The position numbers and the translations under genes were made by a program. Shown piece after piece: positions 1-64,000 of a DNA stretch of 64,000 nt. This DNA is from Choricystis sp. odSpoLacu1 (lineage: Eukaryota > Chlorophyta > Trebouxiophyceae): positions 1,054,001-1,118,000 of the forward strand of contig OY253653.1 in the NCBI GenBank assembly GCA_958009055.1. The letters are read 5' to 3'. The notes under the pieces were generated by a model. That model was not told the DNA's origin, did no database searches, and saw only the letters and a list, made by a program, of their open reading frames with translations. How positions within the stretch are numbered: the first letter of the stretch is position 1; each line of letters begins with the position of its first letter.

Positions 1-177
1 TGGGTGTGGGGCCGGAGGCGCCTGGGTCGGGTGGTGCGTCCGCCATGAGTGTGTGTGGGTGGTTTTGAGAGAGAGAAGAGGCGGATAAAAGGGTGGACAG
101 TGAGGAAAAGCATGCCTCCCACTCTGCGCTCGGCGTTTTTTTTTTGTTTCCTTTTAACCCACCCCACCCACCCAGCC

Positions 178-520
178 ATGAACCCGGAGCCTCCGCCCGC
201 CCAACCCGCGCCCGACACCACTATGCCGCGGCCCCCAGCCCCGCCTGAGGCGTCCGCGCAGTCGCAAACGGGGGCGCCCGCGCAGCCGCACCCCGCTGCC
301 CAGGCGTGGTGCCAGCGGCGCTGCGCGGCCGCTGCCGCCCCCCCGCGCCGACTACGTTGCCACTCTGGCTGACGAGTTGGACGAGGAAGCGTTTGATCAG
401 GAGCAGCTGGAGGAGGCGTGGTGGGACCGCTGCATTGACGAGGGGTGGGACGCGGACGACGACGACCCGGCCCTGGAGAAGGAGAAGATGGTGTTCATGG
501 CGACGGGGGGGGAGGGGTGA
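178..520 (+). pseudogene. Small Pro-rich/acidic protein gene, frame broken at a C7 run (possibly continuing from upstream of the window)
   Basis: I do not recognise a family. An ATG at 178 opens a Pro/Ala/Gln-rich stretch of about 55 residues. In the next frame, from about 320 to the TGA at 518-520, a convincing acidic segment follows (ADYVATLADELDEE, then several Asp and Glu runs). The two frames join if the C7 run at 338-344 is one base too long, giving about 113 residues. The ATG follows a good intron acceptor (CCCACCCAG ending at 175), and a GTGTGTGTGG donor-like sequence lies near 49, so an earlier exon at 1-48 or off the window is possible. The gene converges on the GRAM-domain gene, whose stop is 125 bp away. 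It is labelled pseudogene only because the frame is broken as given; a sequence error is more likely. Confidence 0.45.
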
Positions 521-644
521 GGTAGTGAGAGAGTGACCCTTTTGTGCTCACGGGTCGCACAGGACGCACGTTTTTCTGGTTGCATCAACACACGTGCAAA
601 AACACACACACACCAAACACACAAACAACACACAACACGCGCCC

Positions 645-2075
645 TCAAACCACCTCTGCCCTCTCCACCAGGGCGGCCGCCAGTGCCGCCACGTCGCGCG
701 CTGCAGCGGCCGCGACCGCTGCCGACCGCGCAGCGATCGCGGTGAAAACAACTTGAACAAGAGCCAGCACGATCAACACCACCAACGCCCGCCCGTCCAC
801 TGTGCGAACAGCAACAGGAGCAGACACTTTGGTCGGCACCAGATCCACGTCGGCCGTCGGCAGTAGCGCGAGCCGCACGCGCGGTGTCGCCCCCCCGCGC
901 ACCGCCCCCCCCGCCGCCGCCAGCGCGGTGGCAGCCCGCTCCAACGCGGCCGCGTGAGCCGCTTTGCACGCGTCCAGGGCGCGCGCCTCGATGGCGGGGC
1001 GCCAGACTGTGCGTCTGGAGAAGGAGACGCGGGCTGCTGTTGTGGCGACACAGCCGCCTCCCGCGCGCGGCGTGACCAACCACCGTGCATCCACCGCAAA
1101 CGCGTCCCCCATGGGCACGCCGGTCGTCGTCTGGCTGGTCTCGAATACAAGCCTGTCGCCACCACCATCGTTGAACACGCGGGCGGTCTGGGTCTGGGTG
1201 GCGGGGGCGCGCGTTGTCGCGCCGCCGCTGCCCGCCCACGCGGCGCGGAACGTCACCTCCCGGGTGACGCGGGCGGGGTCGGCTTGATCCGTGCGCCAGG
1301 GGCCCACGCGGACGGCGTCGTCGTCTCTTGCCACGTGGCAGGCGGCCAGAAAGGAGGAGCCTGAGAGCAGCGCCTCGAAAAACACGCGCGGCGGCGCGGT
1401 CGCAAAGGCGGACGGTCCTGCTGTCACCGTCCACCCGGGAGGCAGTGGCGGCGGCGCCCCCACAATCGTAGACAGCCACGGCGGCGTGCCCGCCGACGCG
1501 GGGCGGGAGCCGGTGGAGGACGGGCGGCGCGACGAGTCGACTGCCGGCCGCGACGACGACGCGGCGCCGTTGCCGCCATCACAAGACGCCCCCGCCCCCG
1601 CGTCCGACCACCCACGCCCCGGGGCGCGGGCTGGAGTGCGCCACCTCGGCGCCCCGGGCGCCCGCGTGGGGGACGCGGGCGCGGAGACGGGCTCGTCGAG
1701 AGGGGCGCGCGACGTGCGCGCGCGCCACGCGGCAATGATTGCCGCCAACGCCGCGTCCCGCGGAAAAAAGGACACGAACAGCTCAGACTTCAAGGCGCCG
1801 TCTGCGCGGCGCCAGACGACTTCCAACGCGTTGGGCAGGCCGGCGCGGCGCGCTGCGCGCACACTCTCTATCCGCCGCCACGGCAGCGCTTTGACTTTGG
1901 TGGTGCCAAACAGGGACGCTGAGAAAAACAGGCCGTCGGGGCGGACGCTGAGGCGGCCTGACCATAACACAGCCTTGGCCAGGGCGCAGCGCCACTCGCC
2001 GTGGGGGGAGGGAGGAGGCGAACGGGCGGGCGACGATGGTCCCTCATCCCCCCCGGGCGGAGGCGCCGAGTCCAT
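645..2075 (-). CDS. GRAM and VASt domain membrane protein (putative sterol/lipid transfer protein)
   Basis: Single-exon frame of 476 residues from the ATG at 2075. A Pro/Ser-rich leader of about 25 residues is followed by a GRAM domain (about 26-113: LWSGRLSVRPDGLFFSASLF, then the KVKALPWRRIESV strand). After a low-complexity linker comes a VASt-like region (about 215-400) with FFEALLSGSSFLAACH and the VFETSQTTTGVPMGDAF stretch. A hydrophobic helix at about 430-449 (ALVVLIVLALVQVVFTAIAA) is near the C terminus. This is the order seen in the plant VAD1 and fungal Lam/Ltc and animal Aster/GRAMD1 proteins, which sit in the ER at contact sites and move sterols; that role is inferred from family. 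The frame is open upstream to 2333, but that extension has no protein-like composition and overlaps the neighbour's promoter, so the ATG at 2075 is preferred. Divergent from the transporter starting at 2333. Confidence 0.75.
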   Translation of the reverse strand: MDSAPPPGGDEGPSSPARSPPPSPHGEWRCALAKAVLWSGRLSVRPDGLFFSASLFGTTKVKALPWRRIESVRAARRAGLPNALEVVWRRADGALKSELFVSFFPRDAALAAIIAAWRARTSRAPLDEPVSAPASPTRAPGAPRWRTPARAPGRGWSDAGAGASCDGGNGAASSSRPAVDSSRRPSSTGSRPASAGTPPWLSTIVGAPPPLPPGWTVTAGPSAFATAPPRVFFEALLSGSSFLAACHVARDDDAVRVGPWRTDQADPARVTREVTFRAAWAGSGGATTRAPATQTQTARVFNDGGGDRLVFETSQTTTGVPMGDAFAVDARWLVTPRAGGGCVATTAARVSFSRRTVWRPAIEARALDACKAAHAAALERAATALAAAGGAVRGGATPRVRLALLPTADVDLVPTKVSAPVAVRTVDGRALVVLIVLALVQVVFTAIAARSAAVAAAAARDVAALAAALVERAEVV

Positions 2076-2332
2076 GGAGGCGGGGAGGGCGAAACTCCCA
2101 GCTGCAGACGGGCTCAACCTCCTGGTGAGCGCCCGCGGGGTGGGGGCGGGAGAGGGGGCGTGGCGCCACGCCAGTGGGCGAATGAGCGCGCCCGGTGGTT
2201 GCGGAGAGTGATGTCGTCGGCGCGCGAAAACAGAAAAGCGACGCAGTCGCACATGCCTCACTCTCACACCCTTTTGTGCCCCCTCCCTTCTCAGTTTCTC
2301 CCGTTCCCCGTATTTTTTCATCCCACAAGCCA

Positions 2333-4121
2333 ATGCACACCCGCCTCTCCACGCGGCGGCCGGCGGCGCCGCCGACTCGGCGGTCCGTGCGCCGCGTGCC
2401 GGCGCCCGTCGATGCGCGGCGGCCGAGCATGGGCACGTGAGTGTGCGTGGGGAGGGACAGAGCGCGAGACGAGTAGCGCCGCAAATCGTGCATGCGTCTG
2501 CATGTCGAGTGGGGTAGGAGTGGGGGGGAGGAGAAGGGGTGGTGGGGGAGGGCGGCGCGTTGTCCCCTCTGTTCGAAACGACGCGTTTTTGCGCCCTCTC
2601 ACACCCCCTCCGACCGCCGGAGGACCGCCACCACCCCCGCCCACACTCAATACCCTGTCACCCCCCACACACCACAGCCACCGCCCGCCGCTGCCCCCCC
2701 TGCCCCCCCTGCGCACCGCGCAGCGCACTCCCGTCCCCCCACGCTCGACCGCCGCCGCGTCCGACGCGCCGACGCCCTCCACCACCCGCTCCTTTGAAGC
2801 CGCGCGCTGGGTCACCTTCGCGGCCATGTTTGCGGGCTACGGTGCCTTCTACCTGACCCGCAACTCGCTGGCTTTTACAGCGCCGTTCATGCTGGAAGAC
2901 AAAGCGCTCGGTTTAACCCTGTCCGACGTTGGCACTTTAACCTCCATCCTGCCCGTCATGTACGGCGTGTCCAAGTTTGCGTCCGGCGTCCTGGGGGCTC
3001 GCACCTACCCCACCGTCCTGCTGGCGGGCGGGCTGGCGGCGACGGCGGCCGCGAATGCGATGTTTGGCGCTGCCTCCTCCTTCCCGCTGCTCGCCACCGC
3101 GTGGGGCCTCAACGGCCTCCTCCAGGGACTGGGCGCCCCCGCCTGCGCCCGCATTCTCACGGCTTGGTACCCCGAATCCATGCGCGGCACGTTCTGGGGT
3201 TTCTGGACCGCCTCCAACAATGTGGGAGGGTTTGCCGCACCCCTGCTGGCTGGTGGTGCCGCGGCGGCCTTTGGCTGGCGCGCCGGCATGGTCGCCCCCG
3301 CCGCCGTCGCGGCCGCGGTGTCCTTGTTTGTGGCGGCCTTCATGAAGGAGTCGCCCGAGAGCCAGGGCTTTCCGGCGGTCGGAGGGCCGGCGGTGAAAAA
3401 GGTCGAGCCTGCTGCCGCCGCCACCACCCCCACCCCCCCCACCATCAAACCCTCCCTCATCCGCACCCTGCTCGACGACGTCCTCTCCTCCCCTGCCGTC
3501 TGGCTGCTGGCCCTGGCCTACTTCTTCGTCTACGTGGTGCGGCAGGGGGTGACGTCGTGGTTTGTGTTTTACCTGAAAGAAAAGGGGGCTGCCGCCCCCG
3601 CCCTCGCCGTCTCCGGCCTGGAGCTCGGCGGCCTCCTCGGCTCCCTCTCCTCGGGCGCCCTGTCCGACGCCTGGCTGCGCCGCAACACGGAGGCCGGGTC
3701 GCCCGCAGGCAACATGGGGCTGCGCGTGCGCGTGGTCATTGGCTATAGCATTCTCACCGCCGCCTGCATCGGCGCCTTCTGGGCCGCCCCGACTGCATCC
3801 CCCGCCCTGCTGTGGCTGCTCGTGGCGGCGGTGGGCTTCTCGCTGTACGGCCCCCAAATGCTCATCGGCCTGTGTGGCGCGGAAGCCGTCCCCCGCCACG
3901 CCGTCTCCGCGGCCCAGGGGTTCCTCGGCTGGGTCTCCTACCTGGGCGCCGCCAACGCGGGCGTCCCCCTGGCCGCCCTCGTGCAGCGGGCGGGGTGGGA
4001 CGCCTACTTTGGCGCCCTGGCGGCCGCGTGCGGCGTGGTGGTGCTGCTGGTGACTCCCCTCGCGTTTGCGCCCAGCTACTCGCAGAAGGAGGCGCGCAGG
4101 GTGGCGGCGGCGGGTGCGTGA
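2333..4121 (+). CDS. Organophosphate transporter, major facilitator superfamily (GlpT/SLC37-like), predicted organelle-targeted
   Basis: Two exons, 2333-2436 and 2678-4121 (intron 2437-2677, GTGAGT donor and ACCACAG acceptor), give 515 residues. Exon 1 encodes an Arg/Ser/Pro-rich, acid-free leader (MHTRLSTRR and on) typical of a plastid or mitochondrial presequence. Exon 2 has a 12-helix MFS body: FAAMFAGYGAFYLTRNSL in helix 1, the KFASGVLGAR loop 2-3 motif, and a second half starting near LLALAYFFVYVVRQGVTSW. The pattern matches the organophosphate:phosphate antiporter family (glycerol-3-phosphate and hexose-phosphate transporters). The substrate cannot be told from sequence. The first nine codons are identical to those of the S1-like gene at 54992-56309. 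Converges with eIF2-beta. Confidence 0.82.
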
Positions 4122-4368
4122 ATGAGATGATTGGGTGTTGTCTGATCTGGGCGAGAAACGGTGGAGAGAGTGTGTTTCTTTCTTTCTTTCTGTGTTGGGA
4201 CGAAACGACCACCGGCGAACAAAACGACGCCGTCTTTCCCTTTCCCACCGCCGTCAAATGAGCAAAGAACACACGCGACCAGCGCGCACATGACACACAC
4301 GCTCCGCAGAACGCAAAAGAAAAAAACACAGCACACAGACACACACAAGCACACCCTCCTTTCCCTCA

Positions 4369-5485
4369 TCACCCGACCTTGGGCCGCCGCGTCGTGCGCG
4401 CGACAAACCCGGCCTTGATGGCCGCCACTGTCCTGCTCGCCCCACACGCCTGGCACCGCAGAAACATGACGCGCGTGGCGGAGTCGCGGTCCAGGAGGGA
4501 GTCTGCCGACTTGCAGGCGGCGCACAGCACGTACTCGTTGACGTAGCGCCGCAGCACGCCCTCAAACGCCTTGGGCAAAAACCTGCCCTTCACAATCAAC
4601 CTCTCCTGCGCGTCCGTGTTGCCCGAAGTGCCCAGCTCGGCCAGCAGGAATGACTGCACGTGGTCGGGGGCGCGGTTCATGGCGCGGCAGAGTTCGGAGA
4701 AGTTGGTGAACACGGTCTTCTTCGTCCCCTCGCGCGCCACCTGCGGCGGTTTGAGCAGCGTGCGCCGCTTCTCCCCCGTCAGCTCCGGGTTGTTGGCGCG
4801 CAGGATGCCAAACACGCGCCCCAGGAGCTCGCCGTAGGCGTAGTCGCGGCCGGAGCCGTCGTCCCAGGGGAGGGCTCCCGTGGCGGGGTCCGCCACGCCC
4901 GCGGCCCCCGGCAGCCCCAGCACACCCACCCCGCCCGCTGCAGACCCGGGGCCCGCCCCCGCCACATACGATGCAGCATCCCCAAAGTCTTCGTCGGGGC
5001 GGGGGGGGCCGCGCTTGCGCTTTTTGGTGGACGGGTCGAGGGGAGCGAGCAGGGCCGCGTCCGCACCGGCATCGGCGTCGTCGCCGCCGTCCCCGCCGTC
5101 GGCGCCCCCCTTGGCCTTCTTGGATTTCTTCTTCTTTTTGAGCCCGGCCAGGTTGAGCTCGACGGCGGCGTCGTCGACTGATGGGAGTGGGGAGGGAGGG
5201 GAGAGAGGGTGAGAGAAGAGCAGTCCGGCGGCCCTCCCGGTCGATGCGTGCTCGCCACCCGCCTTTTACCCGACTCACCCGCCAGGTCGTCCAGCTGGGC
5301 CGTCGTGGCGGCCACTTCTTCCGTCTGTGTGTGTGTGTGTGTGTGTGTGAGTGGTGAGGGGACGTGAGGGCGCTGGACGCGGGCGCGCTGGCACACACGC
5401 CGGCGCGGGCGGCACGCGGTGGCAGCGTCGCGCCCGCACCCCCTGCCCCTCTCAAGAGACGCACGCAGGCGGCACGCACCGACAT
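4369..5485 (-). CDS. EIF2S2: Translation initiation factor eIF2 subunit beta
   Basis: Three exons on the minus strand: 5480-5485 (only ATG TCG), 5279-5324 and 4369-5177, giving 286 residues that begin MSTEEVAATTAQLDDL. The N-terminal half carries a lysine block (GLKKKKKSKKAKGG) of the kind that binds eIF5 and eIF2B-epsilon. The C-terminal half is the eIF2-beta/eIF5 core (ELLGRVFGILRANNPELTGE, then VREGTKKTVF-like and NRAPDHVQSFLLAELGT), ending in a C2-C2 zinc ribbon (CAACKSADS and CQACGASR). eIF2 delivers initiator Met-tRNA to the 40S subunit in the cytosol. Intron 1 has a run of about 12 CA repeats just before its acceptor. The six-base first exon is unusual but is supported by frame and by the MSTEE start. 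Confidence 0.93.
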
Positions 5486-6110
5486 GGCGACGGGGGAGGC
5501 GAGTGTGTGAGGTGAGTGCGTGTGCGGGGGGCGTGCGGAGAGAAGAGGCGCACGTCTTTTTGTGTCCGCGATCGAGAGTGAGGATGTGAGGAGCAACAAG
5601 GCCAGCCTTCTTGTGCCAGCCCCACACCGCCGGCTCACACCGCGGCTTGATGCGACAGACTTCCCCACCTTGCATTTTTGGGCCCGTCTTCGGGGTTTGA
5701 TTTTTTTGGCTGGTTTTGTTTTTGCACACCCCACTCTGCGCGCGCGAGTGGGGGTGAACAAGAAAAAAGGAAAGGGTTGAAAAAAACACAATGCTGGGTG
5801 GCGGCGGTGGAAAAGAAAAAAAGCAGGACTGGGGGAGGTGGGGGGGGCCTGGGAGGCTGGAGAGAGGGGGGGGTGAAGCACCGTGGTTCGCGTGCTGCCA
5901 CCCCCCCTCGCCACCCCCCCCCCCCGGAGCACCCCCCAAAAAGCAAACAGGTGGGTGAAATATAGGGGCTTCCCCCCGTTTGCGGGAACAGTGTGTCGGG
6001 CACAGGGGGGTCAGGGGGACGCGGGCACAGGGGAGAGGCAGGGGGGGGGGGGGGGGGGGAAGACCTCCCCCCCCCCCCCTCCCACACCACCACACAACGC
6101 CTTCCTCCCC
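5486..6110. other. Gene-free spacer between eIF2-beta 5' end and eS27 3' end
   Basis: This stretch should hold the eIF2-beta promoter and 5' UTR and the eS27 3' UTR (both on the minus strand). It is full of G and C runs (for example near 5840-5870 and 6040-6078) and an AT-richer patch near 5690-5780. Several long frames cross it on both strands, but none has domain-like content. I see no RNA gene. Confidence 0.6.
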
Positions 6111-6907
6111 TCAGTCCCCCTTGCGCCGGAACGAACACCCCTCCGTCAGCCGCGCCCGCCCCCCGGTCGGCGTGCACAGCACGGCGGAGCAGGAGGGGCA
6201 GACGACGACGGTCTGCGCGTTGGAGAACACGGTGGTGATGTGGAAGCAGCCCTGGCACTTGACGTCCATGAAGAAGGAGTTGGGGGACTGGACGAGGCGC
6301 TTGAGCTTGTGCTTGCGGGCTTCCAGGGCGGCGGGAGGGTGGAGGAGGTCGATGTCGTAGTTGAGGGGCTGTGGGAAGGGGGGGGGGGGAGGGGGTGAGC
6401 GCGAGGGGGGCGCGTGGGGGGGAGCACTTGGGTTGCTCGTTCGGGCGGCTCCCGCCTCGCGTGCTCTCGTTCCCTTGCTCTCCCCTTGCTTCACCCCCGC
6501 ACTGCAGCGCGCGCGGGGCACGGCAGCACCGTCCGGCGCGGTCGGATCGGGAGGAGGGAGGCAGGGAGTGTGGCGCGGGGAGGGGCTGCGCGGGCTGCGC
6601 TTTTTTTTTCGGTCGACTCGGCCGCCGTCGGGAGGACGGGGCGGCGTGCCGCGCCCCTCGCCCGTACCCACCAGCCCCTCTCCCCGGCCTGGCACCCGCA
6701 CACGGCGTCCGCGGCTGTCGGCATCGGGAGGATGGAGTCGAGGCGGGCGCCAGCGCGTGCGGGCGCCCCCAATCAAAAGCCGCCGGTGCGGTGTTTGCCT
6801 CTACGGCGGCCCGCGCCGCGTGCGCCCCCCCGCGCCGCGGCCGCGCCCTCTCTCCCGCCGCGGCAGGGTGCGGCTCGACTGAGCGCGCGCGATGGAGTGC
6901 GTACCAT
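6111..6907 (-). CDS. RPS27: 40S ribosomal protein eS27
   Basis: The main exon 6111-6368 encodes 85 residues that align end to end with eS27: [20 protein letters not shown], then the zinc ribbon [10 protein letters not shown] and CPSCSAVLC, and the invariant tail [12 protein letters not shown]. It begins in phase 0 with Pro-Leu-Asn, so the initiator Met must come from an upstream exon. The best candidate is a three-base exon, ATG at 6905-6907, followed directly by a GTACG donor, matching the start-codon/donor arrangement in eS30 (ATGG then GTACGT). That makes a 536-base intron and an 86-residue protein, the usual family length. The start exon is an inference. Divergent from the RBM39-like gene. 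Confidence 0.9.
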
Positions 6908-7097
6908 GGTGGGCAAAGTTGAGTGACGATGCAGGGAGGCAAGGAAAAGGGCAGAAGACAGCGAGAGAGAAGTGAGCGAGCGGTGGGCCGTTGGGAAGCG
7001 AAAAACGCTTTCTTTTCGTCAATCATCTCTGTGGGGCGCGCGAAGCACGTGTGTCGCGCCTGGGGTCCAGTGCTCTCGCGCTCACTCCCGTCTAACC
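6908..7097. promoter_or_regulatory. Bidirectional promoter region of eS27 and RBM39-like, containing a G-box
   Basis: The two start codons face away from each other across 190 bp. The spacer holds a G-box core, CACGTG at 7046-7051, inside the 13-mer CACGTGTGTCGCG (7046-7058). The same 13-mer occurs in the STAY-GREEN/chlorophyllase spacer at 29262-29274. An AT-richer patch near 7000-7025 (AAAACGCTTTCTTTTCG) is a possible start region. No TATA box is evident. Confidence 0.4.
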
Positions 7098-8982
7098 ATG
7101 GCCGACTTTGACGAGTGCGTGTGTGTGTGCTGTGGGGCGGTGGAGGGGAAATGGGCTGGCCGCCGATTGCCGCCCTCCTGCCCTCCCACGGCCCTTTTCC
7201 AACAAGCTCCTCCCCCCTTCCACACTCAGATACGCCGAGCTCGACCGCGCCATGGCGGGCGGCGGCCTGCCGCCTCCATCCCCCCTTCCCCCGCCACCAC
7301 CGCCGCCGCCGCACAGCGACGGCGACCGCGCGCGCAGCGGCAGCCGGGACCGGGAGCGGCGGCGGTGGCGCAGTCGCAGTCGGAGCCGGGAGCGGCGCAG
7401 CAGGTGAGAAAGGGGAGGAGAGGGGGAAGGAGAGCGGGCTTTTCTCGAGCTGGTTTTCGCGAAACACGCGAGAGAGAGCTCCCGCGCCTCTCCCTGCCGC
7501 CCCCCACACACGCACACAGCCTCGCACACAACCATCCTACACATCACCCCACACAGGCGACGCGAGCGCACCCCGCCCGACGTGCGCGCCGCGCGCGCGG
7601 CGGAGCGGGAGCTGGCCGCCCTGGACAGGGACGTGCGCACGGTGTTTGCGTACAACCTGCCGCCTTCGGTGAGAGAGAGAGAGTGGGAGGAGAGAGAGAG
7701 CGGACATGGAAAAGCACGGCTGCGTCTTTTTTATTCTCATCTCCTCTTTTTTCCTTTCCCCCCCACACAGGCCGACGAACGCGCCGTCTTCAGGTTCTTC
7801 GCCCCCGCCGGCCGCATCGTGGACATTCGCATCATCACCGACCGCGGCACCACGCGGTCCAAAGGGTGTGCGTACGTGGAGTATGAGGACCGGGTGTCTG
7901 TTGCGGCCGCGCTCTCACTCGCTGGCGGAGACCTGGGCGGCCGGTCCGTCTCCGTGCGCGCCTCTGAAGCCGAAAAGAATCTGGCGTGGGAAGCCGCCCA
8001 GCGCAACAACCCGGTGCTGGCTGCGGCGGCAGCCACGCTGACGGGGGGGGGCGACACGGCGGCCGCGGTCGCGGCAGCGGCGGCCGCGGCAGCGGGCGGC
8101 GGCCTGCCGCCTCCCTCCTCCTCCGCCGCCGCCCTGCCGCCCACCGGCCCCTCCCGCCTCTACGTGGGCGGCCTGCACGCCTCCATCGAGGAGGCGGACG
8201 TGCGTGACATTTTTGAACCGTTTGGTGTGGTGCAGACAACCGCACTCGCTCGTGACCCAGCGGGCCGCTCCTCCGGCTTTGGGTGGGTCACGTTTGCCGA
8301 TCCGCAGGCCGCAGGGCGTGCGCTGGGCGCCATGGATGGCGTGGAGGTGGCGGGCACCAAACTGCAGGTGCGAGTGGCGGGGCTGCCGACGGCAGGTGGC
8401 GACAGCGCTGCGCTTCCGCCCCCGCCGCCCGGGGCGCCCCCGCTGCCGCCGCCGCCTCCCTCCGACGCCACCACGCTCACCTCCCTGGCGGCAGAAGAAA
8501 CGGGTGGCGGCCTCAAGCTGACCGCGGACGCGCGGGCAACGCTGATGGCGCGGCTGGGGGGCGGGGTCGCGACGGCGGGCGCGCCCCCTCCTCCGCCTCC
8601 CCTCCCCGACGCTGCGTCCCACGTTCAATTGGGATCTGTCGCGGCCGCCCTGGCCCTGGAGCGGGGCGAGCTGGGGCCCGCGTCCCCCGTGCCCACGCGG
8701 TGCCTGCTGCTCAAAAATCTGTTCGACCCCACCGCTGAAGCCGGCCCCGGCTGGACAGACGTAGTGAGGGACGATGTGGGCGACGAGTGCGCGAGGTTTG
8801 GCACCGTGGACCACGTGCACGTGGACCCCGCATCCTCTGGCTTTGTGTATGTGAGGTTGGCCGACGAACCCTCAGCCGCCTCCGCGCGCCGCGCCCTCCA
8901 CGGGCGCTGGTTTGGGGGGAGGCAGGTGGTGGCCGAGTTTCAGTTTGCGGCGGCGTACGCGAGCCATTTTGGGCTGAGTTGA
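7098..8982 (+). CDS. RBM39: RBM39/CAPER-like splicing factor (RS domain, two RRMs, C-terminal UHM)
   Basis: Four exons, 7098-7114, 7230-7403, 7557-7668 and 7771-8982, give 504 residues. After MADFDEYAELDRAM and a polyproline stretch comes an Arg/Ser-rich region (SRDRERRRWRSRSRSRERRS). RRM1 follows from about residue 92 (TVFAYNLPPS, then RSKGCAYVEYED). RRM2 begins at LYVGGLHASIEEADVRDIF with RSSGFGWVTF as RNP1. The third, C-terminal fold (LLLKNLFDPTAE, then DVGDECARFGTVDHVHV and SGFVYVRL) has the degenerate RNP pattern of a U2AF-homology motif. This order is diagnostic of RBM39/CAPER/Rsd1, a nuclear factor acting with U2AF in 3' splice-site choice. Introns 1 and 3 show the GA/GT-rich start and C-rich end seen across the window. 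Confidence 0.9.
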
Positions 8983-9052
8983 GTAAAAACACACGTCGTT
9001 TTGCAAAACACAGAGCGCCGACTACAAAACAAAACACCATTTCTCTCCACCA

Positions 9053-10035
9053 TCACCTCCTCAACGGCGCCCTCAACCTCGCCACCGTCGCCTCCACCGC
9101 TTCCCGTGTCATGACCAGCCAGTCTCGTTTCAGAATCGACAGCGGGTTGAGGCCGGCGGGGGGCAGGACGTCGACTGACGCGGCGTTGGAGGCAGCGCGC
9201 GCGAGGGGTTGGGGCACACTGGAGCCCGCCGCCAGCTCCCCAGCTTCACCATCTGCGTCCGCGAGCAGGGCAGAGGGGCGGGCGTCGGGGGGCAGCATGG
9301 CGCGTATGGCGGAGAGCAAGGTTTGCTGTTGGTGGGGTGAGGGTTGGTTGTGGGTCACCCTCTCTCCATCTCTCTCTCTCTTCCACCACCACCACCACAC
9401 GACCACACCACAAAAATCCAACTCACCGTCTTGCCGTCGCCGCCCCCCAGCCTCCCCTCCACAATCAGCAGGCGCCCCTCGGACGCGCGCGCGCTCAGCG
9501 CCGCCGCTAGCGCCGCGCGCCGCACCCGCCTGTTGCACCCATGCTCAAAGGAACGCGGGGTGGGAGGATGCGCCTTGCCGCCTCCCACCCACAGCGGCGA
9601 CCGAATCGACCCCGCCCGCGCGCGCCCCGTGCCCTTTTGTTTCCACGGTTTGCGCCCGCCCCCGCGCACGGCGGCCCGATTCTTAGCCGCCTCCGTGCCG
9701 GCGCGCGCTTTGGCTTGTTGCCAGCGGATGACGCGGTGCAGGATGTCGGTGCGGATGGGGGCGGCGAAGATGTCGGAGGGGAGGGAGGTGGAGCCGCGGT
9801 GAGAGCCGGTTGCGCCGTCGACCAAGGCGACGCTGATGGACGGGCCACTGGCGGCATCGTCGTCGACTGCAGCATCCGCAGCGAATCCATGCGACGTGTA
9901 GCGTGGCACGACGGCGGCGGCCGCCGCCGGAGGGCGTGCGGCCGCCGTGGCCGGCGCGCCGGCGTACGCGCGCGCGCACAGACAAGGCGCGGCGCGCAGG
10001 GCGGCCAGCAGAGTGCAGCGAGCTGCGGTGAGCAT
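9053..10035 (-). CDS. MRPL4: Organellar (probably mitochondrial) ribosomal protein uL4
   Basis: Two exons on the minus strand, 9427-10035 and 9053-9325, give 293 residues. The N terminus (MLTAARCTLLAALRAAPCLC) is Ala/Arg-rich and acid-free, as in a mitochondrial presequence. The uL4 fold is clear: SDIFAAPIRTDILHRVIRWQ, then the universally conserved block RKPWKQKGTGRARAGSIRSP, followed by WVGGGKAHPPTPRSF and the strand RLLIVEGRL. The second exon carries the C-terminal helices and ends TVARLRAPLRR. Bacterial-like uL4 with a presequence implies a mitochondrial or plastid ribosome; mitochondrial is my guess. The stop is only 70 bp from the convergent RBM39-like stop. Divergent from eS30 with 176 bp between starts. 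Confidence 0.88.
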
Positions 10036-10211
10036 TGGGGAGGGCAGGAAGAGGGGGGAGCGGGCGTGCACGGGGCCCCGGGGGCGGCCGCAGGAAATGC
10101 AGCGACCGACGTTTAGGAGTGAGACGAAACGACGACTGGCTCTCTTCACTCTCGCTTTCTCCTTCCCCCGCGCCTCCTCCTCCCCTCCCCTCCTCTCTTC
10201 ACACCACCACC

Positions 10212-10933
10212 ATGGGTACGTGCGGATGGTCTCAGCGAGCCTGCCTGGCGCGGCGTGGTGACCGGCTGGTGGGCCGCCGGCGCGCGCGTGCTTGGAAACC
10301 GACGCCGCGGCGGCCGATCGCGCCCGACGCCTCTGCGCGGCGTGCTTCCCCCCGCGCCGCGTTCCCGTCCCCCATTCCTGCTGCCCGTGCTGCCCGCGCT
10401 GCCCGCTGCGTGCTGGACCACGCGGCCGGCTCGTCGCGGGTGGCAGCAGGCTGAGGCGCGGCCCGCCCCTACCCCCCAATTCCCGCGCGGCGGCGTCGGG
10501 CGGCGTGGCGCACCCCGCGCCCTCCTGCCCCTCTCCCACCCCCGTCCCCGCTTGCGGCGGACGCTGCAATAGCCCACCGTGCATGGCACAGCACCGGATC
10601 GCAAGCCGCAACGCGTTGGCTCACGCCTCCACACCACCCTCCGACCTCCCCACAGGCAAAGTCCACGGCTCCCTCGCTCGCGCCGGCAAGGTGCGCGGCC
10701 AGACGCCCAAGGTCGCCAAGCAGGACAAGAAGAAGCTGTCCAAGGTGAGTGTGTGGGAGAGAGTGGTGTGGCGGTTGGTGGTGGGGAGAGCGCTCAACGC
10801 CGAAAACTCACCCCTCCTCCTCCACACACCACCCTACCCACAGGGCCGCGCCATGAAGCGCATCAAGTACAACCGCCGCTTCGTCAACGTGGTCGTCGGC
10901 ATGGGCAAGAAGAAGGGGCCCAACTCGCAGTGA
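10212..10933 (+). CDS. RPS30: 40S ribosomal protein eS30, unfused
   Basis: Three exons: 10212-10215 (ATGG), 10656-10744 and 10844-10933. They encode a 60-residue basic protein starting [20 protein letters not shown] and ending [15 protein letters not shown], full length for eS30. Exon 1 is only four bases and its donor is GTACGT; intron 1 is 440 bases and intron 2 is 99 bases with the C-rich acceptor typical here. There is no ubiquitin-like domain in front, unlike animal FAU, so the protein is made directly, as in plants and fungi. Its place next to organellar uL4 and near eS27 and eIF2-beta groups translation genes within 7 kb. Confidence 0.94.
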
Positions 10934-11365
10934 GAGAAAGAAAGGGTATTGTCTCTCCTGTGTGTTTCTTCTCTCTGCTTGAGCCGCCTCTGTTTTTTTA
11001 CTCTTTTTGTGTTACTCCTTTTTGTGTGCCAGCAAAAGCACACGCACAAAGCCAACAGCTGGAGTGTGTTTTTCTCGGGGCAGCGTGGTGTCTCTCTCTC
11101 TCCCCACCTGATCGGCTTTGCTCTCACACTTCACAAACACAGAATCCAAAACCGTTGGGGCCGCTATTTGGTGTGCACAGGCGGGGTCAGTCAGGCACAC
11201 AGCCACATCCTCTCCGGGGTAGAGAGGGACGCCGGGAGAAAAAGAAACAGGGAGAATCAAAACCTTTGTCGGCACCTTTGTCGCGTGGTGTTGCTGCCGC
11301 CAGTCCCATCGCCCTCTTTTAATTCTTTCGCCCCTGGCACCCCCCCGAACAAACAACCCGCCACC
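10934..11365. other. Spacer between eS30 and the phosphate transporter
   Basis: This 432-base stretch should contain the eS30 3' UTR (it opens with a GAGAGAAAGAAAGG run) and the transporter promoter. It is AT-richer than its surroundings, with several T runs near 10990-11030. No coding or RNA gene is recognised. Confidence 0.6.
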
Positions 11366-14028
11366 ATGGCCGCCGCCATGCCACAGTACCTGTGGATGTT
11401 CATCTGCGTGAGTAGAGTGGGCGGCGAGGCTAATGCAGTGGCGTGGGTCGCCAACCGCCGGGGCGCGCCGTCGCGTCGACTTTGTCCCTAATTTTTTTTC
11501 CCTCCCTCCTCCCCAGTGCATCTTCGCCGCCATTGGCTTCGGTTTTGGCACAGGTAAGTTGATGGCGTGTTTACCTTGTGAGGAACAAGGGGGACAGGAC
11601 ACAAGGCGGGCGGGGCGGCCGCCAATTTTCGCTGGCGGCGGCACCCTGTTGCGACGACAATATTCCCTTGTGCCTGCCGCCGCCCGCGGCCGCGTGCCTC
11701 CCCCCCGGCTGCGGCTAACGCGCACCTGGGCCGTGTGCTATGGTCACGGATGTGTCATCGCGGCCCAAACAAGGCCGACATTGTGGCCCGCGGGCGACTG
11801 AGAGCTGACAGCTCTCGCGAGCCAGGGCCAGCGTTGGGGTGCCCGTTTTTTTTGCGCCGGCACCCTCCTCCCACCGGGCGCCGCCCTTCCTCCACCGGGC
11901 GCCGCCCTGTCGGCCCGCCAGCAGGCGGCAGCAGCACACACACGCGCCATCAACGCATCCCCTTTCCTTTCAACCACTCAGGCGCCAACGATGTTGCCAA
12001 CGCGTTTGCGACAAGTGTCGGCGCGAAAACGCTCAAGATGTGGCACGCCGTCGTCCTGGCCATCATATTCGAGTTCACGGGCGCGATCGTGCTTGGGCGG
12101 GTCGTTACCGGCGTGATTGCGGGCGGGATTGCTAACATCAAATATTTTCAATCCGTGCCTGAAGTTTACGCATACGGTATGATCATCGCTTTAGCCGTCG
12201 GCTTTCTTTGGCAATGGTGGGCGTCGTGGAAAGGGCTTAATGTGAGTGCCACGCACTCCATCATCGCCGCCATCATGGGTTTTTCGCTCGTTTGGAACGG
12301 TCTCAAGGGCGTCAACTGGGCCACCCCCGACAAAGGCGCCTTCCCACCTTACAAAGGCGTCGTCCCGATCATCTGCTCCTGGTTTATCAGCCCCATCTTG
12401 ACTGGGTTCGCCGCGGGCATGCTGTTATTGATCCTGCGCACGCTGATCCTGCGCCGCAAAAATGGCGCCACCCTCGCTTTGTTCGTCCTCCCCTTTGCCA
12501 TTTTCGTCACATTTTTCGTGAACATCTTCTTTGTGTTTACGAAGGTAAAAAACGTTTACAAGAGAAGGGGAGGGAGGAGAAGAGGGATGGATCATGATTT
12601 TTTTGTTTTCGTCCCAGCTCACCCACCCCACCCCACCCCCACCCAACAGGGCGCCAAAAAACTGCTCACCTCGTCCGAGAAAGACTGGACCGACGCGAAG
12701 GCTGCCTGGATCGCGGCGGCGTGCGCCGGCGGCATCGCGCTGCTGTCTGCCGTCACCGTGGTGCCCGTGCTCCACTTCCGCATGCGCAAGTTTTTCGATG
12801 AGTCGGGCAACACCATCAAGGACTCGGCCCGCGACACCGTGGGCGGCCTGTCCGCCTCCGACATCGAGAAGAGCGGCGCCGCGTCGGTGACCCCGGGGAC
12901 GGGCGGCGCGCAGGACGTGCTGGACCGCTTGGGCAACAAGATGATCGCAACCAACATCGCGGACTCCTGGCAGAAGCGGTGGTGGAAGAAGGCGGTGGAT
13001 GTTTCGACGCGCGGCGTCACGTGCGACATCCACGACCAGATCGAGGAGGACCCGATCGTCGCCGCGATCCACGCGCGGGCAGAGAAATTTGCGCCCAACG
13101 TCGAGTTTGCCTTTGTCTACCTCCAAGTGTTCTCCGCCATCTGTGTTATCTTCGCCCACGGCGCGGGCGAGGTCGGTTACATGGCCGGCCCCCTCGCCAC
13201 CGTGTACGAGGTGTGGCAGACCGGGTCGCTCCCCCACGCGGGTGGCAAGCTCGGCAACGTGCAGTCGCCGCTGTGGATCGTCGCCATCTGCGCGTCGGGC
13301 CTCGTCGTCGGTCTCGCCACCTTTGGCCACTACGTCATGCGGAGCATGGGCACGGCGTTGGCGAAACTGTCACCGACACGCGGCTTCTGCGCTGAACTCG
13401 CCACCTCCCTCGTCATCCTGATCGCGTCCCAGCTGTCTCTGCCGACCTCCTCCTCCCAGTGCATCATCGGCGCCATCGTGGGCGTTGGCCTCATGGAAGG
13501 CATCCGCGAGGGCGTCAACTGGAAGCTGTTTGGCGCCCAGTTTGTGTCGTGGGTCGTCACCATGTTTGTGTGTGGCGGCGTCACGGCCGCCCTGTTTGCG
13601 CAGGGCGTGTACACGCCGTCCAAGATTGATGGAGCGCAGGTGGCGGCCTACCAGAAGGGGTTGATGTCCATGACCAACTCAACCGCGACCTCGTTCAACA
13701 CCACGCTGTGTACTCGTTCCAGGACGCGGCCTCGGCGGGCGCGATTCCTGGGCTTGACCAGGAGAAATTCGACGCCTACGCCAAGGACGCCGCCAAGGTC
13801 CAAAAACAGCTCAAGAACTGGAAGAACGCGTCCCAGCCGCAGTCGACGTCCATCAAGCCTGAGGACGTGTTCAAAACGTACAAGGCGTCGCTGGCGACCG
13901 CGTCGTCCAACACCATCAACACGCTGGGGCAGGCGACCGTGTACCCGGGCGCCCCGCTGTGCAATGGGCCCAGCCTGGAGGACATCCAGGCCAACACGCG
14001 GGTCGAGTGCAAGGCGCCGAAGTGGTGA
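11366..14028 (+). CDS. PiT-family (SLC20/Pho89-like) phosphate transporter, with one frame break
   Basis: Exons 11366-11407, 11517-11553, 11982-12544 and 12650-14028 encode about 673 residues. The first PiT signature GANDVANAFATSVG is split by intron 2; the second repeat has GAGEVGYMAGPLATVYEVWQ, the form I associate with Pho89-like transporters of fungi and protists. Between the repeats is a hydrophilic loop (about residues 245-365) typical of the family. Multiple membrane helices are evident (KMWHAVVLAIIFEFTGAIVL and others). It should import phosphate with Na+ or H+ at the plasma membrane. The frame breaks at 13706-13708, where one base appears to be missing within ACGCTGTGTAC; the tail in the next frame (YSFQDAASAGAIPGLDQEKF onward) runs to the TGA at 14026-14028. 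This break is not in a homopolymer. Confidence 0.85.
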
Positions 14029-14595
14029 GGATGTGGTGTGTGTGTGGGGGGGGGTGCGGAGAGGGTGTGCCGCATTTCAAGACCGCCGAGAAAACGCGTG
14101 CGTTTTTTGGTACGGCGCCCCACACACCCGCCCCCGCCCCCCCCCCCGGCGGCCCCACACTGCGCCAAAAAAACACACACGGGCGGACAGGCAGGACCCT
14201 GCGTCCTCCCCCCCCTTTTTACTCTTGTTGAGTCACGGAGGTTTCGCCTGTCCCCCCCCCCCCCCTCCCCCCGCCAAACCTCGCACACCGCCTCACCCAA
14301 CAACAAACCACGTGCGTGTCGACTGCTCGACCACCCCCCCTCTTTCCTTCTTTTTGAAAATTAGAGCTTGGTGTCTTTTGGTTTTCGACATCTTTCCCAC
14401 TAATTTTCCGTGTAAGACGAGGCGTGTGTGCGTGTGTGCGTGATGGCCCCAAAACAAACAGACAGCAGCGCTTGGGGCGATGAATGTTGCATTAAAAACC
14501 GAGGCAAAAAAAACACAAACACAACTGAGGAAAGAAAAAACGCTGCCCGCTTCACCCACTTCATCTCTCCCCCCCCCCCCCCCCCCACCCACCCA
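14029..14595. other. Convergent 3' region between the phosphate transporter and UEV1
   Basis: Should hold the two 3' UTRs of convergent genes. It contains C runs at 14138-14149, 14253-14266 and 14571-14586 and an AT-rich patch at 14350-14410. Short frames on both strands read as low-complexity Pro/Arg text. Nothing else is seen. Confidence 0.6.
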
Positions 14596-15437
14596 TCACT
14601 CATACGTCGACCCTTCCGGCGGTTGAGCCAGCTTGCGGTTGGAGGGGGCCGCCATCTCGGCGCGCAGCTCGGTCAGCAGCCGCTCCAGCGTGAACGAGCG
14701 GCGCCAGTGGGCGAGGGTGTGAAAGGTGGCGGGGGACACGGTGCCGTCGGGGGCGACGCAGGCCATGTTGATGCGGGTGAAGAAGCGGACGGTGGGGGGC
14801 TTTGGGGAGGTGTGGGTGGGTGGTGTGGGTGGGTGGGCGTGCGTTTTTCGTCGAAAACTTTCAACCCCCCTCAACCACCATCCCTCTCTCACACACACCT
14901 TGTCCGGGTAGTCGGCGCCGCACACAATCTTGAGCGTGTAGATGCGCGAGTCGTGCGCGGTCTGGTGTGTGGAGGTGAGTGTGTGAGCCAAAACGGGCGA
15001 GCGCGCCGCGCGACCCACGACCACCGCCCACTCCCACCTCCACACCCCCCACACAATCAACTCACGTTCGGCGGCCCAATGATCGTCCCCGTCCAGTTGG
15101 TCATGAAGACGTCCCCCCCATCCTCCATCCCGTAAGAGACAGTGCCGTCCCCGATCCCTTTCTCCCCCTTCTCCAGCTCCTCCAGCAGCCTGAAGTTGCG
15201 GGGCACTGTGTGTGTGTGTGTGTGTATGTGTGTGTGTATGTGTGTGTGTGTGTGTGTGTGTTGTGGGTGGGTGGGTGGGGTTGGGTGAGGGAGGAGGGAC
15301 ACGGTGAGCGCGCGAGACACGGGCGCCAGCCCAATGCGCGCAGACGGGCCTGCCTGCCCGCGCCCAGCGGGCCGCACGCGCTCACGCGCAGCCCTGCGCC
15401 GAGAGAGAGACGCACCGACAACGTCTGGGCCTGCCAT
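14596..15437 (-). CDS. UEV1: Ubiquitin-conjugating enzyme E2 variant (UEV1/MMS2)
   Basis: Four exons on the minus strand: 15416-15437, 15066-15205, 14899-14961 and 14596-14799, giving 142 residues. The protein begins [20 protein letters not shown] and continues [48 protein letters not shown] and [15 protein letters not shown]. This is the UBC fold without an active-site Cys in the usual position, as in UEV1/MMS2. In other organisms UEV pairs with Ubc13 to build K63-linked ubiquitin chains in DNA-damage tolerance. Length matches the family (about 140-147). Intron 1 holds a long TG repeat; the last acceptor reads CCAAAG rather than CAG. Confidence 0.95.
15207..15261. repeat. (TG)n microsatellite in UEV1 intron 1
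   Basis: About 55 bases of TG dinucleotides with two TATG interruptions. On the transcribed strand it is a CA tract lying directly against the 3' splice site, replacing the usual polypyrimidine tract. Confidence 0.9.
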
Positions 15438-15658
15438 GGCGTGTTTCGTGGGGAGGGAGACGCGCGCGGCGGTGTTTTTTGCGAAAAGAAGAGCCGACGT
15501 GTTTTTTGCAGCGGCGCGCTTTCCTCCTCTTTTTGGGGGGTCTCGACCCCCCCCAGAACACGCTCCGCTTCTCTCTCTCCCTGTGGTGGTGTGTTGCGTG
15601 TGTTTACGTTTGAGTGTCACGGTCTCTCCTCCTCTCTCTCCCTCTCTCTCTCCCGCCA

Positions 15659-16603
15659 TCAAACCACCACCCCACGCACGCGCGGCCCGCCGTCCCCGGC
15701 CGCCGCCTGTGCGCGCAGCGCGATGACCAGGGCGTCCACGTCGCAGTGCTCCAGCGCGTCCAGCTCGCCCTCGTACACGGACGCCGGGAAGTTGAGGTCC
15801 AGGGAGGAGGAGGAGGAGCGGCCGCCTCCCTGGGCCGCGAGGCGAACCACGTCAAACGCGCGCGCGGCGGCCAGCTCTGTGCGCCACGCGCCCGCGAACA
15901 CTTGGCGGCGCAGCGCAGGCACCCAGCAGTGCGCCTCGTAGCGTCCGCTGCGCTGGTGCAGGGTGACGCCGCGGAAGGCGGAGGTTTGCTCGCCGGCGGC
16001 CTTGCGCTTCTTGTTGGGCGCCCGCTTTTTGATTGGCGGCGTGCGGGGGGCCAGCCGGCGCCGCGCGGGCGGCGGCGGCGAAGGCGGGGGTAGGGTGCAG
16101 CCGGCGTCCTCACTTTCGGCGAGGAGGGCGGCCACAGTGGACGCCGTGATGGCGAGGGAGGGCAGCGGCAGCGGGGCGGGGGGCGGCGGCGGCACCGCGA
16201 GCGGCGGCGGCGGCGCGGGCACGCCAGCGCGGTCTGGGGACTGGGGCAGCAGGTTGGTCAGCTCGACCATGGTGTGGGACGTCATGCCTTGTGTGTGGGG
16301 GGCGGGTTGGGAGGGGGGGGGGGGGGGGGGGAGGCGGAGGGTCGGGGGGGGAAACGCGGCGCGAGGCAAACGACGCGAGGCAGTGCCGCGGGATTTTGTC
16401 TCTCTCCTCCTTCCCCGCCACCCACCCACACGCAAAACACACGCACCCGACAGAGACGGCAACAGAGACAGGTTGAGCGACGAGCCAGCATGCAGAAGGA
16501 AGTACCCGCCCCCCAACTCTGTGCCGGGCGGCAGAGACGGCGGTCTCAGCAGCGAGCGCTGCGTGATGGGAGGGGGGTTGGCAGCGGCTCCAGCCCCGTC
16601 CAT
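15659..16603 (-). CDS. AP2/ERF-domain protein (putative transcription factor)
   Basis: Two exons on the minus strand, 16447-16603 and 15659-16287, give 261 residues; the 159-base intron is a multiple of three and has no stop in frame, so retention would insert residues. The N-terminal half is Pro/Ala-rich with a short hydrophobic patch ([20 protein letters not shown]). A basic stretch ([16 protein letters not shown]) that could be a nuclear signal precedes one AP2-like domain at about 164-225: [20 protein letters not shown], then [20 protein letters not shown] and [17 protein letters not shown]. The FRGV...AARAFD...LNFP order matches AP2, as does the Trp after GRYEAH. AP2 proteins are abundant in the green lineage but also occur in apicomplexans and others. 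Targets unknown. Divergent from the PPR gene (155 bp). Confidence 0.75.
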
Positions 16604-16758
16604 GGTGCTGTGCTGTGTGTGTGTGGGCGGAGTTGGTGGGATCGCTGGGCGGGTGGCAGAGAGCAAGAGTGAAGTGAAAAAAAAACGCGCGCTCTTCACT
16701 CTCCGCTGCGTGCGCGCGCGGTACAGCGAAACACGCACACACACACACACACACCACC

Positions 16759-19700
16759 ATGCTGCCCCGCTCCCACCACCACCCCACCCTGGCGCCCTAC
16801 GATATGAGGACGTGCGTGTGTGGAGAGAGGGTGTGGGGATGGAGTTGATTGCGCAAAATCAAGCCGGCGCCCACCCACCCACCCTCTTCCCACAAAGCCT
16901 GTCTGCCGCCCTGGCCGCCGCCCGGGAGGGCGAGGTGGCGGACGTCCTCATGCGGGCCACGTTCAAGCCGCGTTTACCAGGTGAGTGGGTTGGTGGGTGG
17001 GGAGGAGGATATTGTTTTTTTTCGTGCGGGCGCCCGCGCCGCCCGGCCTGGGACGGCCGGCGCAGGCCTTTTTGATTGCCACGCCCTGCACCCTGCCCAC
17101 CCGCCACCACCTGTCGCCTGGGGAGGGGTGCATGGTGCGTGGGCGGGCAAATTGAGCGGCTGGGTAGGGGCGGGGAGGAGGCAAACGGAAGAGGGTTCTC
17201 TCGACCAAAACCACGACGCCCCCCCCCAAAACCCACCCCCACCCACCCCCACCCACCCCCACCCACCCCACCCACCACCTCTCAGGCCTCACAAAATGCA
17301 TGGCCCAGTGCGCCCGCGCGGGCGAACCCCGCAAGGGGCTGGAGATCTTTCTGGCGCTGCCCCGCCTCGGCATTGTTGCCGACACCGCGGCCGCCAACGC
17401 CGCTATCACCGCCTGCGACAAAGCGGGCGCGTGGGACACCGCCCTCCAACTCTTCTCCGCCATGGCGGACGCAGGGTTGGCGGCGGACGCCATCACATTC
17501 TCTGCTCTCATCTCGGCGCTTGCGCGCGGGCGCCAGGCTGCCGCCGCCCTGGCCGTCTTCACCGCCATGCGGGGGGCGGGGGTGGAGCCGGACGTGGTCG
17601 CCTGCTGCTCCCTGGTGGCTGCTCTGGAGCGGGGGGGGCGGTGGCGGGCGGCGGAGGCGCTGTTTTTGATGATGTGCCGCGGAGGCGGTGGCGCTGCCCC
17701 CACCCCGCCCTCCCCGCCCGCCACCCCGCCCCAGGTGACGCGGCCGCCCCCCCCGGACACGCCCCTGGTGCGCGAGTTTGTGCCGGGCGTGTCGTGGGCG
17801 GCGACAGCGCCCTCCCCGGTGGCGTCGCCGCGCGGAGAAGAAGACGAGCACCGCCCGTCTGCCCCCCCCACTCCACGCACCGAGTCGCCAGGGCCACACA
17901 CCGCCGCCCCGCCTCCCACCCAGCTGGGGCGCGCCCTCAAGGAGCGCACCAGTGACCCGGGGCGCGGCCTGCCGGGGCTGACGGCGGCGTCGCTGGCCCT
18001 CGCGCCGTCTGTGCCGCCGGCCGTCGGGTCGCCACCGCAGTGCGCCGAGCTGCCGCCGCAGCAGCCACCACCGCCACTACCGCCGCCTCCCCCTTCCCCT
18101 GCCCCCACCCACACCACCGACGCCCCCACCCCCACCCCCCACCCCCCCGCCGCCGCCGCCCCCGCCACCGCGGGGGCAGCGGCTCTGTTGGGCGCGCTGC
18201 TGGAGGCAGCTGCCGCTGCCGACGACGCCGCCACCGGCCCCGGGGGCGGCGGCTCCCCCGACCTGGGGGGCGCGGTCGACGTCGGCGCCGTCACCCCCAA
18301 CCGGGTGGTGTGCAACGCGCTGCTGGGCGCGTACGCGCGCGCGCGCCCCCCCCCGCCCCGGACGCGCGCTCGGCCTGCTGCTCGCCATGGCCGCCGTGGG
18401 CGGCGACCTGGCCCCCGACGCCGTGTCCCATGCGGCGGCTGCCAAAGCGGCGTGGGCCGCGGGCGACGCAGAGGGCGCGGACGACGTGCTGCGTGGCGCC
18501 GTCGCGGTGCGCGCTGCCCCGTCAGCCGCCGCCTTTGCCGGCTTTGTCGCCGCCGCCGCCGCCTCCCCCTCCCCCGCGGACGCCGTCCTGCGCGCCTGGC
18601 ACTGGGCACGGGGCGGCGTCCTGTGTGGCCGCGTTGGTGGGTGGGTTGTCGGATCGGGGCGCGCACGCCGCGCTCGCCGCCGCCGCCACCACCGCCCTGG
18701 CGGATGCTGGAGCCGCCGCCACCGGGCTGGCCGCAGCGGCTGTGACCGCGCTAGCCGGCGCGGGGCCTGTCGGCGTCTCTCTAGCCTGGAATGTGGTGTC
18801 TGCGGCTGCCGCGGCCGGCGCACCGCTCCCACCCTCGGCCCTTGACGCTCTGGACGCCGGCGGCGTTGCCGCCGGCCCCTCCCTCGCCCCCGCCGCCGCC
18901 CTGCAGGTGGACGTGCCGTTGGCGATTGCGCGGGCGCTGCGCGGGGCGGGGACGGTGGGGGTGGGGGGTGCCACGTCTGCACACCAACAGTGCCACCACC
19001 CGTCTTCGGTCAACGTCGGCGACACGGGCATCCTCCCCGCCGTCCTGGGCCCCGGCGAGGGCGGCGTCGCAGTGTCCGAGGCACAAGGCGACATGTTTGG
19101 GTCGCCGCCACCGGTGGGGGGGCCGCCCTCGACGCGGGGCGCGGCGGCCGCGGTCGACGCGGCGCTGGCCGCGCTCGTCCCGCCGCGCGCCCACTTTGGC
19201 GGCGGCGGTGGCGGTGGCGACCGGCAGCCCCCACCCCCTCCCTCTGCTGACTCGCCCTTCACCCAGTTTGGTGGAAGCGGCGGGTTTGGGCGGTCCCCCA
19301 GCTTTGGCGGGGGCGCCGCGTCGCCCGCGCCGTTTTCGCCGTTTGCGTCGCCACCGCAGCACGCGCACCACCACCAGCGGCACCACGCGCAGATGCCGTC
19401 CTCCGGCCCGTTCTCGCCATCAACATCCGGCCCGTTATCGCCGCCCTCCCCGTTTGCGCCGCCGGCGCAGCAGGCGCCGCCTGCGTTTGGGTCGCTCGCT
19501 GCTGCCGTCGCCGCCTCCGCCGCGGCCGACCCTACCCCCGATCCCTCCTCCTCCGCCACCTCCTACAGCGCGCTGGCTGCTGTGCAGGCCGCTACCGCGG
19601 CCGCGTTTCCGGCCGAGCCGTGGTCGCCACACCACGCGCCGCCACAGACCGACCCGCCGCCCGCCATGGACGACGCCGCCGTCGCGGCCGCGCTGGCCGC

Positions 19701-19809
19701 CCTGGACATTGGGCTGACGGCTTCGGCGGGTGCGCCCGACACGACGGGCGCGGCGGCCGCGTGGGCGCAGCACGGCTGCGGCGACACGCGCGACCGCGGT
19801 TGGCTGTGA
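16759..19809 (+). CDS. Pentatricopeptide-repeat protein with long low-complexity C terminus, two frame breaks
   Basis: Exons 16759-16811, 16898-16980 and 17286-19809. PPR motifs are visible from about residue 40: MAQCARAGEPRKGLEIFLAL, then ANAAITACDKAGAWDTALQL with FSAMADAGLAADAITFSALI, and VFTAMRGAGVEPDVVACCSL. A further repeat follows a Pro-rich insert (TPNRVVCNALLGAYARAR). The frame then breaks twice, each needing one base less: at the C9 run 18346-18354 and at the G4 run near 18610-18613. With both accounted for, the reading continues to the TGA at 19807-19809 for about 885 residues. The last 350 residues are Ala/Pro/Gly/Ser-rich with no recognised fold. PPR proteins bind organellar RNA; the N terminus is short and its targeting is unclear. 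The two breaks are probably sequence errors. Confidence 0.72.
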
Positions 19810-20420
19810 AACAAGAGGGAGCGGTGTGGCCCGTGTGGTGCTCCCGCCACACACGCTGACGCCACCCGCGCCACCGAGGGTCCTACCCGGGTCCCCGGTG
19901 TGATGGGTGTGTGTGCGTCGCTTTGTACACTTTTCACGATTTCCAAACCCCCCTTTTCTTTTCCTGCCTTTTTCGTTTCTACCCACCCCCGTCCACCCCC
20001 ACACACCCCGCCGACACACAAAGATAATACACGCACGAGTTGGATCGTTTTCTCTCCCCCCCCCCCCCCTCCCCCCCCCCCATGACACCAGTTTCCATCG
20101 TTTTTCCATCGGCCCTGTGCGCTGCGTTGCGTTGCCCCCCCCTTTTTTCTCTCACCCCTTTACACCACTTTCCCCCGGGGGGTCACATACACACACCACG
20201 CCCGCCTCATCAGCCAACCTCGTTTCTTGGAGCTTGAACTCATCATGTGCGCACCGTCATTTTTTTCCCTTTGCTTTATTGTTTCCGGTCCTGCAAAACA
20301 AAAAACCCGAGCCCCGACCCACCGAAAACATTCACTTTTCCTATTCAATTCCAGCCTTCCCACGCCGCACACACTAGCACAATCTCCTCTCTGCCACCTC
20401 CTGCCTCTAACACAAACGCA
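19810..20420. other. Spacer between the PPR and DUF1997 genes
   Basis: A 611-base stretch that should contain the PPR 3' UTR and the DUF1997 promoter. It has C runs at 20058-20081 and a run of T-rich, AT-richer sequence at 20220-20360. No conserved coding frame or RNA gene is recognised on either strand. Confidence 0.6.
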
Positions 20421-21320
20421 ATGCGTGGCACCACGCCGTCGCCACGTCCCGCAGCCACGCCGCCGCGCTCGACACCGCGCCCGCCCGCGGCGGCCACCCG
20501 GGACGCGGTGCCGCCTCCACCCAACAGTGGACCAGAGCCCTCCAAATCATCTGTCACTACTGGACGACTGGAGGGTGACCGCGTGGCCGTGCTCAAAGCG
20601 ACCAAGACAGCGGCGCGGCCGGTGGCGCGGGCGCAGCTGCCGCTGGGTGAGTTTCGTGTGTGTGTGTGGGGGGGCTGGGCGTGACACTTGGCGATGCTGG
20701 GTGCACTTGTGGGGGGGTGGGGGCGCGGAATGCGGGCCGTGTGGGGCCAGCAGGCCGCGGAGGAGAAGAGGACACCCGGGCGCGCGGTGCCGCTGCAACA
20801 CGTCCTACCCTCATCCTTTTCTCTCCGCACAGCCGACTACATGGCCCTCCCCGTCTCCCAGTACTCCGTCCTGGACGCCCGCCGCATCGAGCGGCTGAGC
20901 GAGACCACCTTCCGCTGCTACGTGGACGGCGTGCGTTTCTTTTCGGTGCGCGTGGATCCGGTGGTCACCGTCGCCGTCGCCGCGTCCCCTGCCGGCCCCA
21001 CCGTCACCCTGCTGGACGCCCGCCTCGAGGGGTCCCCCACCGCGGTGGCTGCGTCCGACAGGTTTGACGTGACCATGACCAACGCGGTGCGGTGGGCAGA
21101 GGCAGTGAACAGCAATGGAGAGGAGTGTGTTTTATCCGCAGACACAACCATCGAGCTGCGCCTCGACGTGCCGCGCTGGTTTGCGGTGCCCCTGCCTGCG
21201 GTGGAGAGGGTGGGCACCCGCGTCATGCAGAGGGTGCTGGATATGGCGGTGCCGAGGTTTTTGGGTCAACTGGCGGAGGATTATGGGAGGTGGGCGGCGG
21301 GGGACGAGCGGCGGGTGTGA
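20421..21320 (+). CDS. DUF1997-family protein, probably plastid
   Basis: Exons 20421-20646 and 20833-21320 encode 237 residues. The first 50 residues are Pro/Arg/Ser/Thr-rich and nearly acid-free, consistent with a plastid transit peptide. The conserved core starts at the exon junction (PLADYMALPVSQYSVLDARR) and continues ERLSETTFRCYVDGVRFFSV, ending with a helical segment VGTRVMQRVLDMAVPRFLGQ. This pattern matches the DUF1997 family of cyanobacteria and plastid-bearing eukaryotes, whose function I cannot state. Its presence supports a photosynthetic host. The stop is followed by a GAGAGA-rich stretch. Confidence 0.72.
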
Positions 21321-21589
21321 TGTGAAGAGAGAAGAGAGAGAGAGTGAAATGAGAGAGACGCGAATGATGCCCCCCCCCGTGACCCTGTAAAAACGTACTG
21401 ATCCAACGCCCCGCAGAGAGAGGGAAAAAGGGGGGAAGGGTTCTCGTTGAAAACGACGCGCGTTGGAAAAAAAATGTTTTTCGTTTTTGCACACACCAGC
21501 TCTCTCTCCCCTAGAAAGAAAAGAAACCACACACGCACACACAAAGAATGAAGGCACACACAAACTCGCCTTTTTTCCCCTCTCTCTCT

Positions 21590-24500
21590 TCACCACTTGC
21601 CACCCCCATAGCTCGGCGGCGCGCCATACCCGCTGCCGCCGCCAAAGCCGCCACCACCCGGCGGCCCGCCCCAGCCGCCGGGGGCGCCACCACCACCACC
21701 ACCACCCCACGAGGGCGGGCCGCCACCGCCGCCCCAGCGTCCGCCACCGCGGCCACCACCGCCGCCGCCGCCGCGCCAGCGCCCGCCGCCGCCGCCGCCG
21801 CCGCCAAACGAGCCCGCTTGCTCGAGGGCGGGGGGGACCTCTTGACCCGCTTCACGCAGTAGGCGGATCAGGGCTTTGGCGTACTTGGAGTCGCCGGGGG
21901 TGAAGAACGTGTACGACTCCCCCGACGCGCCCGCGCGCCCGGTGCGCCCGATGCGGTGGACGTAGTCCTCCACGCCGTTGGGGAAGTCGTAGTTGATGAC
22001 GGCGCCCACGTTGGGGACGTCCAGGCCGCGGGCGGCGACGTCGGTGGCGATCATGATGGGGCAGGCGCCCGACTTGAAGGAGGCCAGCACCCAGTCGCGC
22101 TCTTGCTGGCGTTTGTCGCCGTGGATGGCGGCCGCCCTGAAGTCGCGCCCCAGCCCCGACGCCAGCTGGTCGCACATGCGCTTGGTGGAGCAGAAGATGA
22201 TGATGCGGGTGCCGGGGGGTTTTGACGTCAGAATCTCGCGCAGGCGCGGCATTTTGTCGTACGAGTTTTGGAGGACGTCCACATGCTGCGTGATGGACGT
22301 GTTGGCGACGAGGCGGTCCTCGACCTGATGATGGGGGGTGGTGTGGGCGTGAGTGGTGGCAAAAAAACAACGACGCGCCTCCCCCTCCCCACTTTCTCCT
22401 TCCTCTCTCTTCTCACCTGGCCCACAAACACGCACACCGCGTCCGCCGACACAAACTGGGCGGCAATGCTCTTGACCTCCTTGGGCCAGGTGGCCGAAAA
22501 GAACAGCGTCTGGCGGGCGGGGGGCACCTGACGCACGATGCGCTGAATCTGGGGTTCAAACCCCATGTCGAGCATGCGGTCCGCCTCGTCCAGCACCAGG
22601 TACGACACCTGGTGCAGACGCACGGCCCCCGCCTCCAGGAAGTCGTTCAGGCGGCCGGGCGTGGCGATGACCAGGTGGACGCCGTACCGCAGGTCGCGCA
22701 GTTGGGGGCCTTTCGGCGCCCCCCCATACGCGCACGTGTTGCGAAACCCGCCCGACCTCCCAAACTTGTCGGCCTCCTCCTTGATCTGGACGGCGAGTTC
22801 ACGCGTAGGGGCCAGCACGCACATGGTGGGGCCGGCGCGGGGGTCCTTGCGGGTGGCGGCGCAGTGGGAGAAGCCGGGCAGCAGGAAGCCGCACGTTTTG
22901 CCGGAGCCGGTCTTGGCGATGGAAATCAGGTCGGAGCCACGCAGCGCGACGGGCCAGGACTGGGCCTGGATGGGGGTGGGCTCCTGGTAGCCGGCGCGAC
23001 GGATCTGTGAGTGGGTAGGTGGGTGGGGGTGGGTGGGTTGAGTGGGGGGTGGAAGCAAAAAGAGCGTGGCTGGCCGACCCCCGCACACACACAACAAAAA
23101 AACAGGCGAGAGCGAGAGAGGCACACGCACACACACAAACGCAGGCACGCGGGCAGCAGCGGACACAGAGCGTCGAGCAGGAGGAGGAGCGGTGAGGGGG
23201 TGGGGGGGTCGGGGGCAAGAGCAAAGGGAGCCGGCGCTCCCCCGCCGTCATCACCTTCCCCCAACCCACACGTGCGCGCCCAACCACACACGCCCACACA
23301 CACGAATCAAACACAATCGCGTGGGCATGGCACGGCTTGGTTTGCTAACACACGCAGCCCACCGCGCGCGCGCGCACACACACAAACGAAAGCACACACA
23401 CAGACAGAACACACGCTCTCTCTCTCCCCCACCCGCGCGCCAAACGCTTCCATCAATCGTCTCCCGCCTCGCGCGCGCGACCGCGCCCTCCTAATTGGTT
23501 CCGCCGCCGCCCCCGCCCCCCCTTTTTATCACCCCCCGCGCTCCCCTGTCCCGCCTCGACCTTCCCGCCTCCCACTTGCTCACACGTGGGCAAGAGAAAG
23601 GGGTGGGGGTTCAAGGAAATGGGAAGGGCAAGCAAGTGGAGGGAGGCAGAGGAAGGGCACGGACGGGGGGGGGGGGGAGGAGGGGCGGAGGAGGCGCGAG
23701 CGTGCGAGTGGCGGTGTGGAAAAAGCGTTTGGGGGGTGAAATGTATGTGTGTGGGGAAAGAAAAAGGCTAGCGCGTGCGCGTGTGTGTGTATCAGGAGGC
23801 ACCAGGAACCATGTGTGTGGTGGGTGTGGGTGTGTGCGGGGGCGCGCGCTTCCAGACGGGCAGCAAAGCGCACTTTGCCGGGCGCGGGCGCGGGTGCCAG
23901 GTCCAAATCAGCTGGGGTGTCTAAATCGCTCTATTTCTCTCACTCTCTAGTGTGCGTGGGGGCCCAGGCGCCCGTAACCAGGGTGTGTGTGTGTGGCGCC
24001 CCTGTGCGCCCCTCTCGAAAACAAAAACCGTCGCCGCAGCGTGGGCACACCCTCTAAAAATCCCTCTCTCTAACACACACACTCTCTCCTCACCTCGCGC
24101 ATGATCTCCTCCGAAAAGCCGACCGACTCGAACGTTTGCAGGGGTTCCGGCGGCGCGGGCCCACCACGGGACACCACCGTCAGCTCGTGCTTGCGGCGGT
24201 ACTCGTCGGCCGACATGGGGAAGGCGTCAGTGGGCCCAAACTTGTGGTTGATGACGGGGCGGGCGGCGGGGACGCCGGCAGGGGGGGGGGGGAGGCCGTT
24301 GACAGACTGTGGGAAGGGAGGGGGAGGGAAAGGGGCGTGAGCGTGGGTTTTCGGCCAGCGTCGCGGTCGCCACATGTCTTTGTCGAGTGTGTGGGCACGC
24401 ACGGCGGGGTGCCGAGGCAGCGAAGCGGGGCGGGGGGAGCCCCCGCACACCGTGACAGCACAACGAGCGATTGGCAAGCGGGCGTCCCCCCCGCCCGCGC

Positions 24501-24864
24501 GCCTGCAAGCCGCGCGCGCGCCTCGGCTTGGCGCAAGGTTGACAAAACCACCACAGCGCAGCACACGTCGCCGTACGGGTGGACGCCGGCGGGCGGAAGG
24601 CGCGGCGGGGAGCGCGGTTCACGCCTTGCCGCCTGCCCACCACGCGACGGCTGTCCCCCGCCGCGCCCTCCCTCCTCCTCCTCTCCCCCCTCTCTCTCGC
24701 GCACACACACTCCCAACACAACACAAACTCACCCCGCCCGCAGGCTTCTCATAGGTCGTCGTGTTGGTGGCGGGGTTCCAGTAGTAGCGCAGCCCTGTGT
24801 CGGTGTCGAAGATGCACTTCCACCCGGGGGGGAGGGACGGGTCGTGCTCCTCGCGGGGCGGCAT
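21590..24864 (-). CDS. DRH1: WW-domain DEAD-box RNA helicase (plant DRH1/RH14/RH46 type)
   Basis: Four exons on the minus strand: 24733-24864, 24094-24306, 22417-23004 and 21590-22324, all phase 0, giving 555 residues. Exon 1 encodes a WW domain ([20 protein letters not shown], then TTYEKP). The helicase core has every motif: F upstream and Q ([10 protein letters not shown]), I (AKTGSGKT), Ia (PTRELA), II (DEAD), III (SAT), IV (IIFCSTK), V ([11 protein letters not shown]) and VI ([10 protein letters not shown]). The tail is about 85 residues of Gly-rich RGG-like repeats. An N-terminal WW domain on a DEAD-box helicase is known from the plant DRH1/DB10 group. Likely nuclear, acting in RNA processing. 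Intron 2 (23005-24093, 1,089 bases) is by far the longest in the window; intron 1 is 426 bases. Confidence 0.94.
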
Positions 24865-25084
24865 GGTGTAGGTGTGTGTGTGGTGTGGGGTGTGTGGTGG
24901 AGCAGCCGCTGTGGGAGGACGCGTGGGCGGACGCGCTTTCCAGATGAAAGGAAAAAAGGTGAGGGGTTGCTGTCGCGTGCTCCCGCTTCTCTCTTCTTCT
25001 CCCCTCTCTCCACGCCCCACCCCCCGTTTTTTCTAAAGCGATACTTCTCACACACTAATGAGCACAAAACCTGACTCCACTTCT

Positions 25085-25966
25085 TCACCCCCTCCTCTCC
25101 ACCCCCGCCCCGGCGCCACACGTGGTCGCCGCGTCCGCGCGCTGGCCTTCCGCCCAGCGCGCCGCCCTCGCAACCCCCCCCTCCACATCGCCGCACGCGT
25201 CCGCGGCGGCCGCCACGTCGGCCAGGCGGCGCGGGATGGAGGCAAACGTGTCGGCGTGGCCGGGGGAGTAGTCGGCGATCAGGGACAGCTCTAACGATGT
25301 GTAGGCCGCCGCCAGGGCAGCCCGCCGCCCATACCACCGCCCCGCCACCGTGGTGGGCGGCCACCCAGCTGTCGCTGCCGCGTCCGCGATGCGGGCCAGC
25401 TCGGTCAGGGCGGCCGGGATGACGGCGGGGCGGGCCAGGATGGCCAGCGCTTGGGGCCACGTCGCCGCGTGCGGCGCGACCGACTCCAGCCGCCACCCCA
25501 GCACCCGCCCCGCCGCGTCGGCGGGGGTGGGAGCGATTTCCAGCTCGTCCGCGGCAGCCGCGACGCGGGTTTCCAGGGCGTCGTTGGCGGAGCGGACAAA
25601 GGAGAGAACAAGATCCACCTCCCCCCGCCGCACCAACGCGGCGGCCGCGGGGGACAGGCCGGCGGCTTCAGCACCCGCCGCCAAAGCACGCTTGGTCCAC
25701 CCGTGCGTCGGCACCGCGTCCAGGGCGGCGGCCAGGATGGCGGCGCGCGTGTCGTCCGCCTCGCAGTCCAACTCTTCCCCCGACAGGTCGCCCCCCAGGC
25801 CCAGCCAGGCGCGGGCGTCGTTGAAGTTGAAGCGGGCTTCATCGGCGGACGTGTGTGGGGCGCGACGGTGGGTCTGCAGGGTGGGGGCGGCGAGGCGGGG
25901 GTTGGTGGCGAGCGAGAAAGCGGAGCCAGCGCGCGGCGCCAGCGCCAGTGCCAGGCGGGTGAGCAT
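25085..25966 (-). CDS. COQ9: Ubiquinone biosynthesis protein COQ9
   Basis: Single exon, 293 residues. The start MLTRLALALAPRAGSAFSLA is a classic mitochondrial presequence. The body follows COQ9: DDTRAAILAAALDAVPTHGW with the TetR-like helix pair (TKRALAAGAEAAGLSPAAAA), then VLGWRLESVAPHAATWPQAL and the AGWPPTTVAGRWYGRRAALA / AAYTSLELSLIAD block typical of the lipid-binding C-terminal half. COQ9 binds lipid and supports COQ7 in the matrix-side CoQ complex. No introns. Divergent from the photolyase gene across 305 bp, which contains no other recognisable feature. Confidence 0.88.
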   Translation of the reverse strand: MLTRLALALAPRAGSAFSLATNPRLAAPTLQTHRRAPHTSADEARFNFNDARAWLGLGGDLSGEELDCEADDTRAAILAAALDAVPTHGWTKRALAAGAEAAGLSPAAAALVRRGEVDLVLSFVRSANDALETRVAAAADELEIAPTPADAAGRVLGWRLESVAPHAATWPQALAILARPAVIPAALTELARIADAAATAGWPPTTVAGRWYGRRAALAAAYTSLELSLIADYSPGHADTFASIPRRLADVAAAADACGDVEGGVARAARWAEGQRADAATTCGAGAGVERRG

Positions 25967-26271
25967 TGTGGGGTGGGTGGGTGTGGGTGGTGAGTGCGTT
26001 GCAAGCACACCACAGAGCCTGGGCCCACACGACTCACGAGTCGTGGCGGGGGAGAGAGCCAGAACAAAAATGATGCTGGTTTTGTTTTTCAACCACGTCG
26101 TCAATTTCACTTTTAACCACACGCCCGTCAAAACGCCCCTCTCGCAACCCCACGATTCTGCTGCACACCCGCGCCCTGACGTCGGTGCTGCTGCGCTCGC
26201 AGCTGGCCGTCCCCCACTGCTGCTACTCTGCCCGCGCGTTCCGCCCGCCGCGGCCGCGCTCGATCGCCGAA

Positions 26272-27814
26272 ATGGGCAAGCGCAAAGCCCCCGAGACCGC
26301 GGTCAAGCCCGACCCCGACGCGGTCAAGTCCGACCCTGGGTCAGGAGGCGACGACGCCACCCCCCCTCCCACCCGCCGCGTGGAGACGCCCGTCAACGAG
26401 CGCCGCATTCGCGCGCTTAACTCCGCCCCCCCCCCCCCCCGCCGGCTCCGCCGCCCCCGTCCTCTACTGGATGTCGCGCGACCAGCGTCTGGCCGATAAC
26501 TGGGCCCTGCTGGCTGCCGCCCAGGCGGCCGCCGCGTCAAACGCGCCCCTCGGCATCGCGTTCAACCTGGTGCCCGCGTTCCTGGGCGCGGGTGCGCGCC
26601 AGTTTGGGTTCTTGCTGCGCGGCCTGGCCGAGCTGCAGGGTGCGTTGGAGGGGACTGGCATCGCGTTCTTCCTGCTGCGCGGCGACCCGGGGGACACGGT
26701 GCCCGCCCTCGCGTCCCGCGTCGGCGCGGGGCGCGTGTTCACCGACGCCTCCCCCCTGCGCCTGCCCCGCGCCTGGAAAGCGAGGGTGGCTGGTAAATTA
26801 ACCATGCCTTTCCACGAGGTGGACGCCCACAACATCGTGCCCGTGTGGGCGGCGTCCGACAAAAAGGAGGTCGGCGCGCGCACGCTGCGCCCCAGGATCC
26901 ACCGCGCGCTGCCCGAGTTTTTGACCGAGTTTCCGCCGCTGCCGCCTGTGAAGCCGTGGGGGAAAGCAGACGGTCTGCCTGCGCCCGACCCCATCGACTG
27001 GGATGCTGTGATCGGGGAAGCGACGGCCGCGGGGGCGCACGTTCCCGAGGTCACGTGGCTCCCCCCGGGCGAAGCCGCCGCCCGCGCCCGCATGACCGCC
27101 TTCCTGGACGGTCCCACACTGCGCCGCTACGACACCCACCGCAACGACCCGGGCGCGTGCGCGCTGTCCAACCTGTCTCCATACCTCCACTTTGGCCAAC
27201 TCTCTGGCCAGCGCCTCGCGCTGGCCACCCTGGCCGCCAAGCCCCGCGCCCGCACCGCGGCGGACGCTCTCTTCGAAGAGTCAGTCGTGCGCCGCGAACT
27301 GAGCGACAATTATTGTCACTACGAACCGAATTATGACTCTCTCGACGGCGCCGCGGGGTGGGCGCGCGAAACCCTGGAAGTCCACGCCTCCGACCCACGC
27401 GAGTTCACCTACACCCGTGCTGCATTCGAGGCGGGCACCACGCACGACGACCTGTGGAACGCGGCCCAGCGTGAGTTGACGGTGTTGGGCAAGATGCATG
27501 GGTTCATGCGGATGTACTGGGCCAAAAAGATTTTGGAGTGGTCCCCTGATCCTGCCTCCGCCCTCGCCACCGCCATCCACCTGAACGACACCTACGAACT
27601 GGATGGGCGGGACCCGTCCGGCTACGTGGGCTGCATGTGGTCCATCTGTGGCGTGCACGACATGGGGTGGACGGAGCGCAAAGTGTTTGGCAAAATCAGG
27701 TTTATGAACTACAATGGCTGCAAGCGCAAGTTCAACATCCAGGGGTACATTGCTGCGGTGGATGCGGCGTGTGCGCGGGAGGAGGCGGCGAGGCGGGAGC
27801 GGGGTGGTGGGTGA
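26272..27814 (+). CDS. PHR1: Class II CPD photolyase, frame broken at a C15 run
   Basis: The ATG at 26272 opens MGKRKAPETAVKPDPDAVKS, a basic leader, in one frame; after the C15 run at 26426-26440 the conserved enzyme is in the next frame, so one base too many is implied. The joined length would be 513 residues. Family blocks are strong: VLYWMSRDQRLADNWALL at the N-terminal antenna fold, SPYLHFGQLSGQRLAL, RRELSDNYCHYEPNYDSLDG, then GKMHGFMRMYWAKKILEW, GRDPSGYVGCMWSICGVHD and ERKVFGKIRFMNYNGC. These are class II photolyase FAD-binding motifs. The enzyme splits UV-induced cyclobutane pyrimidine dimers with light. A non-ATG or upstream presequence cannot be excluded because the frame stays open upstream. 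Confidence 0.9.
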
Positions 27815-27888
27815 AGAGAGAGAGCCCATGTCTAAACACACCCTTTTCAACGTCCACACACAAAAACAAGTTCAGAATGTTGTCACTA

Positions 27889-28950
27889 TCAGTGAGATGA
27901 AAGGGTTGCACGCCAAACAAGAAAAAAAGACACTGGATGGGCGGAAAGAAATTCAATGAAAAAAGAAGACTCAACCTCCCTCAACTCCTGCTGCCTCCAC
28001 CACCACCACCACCCCTCCTGCTCGCCTGCACCGCCGTCACCGGCCGCCCCGGCGGCCTCGGCGGCGGCGGCCCACCGTTGGCGTCGCTCCACGCGCTGCG
28101 GTCGCCGTCGTCGCCTCCACGCTCCCCCCCCCCACTGATCGTCCCCCCCCCCCCCCCCCCCCCCCTCCACGACCCCCTCCTCCAGGGCGGCCGCCCACTC
28201 GTCATCCGACGACAGCAGGGCGGCCAGCGGAGGGGGCGCCCGCCAGGCGGCTCGATCGCCGAGGGCGCCCCAGGGCACGACGGTGTTGTAGCGGGGGTCG
28301 TGTGAATCAAGCACGACAAACACGGTGGCCGCGGCCAGGGCGGGAGTCGCCGCCAGCAACGGTGCATCCGCGTGCGCAATCGTGTCCAGCACGAGCGCCA
28401 TCTCGCGCTGAAAGATGAGGGAGCGCAGGCGCGGGGGGGCGAGGCGTGCCCACGCGGTTGCGCCGGAAATGTGGCACGCGACGTGGAGGGACGGAGACCC
28501 TCCATCCTCCTCATCCACCCTCCACTCGGCCAGCACTTCGTCGCGCAACAGTTTGACGTACCAGCCGTCGAGTTGGGCGGGGTTGTAGCAGGGGCCGACG
28601 GAGAGGCGGAGGGCGTCGGTCACGTCGTTGTGGGTCAGGGTGTAGCGCCTCGGCGCGTCGGCCGAGGGGGGTGGCCCGGTGGGAGAGTAACCAGGCTCAT
28701 GCGCCACAGCCAGCTTGGCGGGATCGAACAGGGGGCCAGCAAAGAGCGCGGCCGCAGCGCGAGGTGCGGCGCGGAGTGCGCGGCGGCGCGCGGAGGCGCG
28801 CGGGGGCGGCGCGGCGTGTGGTCTTCCGATGGCGGGCGAGGCACGTCTTCCAGAACAGGACGCGAGCGAGCCGGAGACCGCGCGCGCGGGGGGCGGGGGC
28901 GGCGCGCGGCACGACGCCGCGTGGCGAGACGACGAAGAAAGCGCGTGCAT
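27889..28950 (-). CDS. SGR: STAY-GREEN family Mg-dechelatase (chlorophyll breakdown)
   Basis: From the ATG at 28950 the frame runs 353 residues as given. About 70 residues of Ser/Arg/Ala/Pro-rich, acid-free sequence (MHALSSSSRHAASCRAPPPP) form a likely plastid transit peptide. The SGR core follows: LFDPAKLAVAHEPGYSP, RRYTLTHNDVTDALRLSVG, NPAQLDGWYVKLLRDEVLAEW, LHVACHISGATAW, REMALVLDTIAHADAPLL and VFVVLDSHDPRYNTVVPWG. SGR removes Mg from chlorophyll a to give pheophytin a. No Cys-rich C-terminal motif is seen, as in SGR-like members. Beyond about residue 265 the frame passes a G23 run (28143-28165 on the plus strand) and the tail is unreliable; another frame would stop at 27981. Divergent from chlorophyllase. 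Confidence 0.88.
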   Translation of the reverse strand: MHALSSSSRHAASCRAPPPPPARAVSGSLASCSGRRASPAIGRPHAAPPPRASARRRALRAAPRAAAALFAGPLFDPAKLAVAHEPGYSPTGPPPSADAPRRYTLTHNDVTDALRLSVGPCYNPAQLDGWYVKLLRDEVLAEWRVDEEDGGSPSLHVACHISGATAWARLAPPRLRSLIFQREMALVLDTIAHADAPLLAATPALAAATVFVVLDSHDPRYNTVVPWGALGDRAAWRAPPPLAALLSSDDEWAAALEEGVVEGGGGGGGDDQWGGGAWRRRRRPQRVERRQRWAAAAEAAGAAGDGGAGEQEGWWWWWRQQELREVESSFFIEFLSAHPVSFFLVWRATLSSH

Positions 28951-29408
28951 TGGGAGGGGGCGGAGGGAGCCCGCGCCTCGTCAGACGTGTCGTTCGACGC
29001 GTGTGGCCCCGCAGGCTGCCAGCGCAAGGCGGCGGGCGAGGCTGGCGAGGCGAGCGCGCGGGGCAGGGGAGCGCGACACGCAGAGGCGGGAGGGCGACCC
29101 CCCTGCGGGCGAGCGCGCAGACGGGCGCCTGCCTGCCTGCGGTGTGGCGCTCCTCCCGGGGCGCGGACCGAGTTGCGCAGGCAGCGGTTGAGACGCCTGT
29201 GCACACGGCCGGAGAGGGAGAGAGGGCGACCCGCGCGCGGCGCCGCCGCAAAAGAAATCAACACGTGTGTCGCGAAGAAAGACCCGCCGTCCCTTATCCC
29301 CCACACTGTTGCTCCGATTTCGTGTATTCACCGCCTGCTCCCGCGACGGCAGGCTGAGCGTGTGTGTGGCCACGCCACCCTCCAGGCCAGCGAGGAACGC
29401 AGCTCACC
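28951..29408. promoter_or_regulatory. Shared divergent promoter of STAY-GREEN and chlorophyllase, with a G-box
   Basis: 458 bp separate the two ATGs and I find no coding frame with domain content between them. A palindromic ACACGTGT at 29261-29268 contains the G-box core CACGTG (29262-29267), 141 bp before the chlorophyllase start. In land plants STAY-GREEN genes are known targets of G-box-binding bZIP and bHLH factors; that this applies here is inference. The 13-mer CACGTGTGTCGCG is shared with the spacer at 7046-7058. Confidence 0.5.
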
Positions 29409-30584
29409 ATGCTCCCCTCGCGCCGCGTGGCGCTGGCTGCTGGCTTGGCGACCACGGCCGCGTCGCCACCACTGGCAGCCGCCCGCCCCCGTCCGTCCCG
29501 GCCCGCCACGCTGGACACAGGCACGGTACAAGGCGTGCCGGCCACACGCTCCCCTCCCCAACCCACGTGCTCGCTGGATCTGCCTTTTACAGGCTCGGGT
29601 CCCTACAAAACCACGCGCCTCCCTCCTCTGGAACACGTCTGCGCCTCACTCTCCCCCGCCTGCGTCAACAAGCAGTGCGCAGTCACTCTCGAACTGGTCG
29701 TCCCCCGCCGCGACGGTGGCGACGCCTCCTGCCCCCCCCCCCACCCGTCCCCGCTCGCCGTCTTCAGTGGCGGCTTTTTGGCCGGCCGAGACGCCTACAT
29801 GGAGACCGCAGCCAGGCTGGCATCATGGGGGTTTGCTGTCGTCACGTATGATAAAACTGAAACGGCGTTGGATCCGTTGGACGACGTCGTGTCTGCTGAC
29901 GTGGTGCGAGAGCTGTGCGACTATGTGGCCGCCTCCCGCGCCCTCGCCCCGTTAGTCGACGCCTCCCGCCCCTATCTGTGCGGCCACTCGCGAGGCGGCA
30001 AGTTGAGCGTGCTGGCTGCGTCGCGCGACGCAGCCGCCGGCGTGGCTAGGGTGGGGGCGCTCGGACTGATGGATCCGGTCAACAACACGCGCTACGCCCC
30101 TCAAGGCCCCCGCTGCCCGTCCGCCACGGCAGCGCTCAGGTCTGGTGGCGTGCTGGCTCGGGGACCTCCCCTCGTCGTGGTGGGCGCGGGCAAAGAGTCG
30201 GCTGATTGTGCGCCGCTGGACGCAAATTATTCACACTTTTTTGATGCCGCCCCAGGGGCTGCCTGGGAGGTGGTGATCGAGCACTCTGGCCACTTTCAGG
30301 TGCTGGACTCCGCCACTGCCCTGCAGCGGGCGGTGTGCGCGGCGGGGCCGTTGCCTGACGCGGTGGTGAGGGATGCTGCCACCGCCCCCCTCGTCGCGTG
30401 GGGGCGGGCCGCCTTCTTTGGCGATGTTGGCGACGCCGGCGACCTGATGACCCGGTGCGAGGCCGATGTGACAGCCCTGCTGGCGGCGGCGGGTGAAGGC
30501 AAGGCCACGGGCGGGCCACCGTGCCGCGCGCGGCGGAAGCGGGTGCCGCCCGACGCGCGGTCACTGGCGGTGTGGGCAGATTGA
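29409..30584 (+). CDS. CLH: Chlorophyllase family alpha/beta-hydrolase
   Basis: Single exon, 391 residues, start MLPSRRVALAAGLATTAASP, a basic/hydrophobic leader suited to a transit or signal peptide. The alpha/beta-hydrolase core begins near residue 118 (PLAVFSGGFLAGRDAYMETA, RLASWGFAVVTYDK). The nucleophile elbow is YLCGHSRGGKLSVLAA with Ser194; GHSRGG is the chlorophyllase lipase motif. Asp222 (LGLMDPVNNT) and His292 or His295 (IEHSGHFQVLD) complete the expected triad. Chlorophyllase removes the phytol tail from chlorophyll or related pigments. Its divergent partner is the STAY-GREEN Mg-dechelatase, which strengthens the functional call. Related hydrolases of unknown substrate share parts of this pattern, so activity is inferred. 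Confidence 0.8.
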   Translation: MLPSRRVALAAGLATTAASPPLAAARPRPSRPATLDTGTVQGVPATRSPPQPTCSLDLPFTGSGPYKTTRLPPLEHVCASLSPACVNKQCAVTLELVVPRRDGGDASCPPPHPSPLAVFSGGFLAGRDAYMETAARLASWGFAVVTYDKTETALDPLDDVVSADVVRELCDYVAASRALAPLVDASRPYLCGHSRGGKLSVLAASRDAAAGVARVGALGLMDPVNNTRYAPQGPRCPSATAALRSGGVLARGPPLVVVGAGKESADCAPLDANYSHFFDAAPGAAWEVVIEHSGHFQVLDSATALQRAVCAAGPLPDAVVRDAATAPLVAWGRAAFFGDVGDAGDLMTRCEADVTALLAAAGEGKATGGPPCRARRKRVPPDARSLAVWAD

Positions 30585-31121
30585 AGTGAGAGACCGTTGT
30601 GTGTTGTGTGTGTGTGTGTAGTTTTAATAGATTGTTTTGCAAGTCCAAAGAAACATGGTGTGGAGGACTGGTGTTTCTTTGTGCTTGGGGGGGGCTTTGC
30701 ACAGCGGGGAGGTGTACTTTGATGAAAAGTCGAGAAGAAAAAAACGACAAGAAAATGAAAAAGACTCACACCCTCTCTCTCCCTCTCCACTCACTCCATT
30801 TTCGTCCCCCGCCAGGCGATGGGAGCGGGCGTGGTGTGGGCGGCGGCGTTACGTTGTACGGGAAGGGGGGCAAAGAAAAGAGACCGGAAAAAGTAATAGT
30901 GGGAAAAAACACGAACAACATGGGAAAAGATCACGAACAAGGCAGGTTTCGGGAGGGCTCAACGGGGTGGGTAAAATTGTTGTTTTGTGGGTGGTGAGGA
31001 CAGTGTGCGAGTGTGTTTTTTTCCGCCGGTCTGAATAAGAAGAAAAAAATAGGTATGAGTCTGGAGAAAAAAGAAGCCAAACACACACACACACACACGC
31101 GCGCGCGCCTGCATCCACCTC
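30585..31121. other. Convergent 3' region between chlorophyllase and the secreted unknown
   Basis: A 537-base stretch with AT-richer sequence than average and A-rich blocks (30725-30765, 30890-30935, 31035-31080). It ends in a short CA/CG repeat at 31080-31108. Presumed 3' UTRs of the two converging genes. No gene is recognised. Confidence 0.6.
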
Positions 31122-32184
31122 TCACACAGCCGCCGGCTTGGACGCGGCGGGAATCTTGACCGCGCGGTTGACGAATTGACCATCGACTTCCGCGGTCGTG
31201 ACGAGCGTCGCGCGCCCCGCCCCCATCTCCGGCTTGACGGTCGCACGCGCGGCCGTCGCATCACCCACAGCCGCGCCAAGGGCTTTAAGGTCGCCCTTTT
31301 TGAGGTCGGCGCGGAAGGAATCAGCCGCCGCTTTGGTGGGGAGAGAGATGAAACCTTCGTAAAAAGCACACTCGCGCGCCTCCTCCCCCGGGCAGTCCAC
31401 GCCCTTGAGCGCGTACTTCTGCCCCTGATCCACCGCCACCGTGACGAAAGGGTACGGGGGGGCGGGCCTCGCGTTTTCGGGCAGCTTGGCCCACGCAGCC
31501 AGGCCGTCGCGCAGGCCGAGCGAGTAGGGGCCGTACTCCAGCGTCGGCCGCACCGCCGCCTCGGTGGCCGTGATGTTGGGCCCGGACAGCATGATGGTGT
31601 ACCCCACCCGGTGCTTGGTCCAGTCAATGGCGGGGGCGGCGGAGGGGCCGGGGGCGGCCGCCGCGCCGGCGGGGGGGGCGGCCGCGCCCGCGACCGCGGC
31701 GACCACCAGGGACGAGGGTTGGGGGGCGGGCTCGGGGGAGGGCGCGAGCTTGGCGGCGGCGGCGGTGGCCGCCAGGAGGGCGAGCAGGACTGTGTGTGGG
31801 GTGGGTGAGACGGAAGGAGGGAAGCAGGGCTCACCCTGCTTCCCTCCCAGGAACGCGCGGGCGTGGGAGGCCAAACGACTCGTTTGGCCTTGCGACTGGC
31901 TTGGTGTCGCGCCGTCCTGCCCGTGCGCGCGTGGCCCGCCCCCTCTCTATCCCCATTCCCACGCTCGCGGTGGCGTGCGCGCGCACCGTTCGCGTTGCGT
32001 GGGCGGAGGGGGGGCCGATTGGGGGGCGGGGGAGCCACACAGGCGGCGAAGAGAGGAGAGTCCGGCAGACCGGCGCGGCGCCGGCGGGCCACGCTGCCCG
32101 CCCGCCTTGTCCCCGTTTCCGCCCCCCGATCGCGCGCCACCAACGCATCAGCCACGCCACACACTCACCGCGAGCGGCACGCAT
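31122..32184 (-). CDS. Secreted or lumenal protein of unknown function
   Basis: Two exons on the minus strand, 32169-32184 and 31122-31789, give 227 residues. The 16-base first exon joins to read MRAARVLLALLAATAAAAKL, a textbook signal peptide, which strongly supports the splice (GTGAGT donor, CACACAG acceptor, 379-base intron). After an Ala/Pro-rich linker comes a conserved-looking domain: DWTKHRVGYTIMLSGPNITA, YGPYSLGLRDGLAAWAKLPE and VTVAVDQGQKYALKGVDCPG, with two Cys in the last part (DCPG and RECAFYEG). I do not recognise the family. The C terminus is Lys/Ala-rich. Divergent from the HECT ligase gene with 170 bp between starts. Confidence 0.6.
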
Positions 32185-32354
32185 TGCGAGCAGAGGGCAG
32201 GGCAAGCTGCAACCGGTGAGACGGGAGGCACGGAAGAGGGGCAAAAAGGCCGAGTGTGACGTCGAGAGCGAGGGGGGGGGGGGGGGGCGAAAAAAAAAAA
32301 CTCTCCTCTCGGGCTCGAGCCACACTCTTCTCTTCTCTCCTGCCTCTCACCGCG

Positions 32355-35300
32355 ATGGGTGCCGATACCTCCCTCGGCCCCCCGCGGCTCAAGCAGCCCA
32401 AGGATGCGGCCTCGGTATGTGCTTGTTTGGGCAGCGTCGACGCGGCCGTCGTGTTGCCTGACCACCCGCCGCGGCTCGTCTCCCCGCGCCTTCCATTCGT
32501 AACTGACGCGGCCCGCCCAGCGTGCGCGCCACCCGTCGACAGTGGTGCTGTACCCAGCCCACGCGACTGTGGCGGGCGTTGAGGGCAGCGAGGGCCGGGC
32601 GCGGCACGGCTGGCACACATTCGCAAACACACGCCCACGGGGACTCGCTCACCCGCCCTCCCCTCTACCTCACCTTCTCACACAGGACCGTCCCGACCTG
32701 GCGGTGTCGCCACGCGCCATGCTGCTGTCCACCAGCTATGACGAAAACGGGTGGACGTGCGGTGCGTGTGTGTTTTGGAGGGAGGGGAGGAGGACAACGC
32801 GGGGGCAATGCCCCTGCCTGCCCACTCACGTCCGCGCCACCCGCCGCCCACGCTCCCGCCCCGCCCGCCACAAACCGTGGACGACGTGCGCGCGCGCCAG
32901 ATGCGGCACAGGGAGCGCTGCAATGCGCGCCAATCGCCACGATTGGGGCACTCACAACACAAACACCACCTCATCACACAGGCACCGGCCCCCTCGGCGC
33001 CGGCCGCGACGCGTCCCGCCTGCCCGTCAACCCGGCGGGAGTGCGCCGGTGGGCCACCCTGGCTCTGGGCCCCACCCACGCCGCCGGCATCGATGGCGAG
33101 GGCGGCGTCCACTGTTGGGGACGGGGCGACCACGGCCAGCTGGGGACACCCCCGGGGGAGAGGCGGGACGCGCCCGCCCGGGTGGCCATCCTGAAAGGGT
33201 GGGATGTGCGCTCGGTGGCGTGCGGGTGAGTTTTATGGAGAGAGAGAGAGGGTGGAGAGAAAAGGTGGGAGGGAAACCTCGTGCCACGACGCGCACCCCA
33301 TCCCACCCCACCCTCCCACACAGCTCCGAGTTCACCGTCGCCGTCACCCCGGACGCCGTCATCACGTGGGGGCGCAACGATGTCGGCCAGTGCGGCCAGG
33401 GCGAACGCTCGGAGAGGGCGTGGGTCAAACCCCGCTCGCTGAAACCACTGGCCGGCATCCCTGTTGCTTCCCTCGTCGCTGGCCCGTCCCACATCCTGGC
33501 CGTCACCCTCACCTCCCAAGTGTATGCATGGGGCGGCAACGACAGAGGGCAGTTGGGGCTGGGGGACACGACCGCCCGGCGGGCGCCCACCCTGATCAGC
33601 GGACTTTGGGGGCTGCCCGTCACGTCGCTGGCCGCGGGCGGCGCCCACTCGGCCGCTCTCACCGCCAACGGCTTCCTGTTCACGTGGGGCGATGACGCGG
33701 CTGGCCAGCTGGGCCTGCCCGCGCCTGCTGACGCAGCGGCCGCTGCTGCCGCTGCGCGCGCGCCCGCCGCACGCGCCGCGCGCGCCCGGGCGGTGAATCA
33801 ACGCTTCCTCTCCTCCCTGCGCGACATGGGCGTCCCCACCGACAGAGCCGAGCTCGCCCTGGCGGAGACAGGCAACGTGGGCGTGGAAGTCGCTGCCGAG
33901 TGGTTGTTCAGCGTGCCGGAGGCAGTGGTGGAGCGCGCGCTCGCGGGCTCCGACCCAAACACGCCGCGCGACGCCTCGGCGAGCGGTCGCGCCGGCGGCG
34001 CGGCTTCCGACACCGGCGACCCCGGCTGGCGGGCCACCCCCTCCCGCGTCCCCCTGCAAGCCGTCATCGCGATGGCGGCGGGGGGCAAGCACACGCTGGC
34101 CGCCACGGCGGACGGTGGCGTGTGGGCGTGGGGCGACAACTCGCACGCCCAGTGCGGCATGAGTGATGGGTCGTCCCTCTCCACCCCCACCGTGCGCACG
34201 CCCACCCGCCTGACCGCCCTGGATGGTGTGATCATCACGTCCCTGGCAGCGGGCACCGCCCACAGCCTGGCCTTGGCGGACGATGGGTGCCTCTACGGCT
34301 GGGGCGCGGCCGACGGGGGCGCGCTCCCCGGCGCGCCCACCGACGCGCACACGCTCACCACCCCCACCCGCCTCACTGTCGCCCCCCTGCTCGCCCCGCG
34401 CCGCCCCACGCCGTCCTCCTGCCGGTCCCCTCCCGTCGTGGCCGCCATCGTGGCGGCGGGCGACGCCAGCGCCCTGCTGACGCGCGCGGCTGATGAGCCC
34501 CCCCCCCCGCCCCCGCCCTCCCTGGCCGACCGCCTCACAGCCGCCATCGATGCCGCGGCCGAGGATGCAGCTGGTGCGGCGGCTGTGATGGCGACTGGTG
34601 GTGGTGGTGGTGGTGCAGGCGGCACCGGCGCCCCCCCGCGCGCCGCGTGGCCGTCGGCGCGCTTCCTCAAACCCATCCTCTCGGCAGTCGACGCCGTCTT
34701 TGGCTCCGCCGCCGCCCTGTCCACCGCGTTTGGCACGGCGGGCGATGTAGGCATCGACGTCGTCAAGCTGGACGCCGCCCAGACGCGGGTGCTGGAGCTG
34801 TACGCGCCGTTGGCGGCGGGTGGTGGAGGAGGAGGGGTGGGCGGAGGCGGTGACGCGCCGCCCCCGCACACCGCCCCCCCGACAGCTGCTGCCGCCGCCT
34901 CCGAATCCATCGCCGCCCTGTGCGCCGCCTCCCTGCACTCCTCCCTGTTCAAGGCCGCCAACACGCTGCTGGACGACCTGCACAAGCACGCCCACCTGCT
35001 GGGCACGCCGGAGCGCGCGCAGGCCCTCCTGGCCGCCGCCCAGTCCCCCCTGCTCGCAGAGCGGGCCACCGCGTCCGTGCTGGTGCCGCGGCTGTGCAAC
35101 ACCATCCTGCTGGCTCCTCCCGCCGCCCGCCGCGTGCTGGTGCGGTGGTGGTCGGGGTACCCGCCCGACCTGCTGCGCGACCGCGTCGTGGGCCCCCTCC
35201 AATCCTACCTCACCGATGAACTGGCCGCCACCAAGAAGCTCACCCTGTCCGTCATGGCCGTCATCAAAGTGTTGGCCGACGTGCACCGTGCCTCAGGGGA

Positions 35301-37224
35301 GGCGGCGGTGCCGCTGCCCCCGGACGCGTTTTACAACGAACTCATCTCGGACAAGCTGGACGTGGAGGACCACTACGTGGCCTGGCGCCAAACCCACGAC
35401 GCGCCTGCCGCCGCCGCCGCCTGCGCGGGCGGCCCCACCGCGGACGGCCCCTTTTCGTTCTGCTCCTACCCCTTTTTGCTCAACCCGCGCGCCAAGTCCA
35501 AGCTGCTGCACACCGAGGCTCGCTTCCTGATGACGCAGACCGTGCACCAAGCCCGCATCGAGCACGTCCAGTCTGGGCGGGGGGGTGGGGGCGAGGGCGA
35601 GTGTGTCGTGCCGGCCAAGGGGGGGGGGGGGGGGGAGGGGGGGAGCAGCGCGGCCGACACAACCGAAATGCAGCTGCCGCCTCAACCCCCTCGCCCCCAC
35701 TCCCGCTCCAGCACGGGTGGCTCCTCCCTGCGCTCCCTGTGGACCGCTGTCTGGCGCGGCGCCCGCGTGACGGATGAGGAGGCGGCCGCGTCGCGGCGCC
35801 CGCCCACGCCGCCGCGCGGGCATCGCTCGTCGTCCCACCCGCACCGCACGTCTTCGTCCGCGGCCTCCACACCCCGCCTGCTGAACGCGGACGCAGCGCC
35901 CGCGCGGTTGGTGGGGGGGGCGCTGGCGGCTGACGAGCGCGCCGCGGCGGCTCGTGAGCTGACGGTCGCCGCGACGCGCGCCGGCGGCGCGTCTGCGCGG
36001 TCGACTGACGCCACGCCGGCGGGGACACCCTCCGCCGCCGCGGCTGAAGCTGCGGCGGCTGCGGGGCTGGAGGCGGGCACCCCCACGCCGTCTCCTCCCC
36101 TGCGCCACGGCTCGATGAACCTGCCCCCCCCGTCGGCGTCGGGCGTGCCCGCCACCCACCCCGACATGTGCATCGTGCGCGTGCGCCGCTGCCACCTGGT
36201 GGAGGATGGACTCGCTGAAATCGCTCGCCAGAGGCCACGTGATCTGCTGAAACCATTGCGCGTCCACTTCATCGGGGAGGATGGGATCGACGCGGGCGGC
36301 GTCAAAAAAGAGTTTTTCCAGCTGCTCGTCACCGAGCTGCTGTCCCCCGACTACGGCATGCTGGTCTACCTGCCCGAATCCCGCACCTACTGGTTTAACG
36401 CTGCCTCGCTGGAGGGCGACGACGAGTTCATGCTGTTGGGGTTGGTCCTCGGCCTCGCGATCTACAATGCGGTGCTGCTCGACTTTCCGCTGCCGATCGC
36501 CCTCTACCGCAAGCTGCTGGGTCAAGCCCCCACCCTGCGCGATTTGGAGGCCATGGAGCCCACGCTGGCCAAGTCGTTGCGTCAGCTGCTGACGTATGAA
36601 GGGCCGGGATCAGTGGAAGACGTTTTCTGTGCTTCATTCGTCGCCGCCCCCCCGGGCGCGTCCACCGGCGCCGACCCCGTCGAACTCGTCCCTGGCGGCG
36701 CCTCCCTCCCCGTCACTGAGGCCAACCGGCGCGCCTACGTGGACGCCTACGTGGTCTTCTACCTGACGACCGCCGTCCACGCCCAGTTTGAAGCGTTTGC
36801 GCGCGGGTTCGCCATGCTGGCGGGCGGCCCCGCCATCCACCTGTTCACCGCCACCGAGCTGGAGAGGCTGGTGTGCGGCTCCCCCGTGCTCGATTTTGGG
36901 GCGTTGAGGAAGGCGGCGCGGTATGATGGCGGGTACACCGCCGACTCTCGTGCCGTCGTCTGGTTGTGGCACGTCGTCGCAGGGTTCACCCCCGAAGAAG
37001 AGCGCCGCTTCCTCAAGTTTTTCACGGGCAGCGACCGCGCTCCCATTGGCGGCCTCGGCGCCCTGCGCACCGTTGTCCAGCGCGACGGCCCCGACTCGGC
37101 CAAGCTGCCGACGAGCCACACCTGCTTCAACACGCTGCTGCTGCCTGACTACGCGTCCCAGGAGGCACTGGGGGACAGGCTGAGGCTGGCCATCATGAAC
37201 TCGGAAGGGTTTGGCCTGGAGTAG
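32355..37224 (+). CDS. RCC1-repeat HECT E3 ubiquitin ligase (HERC-like) with an inserted UBA-like domain
   Basis: Exons 32355-32414, 32686-32761, 32982-33225 and 33324-37224 encode 1,426 residues; all introns fall in the first 130 codons. RCC1-type repeats begin near residue 60 (HAAGIDGEGGVHCWGRGDHG, ITWGRNDVGQCGQGERSERA, VYAWGGNDRGQLGLGDTTAR, FTWGDDAAGQLG). At about 283-325 a UBA-like helix bundle is inserted (RFLSSLRDMGVPTDRAELAL), after which repeats resume (WAWGDNSHAQCGMSDG). A long variable middle follows. The HECT domain occupies about 1065-1426: LRVHFIGEDGIDAGGVKKEF, FMLLGLVLGLAIYNAVLLDF and the catalytic LPTSHTCFNTLLLPDY with Cys1394. It should transfer ubiquitin to unknown substrates. 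The combination resembles HERC and UBE3A-like ligases. Confidence 0.9.
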
Positions 37225-37504
37225 AGGAGGTGGGTGGTTGGCGGTGTGTTTTGCACACGTCGCGGCCTGTTGTTTTTTTCCGTCTCATTTTTGACCCTCC
37301 CTCTTTTTTTCTTTCTTTATTCACTATCTGCACGCGCGAGAGCCCCCCCCCCCCCCCCCCCCTTCCCCCCCTTTCTTTAACACGAGAGAGAGAGAGAGAA
37401 AGTGAGAGTGGTGGGTGTGTTGGTTAACTGGGGGGGGGGGGGGGGGCGTGTTATAACAAAACGGATTCCACTGTTTTTTCTTTCCTTTCTTTTTTCACCA
37501 CCCA

Positions 37505-38966
37505 TCATCGCCTCTCAAACAGCAGCCCGCACTCGATGTGGTCGGTCCCGGGAAACTGGTCAAACACGGCGGCCCGCGTGGCGACGTGGGTGGCAGCCAG
37601 GCCGCCTGGCACGCGTGCGTCGGCCGCCAGGGAGGCTGGGTTGCACGAGACGTACAAAATCCGGTCAAAGCGCGGCAACAGCGCCGCCGTCCCTGGCCCC
37701 ACCCCCGCGCGCGGCGGGTCCACCAACACGGTGGCCAGGTCAAAGTCTGCCAGGTCGATGGTGCCCCCACTGATGGTGGTCTTGCCGCCGGCCGCCTCGT
37801 CCACGGCGCGCAGGGCGGCCGCGACGCGGTCGGCGTCTGCGCGCGCGAGCGTGACGCGGTCGCCGCCGGGGTTGGCGCCCAGGTTGATGGCCGCCACCGC
37901 CACCGACGCGCGCGACACCTCGGTCGCCACGACGCGGCGGAAGGTCGGGGCCAGGGCCACCGTGAAGTTGCCGTTGCCGCAGTAGAGTTCGAGCAGGTCG
38001 TCGGAGCGAGGGGGAGGAGGAGGAGGCGGAGGGGCGGCATCTTCGGTCGTCGACGCCGCCCCGCCACTCAACCGCCCGGCAGCCCTCCCATCCCCCCCGC
38101 CCGCCACGTCGGCCGCCCACGTCAGCATGGCTTCACACACGCGGCCGTTGGGCTGGGAGAAGGCGCCCTCCACTTGGCGGTAGTGGAGGGTGCGGCCGGC
38201 CACGGTGAGCGTCTCGTCGCACCACGCGCGCTCGACGTCGATTCTCTGCCCGCGCGACCGCCCCACCACGTCGACTCGACGACCTCCGATGGTGGACGCG
38301 ACGGCAGTCAACTGCTGCTTCAACTCTGCTGCTGCGGCGGTCCACTCGTCGTCTAGTGTGCGGTGGTAGAGCAAGGAAACGACAGCATCACCCGACAGCG
38401 CGGTGTGAAAGTTGGCCTGAAACAGCCTTCGCCGCAGGGTGGGGGTGGCCCGCGCCGTGGCCCGCACCGCGACCATGAGGGCGTTCATCAGGTGGGGGCC
38501 GACGGGGAAGGTGGCGACGGTGACGCGGGGGGGCGGCTTGATGGATGGGTCGCGCTGTGGAGAGGGTTAAAAAAGTGGTTTAAATGAACCGTTTTTGATC
38601 TTGTCATGCGCCCAATCCACACACACCCCCAACAACACAACTCACCGTGTCAAACATCACGTAGTCCAGGGCGTCGCCGTCGTGCCACACCCGAAACTCG
38701 GCGCGCAGGCGGTACCCCTGCGCCGCCGACCGCGCCATCGTGAACTCAACGCCCGGGTCCAGCAGCCCTCCTAGCGTGGCTTGTACGGAAGCGACCTTGG
38801 CGGCCAGGCGGGCGTCGTACTCGTCGGGGGCGACGGCGCCGGGGGGGAGGAGCGGGTGGGGCGCCATGGGGAGCGCGGCAGCGGCGGTGGAGGGGCGGAG
38901 GGGGGCCGCTCGCCGCAGCACAAAGCGAGCAGCACGGCCACCGTAGGCGGCCACCGCAGGCCGCAT
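37505..38966 (-). CDS. TRMA: TrmA-type tRNA (uracil-C5-)-methyltransferase, organellar
   Basis: Two exons on the minus strand, 38646-38966 and 37505-38554, give 456 residues. The leader MRPAVAAYGGRAARFVLRRA looks like an organelle presequence. Then come TrmA landmarks: AAQGYRLRAEFRVWHDGDAL, PVGPHLMNALMVAVRATARA and HRTLDDEWTAAAAELKQQL, then FSQPNGRVCEAMLTWAADV before the SAM-binding motif DDLLELYCGNGNFTVALA. The catalytic region reads VLVDPPRAGVGPGTAALL and ILYVSCNPASLAADARV, the Cys-bearing motif of RNA m5U methyltransferases; the protein ends HIECGLLFERR. TrmA makes m5U54 in the T-loop of tRNA. A short Pro/Gly insert sits just before the SAM motif. The bacterial-like form suggests plastid or mitochondrial tRNA as target. 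Confidence 0.9.
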
Positions 38967-39132
38967 GCGGGGGTGGGCAGGGTTGGAACGAGAAAGGCTG
39001 CGTGTGTTTGTTGTCTTCGCTGCTAACCGTCGCGTCTCCCCCCCCGCGTCTCCCTCTCCAGTCGTGTTTTCGCCTGCCTTTTTTCTCTCTACATCACACA
39101 CACACACACACAGACACACACCATCCAATCAA

Positions 39133-39915
39133 TCAATCATCCCGCACCAACACAAACAGCGTCCCCTTGTTGCCACGGCTCAACCGCACGCGCCCCTCCC
39201 CCTTGGGCGCCAGGTACGTGACATCGATCCACCCCTTGACCTCGTCCCCCAGCCCCGTGCTCTGCAAGAACTTAAAGGGGACGAGATACGGCACCGTGAC
39301 CGGCAGAGCTTTGAACTTGAAGTAGGCACGGTCAAACGCAAAGTCGATGCGGCGCGTTGGGTCGGCAGGGGGGCCCGTCTGCGACTTGCCAAACAGGGGC
39401 AGGCCCGCCCCCCGCCTCGGCGTGAACCCCGGCAGAGGAGCCACCGTCGTGCTGGCTTCAGCCTCCACGCGCAGCACGCCTGCAGAGCCCAGGGTGACGA
39501 CGTTGGTGACGCGCTGCGGGGTGCCGTCACCCTTTGCCAGCTCAATCTCTTGGTGCACGGTGAAGGAGTCGCGCGCCGTGAACGCTCGCTGGATGGGGGA
39601 CGATGTGCCAGGTCTTGTGGTGAAGACTAACAGCCACTTTCCTTCAACATCCTGGGCAGAGGCGGGGGCAGGGATGCCGCCGTCGGCTTCTAGAGTGGCC
39701 ACCGCTGCTGCCACGGCCGCGGCAGCTTGATCAGACAGCCCGCCCGCCCCCCTACCGGCCACGCCATCGATGGCGGCCAGCAGGGAGGCTTCAGCGGCGG
39801 TCAGGGTAGCGGCTCGGGCGGAGGGGAGCGCGGCGGGGGGGCGGGGCAGGGCGCGGCGGGGGGCGCGGGCCGGGACGATGAACGGTTGAGCGTGGGCGAG
39901 CACAGGGCGAGCCAT
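39133..39915 (-). CDS. Plastid lipid-associated protein / fibrillin
   Basis: Single exon, 260 residues. The leader MARPVLAHAQPFIVPARAPR and on is Arg/Ala/Pro-rich, as in plastid transit peptides. The PAP/fibrillin core follows: SLLAAIDGVAGRGAGGLSDQ, then VEGKWLLVFTTRPGTSSPIQ (the conserved 'W-L-L-F-T' start of the barrel), RVTNVVTLGSAGVLRVEAEA, RIDFAFDRAYFKFKALPVTV, PYLVPF and GWIDVTYLAPKGEGRVRLSR near the end, with the final NKGTLFVL strand. Fibrillins bind lipids in plastoglobules and thylakoids. This is one of several plastid markers in the window. Stop on the minus strand is close to the TrmA-type gene start (166 bp). Confidence 0.85.
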   Translation of the reverse strand: MARPVLAHAQPFIVPARAPRRALPRPPAALPSARAATLTAAEASLLAAIDGVAGRGAGGLSDQAAAAVAAAVATLEADGGIPAPASAQDVEGKWLLVFTTRPGTSSPIQRAFTARDSFTVHQEIELAKGDGTPQRVTNVVTLGSAGVLRVEAEASTTVAPLPGFTPRRGAGLPLFGKSQTGPPADPTRRIDFAFDRAYFKFKALPVTVPYLVPFKFLQSTGLGDEVKGWIDVTYLAPKGEGRVRLSRGNKGTLFVLVRDD

Positions 39916-40563
39916 TGCGCGATTGAGAGGGGGGGGGAGGAGCACGAGAAACGTGGACAACGAGAGTAGTGGGGCGAGAACGGAAAAAAGCAGTGGCAGC
40001 GCGTCGGCGCGCGCGCGCTCTCTCACTCTTGCGTTTGTTCGCGCAAAACATTCTGGCGGTTGGCGCGCGGCCACCCTCCGTCACTCCAGGTACGTGTCGC
40101 CAAAGTTACGCACTGCTTATTTGGAGGTGCAATGCGAGGGTGGCAGCAGCGAATGCGGGGCGGGCGGAGCCCCCCCGACGCGCCGGGTCAACCTGGCTCG
40201 CTTGGGGCGCCACCATTTGGCTGTGGCCGGGCGCCTTATGCGGCCTCCCACCGCCCCCATTGACGCCACCTGGGTGTTGATGCATCAACACCGAGGCGCA
40301 GCAGTGGTGGTGGTGGGGAAAGAGAGCGCAGGCGGGCGCGGGGAGACCCGACACGCTCCCGTTGCGTGTGCCGCTAGCGCGCCGCCAGCCCCACGCGCAC
40401 CCACACACGCCTTCCCACCCTCCAATTGCGCGCACTATGGCGTAGTGCCAATCTGTGTTTGCGTCTGGGGCACGTGAAGCGTGGAGAAAAGGCACACACC
40501 ACTCACAACGCTTCCCCCCCCGCCCACCCACCAAACAACAGCTCGACGCCCCACCCACCCACA
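39916..40563. promoter_or_regulatory. Divergent spacer between fibrillin and the GH5 gene
   Basis: 648 bp between two start codons, the longest divergent spacer in the window. It must contain both promoters. Frames across it on both strands are open for up to about 180 codons but read as low-complexity sequence. A CA-rich block and the CCACCCACCCACA leader lie just before the GH5 ATG. No specific element can be named. Confidence 0.5.
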
Positions 40564-42435
40564 ATGGCGTCCTCCCCGCGCACGCCCGACCGCCGCCCCC
40601 GCCACCCCACCAAGGACGTGGAGGAGGGGCGCCCCCTGAAACCCGGGGCGGGGCCACCGGGTGGCTCCCCCCCGGGCGCGCCGTCGTCGTCGTCTTCGCC
40701 GCGCGACAACCGCGCGCTCTGGGCCGTGCTCCTCATCCTCCTCCTCTCCGGCGGCGCCTACTGGTACACGCACCGCGTCCCCCCCAAGCGCGAGCTGGGG
40801 GCGCCCCCCAAGCCCCCCTCCGCCGCGGTGGCTGCCCCCGACGAAGGGCGCGTCGCTGTGGACGGCACGTCTTTCACCCTGCACTGCCGCCCCTTCATCG
40901 TCGCGGGGTTCAACGGCCACGACCTCGCCCCCAAAGCCATCGCCACCGTGGAAGTCAACAAGTGCGCGGGCGGCAAACCCGGGCGGGCGTGGGTGAGGGA
41001 ACAATTCAAAAACGTGACGCGCGCGGGGTTGAACGTCGTCCGCGTGTACGCGCACACGACCGACCCCAAGCTGCCCCACTTGACCGGCCCGGACACCGTC
41101 AACGAGGACAACATGCTGGGCCTGGACATTGTGCTGGATGAAGCGCGGCGCGCGCGGCTCAAGGTGGTGCTGTCGCTCCTGGATAACTGGAAGTTCAGGG
41201 GGGGGGTCGACGAAATTGTCGAAATGTCGCCCACCGCCCCGCCCCGCGCCCACAAGCGCCCCTTTGATGGGGATGGCGACTTTGACGACACGGGGCTGCA
41301 GGACGACGTCAAAAAGTATGAGGTGACGCGGCACGCGCTGTTCTTTTCGGACGCGGGGTCTCGTAACATCTACAAACACTGGGCCTCCACCGTCCTCACC
41401 CGCCGCAACGCGTTCAATGGGCGCGTCTACGCGGACGACCCCACCATCATGGCGGTCAACCTGTTGAACGAGCCGCGGTGTGAGACGTGGGCGGTGCCCG
41501 AGTGCGCTGAAACGTTTGGCGCGTGGGTCGCCGACGCGGCCGCCCACGTCAAATCCATTGCCCCCAACGTCCTGGTGACCATCGGTTCCGAGGGCTTCTA
41601 CACGGGCGATGACGCAGCCCGCGTGGCCCGCAACCCGCAGGAGTGGGGGGCGATGATCGGTCAAAACTTTATGAGTGATGGCGCCATTCCCAACATCGAC
41701 TTCCTCACCGTCCACTACTGGCCCGACAACTGGTTCCTGGAGTCGGAGGACGCGTTCATGCACGCCTGGCTGGATGGGCACGCGGCTGACGCTGCTGAAC
41801 TCAACAAACCGCTCATCCTGCAAGAGTTTGACAAAACGCTCCCCCGCCCCAAGAACGCGGCCGCCTGGACGCGCAGCGTGCGTGAGAAGCGGGACCCCGC
41901 GTTCAAGTCGGTGTACGCCCACGTCGCGGACCATGTGGCGCGGCCGGGGTCTGCGCTGGCGGGGGCGTTGTTTTGGAGGCTGGAGCTGCCCGTCTATGCT
42001 GGATCCTCCAACGCAGACTACGGCGTGTCCTGGCACGACGACACCACGGTGGCCATCGTCACCAAGTACGCCAAGCGGGCGGGCGCCCTGATGGCGGCGA
42101 CCGCGCCCGACGCCAAGTGCAGGCTGGAGTGCTGGACGCCCGTGCCGGGGGGTGGCCGCGCATGTGTCGAAGACCGCGCCGCCTGCGCCGCGGCCGCGGC
42201 CGCCGGGTCGGCGGCGGCAGCTGCTGACGCCGAGGCCCGCGTCTGGCCCAACAAGGCGGCGTGCTGTGCCCCGGGGCTGGGCGCGTTTGACGCTGGGTGT
42301 GTCAAGGGAGCGACCACCCCTCCCACCACGACGCTGCGGCCCACGCCAAGCCGGCGGTCCACGCCAAGCCGGTGCCGCACGACCCCGCGGACGACATGTA
42401 TGCGCCTTGAGAGAGGGAGAGAGAGCCTGGGGTGA
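40564..42435 (+). CDS. Membrane-anchored GH5 glycoside hydrolase (endo-beta-mannanase-like)
   Basis: Single frame of 623 residues. A Pro-rich basic N-tail (about 50 residues) precedes one membrane helix (ALWAVLLILLLSGGAYW, about 51-67), giving a type II membrane protein with its catalytic domain in the secretory lumen or outside. The GH5 barrel follows: FIVAGFNGHDLAPKAIATVE, NVTRAGLNVVRVYAHTTDP, VVLSLLDNWKFRGGVDEI, the acid/base NLLNEPRCE (Glu303), TVHYWPDNWFL, and the nucleophile LILQEF (Glu421). This resembles beta-mannanases. A Cys-containing tail follows. Near 42303 the reading may slip: another frame from about 42310 reads AHAKPAVHAKPVPHDPADD and stops at 42408-42410, more natural than the Thr/Arg-rich tail as given. 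Confidence 0.82.
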   Translation: MASSPRTPDRRPRHPTKDVEEGRPLKPGAGPPGGSPPGAPSSSSSPRDNRALWAVLLILLLSGGAYWYTHRVPPKRELGAPPKPPSAAVAAPDEGRVAVDGTSFTLHCRPFIVAGFNGHDLAPKAIATVEVNKCAGGKPGRAWVREQFKNVTRAGLNVVRVYAHTTDPKLPHLTGPDTVNEDNMLGLDIVLDEARRARLKVVLSLLDNWKFRGGVDEIVEMSPTAPPRAHKRPFDGDGDFDDTGLQDDVKKYEVTRHALFFSDAGSRNIYKHWASTVLTRRNAFNGRVYADDPTIMAVNLLNEPRCETWAVPECAETFGAWVADAAAHVKSIAPNVLVTIGSEGFYTGDDAARVARNPQEWGAMIGQNFMSDGAIPNIDFLTVHYWPDNWFLESEDAFMHAWLDGHAADAAELNKPLILQEFDKTLPRPKNAAAWTRSVREKRDPAFKSVYAHVADHVARPGSALAGALFWRLELPVYAGSSNADYGVSWHDDTTVAIVTKYAKRAGALMAATAPDAKCRLECWTPVPGGGRACVEDRAACAAAAAAGSAAAAADAEARVWPNKAACCAPGLGAFDAGCVKGATTPPTTTLRPTPSRRSTPSRCRTTPRTTCMRLERGRESLG

Positions 42436-42624
42436 TGATGTTCCGGGGGGGAAAGGGGGGAGGTTGCTGCCTCCACCCCTGTTTGTTTCCCTCCGCGACA
42501 CACACACAAAAACAACGGAATGACCGCATTTGACTTGGGGCATGTGCATGCGCGCTGCTTTGATTTGTTATCACAACAGAGCGCTTTTTAACAGTAATAA
42601 TCTAACTTTCTTTTTTCATTCCTC

Positions 42625-43658
42625 TCACCTGCCCGCCACCGCCCTCACACACTGCGACACCAGCGCCCCCGCCACCGACCCCGCCGCCCTCAGTCCCGTC
42701 GCCCCGCCGGGCACGTAGGAGGCGGCGTAGTAGGCCAGGGCGGCGACCTGGACGGCGCAGGCAATGAGGGACAGCAAGTACGAGCGCAGCCCCAGGGCTG
42801 CCCACAGCGTGATGATCAGGGAAGCGCCGTAGGCACACGTGAAAGGCAGCCTCTCCCGCGACATGATGTGGTCGGCGTGGGCGCGAAAGCCTTTGAGGGC
42901 AAAGGGGGCGGCCATGGTTAACCCCGACCCGATCGAAAAAGTTAAAGCAAACTTGGCGGGGGCGACGACGAGAACGGGGAGAAACACGAAGAAGGAGAGG
43001 AGCAGGAAGAAGGCGCCCGCGGCGAGCAGGGCGAAGAAGTAGGTGAGGTTGGCGGTGGACGGGACGGAGCTGAGGGGAGGGTGGGTTGATGTCGAAAAAA
43101 ATGATCCACGTTTGCGCCCTCCGTTGGCCCTGTCCCAGCGCTCGATCAAACTCTCTCTCTCTCACCTGCCTATGGCCGAACCCGCGGCCGCAGCCCCGCC
43201 CGCCGCCGCCTGCACCCCCGCAAGCGCGCGCGCCCACGCGCCCTGCACGACGGACGCGGCCGCGGTGGACCCTTCCTCCGCGCGGGCCAGGAGGCGGTCG
43301 CTGGCAGAGGGGCCTGTTGAGTGGAGGGGTATTGGGGGTAGAAGGGTGGTCGAGGGACGCGCGCGCGCGAGGCAAGCGCTCGAATTGGGGACACCCGCGC
43401 ACCGGCAGCGCGTTCCCTCCACCGCCCTCTCCATCTCTCACCTGCACTCGAGCTGTACTTGTTCCACTCGGCCAGCACGCCCCCGTCGGCCGCGCCTCCA
43501 CCGCCCCCGGTGCGGCCGCGCACCGCGTCGGCCAGCCCCCCGAAAAACGCGGTCGCGGCGACGAGCGGGGGCGGGGTGGCCGAGGTGGAGGCGGTAGCGC
43601 CGCCCAGGCCCAGGCCGCCCAGGGCGCCGGCGGCGCCGGGTGGAGGGAGGGAGGTCAT
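42625..43658 (-). CDS. SFT2: SFT2-family vesicle transport protein
   Basis: Three exons on the minus strand, 43442-43658, 43166-43313 and 42625-43069, give 269 residues. The first 130 residues are Gly/Ala-rich with a likely cytosolic helix (LAEWNKYSSSAGPSASDRLL). Four membrane helices follow with the SFT2 pattern: LTYFFALLAAGAFFLLLSFF, then VFLPVLVVAPAKFALTFSIG, PFTCAYGASLIITLWAALGL and VQVAALAYYAASYVPGGATG. SFT2 proteins act in endosome/trans-Golgi traffic. The stop TGA lies inside a perfect GGCAG|GTGAGA donor context; a further exon downstream was looked for and not found, and the family normally ends here. Confidence 0.85.
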
Positions 43659-43769
43659 GGTGGCAATAAAAGAGAGTTTCGTTGTGGTTTCGACATCGTT
43701 TTTTTTTTTCGTTTTTGCACTGCTGCTCACACACACACCACCGCCTCTCTACAACAAACTCGTTCACAC

Positions 43770-44714
43770 CTACTGGGGCACCCACCCATCCAGCGTGGCG
43801 TCCACCTTCTCCGCCAGGGCGGCCGCCCACGCTTGGTCGACGGCGGCAAAGCCGCGCACCGTGTCGGTGGCCAAAACCAAAGCCACCCCCCCGCGCGGCG
43901 CCACCAGGGCGCCCGCGCAGCCGGGGGGCAGGTAAGCCAGGAACTCCAGGCGGCCGGGGTAGAGGATGAGGTTGGCTAAGTAGGTGCCGGCGCCGCTCTC
44001 CACGGCTCGATCAACCACAGGCCCTGGCGCAGCGCCGGAAGGGCAGCGGGTGGAATTGGACTTATTGGCCTTTGATGAACCTGCTGCGCCGCCTTCCGCT
44101 GCCGCAGCCCCCCCTATGTGGGCCACACACACGCCATTGACAAAGGCGACCAAGGACACGCAGCGCGTGGCGGCTGCGGCGGCAGCTGCCGCCCAGTGCA
44201 GCTCCTCTGCCGCGGCGGGCGGCAACGCGGGGTGTGTCCAGTCCAGCGACGTCCCTCCCAACTCTGCCACCGGTTCCGGCGCACGCGGTGCCAGGGTGGC
44301 CCACTGCAGGCCGGTGAGGGCTAGCACAGCGGCAAGGGCCAATGCGACGACATCGGCGCGCGCGTGCGCAGAGGCGGCAGACAGCGCGAACGAGGCATCG
44401 CCACCGCCGCCTCCTGAGGCTGTCAACCGGTTGACGACGACGGCCAGGAAGCCGGCCGCGCCGGCTGCTAGAGGAGCGGCGCGCAGGGCGGCCGCGTTGG
44501 CGGCGACAAAGGACGTGGTGGGTGGAGGGGGCGCCACCTGGGCGGCCAGGGACGGCGAGGGTGGAGGCGATGGAGTCTCCGTGCTGCGTGGCGGGGCTGC
44601 TGCTGGTGGGGCGGGGGCCGGCAGGCGGGGTGGCGGGGTGCGTAGGGACACGACGCGTCGGCCGGGGACGCGCATTTGGGCGTGGCAGCAGGGTGGTGGT
44701 CCTGCTGTCTGCAT
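43770..44714 (-). CDS. CCB4: CCB2/CCB4-like cytochrome b6f haem-assembly factor
   Basis: Single frame of 314 residues from the ATG at 44714 (an internal ATG lies at 44675). The first 75 residues are Arg/Pro/Ala/Ser-rich, suiting a plastid transit peptide. Two hydrophobic stretches follow (PLAAGAAGFLAVVVNRLTAS and RADVVALALAAVLALTGLQW), then a soluble domain with EPVAELGGTSLDWT, the AAEELHW segment and the signature YLANLILYPGRLEFLAYLPP, VRGFAAVDQAWAAALAEKVD. This arrangement matches the CCB2/CCB4 proteins that attach haem c(n) to cytochrome b6 in the thylakoid. Which of the two paralogues it is cannot be told securely. Divergent from the coiled-coil gene (169 bp). Confidence 0.68.
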   Translation of the reverse strand: MQTAGPPPCCHAQMRVPGRRVVSLRTPPPRLPAPAPPAAAPPRSTETPSPPPSPSLAAQVAPPPPTTSFVAANAAALRAAPLAAGAAGFLAVVVNRLTASGGGGGDASFALSAASAHARADVVALALAAVLALTGLQWATLAPRAPEPVAELGGTSLDWTHPALPPAAAEELHWAAAAAAAATRCVSLVAFVNGVCVAHIGGAAAAEGGAAGSSKANKSNSTRCPSGAAPGPVVDRAVESGAGTYLANLILYPGRLEFLAYLPPGCAGALVAPRGGVALVLATDTVRGFAAVDQAWAAALAEKVDATLDGWVPQ

Positions 44715-44883
44715 TGGTCGTGCGCAGAGTGGCACCCAGTGTGCGCACGCACGTGGCGCCCGTTTGCTTGGTAAACGAAGTTTTGGGGGAGGTGTCGTGG
44801 CCAAAAAACAAAATTCGACGTCCGCTTATTTTTGCCCTTTGTCGCCACGCTCCCCCCCCCCCCCCTCCTCTCTGCGCGCGCCC

Positions 44884-46019
44884 ATGCTCTCCGACCCGGC
44901 GCCGCCGTCGGCATCGGCGTCAGCATGGCCCCCGCCACCACCACCCGCCACCACACCAGCAGCCCACTCCCTGCCCGCGCCGCCGCCCCGCATTCGGACG
45001 GCGGTGCCGCGCGCGCCGTCGTCCGGCACGCTGTCCGACGGCGGCGGCGGGTGGGCGTCTGCGGCGTCGCTGTCGCCTTCGGCGTCGTCCAGTGTGGCGG
45101 ACGACTACAGGGACGCGGTCAGCGACGGTGAGAAACTGAGAGGGACAGCACTCGGGTGGCTGTGGCTGTCTCGCCCCCCACACACACCACGCAGCCGCGT
45201 GCGTGCCCAAACCAAAGCAGCAGGGGGCACCAGTGTGTCGGGGTGTTTTGAGGGGAAAGCAGGAGTCAAACACCCAAAAACGACCACTCTAACCCTTTTT
45301 TCCTTCAGCCTCCGCTCCATCATCCTTTTCCGACACCGAGGACCGCGCCCAGCTGGCCGACGAGCGCGCCCGCCGCGTGGCCGCCGAAGCCGACGCTGCC
45401 GCCGCCCGCGCCGACGCGAACGCGGCGCGGCGTGATGCCGCAGCTGCGGCCGCGTCCCGCGACGCCGCGCTCGCGGACGCGGCCGCCGCCCGGGCAGCAG
45501 CCGACGCCGCCCGCCGAGCAGCTGCAGACGCAGCCGCTGACGCGAGGGCAGCCGCGGCGGCTGCCAACGCGCGCGCCGCGCGGCTGAGCGCGGCTGCTGC
45601 CGACGCTGACGCTGCTGTTGTTGCCCGCCTGGTCGCCACCGCGGTCGCGCGCGCGGCCGCCACCGCGGACGCGAGGGCGGAGGGCGCCGCCCGGGAAGCG
45701 CTGCTGGCCGCCCGCGTGGAGTCGTTTGCGTGCATGGAGGCGGCCGCGGCCGACGCGCGCGAGAAAGAAGACGGCGTGTGGAGCGCGCGCGCGCGCGCGC
45801 GCGGCGCGCGTGGTGGGCGCGGCCGCTGTGGCGGTGGCGGCGGCGGGGATTACGCTGTGGGTGTTGAGGCGGCCTGGTGGAGGAGTGGGAGGAGGGGAAG
45901 GTGGTGGTGGTGGTGGCTTCGCGCCCCCCGCGACCCCCCCCCACCGCCCGCGCGTCCACCACACCGCCGCCGACTGGCGCGCCGCGGCCGCCGCAGCGGG
46001 CACGGGAGGCAGGCTGTAA
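44884..46019 (+). CDS. Ala-rich coiled-coil protein with a probable tail anchor, one frame break
   Basis: Exons 44884-45127 and 45309-46019. The N-terminal 100 residues are Pro/Ser/Ala-rich with acidic patches (SSSVADDYRDAVSD). A long Ala/Arg/Asp heptad-like helix follows (RVAAEADAAAARADANAARR and on, about 140 residues), predicted coiled coil. At the GC-dinucleotide run 45782-45803 the natural reading moves to the next frame (one base extra, or one GC unit lost) and gives VVGAAAVAVAAAGITLWVLR, a membrane helix followed by a short Gly-rich tail ending GTGGRL. That is the layout of a tail-anchored protein. I recognise no family. Very strong Ala bias makes any homology call weak. Its stop is 63 bp from the convergent glutamate 5-kinase stop. 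Confidence 0.55.
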
Positions 46020-46082
46020 CACCATGATGGTTTTTGTTTGTTGGTTTTGTTGTTTACAAATCATGTTTCCAACACCCTCTCG

Positions 46083-48050
46083 CTACTTGGGCAGCCACCC
46101 TTCCTCCGTCACATCCTCCCCTCCCCTCGCCCCCACCACTCCCGCCGCTCGACCACCATCCGTGCCACTCTCCACAGCTGCCACCGTGTACGCCGCCTCC
46201 AGGGCGCCATCCAGGGACGTGAGATCGAAGGACACGCGCCTGTCGGCCGCGCCGCCCGTCGCGGCGGCCGTGGCGGCTGCCAGCGCGGCGTCCCGCTCCC
46301 GCAGGTGGGCCAGCCTCTGCTCCGGTCCATCTGCGACGGGTGGGCAGGGCGGGGACGCTGCCCGGGCAGCGGTGGCCGCAGCAATCGAGGGAGGCAACCG
46401 CGTCGGCCGCGCGCTGGGCGGGCGCAGCGGCGGCACGCCGTCCTCATCGTCCGCTGTCAACACCCCCCCCGTCCCGGGGGGGGTGCCACACACGACGGGC
46501 GTGGGCGTCGTGGAGCGGGGCGCCATCAGCGCGATGTTGTCGCGGTGCACGAGTTCGTCGGGGCCTGGCCAGCCCAGCACGTCGGCGGGGGACGCGTGCA
46601 CGGCGGGCGCGCCGCTGCCACCGCCGTCGCCCGGCGCGCCGCCGCTGCCGCTGCCCGCCCGGTGGCGGGCGGCGTCGGCCAACAACTTGGCCACATCCTC
46701 GCTGCCATAGTTGATGAGGCCGCGCGCCAGTTCGGCCCCCGTCTCGCCGTCGGTGAGGGAGACGGCGTCCAGGGGGCCAAACACGCCGGACACGCTCGCG
46801 ACGCCGGCCACGAACAACGACTTGCCACGCCGCCGCACCGCGGCCGCAGCGCCCGCATCCAGGGTCAGCCCCCCCTTGACAGGCACACTCGTGATCCAGC
46901 GCTTGCGGCCGCGGGTGGGGGTGGGGGTGGCGTGGAACACGGTGCCCGCGGCCGCGTCGCCCGCCAGCACGCGCCCGACCCTCGACGGGGCGGCCCCATG
47001 CACGACCGCCGTCGAGCACCCGGCCGCGGTGGCGATGCGGGCGGCGGTGAGCTTGGTGGCCATGCCGCCCGTGGAGAACTCGGTGCCGCCGACTGCGCCC
47101 CCGGTGGACACGGCAGAGGCGAGGGCGGCCACATCATGCACTTCTCTCACGGGGGCGGCCGTCGGGTCGGCAGCCGGGTTGGACGTGTACAACGCATTCA
47201 CATCCGTCAACAGGAACAACCAGTCTGCGTGGACGAGGGTGGCGACCTGGGCGGCGAGCGTGTCGTTGTCGCCGATGCGCAGTTCTTGGACGGCAACCGT
47301 GTCGTTTTCATTCACAATCGGTACCACGCCCGCCTCAAAGATGGCTTCAAAGGTGGAAGCGGCGGTCAGGTACTGGGACCGCACGGCCAGGTTGTCCAGG
47401 GTGAGCAGGACTTGGGCGGCGGTGAGGCGGAGGGCGGCGAAAAAGTCGTCGTAGTGGCGCATTAGATGCACTTGGCCGACGGCTGCCAGCGCCTGCTTGG
47501 CCGCCAGGTCGGTGGGACGGGTGGCCAAGCCCAGGCGGGCGGCGCCCGCGCCGACGGCGCCCGACGTGACGATGACGACACGGTGGCCTGAGGGTTGTGG
47601 GGGGGGTGTGAGCAGGTGTGGAGAGAAACGTTTCTTCGTTCACCCTCCCTTCCTCCAACACACACTCACCGTCCGCCATCAGGTCGCGCGTCGTCTCGCA
47701 GATGCGGGCCAGGTTGGTCAGGTTGATGGCTTGGTGGTCGTTGTTGATGAGGGACGACGTGCCGACCTTCAAGACCTAGGTTGAGGGGTCGGGGAATGGG
47801 GGGTGTGTGAAAAAGGGGAAAACGTCGGTTTTGACTTGGCTCCCCCGCGTGTGTGCAGCGCGTGTTTGTCCAGCCACACACACTCGGTGTCGTGGTATGC
47901 GTGGGCGGCCGCGTGTGTGTGTGGCGCCACAAGGCGAGACGCAAGCCGCATTTCGTGTCCCCCCTACCCTCTCCCTCCCCTCCTTCTCACCAGCGTCAGC
48001 CCGCCGCTGTGCGGCTTGGCGAACGCGGCCGAGCTGCCGACCCGCTTCAT
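46083..48050 (-). CDS. PROB: Glutamate 5-kinase (stand-alone, PUA domain, extended C terminus)
   Basis: Three exons on the minus strand, 47991-48050, 47670-47775 and 46083-47587, give 556 residues. Amino-acid-kinase motifs are present: VLKVGTSSLINNDHQAINLT, VIVTSGAVGAGAARLGL, VVPIVNENDTVAVQELRIGD and NDTLAAQVATLVHADWLFLL, then TGGMATKLTAARIATAAGC. A PUA domain begins at about 320 (VKGGLTLDAGAAAAVRRRGK, SLFVAGVASVSGVF, RGLINYGSEDVAKLL). It makes gamma-glutamyl phosphate, the first step to proline. It is not fused to glutamate-5-semialdehyde dehydrogenase as in land-plant and animal P5CS. About 130 extra C-terminal residues include a short charged helix (LAHLRERDAALAAATAAAT). No presequence is obvious. 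Confidence 0.93.
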
Positions 48051-48154
48051 GGGGGGGCGTGTGTGGGTGGTTGGTGTGGCGAGCCGGGGCGAGCAAAACG
48101 CGGCCCCACCTCTCTTTCTCTCGACAAGTGTGTGACGACCCTCGCTTCGTTTCA

Positions 48155-48964
48155 TCACCCCACCAGCCCCAGCCTCTCCCCGCCTGCCTTCACCAACAGA
48201 CACCTGTACACCGGCAGATCCTGAGCCAGCGTGTGCACCTCTCGCTCGGTGGGCACGCCGACAGGATTGACGCTTAACCACCCTGCGTCTGCCCAACTCC
48301 GCCACCCCCCCTCCGGCGCCACCCCGTGCTCCGGCGCGGGGGCCAGCACCCCCCCGCTCGCCGCCTCAAACACGGACCGCATGCTTTCCGCCACCTCCAG
48401 CTCGTCGGACTGCAGGAACACGTGCCCCCCGGGAGCGAGCGTGGCGGCCGCGGCGGCCGCCATGCCGGGCTGCACAACGCGCCGCTTCCTGTGCCTCTCT
48501 TTAAAGTGGGGGTCGGGGAACTGGACGCTGACAGTTGTTAACAGGCCTGGGTACGACGCCAACGTGCCTGCGGGCAGGGACACCGTGGCGTTGGCCACTT
48601 CAAACGCGGTCCGCCCCGACAGGTCCCGTGCCGCCGCCCACGCGCGCGCGCGGTCGACCAGCTTGTCCCGGATTTCCAGGCCCAGCACATTGATGCGGGA
48701 GGTGGGGCCAGCGGCCACGGCCAGTGCAAACCGGCCGGAGCCACAGCCGACGTCGAGGAGAAGGGGGAGGGCCGGGTTGGCGAATGTCGCCCCCCAGTCC
48801 AGGGGGGGAAGAGGGACTTGCAGCTCCTTTTTGAGGGGGTTGATGTGCTGCCGGATGCGCACGGGGGCGCCGACCTGTGGGAGGAAGGAAGGGAAGGAGA
48901 AAGGAAAGGGTGTCGGGTGTCGGGTGTCGAGCGCGGTTTGCTCTTTCATTTTCGCCAGGCCAAG

Positions 48965-49019
<55 letters not shown>

Positions 49020-49180
49020 CTCACACTCGCGTACAGCCCCACCAAGTCGCCCAGCTCGGGCCACGGCGACGGCGGGTCGGGCGGGCCCGCGGCGCCGGCG
49101 GAGCACGCGGCGCGGCGTGTGGCGCGATTGGAGGCCAGGGGGGACGCCATGGCGCGCGCTCGGGCGACGGCAGCGTGCAT
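48155..49180 (-). CDS. TRMB: tRNA (guanine-N7-)-methyltransferase, TrmB type
   Basis: Two exons on the minus strand, 49025-49180 and 48155-48874, give 291 residues. Exon 1 (MHAAVARARAMASPLASNRA) looks like an organelle presequence; a second ATG 11 codons in is possible. Exon 2 starts VGAPVRIRQHINPLKKELQ, then the SAM site LPLLLDVGCGSGRFALAVA, the acidic loop INVLGLEIRDKLVDRARAWA and the diagnostic VQFPDPHFKERHRKRRVVQP, followed by LAPGGHVFLQSDELEVAESM. This enzyme makes m7G46 in tRNA. The bacterial-type single subunit plus presequence suggests an organellar role. The intron carries a 49-base AC repeat. Divergent from the 2OG oxygenase with only 96 bp between starts. Confidence 0.92.
48966..49014. 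repeat. (AC)n microsatellite in the TrmB intron
   Basis: About 24 uninterrupted AC units, close to the donor of the TrmB intron (a GT tract on the transcribed strand). Likely polymorphic in length. Confidence 0.95.
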
Positions 49181-49276
49181 TGGTGGTGGGGCGCGCCCAA
49201 GGGACACACGCAAAAAAGCTGTGTCTTTTTCTTGTGAGAGCCGTCGGCGCACACCGAAAAACTAGCCAGTCTCGAA

Positions 49277-50122
49277 ATGGCGTTCGGCGGCGCCCCAGCA
49301 GCCCGCCTGACAGCCCTGCTGTCGGGCGAGGACACCGGCAGTGGCCACATCACCCTGCGCACGGTGGCGGCCCTGTCCCCTCTTCCCTCCGACTGTGGCA
49401 GCGAGGAAGAAGAAGAACACATCGACGTGTCGGAAGCAGACGTCCTGGCCGCGCTTGAGGTGGAAGAACCCGCCTGGGTGACGGTGCAGCGGTTGTTCAA
49501 AGATCTGGCACCACCATCACCGCAGTCGCCATGGAGTGGGGTCGTGGAGGCACTGAAAATGCGCGGGTGGGCGTCCGTCCCCGCCGCCGCGCTGCCTCCG
49601 CCCGCCACGATCGCCGCCCTGCACGCCGCCGCCCTGGCCCTGCATGCCGGCGGCGGCATGACCGACGCCAGCGCGACCGCCGCCCCCGGCACACGCAGCG
49701 ACAGCACTGTGTTTGTGTCTGCCTCTGCTCCGCTGCCCGGCACACAGGCCGCCCTGGCCTGGCTCACCGCCTCCCGCGACGTTATAGCGTCCGCCATCCA
49801 TCTAACCGACACCGTGGAGTGCCAGCTGGCCGTGTACAGCGGCGGCGGCCACTATGGCCGCCACCGAGACGCGCTGCCCGACGACGGCGCCTCCGGCCGC
49901 GCGTGCCGCCGCGTGACAGTCGTGCTGTACGGCCAGGCAGAGTGGGAGGTGGGTGCAGGAGGCCAGCTGCGCCTGTGGCCACCGGCGGACGGTGGTGGCT
50001 GCGTGGATCTGGCGCCAGTGGGGGCGGCCGTGTTTTTTAGCGGCGTGGTGGACCACTGTGTGCTGCCGGTGGCGACGCCCGCCGACAACGCCCGCGTGGC
50101 GATGACGATGTGGATGTGGTAG
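49277..50122 (+). CDS. 2-oxoglutarate/Fe(II) dioxygenase (prolyl 4-hydroxylase-like)
   Basis: Single exon, 281 residues. An N-terminal acidic stretch (GSEEEEEHIDVSEADVLAAL) precedes a double-stranded beta-helix domain. The iron site is His196-x-Asp198 (GGGHYGRHRDALPD) and His260 (VVDHCVLPV); Arg273 (ARVAMTMW) is placed to bind 2-oxoglutarate. LAVYSGGGHYGRHRD and RRVTVVLYGQAEWEVGAGGQ, LRLWPP match the P4H/EGLN-type pattern. Substrate unknown: a prolyl hydroxylase or another protein/nucleic-acid hydroxylase is possible. No signal peptide, so probably cytosolic or nuclear, unlike cell-wall P4Hs. Divergent from TrmB across 96 bp. Confidence 0.8.
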   Translation: MAFGGAPAARLTALLSGEDTGSGHITLRTVAALSPLPSDCGSEEEEEHIDVSEADVLAALEVEEPAWVTVQRLFKDLAPPSPQSPWSGVVEALKMRGWASVPAAALPPPATIAALHAAALALHAGGGMTDASATAAPGTRSDSTVFVSASAPLPGTQAALAWLTASRDVIASAIHLTDTVECQLAVYSGGGHYGRHRDALPDDGASGRACRRVTVVLYGQAEWEVGAGGQLRLWPPADGGGCVDLAPVGAAVFFSGVVDHCVLPVATPADNARVAMTMWMW

Positions 50123-50309
50123 TTTGTGGTAGAGAAAGATCACGTGTCTGTTTTTTTACGCGCCTGTGCGGCGCGCGTTGTTGAAAAATCACAGGAAAAA
50201 AAAGGTCTCTGGAAGAAAAAAAAAACAACACACCAACGTCTCCACTCAACAAGCCCGCCCTCTGCGCTCAAGCCGCGCACAAACAACACTTCACATCACC
50301 TTTCTTCTT

Positions 50310-51630
50310 TCACAGGCCGTCGCCGCCCGCCGCCCCGGTCGTCGACGCGCCGCCGCCGCCCGCGGCGCCGCCGCCCGCAGCCGACCCGGCGGCCCCCCCG
50401 TTGGCGCCATCCACGGCGGCTGTGGCAGACGACGAGCCCGCGCCCCCGAGGAACCCGGTCAGCGGGACGCCAGGGACGGCGGGGTAGGCGGGGAGGGTGG
50501 GCACAATGCCCGAGACGGCGCCCGACACCGCGGACGCCACCTGGGACGGCACCAGCTTGGCGTTCTTGTCCAGCACCGCCAGCACGGTGCAGGACGTGGA
50601 CCCAAAGGTCGCCGCCGCGGCGCACTGCTCCCCGTAGAACTGGCCGCCCGAGATGTAGGGGCCGGTGGCCACGGCGGGCGTCATGCGGAAGTGGGCGTGG
50701 GGGCCGACACAGTTGACGCGGGCGCCGGTGGCGAAGGAGGAGGAGCAGTTGCCCATGGAGAAGGTGAGGGAGAAGCCGGGGGCTGGAGTGAGTGGTGGGG
50801 TGGGAGGAGGGCGGAGGTCGGGGTGAGTGCGGTCGTTTCTCTCTCTCTCTCTTCCTCTCTCCAACCCCCCTCCAAACCACCCCACTCACAAGTGAAGTTG
50901 GCCGGCATCTTGGTCGCAGGAATGTACTGCGCGGGCACGCAGAAGGTGTCCCGGTACGCGGACAGCAGCGCGTCGGCGGTCGCCGCCTTGCGGCGCAGGC
51001 CGCCGGCAGCGGCGCCGACGGCGGCGCCGGCGGAGGAGGCCACGTTGGTGATCATGCTGGACAGGGACTGGGCTTCAGCCTGTGGGGGAGGGGAGGAGGG
51101 GAGTGTTTTGTGAGTGAGTGTTTTGCCTCGCACCGCGCGCGCTCGCCACCCCCCTTTCCCTCCTCCCTCCCCTCCCACCTTCAGCGTCGCCCCGTAGTTG
51201 GAGATGAGCTGCTGCCCCATGCCCTGCAGGACGGCGCCCGCCAGGGGGTTGACGGTGCTGTCCTCGGCCAGCGGGGCGGCGGCTGTGGGTGGAGGGGGGG
51301 GGGGGAGGGGTGCCCGAGGGTGTGAGCGCGCGCGGTGCCCCGTGGTTTTTGTTTTCGTCGCCACCGCGCCCGATCCGCCCCCTCATCCCGCTTGCTCTCG
51401 GCGCGTGCGCTGTGCCTCTGTCACGCTGTTGCCATGGTGTGGGGGCGGGGTGGAGGCGCGCGCGGTGGGGAGGGAGGGACTCTCGCGCGTGCGCGCCTCG
51501 CCGCGCGCCGCCGCGCCCCCCCCCCACCCTCCCTCTCTCAATCACCGGGCGGGGCCGCCAGCTCCTGGCCAGACGCCAGGGAGACAATGGCCAGGGCGGC
51601 CAGTGCAAAGGCGGCGGCGCGGGGGGGCAT
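50310..51630 (-). CDS. Secreted protein of unknown function, Cys-containing and Gly/Ala-rich
   Basis: Four exons on the minus strand: 51546-51630, 51179-51282, 50890-51079 and 50310-50782, giving 283 residues; exon phases (1, 0, 1) all agree. The start MPPRAAAFALAALAIVSLAS is a signal peptide. A predicted helical part (NPLAGAVLQGMGQQLISNYG, SLSSMITNVASSAGAAVGAA) is followed by a Cys-bearing segment: DTFCVPAQYIPATKMPANFT, SMGNCSSSFATGARVNCVGP and GGQFYGEQCAAAATFGSTSC. Five or six Cys suggest disulphides. The tail is Gly/Ala-rich low complexity. I recognise no family; a cell-wall or extracellular protein is a guess. Confidence 0.65.
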
Positions 51631-52059
51631 GGTGTGTGGGTAGGGGGTGGGGGGCGGTGAAAAGGAAAAACAAAACGAGAGTGAGCGTCGAAAAATCGAG
51701 CGAAAGTGTGAGCGCCGCTCACAAACGAGCGAAAAAAACATCTGGAGCCTTCATTAGCGACGACCCCCCAGAGGTGCGTGCCTCGCCCTCCCCCCCCGCC
51801 CCGACCCCCACCCTCGACTGCTGCGTGCTCGCATCGAGCCACTCGCCCCATCGGCGAGGCCTGGGTCGGCCTGGGAGTGTCGCCCGCGAGCAAACCTTGG
51901 CAGCAAATCGCACCAACCCTCCGTTTTTTCGCCTCCCCGCATCGACCCGCCTGGCTCGTCAGTGGGGCCTAGGTGTGGGGCACGGACCACCGCACGCGCG
52001 CGCAAGCCGGGCAACGCGAGCCAACCCTCCATTCCTCCCCCCCCCACAGCCTCCAAACA
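51631..52059. other. Divergent spacer before the small RRM gene
   Basis: 429 bp between the secreted-protein start (51630, minus) and the RRM start (52060, plus). A good acceptor-like CCCCCCCCACAG ends at 52049, 10 bases before the RRM ATG, so a 5' UTR intron is likely. No coding content is recognised on either strand. Confidence 0.5.
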
Positions 52060-52395
52060 ATGCCCTCCTCCCTCAAATCGCGCTACGTCCTGTGCATCGA
52101 GAACCTGTCTTCCGCCAGCCGGAGCAAGGACATTCGAATTGAATGTGAACGCTACGGCACCGTCCTGAAAGTCGAGCGCGACCTGCGCGAGCGATGCGCA
52201 CTGGTTTTGTTCAAACACTCCGGCGACGCGGACGACGCCTATGACCGCCTCGACGGCATCAAAGTCGATGGCCGCGAGTGGGAGGTTTTCCGGGCGCGCG
52301 AGAAGGACCTCAAGTTTTTCTCGTGGCCGACTGACGAGTTTGACCCCGCGTCGAGCGGGCGCCCGTCCCCGGTGCAGGAGACGCGGCGCGAGTGA
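52060..52395 (+). CDS. Small single-RRM RNA-binding protein
   Basis: Single frame of 111 residues, MPSSLKSRYVLCIENLSSAS at the start. One RRM fills most of the protein: RNP2-like YVLCIENLS, an alpha helix KDIRIECERYGTVLKVERDL, RNP1-like CALVLFKHSGDADDAYDRLD and the final strand EWEVFRAREKDLKFFSW. It looks like an SR-type splicing protein without a long RS tail; the last 20 residues are short and polar. Nuclear RNA processing is the likely role. The last codons and the 3' UTR are directly duplicated just downstream (52364-52497). Confidence 0.75.
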   Translation: MPSSLKSRYVLCIENLSSASRSKDIRIECERYGTVLKVERDLRERCALVLFKHSGDADDAYDRLDGIKVDGREWEVFRAREKDLKFFSWPTDEFDPASSGRPSPVQETRRE

Positions 52396-52497
52396 GAGGA
52401 GGGTGTTGTTTGTGTAAAGATGTAAGCAGCCGTTCCCCGGTGCAGGAGACGCGGCGCGAGTGAGAGAAGGAGGGTGTTGTGTGTGTAAAGATTAAGC
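52364..52497 (+). repeat. Direct tandem duplication of the RRM gene's 3' end
   Basis: Two adjacent copies of about 65 bp: 52364-52428 and 52431-52497. Each runs from the last coding codons (CCCCGGTGCAGGAGACGCGG) through the TGA and on to GTGTAAAGAT. The copies differ by a few small changes (an extra T, an extra AGA, TTT versus GTG). Confidence 0.9.
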
Positions 52498-52704
52498 AAA
52501 AACGGAGAAAAGGCAAAAAGGGTTTTACACGCGCGGTCTCGAAAAAAAGGCAGCCGCAAAAGAGTACAGGGTGTTCGTTTGTTCGTCAAAAATGTGTGTG
52601 CGCGGTTGGCAGCACACAGGGTACAAGAAGGGAGGGGGATGACAGTGCGATGGGCAAAAACGTTTGGTTTCTTTTTCTTCTCAAGTCACTCTAAACCCCA
52701 CACT
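52396..52704. other. Convergent 3' region between the RRM gene and the membrane unknown
   Basis: 309 bp between two stops. The first third is the duplicated gene end described separately. The rest is A-rich and AT-richer than average, with no further feature. Confidence 0.6.
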
Positions 52705-53505
52705 CTAAACAGAGGCCGGCACCCCCACCACCGCGTATCTTGAGCCATACACCGCATCTAACGCAGCCCCATACGCGGTGGCGGCGGCAGCACACCGCGG
52801 CGGCCACCAGGGCGCCCCATCCTCCAGCACGCCGTCCAGAGCGTTGGCGGCGCCTGCCACGACGCCCGCGCCGCCGACAGCGGAGGCCGCGGCAATGAGG
52901 GAGAGTTGGAGAGCTTCAGCGCCGCCGCCGTACCATTCTTCGTCGTCGTCGCCATCGCCGCCACCGCGGCCGCGCCAGTTGCCGTAGCCGCCGCCGTCGT
53001 CGCCACCGTCGTCGCCACCATCGTCGTCACCTAATTCATCATCCTCGCTGCCGCCGCCGCCGCGGCGGCGGCGCGCGCGAGGGTGCGCGCGCACGGGGAC
53101 GGCTGCAAGGGCCAGCCGCCCGGTGCGAGGGGGGGCGGCGGTGCGGGTGGGACGGGGGGTGCACACGACGCGGGCCAGGGTGAGAGAGGAGGGGCGAGTG
53201 GCGCGGGTGGGGGCGGAGCCGACGACGGAGGGTGTTTCGCGGCGCGGTGTGACGAGGGAAGCGGCCGACGCGGCGGCCGCGGCGGCGGCCGAGGTGGCGG
53301 GCGGGGAGGAGGCCAGGGCGGCGGTCAGCAGGGAGGCGACAATGGTGGTCGTGGTGGGCTGGGGAGAGGGGGTGGGAAGGTGAGAGGGTTGCGCGTTTTT
53401 GAGCGAGGGCGCGCTCAGTGCGACACCGCTTCCTCCTCCTGTTTCCTGCTTCTCCCGACTCCAGAGCACGCGTGACGATGCTGTGCGTCGAGCGTGGGCG
53501 CGCAT
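52705..53505 (-). CDS. Low-complexity protein of unknown function, probably organellar
   Basis: A 266-residue frame from the ATG at 53505 as given. The N-terminal 130 residues are Ala/Ser/Thr/Arg-rich (TIVASLLTAALASSPPATSA), like a long transit peptide. A Gly/Asp block (SEDDELGDDDGGDDGGDDGG) follows, then a conserved-looking end with a hydrophobic stretch (LSLIAAASAVGGAGVVAGAA) and RYAVVGVPASV at the C terminus. An intron is possible near the start: GTGTCGCACTG at about 53425 to CTCTCCCCAG at about 53362 would remove 21 residues in frame. No family is recognised. Divergent from the rhomboid gene (293 bp). Confidence 0.45.
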   Translation of the reverse strand: MRAHARRTASSRVLWSREKQETGGGSGVALSAPSLKNAQPSHLPTPSPQPTTTTIVASLLTAALASSPPATSAAAAAAASAASLVTPRRETPSVVGSAPTRATRPSSLTLARVVCTPRPTRTAAPPRTGRLALAAVPVRAHPRARRRRGGGGSEDDELGDDDGGDDGGDDGGGYGNWRGRGGGDGDDDEEWYGGGAEALQLSLIAAASAVGGAGVVAGAANALDGVLEDGAPWWPPRCAAAATAYGAALDAVYGSRYAVVGVPASV

Positions 53506-53798
53506 GGGGGCAGAAGGGCGCGCGGCGGGGGCGCGGGCGCGGGAGGGATGGCGACACACACGGCGCGCGCGCCCCGGTGTGGGGGCGCGCGCCACCCCGC
53601 CGCCACTCTCTCCCCCCCGCTCTCTCTCGGGTCTCACATGTGGGGTGGGGTGTCGCCCCGGGTGTGTGTGTGTGTGTGCTGTGTGTGTTGCCCGGCCGTG
53701 CAGTGCGTAGGGGAGAGAGTGCCGGGCCACACGCAAAAAGCAAAAAGGTGACGTCGACGCGAAAACGAAGAGCGTCCACGCTGCCAGACCCAAACCGA

Positions 53799-54896
53799 AT
53801 GTTGCACGCCCTCCTCCTCCGCACCGGCCGCCGCGCCGCCGGGCGCCGGTGGTCGTCCGTCACCACCAAGCCGCCTCCTGCGCAGCCGCAGCCACACACC
53901 CCACACCCACCCACCCACCCCCCCACCACCACCCTCCATGCCTCCGACGTCGTCACCCCCCTCGCCACCGCCGCCGTCGTCGGCTTCTCCTGCCTCGTGG
54001 CGTCCGAGGTCGCCCGAGTGGACGCCCTGGACAGGCGGGCGGCGAGTGCCATGGACTACCTGGCGCGGGTGGGGGCTGCAATGCTGGGGTCTGACCAAAA
54101 CCCAGACACGCCGGCCTGGGCGCTCAACCTGCCTGATCCACTCAAGCAGTGGGCGACGGACGCCGCCATCGAGTGGGACAAGACTCCGCCTGCCGATCGG
54201 GCTGTCTACGGCATCGCGGCCGCTAACCTGGCCGTGTGGGCGGCGCGCCGTGTGCCGCCGGCCGCGCTGTCCGCGCGTCTATGGGACTGCGTCTTCCCCC
54301 ACGCCCTGCCCCCCGCCCGCCCCCGCCCTCTGACCCTGACTCTGTCCAACTGGGCGCACGTGGGGGGGCTGCACCTGCTGGCCAACATGGCGGCTCTCGC
54401 TGCCATTGGGCCTCGCGCGGCGGAAGAAATGGGGGCAGCCCACTTTGTCGGCGCCTACGCCGCCTGCGGCCTGGGGTCGGCCGCCGCCTCCCACATCGGG
54501 CGGGCCGTGGTGGCTGGCACCCGGGCGCGCGGGGGCGCCAGTGTGGGCGCCTCGGGCTGCGTCTACGGCATTCTGGCCTGGCTCGCCACCACCCACCCCA
54601 ACGACGCGGTGCGCGTGCTCCCCCTGGACTCGCCCGTGCGGCTGGCGGACGCGGTGACCGTCATGGTGGCGGCGGATGTGGTGGGGGCGGTGGCGCGGTG
54701 GCGCGTGTTCGACCACTGGGGGCACCTCGGGGGCGCGGCCGCGGGGTGTGCCCTGGCCACGGCGGGCGCCGCCCCCTGGGACGCGGCGGCAGCGGCAGCC
54801 GTCCGGGTGCGGGCGGCTCGAGACGCGGCGGACGCGTGGCTGGACGAGAGGTGGAGGCGTGGGGGCGTGGTGGAGGGTGGTACAAAAGGAAAGTAG
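53799..54896 (+). CDS. Rhomboid-family intramembrane serine protease (mitochondrial PARL-like)
   Basis: Single frame of 365 residues. The leader MLHALLLRTGRRAAGRRWSS is a mitochondrial-type presequence. An N-terminal helix (VVTPLATAAVVGFSCLVASE) precedes the six-helix rhomboid core, the 1+6 arrangement of PARL/Rbd1. Catalytic motifs: ASVGASGCVYGILAWL with Ser252 and DHWGHLGGAAAGCAL with His309. The first core helix carries AVYGIAAANLAVWAA, and helix 2 has NWAHVGGLHLLANMAALAAI with the conserved His and Asn. It should cleave membrane proteins in the inner mitochondrial membrane. A plastid location cannot be excluded. Confidence 0.86.
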   Translation: MLHALLLRTGRRAAGRRWSSVTTKPPPAQPQPHTPHPPTHPPTTTLHASDVVTPLATAAVVGFSCLVASEVARVDALDRRAASAMDYLARVGAAMLGSDQNPDTPAWALNLPDPLKQWATDAAIEWDKTPPADRAVYGIAAANLAVWAARRVPPAALSARLWDCVFPHALPPARPRPLTLTLSNWAHVGGLHLLANMAALAAIGPRAAEEMGAAHFVGAYAACGLGSAAASHIGRAVVAGTRARGGASVGASGCVYGILAWLATTHPNDAVRVLPLDSPVRLADAVTVMVAADVVGAVARWRVFDHWGHLGGAAAGCALATAGAAPWDAAAAAAVRVRAARDAADAWLDERWRRGGVVEGGTKGK

Positions 54897-54991
54897 ACAT
54901 TATGTTGAGAGAGAGCGACCACCGCCGATAATCAAAAGCAGCAGAGCACACACAAAAGGGCCCTGCGTTTTTAAAGTTCACCCCTCACGCA

Positions 54992-56309
54992 TCATTCATC
55001 CCACTCGACCCCCGCCCACGCCTCCCCCCACGCCTCACCCCCGCTGCCCGCCTCGACCCATGCCCAATCCGCCTCCTCCGTCGCCGCCCCCGGCCGCACC
55101 GTGAGCAGGGCAGACGGCGACACCGGGTCGGGCACGGGGACGGCCGGGTCGGCCGCCGCCTCTGCGCGCGCGCGCCCCCAGGTGGCTGCTGCCGCGCGCA
55201 GGCCGATCGCGGACACGTCGAGCGTCTCCTCGCTCACGGGGGGGGCACGTGGCACGACTCCCCCCGTGAAGCCACCGTCGCTCAGTGCGTCCATGGTGGC
55301 GTCATCGAAGCGGGTGTAGTCGCCGCCCCGCAGGTCGAGGGCGCCTGGGCCGGAGGTCGTGGCGCGCAGCGCGGCCATGCCGCGCTCAAACACGGGCCTC
55401 AATTCTTCAGGTTCCACCAACTCCAGCAGGATGGGGAAGCGGGCGAGAGGCGCGTACGACACGCTGGCCACGCGCACGATGCAGGGGGTGCCAGGGTTCA
55501 TGACGCCACCAGTCAGTGGGCGCCACCCCGCGTCGGAGGGGGTGGCTTGGACGGGCAGCAGTCCATCCACTTCTGCCCCGATGTCCACCAACACGCCCGC
55601 CGTGAAGGTGGCGGCCGACACGGTGGCCTGGATGTCGACCCCGATGGCGACGCCCTCCAGGGAGGAGCGCCACGCGTCAGCGCGCGGGCGCACAGCGGAG
55701 AGCGGCGTCGGTTCAATCTCTTTGGCCGCCACCGCCACCCTCTCCTCTGTCGGCCACCCAGAGGCAGGACAGGTGAACCAGTAGGCGGTGTCCTCTTCAT
55801 CCACTTCGTCCGCAAACAGGGCATCTAGATACTGAGGAGACACGCGCCGCTCGAGGGGCTGGAACGGTTGTTTGTCAAAGTTGGGGCCTCCCCCCGCCTC
55901 ATGGAAGGGGACGCCCTGCGAGATGCGGAGGGGGGGGCGCTTGTCAAAGTCGCCGCCGCCCGTGAGCTCGGAGCCCGTGTTGGTGACGCGGGGAGGGGGG
56001 AGGGGGAAGCGGGTGGCTGGAGAGGGGGTGGGGAGGGAACGGGTGGTGTCGTGGGTTTTTTGTTTGTGTTTGTGTGTGCCTTTGTTTCACTGTCGCCACG
56101 CTTCCACGCAGGGCGGCAGAGAGGGCGGCGTGGCGGCGGCCACACGCTGGAGGAGGGCGGTGGGTGCGGCTGCCATGCGAACGAGCTGCCGCCGCGTCGC
56201 TCCCCTCCCATTTCTTCTCCCACGACTCACCGTGCCCCGTCGACAGGCGGCGTGTCGCCCGCCAAGGCGCGGGCGGCGTTTGCCGCCGCGTGGAGAGGCG
56301 GGTGTGCAT
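54992..56309 (-). CDS. Organellar protein with an S1/OB-like domain
   Basis: Two exons on the minus strand, 56231-56309 and 54992-56016, give 367 residues with matching phase (1). The leader MHTRLSTRRQTPPAPWRATR is acid-free and Arg-rich, a likely transit peptide. A segment DKRPPLRISQGVPFHEAGGG and VSPQYLDALFADEVDEED follows. At about 130-200 an S1-like barrel is suggested by GVAIGVDIQATVSAATFTAG, VLVDIGAEVDGLLPV and the strand GTPCIVRVASVSYAPLARF. The C-terminal part is acidic and Trp-containing (WAWVEAGSGGEAWGEAWAGV). It resembles plastid S1-domain proteins, but I cannot name a family. Its first 31 bases (three of leader plus nine codons) equal those of the transporter at 2333. Confidence 0.6.
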
Positions 56310-56503
56310 TGGTGTGGTGGGACGGGGAAAAGGGGGAAGGCGTGCGTTGAGGGGAGCAAAGAGTGGCCTGCGACCTGCGTCCTGTTTTGTGCGCGCCGAC
56401 GAACATACAACTGAAGCGTGTTTCTCCCGAGACCTGGCACGCCTGCCGCCCCCCTCCGCCCCACCGCACCCCTGCACCCGGCTTCTAGGCTTCTAGTGCC
56501 ACC

Positions 56504-56863
56504 ATGACGGACGCCCTCAGGTCGGCTCTCATCGACGCGGGGGAGCCAGCCAAGGAGGTCGCGCGCGTTGCGCGGGCGCTTGTTGAGCGGCAGCGCCCGA
56601 CACACCTAAACAAAGAGGACGACGATGAGGACGAGGACCCCCTCTACGTGGACGCGAGGGACGCGACCGACGACTCGGGCGACGAGTCCTACAACCCTTC
56701 GGACATCGGCGACGACGGTGAAGCCGAAGACTTTTCGGACGAAGATGAAGACTGTTGGGACGACACAAAAAAACGCACGCTGGTCGAAGGGTTCACGCGC
56801 CAGCCCTTAACCCCCGCGCTGCGCAACGGCGTGCGAAACGTGTACGACCTAAGCGGCACCTAA
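56504..56863 (+). CDS. Small acidic protein of unknown function
   Basis: Single exon, 119 residues. The N-terminal 35 residues form a likely helix (MTDALRSALIDAGEPAKEVA). A strongly acidic middle follows (KEDDDEDEDPLYVDARDATD, DDGEAEDFSDEDEDCWDD). A more conserved-looking basic end closes it (KKRTLVEGFTRQPLTPALRN). Such acidic proteins are often histone- or chromatin-binding, but no family is recognised. Its neighbours are the divergent S1-like gene (194 bp) and ISWI downstream on the same strand. Confidence 0.55.
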   Translation: MTDALRSALIDAGEPAKEVARVARALVERQRPTHLNKEDDDEDEDPLYVDARDATDDSGDESYNPSDIGDDGEAEDFSDEDEDCWDDTKKRTLVEGFTRQPLTPALRNGVRNVYDLSGT

Positions 56864-57188
56864 GAGAGAAATGAGTTTCTCTCTTTGTGCATGTGTGTGA
56901 GCCGAGCGCCGTGAGCGTTTGATTGTCTATTTTTTTGCACGGGTTGACGTAGTATCGACAAAAAAACAAACGCCACCGACGTGTCGAGTGGGGGCACAGG
57001 GGGGGGGGGGGGGAGGGGGGCACGACGGCTTCTCGCGGCCGATCAATGACGCTCGCGTTCGTTTTGTGTTCGGCGTTGGTTTTTCGTGTTCCACACACTC
57101 TTTTTTCTCTTTCCTGTGTTGTGCCTCGCACGTGCGGCGCACCTCCCTTTTGCAACACACACACACACACACGCACCACACTTCACAC
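56864..57188. other. Spacer upstream of ISWI
   Basis: 325 bp holding the acidic-protein 3' UTR and the ISWI promoter. It contains a G run at 57000-57013 and an AT-richer, T-rich patch at 57055-57115 followed by a CA repeat just before the ISWI ATG. Confidence 0.6.
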
Positions 57189-60100
57189 ATGTCGTCGCGC
57201 GGCGCGTCGCGCGGCGGGCCGGCCGCGCCCGCGTCCGACGACGACGACTGGGACGCCGCCAACGCGGACGCCGCGCCGTCGGACGTGGAGGACCTGCCCT
57301 CGGGCGTGGCGAGCGACGCGGAGGAGGACAGCGAGGCCGAGGATGTGAGTGAGAGGGAGGGGAGAGGAGGAGGGCTGGTGGGGGGGACTGCCCGCTGCGC
57401 GCGCGCACGCAAGCGGGGGATTCCGTTTTGCGCCCAAAAAACGGACGCGGCCGCCCGACCCGCCCACCCGTCCGCCCACCCCCACATCTGCACGGACGAG
57501 TCCACCTGTACCAGGGCTGGGGAAAGGGGGGAGGGTGTTGTGGGCGCGCGCGAGAGGGACCCTCGCGGCGCTGCCTCGATCGAGGTTTCGTGTTTTTTTT
57601 CGACGTCCCCTCCCTTCCCTCCACCCACAGGCCGCCCTCTCCAACGACGCCCTGCGCGAGGTCGCCCGCCGCGAGCGTGAGCGCATGCGCAAGGTCAAGC
57701 AGCTGCGCAAGGATGAGCTGAAGAAGCTCAAGGCGGGTGAGGACGCCGCGTTTGCGCAGGACCAGGTGCGTGGAGAGAATGGGGGGATGGAAACGGAAGC
57801 GCGGGGGGAGAGGCGCCTCCCCCACCCCCACCCACGCACGCCCTCCCTTGTCCACACTGGCGTGCGCATTTGGATGCGGGGCGCGGGCTTGTGACGCCCC
57901 GCGTGCGAGGCTGGTGGGGAGGGAGCAGGGCAGGGCGAGCAACGCGCTTCCCACCTCGCACACCGACCCTCTCCCTCTCCCCTCCGCACCCACCACACAG
58001 GCCACCCGCCTCCAGAAGCGCATGCAGTTCCTGCTCAAGCAAGCCGACATCTTCAAGCACTTCATGCCGTCCGCCTCGGCCGCCGCCACGTCCAAGGCGG
58101 CCGCGCAGCGCGCGCGCGGCAGACACCACGGCGGCACGTCCGAAGCGGCAGAGGACGACGAACTCCTCGCCGACGAAGCGGCCGACGCCGAGGTGGGGCA
58201 CCGGCTGACGGTGCAGCCTGGCGTCATCAAGGGGGGGACGATGCGTCAGTACCAGGTGCGAGGGGGAGGGGGAGGGGGAGGAGAGAGTGGACGACGCCCA
58301 CACGCACGCCCTCCCCCCCAACACCCACACACACACACCACAGATGGACGGCCTCAACTGGCTCATCCACCTGTACGACAACTCGATGAACGGCATCCTG
58401 GCGGACGAGGTGGGAGGGAGGGAGAGGGAGGGCGAGGAGAGGGGTTCGTTGTTTCATCGTGGTCTCCTCTCGACGCGCACACCGCCTCCCCCCCCCCCCA
58501 CCCCCCCCCCCCACCCTCCCCCCCCCCCCCACTCACCAGATGGGCCTCGGCAAAACCCTGCAAACCATCTCCCTGCTGGGCTACCTGCACGAGTTCCGCG
58601 GCATCACGGGCCCCCACCTGGTGATCGTGCCCAAGTCGACGCTGCACAACTGGATCAACGAATTCAAAAAGTGGTGCCCCGTCATTCGGACGATCAAGTT
58701 TCACGGCACCAAGGAGCAGCGCGCCGACCAGAAGGCGCGCATGGCGGGCAAGGGCGCGTTCGACGTGTGCGTGACGTCGTACGAGATGGTGATCAAGGAG
58801 AAGGCCACGTTCCTGGCGACCAAGTGGAGGTACGTCATCATCGACGAAGCGCACCGCATCAAAAACGAAAAGTCGGTCCTCTTCTCCGTCGTCAAGCGGC
58901 TGGACACCGCCTACCGCCTGCTGATCACGGGCACGCCGCTGCAGAACAATCTGCGCGAGTTGTGGGCGCTGCTGCACTTCCTGCTGCCCGAGATGTTTTC
59001 GTCGGCCGACGCGTTTGAAGCGTGGTTTGCGCCGGGCGACCCCGCGGCCGCCACCGCCCCCGACGCCGTCGCCGCCGCCGCCGGCCCCGACGCCCCCCCG
59101 GGAGACGAGACCGAGATCGTGTCCCAGCTGCACAAAGTGCTGCGCCCCTTTTTGCTGCGCCGCCTCAAGTCGGACGTCGAGAAAGCGCTGCCCCCCAAAA
59201 AGGAGACCATCCTCAAAATCGGCATGTCCGACGTGCAGCGCGACCAGTACCGCGCCCTGCTCAAGACGGACGTCGACTCCGTCAAGGGCGCCACCGACCG
59301 GTCCAAACTGCTCAACGTCGTCATGCAGCTGCGCAAGTGCTGCAACCACCCGTACCTGTTCCAGGGCGTCGAGCCGGGGCCGCCCTACATCACGGGGGAC
59401 CACATCGTGACCGCGTCCGGCAAGATGGTGCTGCTGGACAAGCTGCTGCCCAAGCTGCAGAACCGGCAGTCGCGGGTGCTGATATTTTCGCAGGTGAGTG
59501 GGGTGGGGTGGGGGGGGGGGGGTGGGGGGGGTGGGGTGGAACAAAGAGAGAGCGTTTTTTTTTTTTTTTTTTCGTCGCCCCCACCCTCTCTCACCCCCCC
59601 CCCCCCTCCCCCCCCCCCCCCACCCACCCACCCACACCCTTCCCCACACCCCACCCACCCCAGATGACGCGCCTGCTGGACATCCTGGAGGACTACTGCC
59701 TGTTCCGCGGCTACAAGTACTGCCGCATCGATGGCGACACCTCGGGCGAAGACCGCGAGGCCCAAATCGACGACTTCAACTCCGAAGGCTCCGACAAGTT
59801 CATCTTCCTGCTGTCCACGCGGGCGGGCGGCCTCGGCATCAACCTGTACACCGCGGACGTGGTGGTGCTGTACGACTCGGACTGGAACCCGCAGATGGAC
59901 CTGCAGGCGATGGACCGCGCGCACCGCATCGGTCAAAAGAAGGAGGTGCAAGTCTTCCGCTTCTGCACTGAAGCGTCCATCGAGGAGAAGGTGATTGAGA
60001 AGGCGTACAAAAAGCTGCGCCTGGACGCGCTGGTCATCCAGCAGGGGCGCCTGACCGAAAGCACAAAGACGGTCAACAAGGAGGAGCTGCTGTCGATGGT

Positions 60101-61376
60101 GCGGTACGGCGCGGAGATGGTGTTCAAGTCGGACGCCGCCTCCGTGACTGACGAAGACATTGACGCCATCATCAGGAAGGGGGAGCGCGCGACGGAGGAG
60201 TTGAACGAGAAGATGCAGCAGTTTGCGGAGGGCGCGGTCCAGTTCCAGCTGGACGGCGGCGTGTCTGCCTATGAATACAAAGACGGTGCCGCGGGCGCCG
60301 GCGGCGACGGCGACGGCGGCTCGGCCGCCGTCGCCGCCGTCATCGACGCCGTCGCCTTCGCCCCCGACGCCGGCCTCGGCAAGCGGGAGCGCAAGAAGGT
60401 GAAATCGTACAACGAGGACGCGCTGTATGGGGGCGTGTTTGGGGGCGGCAAGGCGGGCGGCCCGCGCGCGTCGACCGCGCCCGCCGCCGCGCGCCTGCCC
60501 AAGATGCCCGCCTTCCAGGACTTTCAGTTCTACGACATCCCCCGCCTCACCGAACTGTACGAGAAGGAGCACGCGCACGACGTGTGGGCGTCCGCGCAGG
60601 AGGCGGCTGCCAAGGCGGCGGGCGGCGACGCCGACGCGGTCGCCGCGGCGCGCGTCCCTGGCGACGGCGACCCGTCCCCCCTCACCGACGCTGAACAAGA
60701 GGAGCGCACCGCCTTGGAGGCCGCCGGCTTCGCCTCCTGGACGCGGCGCGACTTCACGGCGTTCACGCGCGGGTGCGAGCGCTACGGCCGCGCCGCGCTC
60801 GACCGCGTCGCGGCGGAGGTCGACGGCAAGACGGAGGCCGAGGTGGGGGCCTACGCCGCCGCCTTCTGGGGGCGGCACACCGAGCTCAACGACTGGGAGC
60901 GCATCATAAAAAACATCGAGCGCGGCGAGGCGCGCATCGCGCGCGCGGCCGAGATTGAGCGCGCGGTCGCGGCCAAGCTCGCCGCCTACCGCAACCCCTG
61001 GCACGAGCTGCGCCTGGCCTATGGCTCCAACAAGGGCAAAGCCTACACCGAGGAGGAGGACAGGTTCATCCTGTGCACGGTGCACGAGCTGGGGTACGGC
61101 GCGTGGGACGAGCTCAAGGCGGCCGTCCGCGCGTCGTGGCGCTTCCGGTTTGACTGGTTCTTCAAGTCGCGCACGCCCGCCGAACTCAACCGCCGGTGCG
61201 ACACCCTGATCCGGCTGGTGGAGAAGGAGGCGGAGGACGCGGCGGGGGGGGCCAAGAAGGGGGGCAGCAGCGCGGTGAGCGCCGCGCCGAGTGACGACGG
61301 TGCCGCCGACGCCAAGAAGCGGGCGCGCCCCGCGTCGGCGGGCGGGGGGCCGGCCGCTAAAAAGGTGGCTGCCTGA
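57189..61376 (+). CDS. ISWI: ISWI chromatin-remodelling ATPase
   Basis: Six exons, 57189-57344, 57631-57765, 58001-58255, 58344-58409, 58540-59493 and 59664-61376, give 1,092 residues; all five introns are phase 0. The acidic N terminus leads to the SNF2 ATPase: [28 protein letters not shown] (split by intron 4), DEAH at 306-309 ([16 protein letters not shown]) and [20 protein letters not shown], then helicase C with [20 protein letters not shown] and [20 protein letters not shown]. The C terminus has HAND, SANT ([20 protein letters not shown]) and SLIDE ([20 protein letters not shown]) modules, the ISWI hallmark. It slides and spaces nucleosomes. Introns 4 and 5 have acceptor tracts made almost only of C. 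Confidence 0.97.
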
Positions 61377-61806
61377 AGAGAGAGAGAGAGAGAGAGTGTG
61401 TGTGTGTGTGTGGCGTGGTGGTGCGCACTGTTTCCCCCTGGATTTTTTCATCGAGGGGCGAGGGGGGGGGGGGGGGGGTGAGAAGGGGTGTGGGCAGGCA
61501 GCGACTCCCGCCGCCCACCCCCGACACACCCTCCCTTTTCCCTCTGCCCCCCCTTTTTTTCATCTTCAAACAAACGAGCGCATCTGCCTTTTTTCCCAAC
61601 CCTCTTCCCCCCGGTGCCGGTGGTGTGTGTGTCAACAAAAAAACAGGTGGAGAGACACGGGGAGAAAAGCTCGTCACAACCACTAAAAAACCAAAACCAG
61701 CGTGCCCGCGTTTCGAAACATACACGGTTCTCTAGCTCCCTCCCTCCCCCCCCCCCCGCCGGCCACCACACAGGGAAAGGGGAGGCTGCCCAGCTTCCAG
61801 CCCGCC
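61377..61806. other. Spacer between ISWI and Ku80
   Basis: 430 bp. It opens with a (GA)n/(GT)n run right after the ISWI stop (61377-61411), then a G run at 61462-61479, an AT-richer stretch at 61550-61735 and a C run at 61747-61758. It should contain the ISWI 3' UTR and the Ku80 promoter. Confidence 0.6.
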
Positions 61807-63831
61807 ATGGCGTCCAAGGTGGGTGGGGCGGGGTGGGACAGGAGGCGCCCCGCGGAGAGACCCCATGCGTCGGCGTCATGCCTCCCTCTCCACCCTCGCA
61901 CCGCCGCCCTCACCCCCCGCCCTCGGCACACCCACCCACCGCACACAACACAGGCTCTCTTCGTCTACGCCATAGACGCCACCCTGCCCCCACCCTTCCT
62001 GGACGCCGCCCGCGCCGCCGTCGCGGCGTCGCTCGTTGCCAAAGCGTCGTCCCACCCGGCGCACGAGGCCGCGGTCCTGTTTTATGGGGCTAATGGTGAG
62101 GAGGGAGGAGCGTGGGCATCTGTGTCCGAGGGAGGCTGTCCGAGGGAGAGACCTTTTGACTTTTTTCGACCCTCCCTCTTTTTCCCACCCACCCCACAGC
62201 GACCGACAACCCCGCCCACGACGAGTCCGCCGCCAAAGGCCACCCCGACGCCTTCACCGGTATCGTGGTCTCCCCTGGTGGTGTGACCCCGCCCACTGCC
62301 GCCACCGTGGCGTTTGTGCTGGGCGGAGGGGGGGGCGTCCCCGCGTCTCCGCCAGACCCACTCGACGCGTCGGTCGCGTCGGTCGACCTCCTCGCCCGCG
62401 CCCGGGCCGCCCGCCCGGCCCTCGCCTCCCCCCGTGTCCCCACCCACGTCGTCCTGATTGGCGGGCCCAGCACGGCGGCGGCACCCACTGGCATGGATGC
62501 TGACGAGGACGCGATCGCGGTGGCCGCGCGCCTCGACGACTTCGGTGGCGACCTGCTGGCCATCGTCGTGCCCCCCCCCCCCCACCGACGCCGCCGACGC
62601 TGGCGACGTCAAGCACGAGGGCCAGGTACCCGCCCCCCCCCGCCCCCGACCCGCTCTCCGGGGTGAGGGCGGTGCTGGGGGCGGCCCCGCGCGCGGCCGC
62701 AACGCTCGCGCGGACGCCCGCCACCCTCAGCGGCGCGCTGGCCGCACCCGCCGCCGCGCCCGCCGTCTACTACGCTGGCCCCCTGGCCCTCACTCCCGAG
62801 GTGGCCATCCCGGTCAAGCTGACCAAAGCCCTGGCCAGGGAGAAGGCGCCGACCTGGGCGCCCGTGTGGCGGATGGGCGGCGACAGCAGTTTCGCGTTTC
62901 ACGGCGGCCCCTCGTCCTCCACCACGCCCGCCACCTCGCCCACCTCCTTCCGCCCGGCCGCCCAGTACCGCGAACTCAACGATGATGGCGACCCCCTGGG
63001 CCCCCCCGTGGCGGCGGACGACGTTGTGCCCGCGTATCGGTATGGAGGCGATCTGGTTGTCCTCCCTCGCGAGGCACGCGCTGAGCTCGCCCTCGCCCCC
63101 CCCCGCGCCGCCTCCATCATTGGCTTCTGTGCGCCACCCGACGTGGCCGACCTCAACCCGGACGGTGTCTGGCTGGTGGCTCCCGGGGAAGGCGCAGGGC
63201 CGCACGCTGCTCTTTCCGCGGTCGCGCGTGCGGCCGCGGCAGCTGGCGTGGTGGCCGTCCTGCGCCTGGTGCTGCGCGACCGGGCGACGCCGAGGCTGTA
63301 TGCCGCGTTCCCCGCCCTGGGCGCGGAGGAGGATGAAGAGGAGGAGAAGAAAGAAGGCGCCGCCGCGCGCGGCCCCCCCCACCTCCACCCCCGACTGCTT
63401 CTACGCGGTCGCCCTCCCCTTTGCTGAAGACGTGCGCCACCCCACGTTCCCCCCGCTGGACGCGGTGGCCGACCGGGTGCCGTCGGCGGCGCAGGAGGAC
63501 GCCGCCCGCGCGCTGGTGTCCGCCTGGGCTCTCCCCCCCGCCGACATCGGCCCCGGCGTCCTCGCCAACCCGGCCCGGGCGCGGGAGCTGCTGGTGGCGG
63601 CCCGCGCCCTGGCGGGCGGCGGGGTGGAAGTGCCAGGGTGGGACGAGACAGCCCCAGGGGCGGCCCTGGTGCCGGCGCCGCGGTCGCATGACGCGGCCGC
63701 CGCGGAGGCCGCGTTTGGGACCGCGTTCGCGGTGACGAGGCCGGCGGAGGGGGAGGGGCCGGGGCTGGAGAAAGCCAGGGCCAAGGGTGGCGGGCGCGGG
63801 CGGGGGCGCGGGCGGGGGGCGCGTCAAGTAG
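61807..63831 (+). CDS. KU80: Ku80 (XRCC5) DNA end-joining subunit, several frame breaks at C/G runs
   Basis: Exons 61807-61818, 61954-62095 and 62200 to about 63831. The start MASKALFVYAIDATLPPPFL opens a von Willebrand A-like fold (VLIGGPSTAAAPTGMDADED, DDFGGDLLAIVV). The Ku core follows: YYAGPLALTPEVAIPVKLTK, AYRYGGDLVVLPREARAELA and IIGFCAPPDVADLNPDGVWL, then YAVALPFAEDVRHPTFPPLD. As given, the frame is broken at the C13 run 62571-62583, the C9 run 62633-62641 and the C8 run 63373-63380, each by one extra base. A fourth slip at the G6 run near 63814-63819 would end the gene at the TAG 63829-63831, about 593 residues; without it the frame has no stop before the window edge. Ku80 pairs with Ku70 at double-strand breaks. 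No DNA-PKcs-binding C-terminal domain is seen. Confidence 0.8.
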
Positions 63832-64000
63832 GGTGGGGAGAGAAGAAGTGGGCGTGTTTTCTTTGTGTCTGTCTGCGTGTGTGTGCAAAACTGAAAGCAT
63901 GTGCTAAGGAACCCAGGTGCACCCAGGAACCCAGGTTGGGGGCACACGGGCGGCCCCGGGGGGGCGCAAAATGTCTTTTTGTTTTGCGTTTTTTTCGGCG

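What the first reader, a model, noticed from the sequence alone, without database searches (positions are those of the whole stretch)
27889..30584. STAY-GREEN and chlorophyllase form a divergent chlorophyll-breakdown gene pair
The sequence shows an SGR-family Mg-dechelatase (LHVACHISG core) on the minus strand and a chlorophyllase-type hydrolase (GHSRGG, Ser194/Asp222/His) on the plus strand, starts facing away across 458 bp. Removal of Mg and removal of phytol are both chlorophyll-catabolic steps. In land plants, as far as I know, these genes are not neighbours. A shared promoter would couple two pigment-breakdown steps, a small metabolic cluster I do not know to be described in algae. The functional coupling is inference.
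Basis: partly seen in the sequence, partly recalled or inferred. Interest (0 to 1): 0.8.

Follow-up and report, generated by a model that had tools for sequence, protein, structure and literature searches.

The report
Divergent STAY-GREEN and chlorophyllase gene pair
In a compact green-alga genome, the gene for the enzyme that pulls magnesium out of chlorophyll sits back to back with a gene for a chlorophyll-tail-cutting type of enzyme, and a close relative probably has both genes together too, but whether they are switched on together is not shown.

Summary
The minus strand carries a STAY-GREEN (SGR) Mg-dechelatase gene (PF12638, 4e-33), the only match in the genome search. It keeps the six residues named as catalytic or structural in the bacterial homologue. 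The plus strand carries a chlorophyllase-family hydrolase (PF07224, 1e-13; wheat chlorophyllase is its best PDB match by sequence and fold) with Ser194/Asp222/His295. The starts are 458 bp apart. Corrections: the SGR frame slips at a 10-C run, so the stop is most likely 27981, not 27889; divergent neighbours are ordinary here (9 of 27 ORF pairs); the hydrolase has a diverged paralogue. Linkage: the closest relatives of both proteins (92% and 89%) list the same 58,085-base contig, and Chlorella variabilis and Myrmecia bisecta each list one contig length for both (distances unknown). No chlorophyllase-profile match lies beside 79 prokaryotic SGR loci. Against a plain 'breakdown' reading, a review reports that Chlamydomonas SGR serves photosystem II formation, not degradation, and that Arabidopsis CLH1 serves photosystem II repair. 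Coupled photosystem-pigment turnover is at least as likely as bulk catabolism. Co-regulation was not testable; chance adjacency remains nearly as likely. Seven relevant searches of an open library listed no paper on such a pair.

The parts
27981..28950 (-). STAY-GREEN (SGR) family Mg-dechelatase gene, single exon; C-terminal end corrected from 27889 to 27981 because the frame slips at a homopolymer
   Evidence: Pfam PF12638 4.3e-33; PDB 7y5y Staygreen domain 8e-26; only PF12638 match found in the genome; C-terminus from comparison of P0020 with ORF 27981-28514
28124..28133 (.). 10-C run where the SGR reading frame slips relative to the nearest relative (a 23-C run lies at 28143-28165)
   Evidence: runs; frames, compared by eye
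28951..29408 (.). 458-bp gap between the two start codons; candidate shared promoter; 73% GC, no ATG on either strand, no TATA[AT]A box, one match (itself) in the genome
   Evidence: repeats in the gap are few and short
29409..30584 (+). chlorophyllase-family alpha/beta hydrolase, 391 aa, single exon, Ser194/Asp222/His295
   Evidence: PF07224 1.3e-13; wheat chlorophyllase 8fjd best by sequence and by fold; triad invariant in alignment A1
29409..29486 (+). N-terminus of the hydrolase (MLPSRRVALAAGLATTAASPPLAAAR): twin arginine plus hydrophobic stretch, resembling a Tat/signal-type leader
   Evidence: N-termini printed: twin arginine directly before a hydrophobic stretch in 7 of 11, judged by eye (18 proteins examined; 7 had no printable N-terminus)

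Best explanation
Shown: two adjacent, divergently oriented nuclear genes of a trebouxiophyte-like green alga encode an SGR-type Mg-dechelatase and a chlorophyllase-family hydrolase (by family and residues; no activity shown). The nearest relatives of both list one 58-kb contig length. Inferred: the 458-bp gap acts as a common promoter region, so that removal of Mg (chlorophyll a to pheophytin a) and cleavage of the phytol ester (chlorophyll or pheophytin to chlorophyllide or pheophorbide) rise together when pigment is freed from photosystems. That would happen above all in photosystem II assembly and repair, and possibly in bulk degreening.
For: Families and catalytic residues. SGR R101, Y103, T104, D109, D137 and D195 match R26, Y28, T29, D34, D62 and D114 of the bacterial enzyme (alignment; residues from PMC8531759, abstract and passages). 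Linkage: P0002 and P0020 both list a 58,085-base contig from one source; P0018 and P0042 (Chlorella variabilis) both list 2,291,561; P0017 and P0102 (Myrmecia bisecta) both list 5,582,648 (lists intersected). Apart from the window's own genome these are the 3 of 17 other chlorophyllase hits whose contig length recurs in the SGR lists. For C. variabilis a shared scaffold has about 5% chance (2.29 of 46.2 Mb; genome size). Function: SGR in Chlamydomonas PSII formation, AtCLH1 in PSII repair, CLH able to dephytylate pheophytin in vitro (PMC8621299, passages). No clear pheophytinase was seen in the genome (inconclusive).
Against: No expression data. Myrmecia locus tags (003159, 008273) are not consecutive, so if tags follow position the genes are not adjacent there. 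Trebouxia sp. C0006 lists CLH and SGR on contigs of different length; the locus-tag series differ, so these are probably two assemblies, but if one, it is a counter-example. Divergent spacing under 650 bp is common in this window. The hydrolase N-terminus looks like a Tat or secretory leader, while SGR has a plastid-transit-like N-terminus, so the two proteins may sit in different compartments. No promoter motif was found in the gap.
Confidence: 0.42

Rival explanations
1. Chance neighbours. In a compact 14.6-Mb genome (28 candidate ORFs of 150 codons or more in 64 kb) some genes of related function will adjoin; linkage in the close relative is simple common descent, without co-regulation.
For: 9 of 27 neighbouring ORF pairs in the window are divergent, six of them with frame-to-frame gaps under 650 bp. 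No wider pigment cluster: the 9 PaO-family hits all lie on other contigs. No motif in the gap. The pair was picked after reading a whole window, so it is a selected observation.
Against: Same-contig placement also indicated in Chlorella variabilis and Myrmecia bisecta, which are more distant (CLH 46-47% identity to the window protein).
Confidence: 0.38
2. One reading: a dedicated bulk chlorophyll-catabolism pair, used for degreening under nitrogen starvation or darkness.
For: SGR makes pheophytin; CLH can dephytylate chlorophyll and pheophytin (PMC8621299 and PMC9570282, passages). [quoted passage not shown]
Against: In Chlamydomonas SGR is reported not to act in chlorophyll degradation; plant CLH is reported not to be involved in senescence breakdown (PMC8702186, abstract and passages).
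Confidence: 0.12
3. The hydrolase belongs to the chlorophyllase family by descent but acts on other esters, perhaps outside the stroma; the neighbourhood to SGR has no metabolic meaning.
For: Only 20-22% identity to wheat chlorophyllase and nearly as close in fold to PETases and cutinases; with the single sequence, a Streptomyces-type lipase scores almost as well as chlorophyllase (1jfr 8.2e-7 against 8fjd 1.9e-7). Leader with twin arginine. A second family member exists at C8:157236. Tomato SlCLH2 and SlCLH3 showed very low activity on chlorophyll (PMC9570282, passage); Chlamydomonas CLH1-GFP was reported outside the chloroplast (PMC8702186, passage).
Against: The profile of 18 sequences finds chlorophyllase first by a wide margin (5e-17 against 4.7e-8 for the next entry). 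GHSRGG, DPV and the C-A-P-x-D-x-N segment are shared with 8fjd.
Confidence: 0.08

Closest known systems
STAY-GREEN / SGR Mg-dechelatase (Pfam PF12638; Chlamydomonas SGR, bacterial AbSGR-h; PDB 7y5y Staygreen domain)
   Same: Core domain, YTLTHND and RDEVLAEW blocks, the six residues named as catalytic or structural in AbSGR-h
   Different: Long low-complexity C-terminus; the Cys-rich C-terminal motif of land-plant SGR (recalled) was not tested
Chlorophyllase CLH (Pfam PF07224; wheat chlorophyllase PDB 8fjd)
   Same: GHSRGG lipase motif, Ser-Asp-His triad, best PDB match by sequence and by fold
   Different: Algal clade with its own N-terminal LEHxC block and, in 7 of 11 printed N-termini, a twin-arginine/hydrophobic leader; 20-22% identity to the wheat enzyme; activity unknown
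Divergent gene pairs sharing a promoter region / small metabolic gene clusters in eukaryotes (general kind, recalled)
   Same: Two head-to-head genes with related functions and a short gap
   Different: No co-expression evidence; only two genes; no SGR-CLH pair seen in the listings of seven relevant searches

Membership tests
STAY-GREEN Mg-dechelatase | Staygreen domain above the curated cut-off | tested here: met
   114.7 bits against cut-off 27
STAY-GREEN Mg-dechelatase | Catalytic Asp residues (D34, D62 of AbSGR-h) and structural R26, Y28, T29, D114 | tested here: met
   Aligned to D109, D137, R101, Y103, T104, D195 (residues from PMC8531759)
STAY-GREEN Mg-dechelatase | Mg-dechelatase activity on chlorophyll a | not testable with these tools
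   needs an assay
Chlorophyllase (CLH) | PF07224 above the curated cut-off | tested here: met
   50.9 bits against cut-off 26; PETase model 23 bits, below its cut-off of 28
Chlorophyllase (CLH) | GHSxG lipase motif and Ser-Asp-His triad | tested here: met
   S194, D222, H295, invariant in the 18 rows of A1, aligned with 8fjd
Chlorophyllase (CLH) | Esterase activity on chlorophyll | not testable with these tools
   needs an assay; the clade was not tied to the assayed Chlamydomonas CLH1
Bidirectional-promoter gene pair | Head-to-head starts with a short gap | tested here: met
   458 bp, no ATG between
Bidirectional-promoter gene pair | Co-expression from a shared regulatory region | not testable with these tools
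   no expression data; no motif found
Conserved metabolic gene cluster | Linkage kept across related species | tested here: inconclusive
   equal contig lengths for CLH and SGR in the nearest relative, C. variabilis and M. bisecta; unequal for Trebouxia sp. C0006, probably two assemblies; distance and orientation unknown

The most novel reading that the evidence does not exclude
An SGR-chlorophyllase linkage is an old trait of trebouxiophyte algae. A bidirectional promoter couples Mg removal on the stromal side with phytol removal by a Tat-exported, lumen-side chlorophyllase, to recycle the pigments of damaged photosystem II rather than to degreen the cell.
Probability: 0.1. Interest if true: 0.72.

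Novelty: new member of a known kind. Interest (0 to 1): 0.42.

Why it matters
What chlorophyllase and SGR do in algae is an open question: both are named for chlorophyll breakdown, but the genetics in Chlamydomonas and Arabidopsis reported in the reviews points to photosystem II formation and repair. A natural head-to-head pair that is kept in relatives would give a direct genetic handle: one promoter fragment and two reporters would show whether the two steps are regulated together and under which condition.

Tried and rejected
Wider chlorophyll cluster: not seen. Of 28 candidate ORFs of 150 codons or more, 23 were scanned in Pfam, the pair included; none of the other 21 is a chlorophyll-catabolic enzyme. 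The PaO family has 9 hits, none on C5. RCC reductase gave no match, but the tool warns that this does not show absence.

Linkage in prokaryotes: 229 genome contigs stretches encode an SGR relative, 79 distinct loci were kept. 0 of 2257 ORFs in these match the chlorophyllase profile at E 0.1, while 80 match the SGR profile, the positive control. The other candidate stretches were not examined.

Viral-contig scans with P0020, A2 and A1 found no relative, so no DNA of a relative could be read and no promoter comparison was made. No Rfam family reached its gathering score in 26000-32000. A pheophytinase was sought among Abhydrolase hits by motif: none clear, but genes with introns would be missed. 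The only paper holding chlorophyllase, thylakoid lumen and twin-arginine together (listing only) was not read. One search scored only the 7997 candidates sharing most words, probably swamped by low-complexity words, so many chlorophyllases may be missing from its 18 hits; one search was limited likewise (7990 scored, 52 hits); one search listed 120 of 345.

Full report
What is there. On the minus strand, ATG 28950 opens an ORF with a Staygreen domain (PF12638, 4.3e-33, residues 75-232, profile positions 2-146 of 147). The one Staygreen entry among its PDB matches, 7y5y, scores 8e-26. It is the only PF12638 match found in the 14.6-Mb, 19-contig genome. On the plus strand, ATG 29409 opens a 391-aa ORF with a chlorophyllase domain (PF07224, 1.3e-13). 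Its best PDB sequence match is wheat chlorophyllase 8fjd (1.9e-7), with a lipase close behind (1jfr, 8.2e-7). A profile of 18 sequences separates them better: 8fjd 5e-17, next entry 4.7e-8. The predicted model (mean pLDDT 80.8) also finds 8fjd first by fold, with PETases and cutinases close behind. The gap is 458 bp, with no ATG on either strand.

Correction of the SGR end. The nearest relative, P0020, ends in a tail that the window encodes in a different frame, ORF 27981-28514; 37 of the last 40 residues agree. By eye the frames part at a 10-C run at 28124-28133 (a 23-C run lies just upstream in the gene). The stop is therefore most likely 27981. My notebook entry blamed the 23-C run; the comparison of frames points to the 10-C run.

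Catalytic residues of SGR. In PMC8531759 (abstract and passages) D34 and D62 are essential for catalysis and R26, Y28, T29 and D114 for structure in the bacterial homologue. The alignment places these on D109, D137, R101, Y103, T104 and D195 of the window protein (residues checked): all six are kept.

Which organism. The named chlorophyllase hits are Symbiochloris, Trebouxia, Micractinium, Chlorella, Myrmecia and Klebsormidium. Size, contig number and GC (about 69% in the window) resemble Medakamo hakoo (15.8 Mb, 18 contigs, 72.7% GC; PMC9871001, passages). A trebouxiophyte of the Choricystis-Medakamo kind is an inference, not a test.

Is the linkage more than chance? Geometry alone says little: of 27 neighbouring pairs among 28 candidate ORFs, 9 are divergent and six of these have frame-to-frame gaps under 650 bp. 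Better evidence comes from contig lengths. The best relatives of the two proteins (P0002, 92% over 67% of the query; P0020, 89% over 77%) both list a 58,085-base contig from the same source. Chlorella variabilis CLH and SGR both list 2,291,561, and Myrmecia bisecta CLH and SGR both list 5,582,648. Intersecting the 18 CLH lengths with the 143 distinct SGR lengths gives these three and the window's own genome. I know of no listed assembly that plainly disagrees, but Trebouxia sp. C0006 has CLH and SGR on contigs of different length; the locus-tag series differ (ACH3X3, WJX82), so they are probably two assemblies, and the case could not be judged. For the remaining CLH hits no SGR of the same assembly was listed or could be recognised. 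Limits: equal lengths stand in for identity of the contig, distances and orientation are unknown, and the Myrmecia locus tags are not consecutive. may have missed many chlorophyllases and one search showed 120 of 345 hits.

No wider cluster was seen. The PaO-family genes (9 hits) lie on other contigs, and none of the 21 other window ORFs scanned in Pfam belongs to the pathway (5 ORFs unscanned). A second, diverged chlorophyllase relative, split over two frames, lies at C8:157236. In 79 prokaryotic SGR loci (of 229 candidate stretches) with up to 6 kb on each side no ORF matches the chlorophyllase profile, so the pairing was not seen in those prokaryotes.

How it most likely works. Shown are two enzymes by family and residues, and their adjacency. 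Inferred is coupling. In the review PMC8621299 (passages) SGR removes Mg from chlorophyll a; in Chlamydomonas it is reported to serve photosystem II formation rather than degradation; Arabidopsis CLH1 is reported to act in photosystem II repair; and CLH can dephytylate pheophytin in vitro. I therefore prefer coupled turnover of photosystem pigment over bulk breakdown, without excluding the latter. [quoted passage not shown]

A point against simple channelling. In 7 of 11 chlorophyllase N-termini that could be printed (18 proteins examined), a twin arginine stands directly before a hydrophobic stretch, judged by eye, as in Tat leaders. In the window protein this begins at residue 5, leaving no room for a plastid transit peptide; no upstream ATG exists in the gap. 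The protein could be lumenal, secretory or mis-started. SGR has a transit-peptide-like Ala/Arg/Ser/Pro-rich N-terminus. The two enzymes may thus work on opposite sides of a membrane. No targeting predictor was available.

Literature. Ten searches of the open PMC library were made; seven bear on the pair, one on lumenal targeting, one on Medakamo and one on bacterial SGR. None of the listings named an SGR-chlorophyllase gene pair; most listed papers were not opened, and subscription journals are mostly not held. Passages only were read of seven papers: PMC9871001, PMC8702186, PMC8531759, PMC8621299, PMC2716323, PMC5853334 and PMC9570282.

Verdict. A real and probably lineage-conserved divergent pair of two chlorophyll-modifying enzyme families; co-regulation is plausible but unproven, and chance adjacency remains nearly as likely.

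Noticed in passing
G000:C5:1133150-1133944 (L093), about 49 kb from the pair and 15 kb beyond the window: An alpha/beta hydrolase with GNSLGS and GGMNNK motifs that resembles chlorophyll dephytylase CLD1 (motif recalled, not tested); a third dephytylase-type gene, on the same contig as the pair.
   Followed up: partly
G000:C8:157236-157511 (L003): A second chlorophyllase-family gene, diverged, with GHSRGGK and a C-terminal part in another frame or exon.
   Followed up: partly
window 29409-29486 and homologues P0003, P0004, P0008, P0010, P0012, P0016: Twin-arginine plus hydrophobic leader in 7 of 11 printed chlorophyllase N-termini, suggesting Tat-dependent lumenal targeting, which none of the paper passages I read mentions.
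   Followed up: partly
window 26471-27814 (+): DNA photolyase/cryptochrome-type gene converging on SGR; with the corrected SGR stop the 3' gap is 166 bp.
   Followed up: no
window 25088-26302 (-) and 26180-27811 (+): COQ9 gene head-to-head with the photolyase gene, open frames overlapping: another tight divergent pair of unrelated function, a useful negative control.
   Followed up: no
window 39136-40080 (-): Plastoglobule-type PAP/fibrillin gene about 9 kb from the pair.
   Followed up: no
P0001 and P0019 against G000:C5: The protein database lists the window's own two proteins on a 631,870-base contig, while the genome held here has them on a contig longer than 1.1 Mb; probably a second assembly, not explained.
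   Followed up: no
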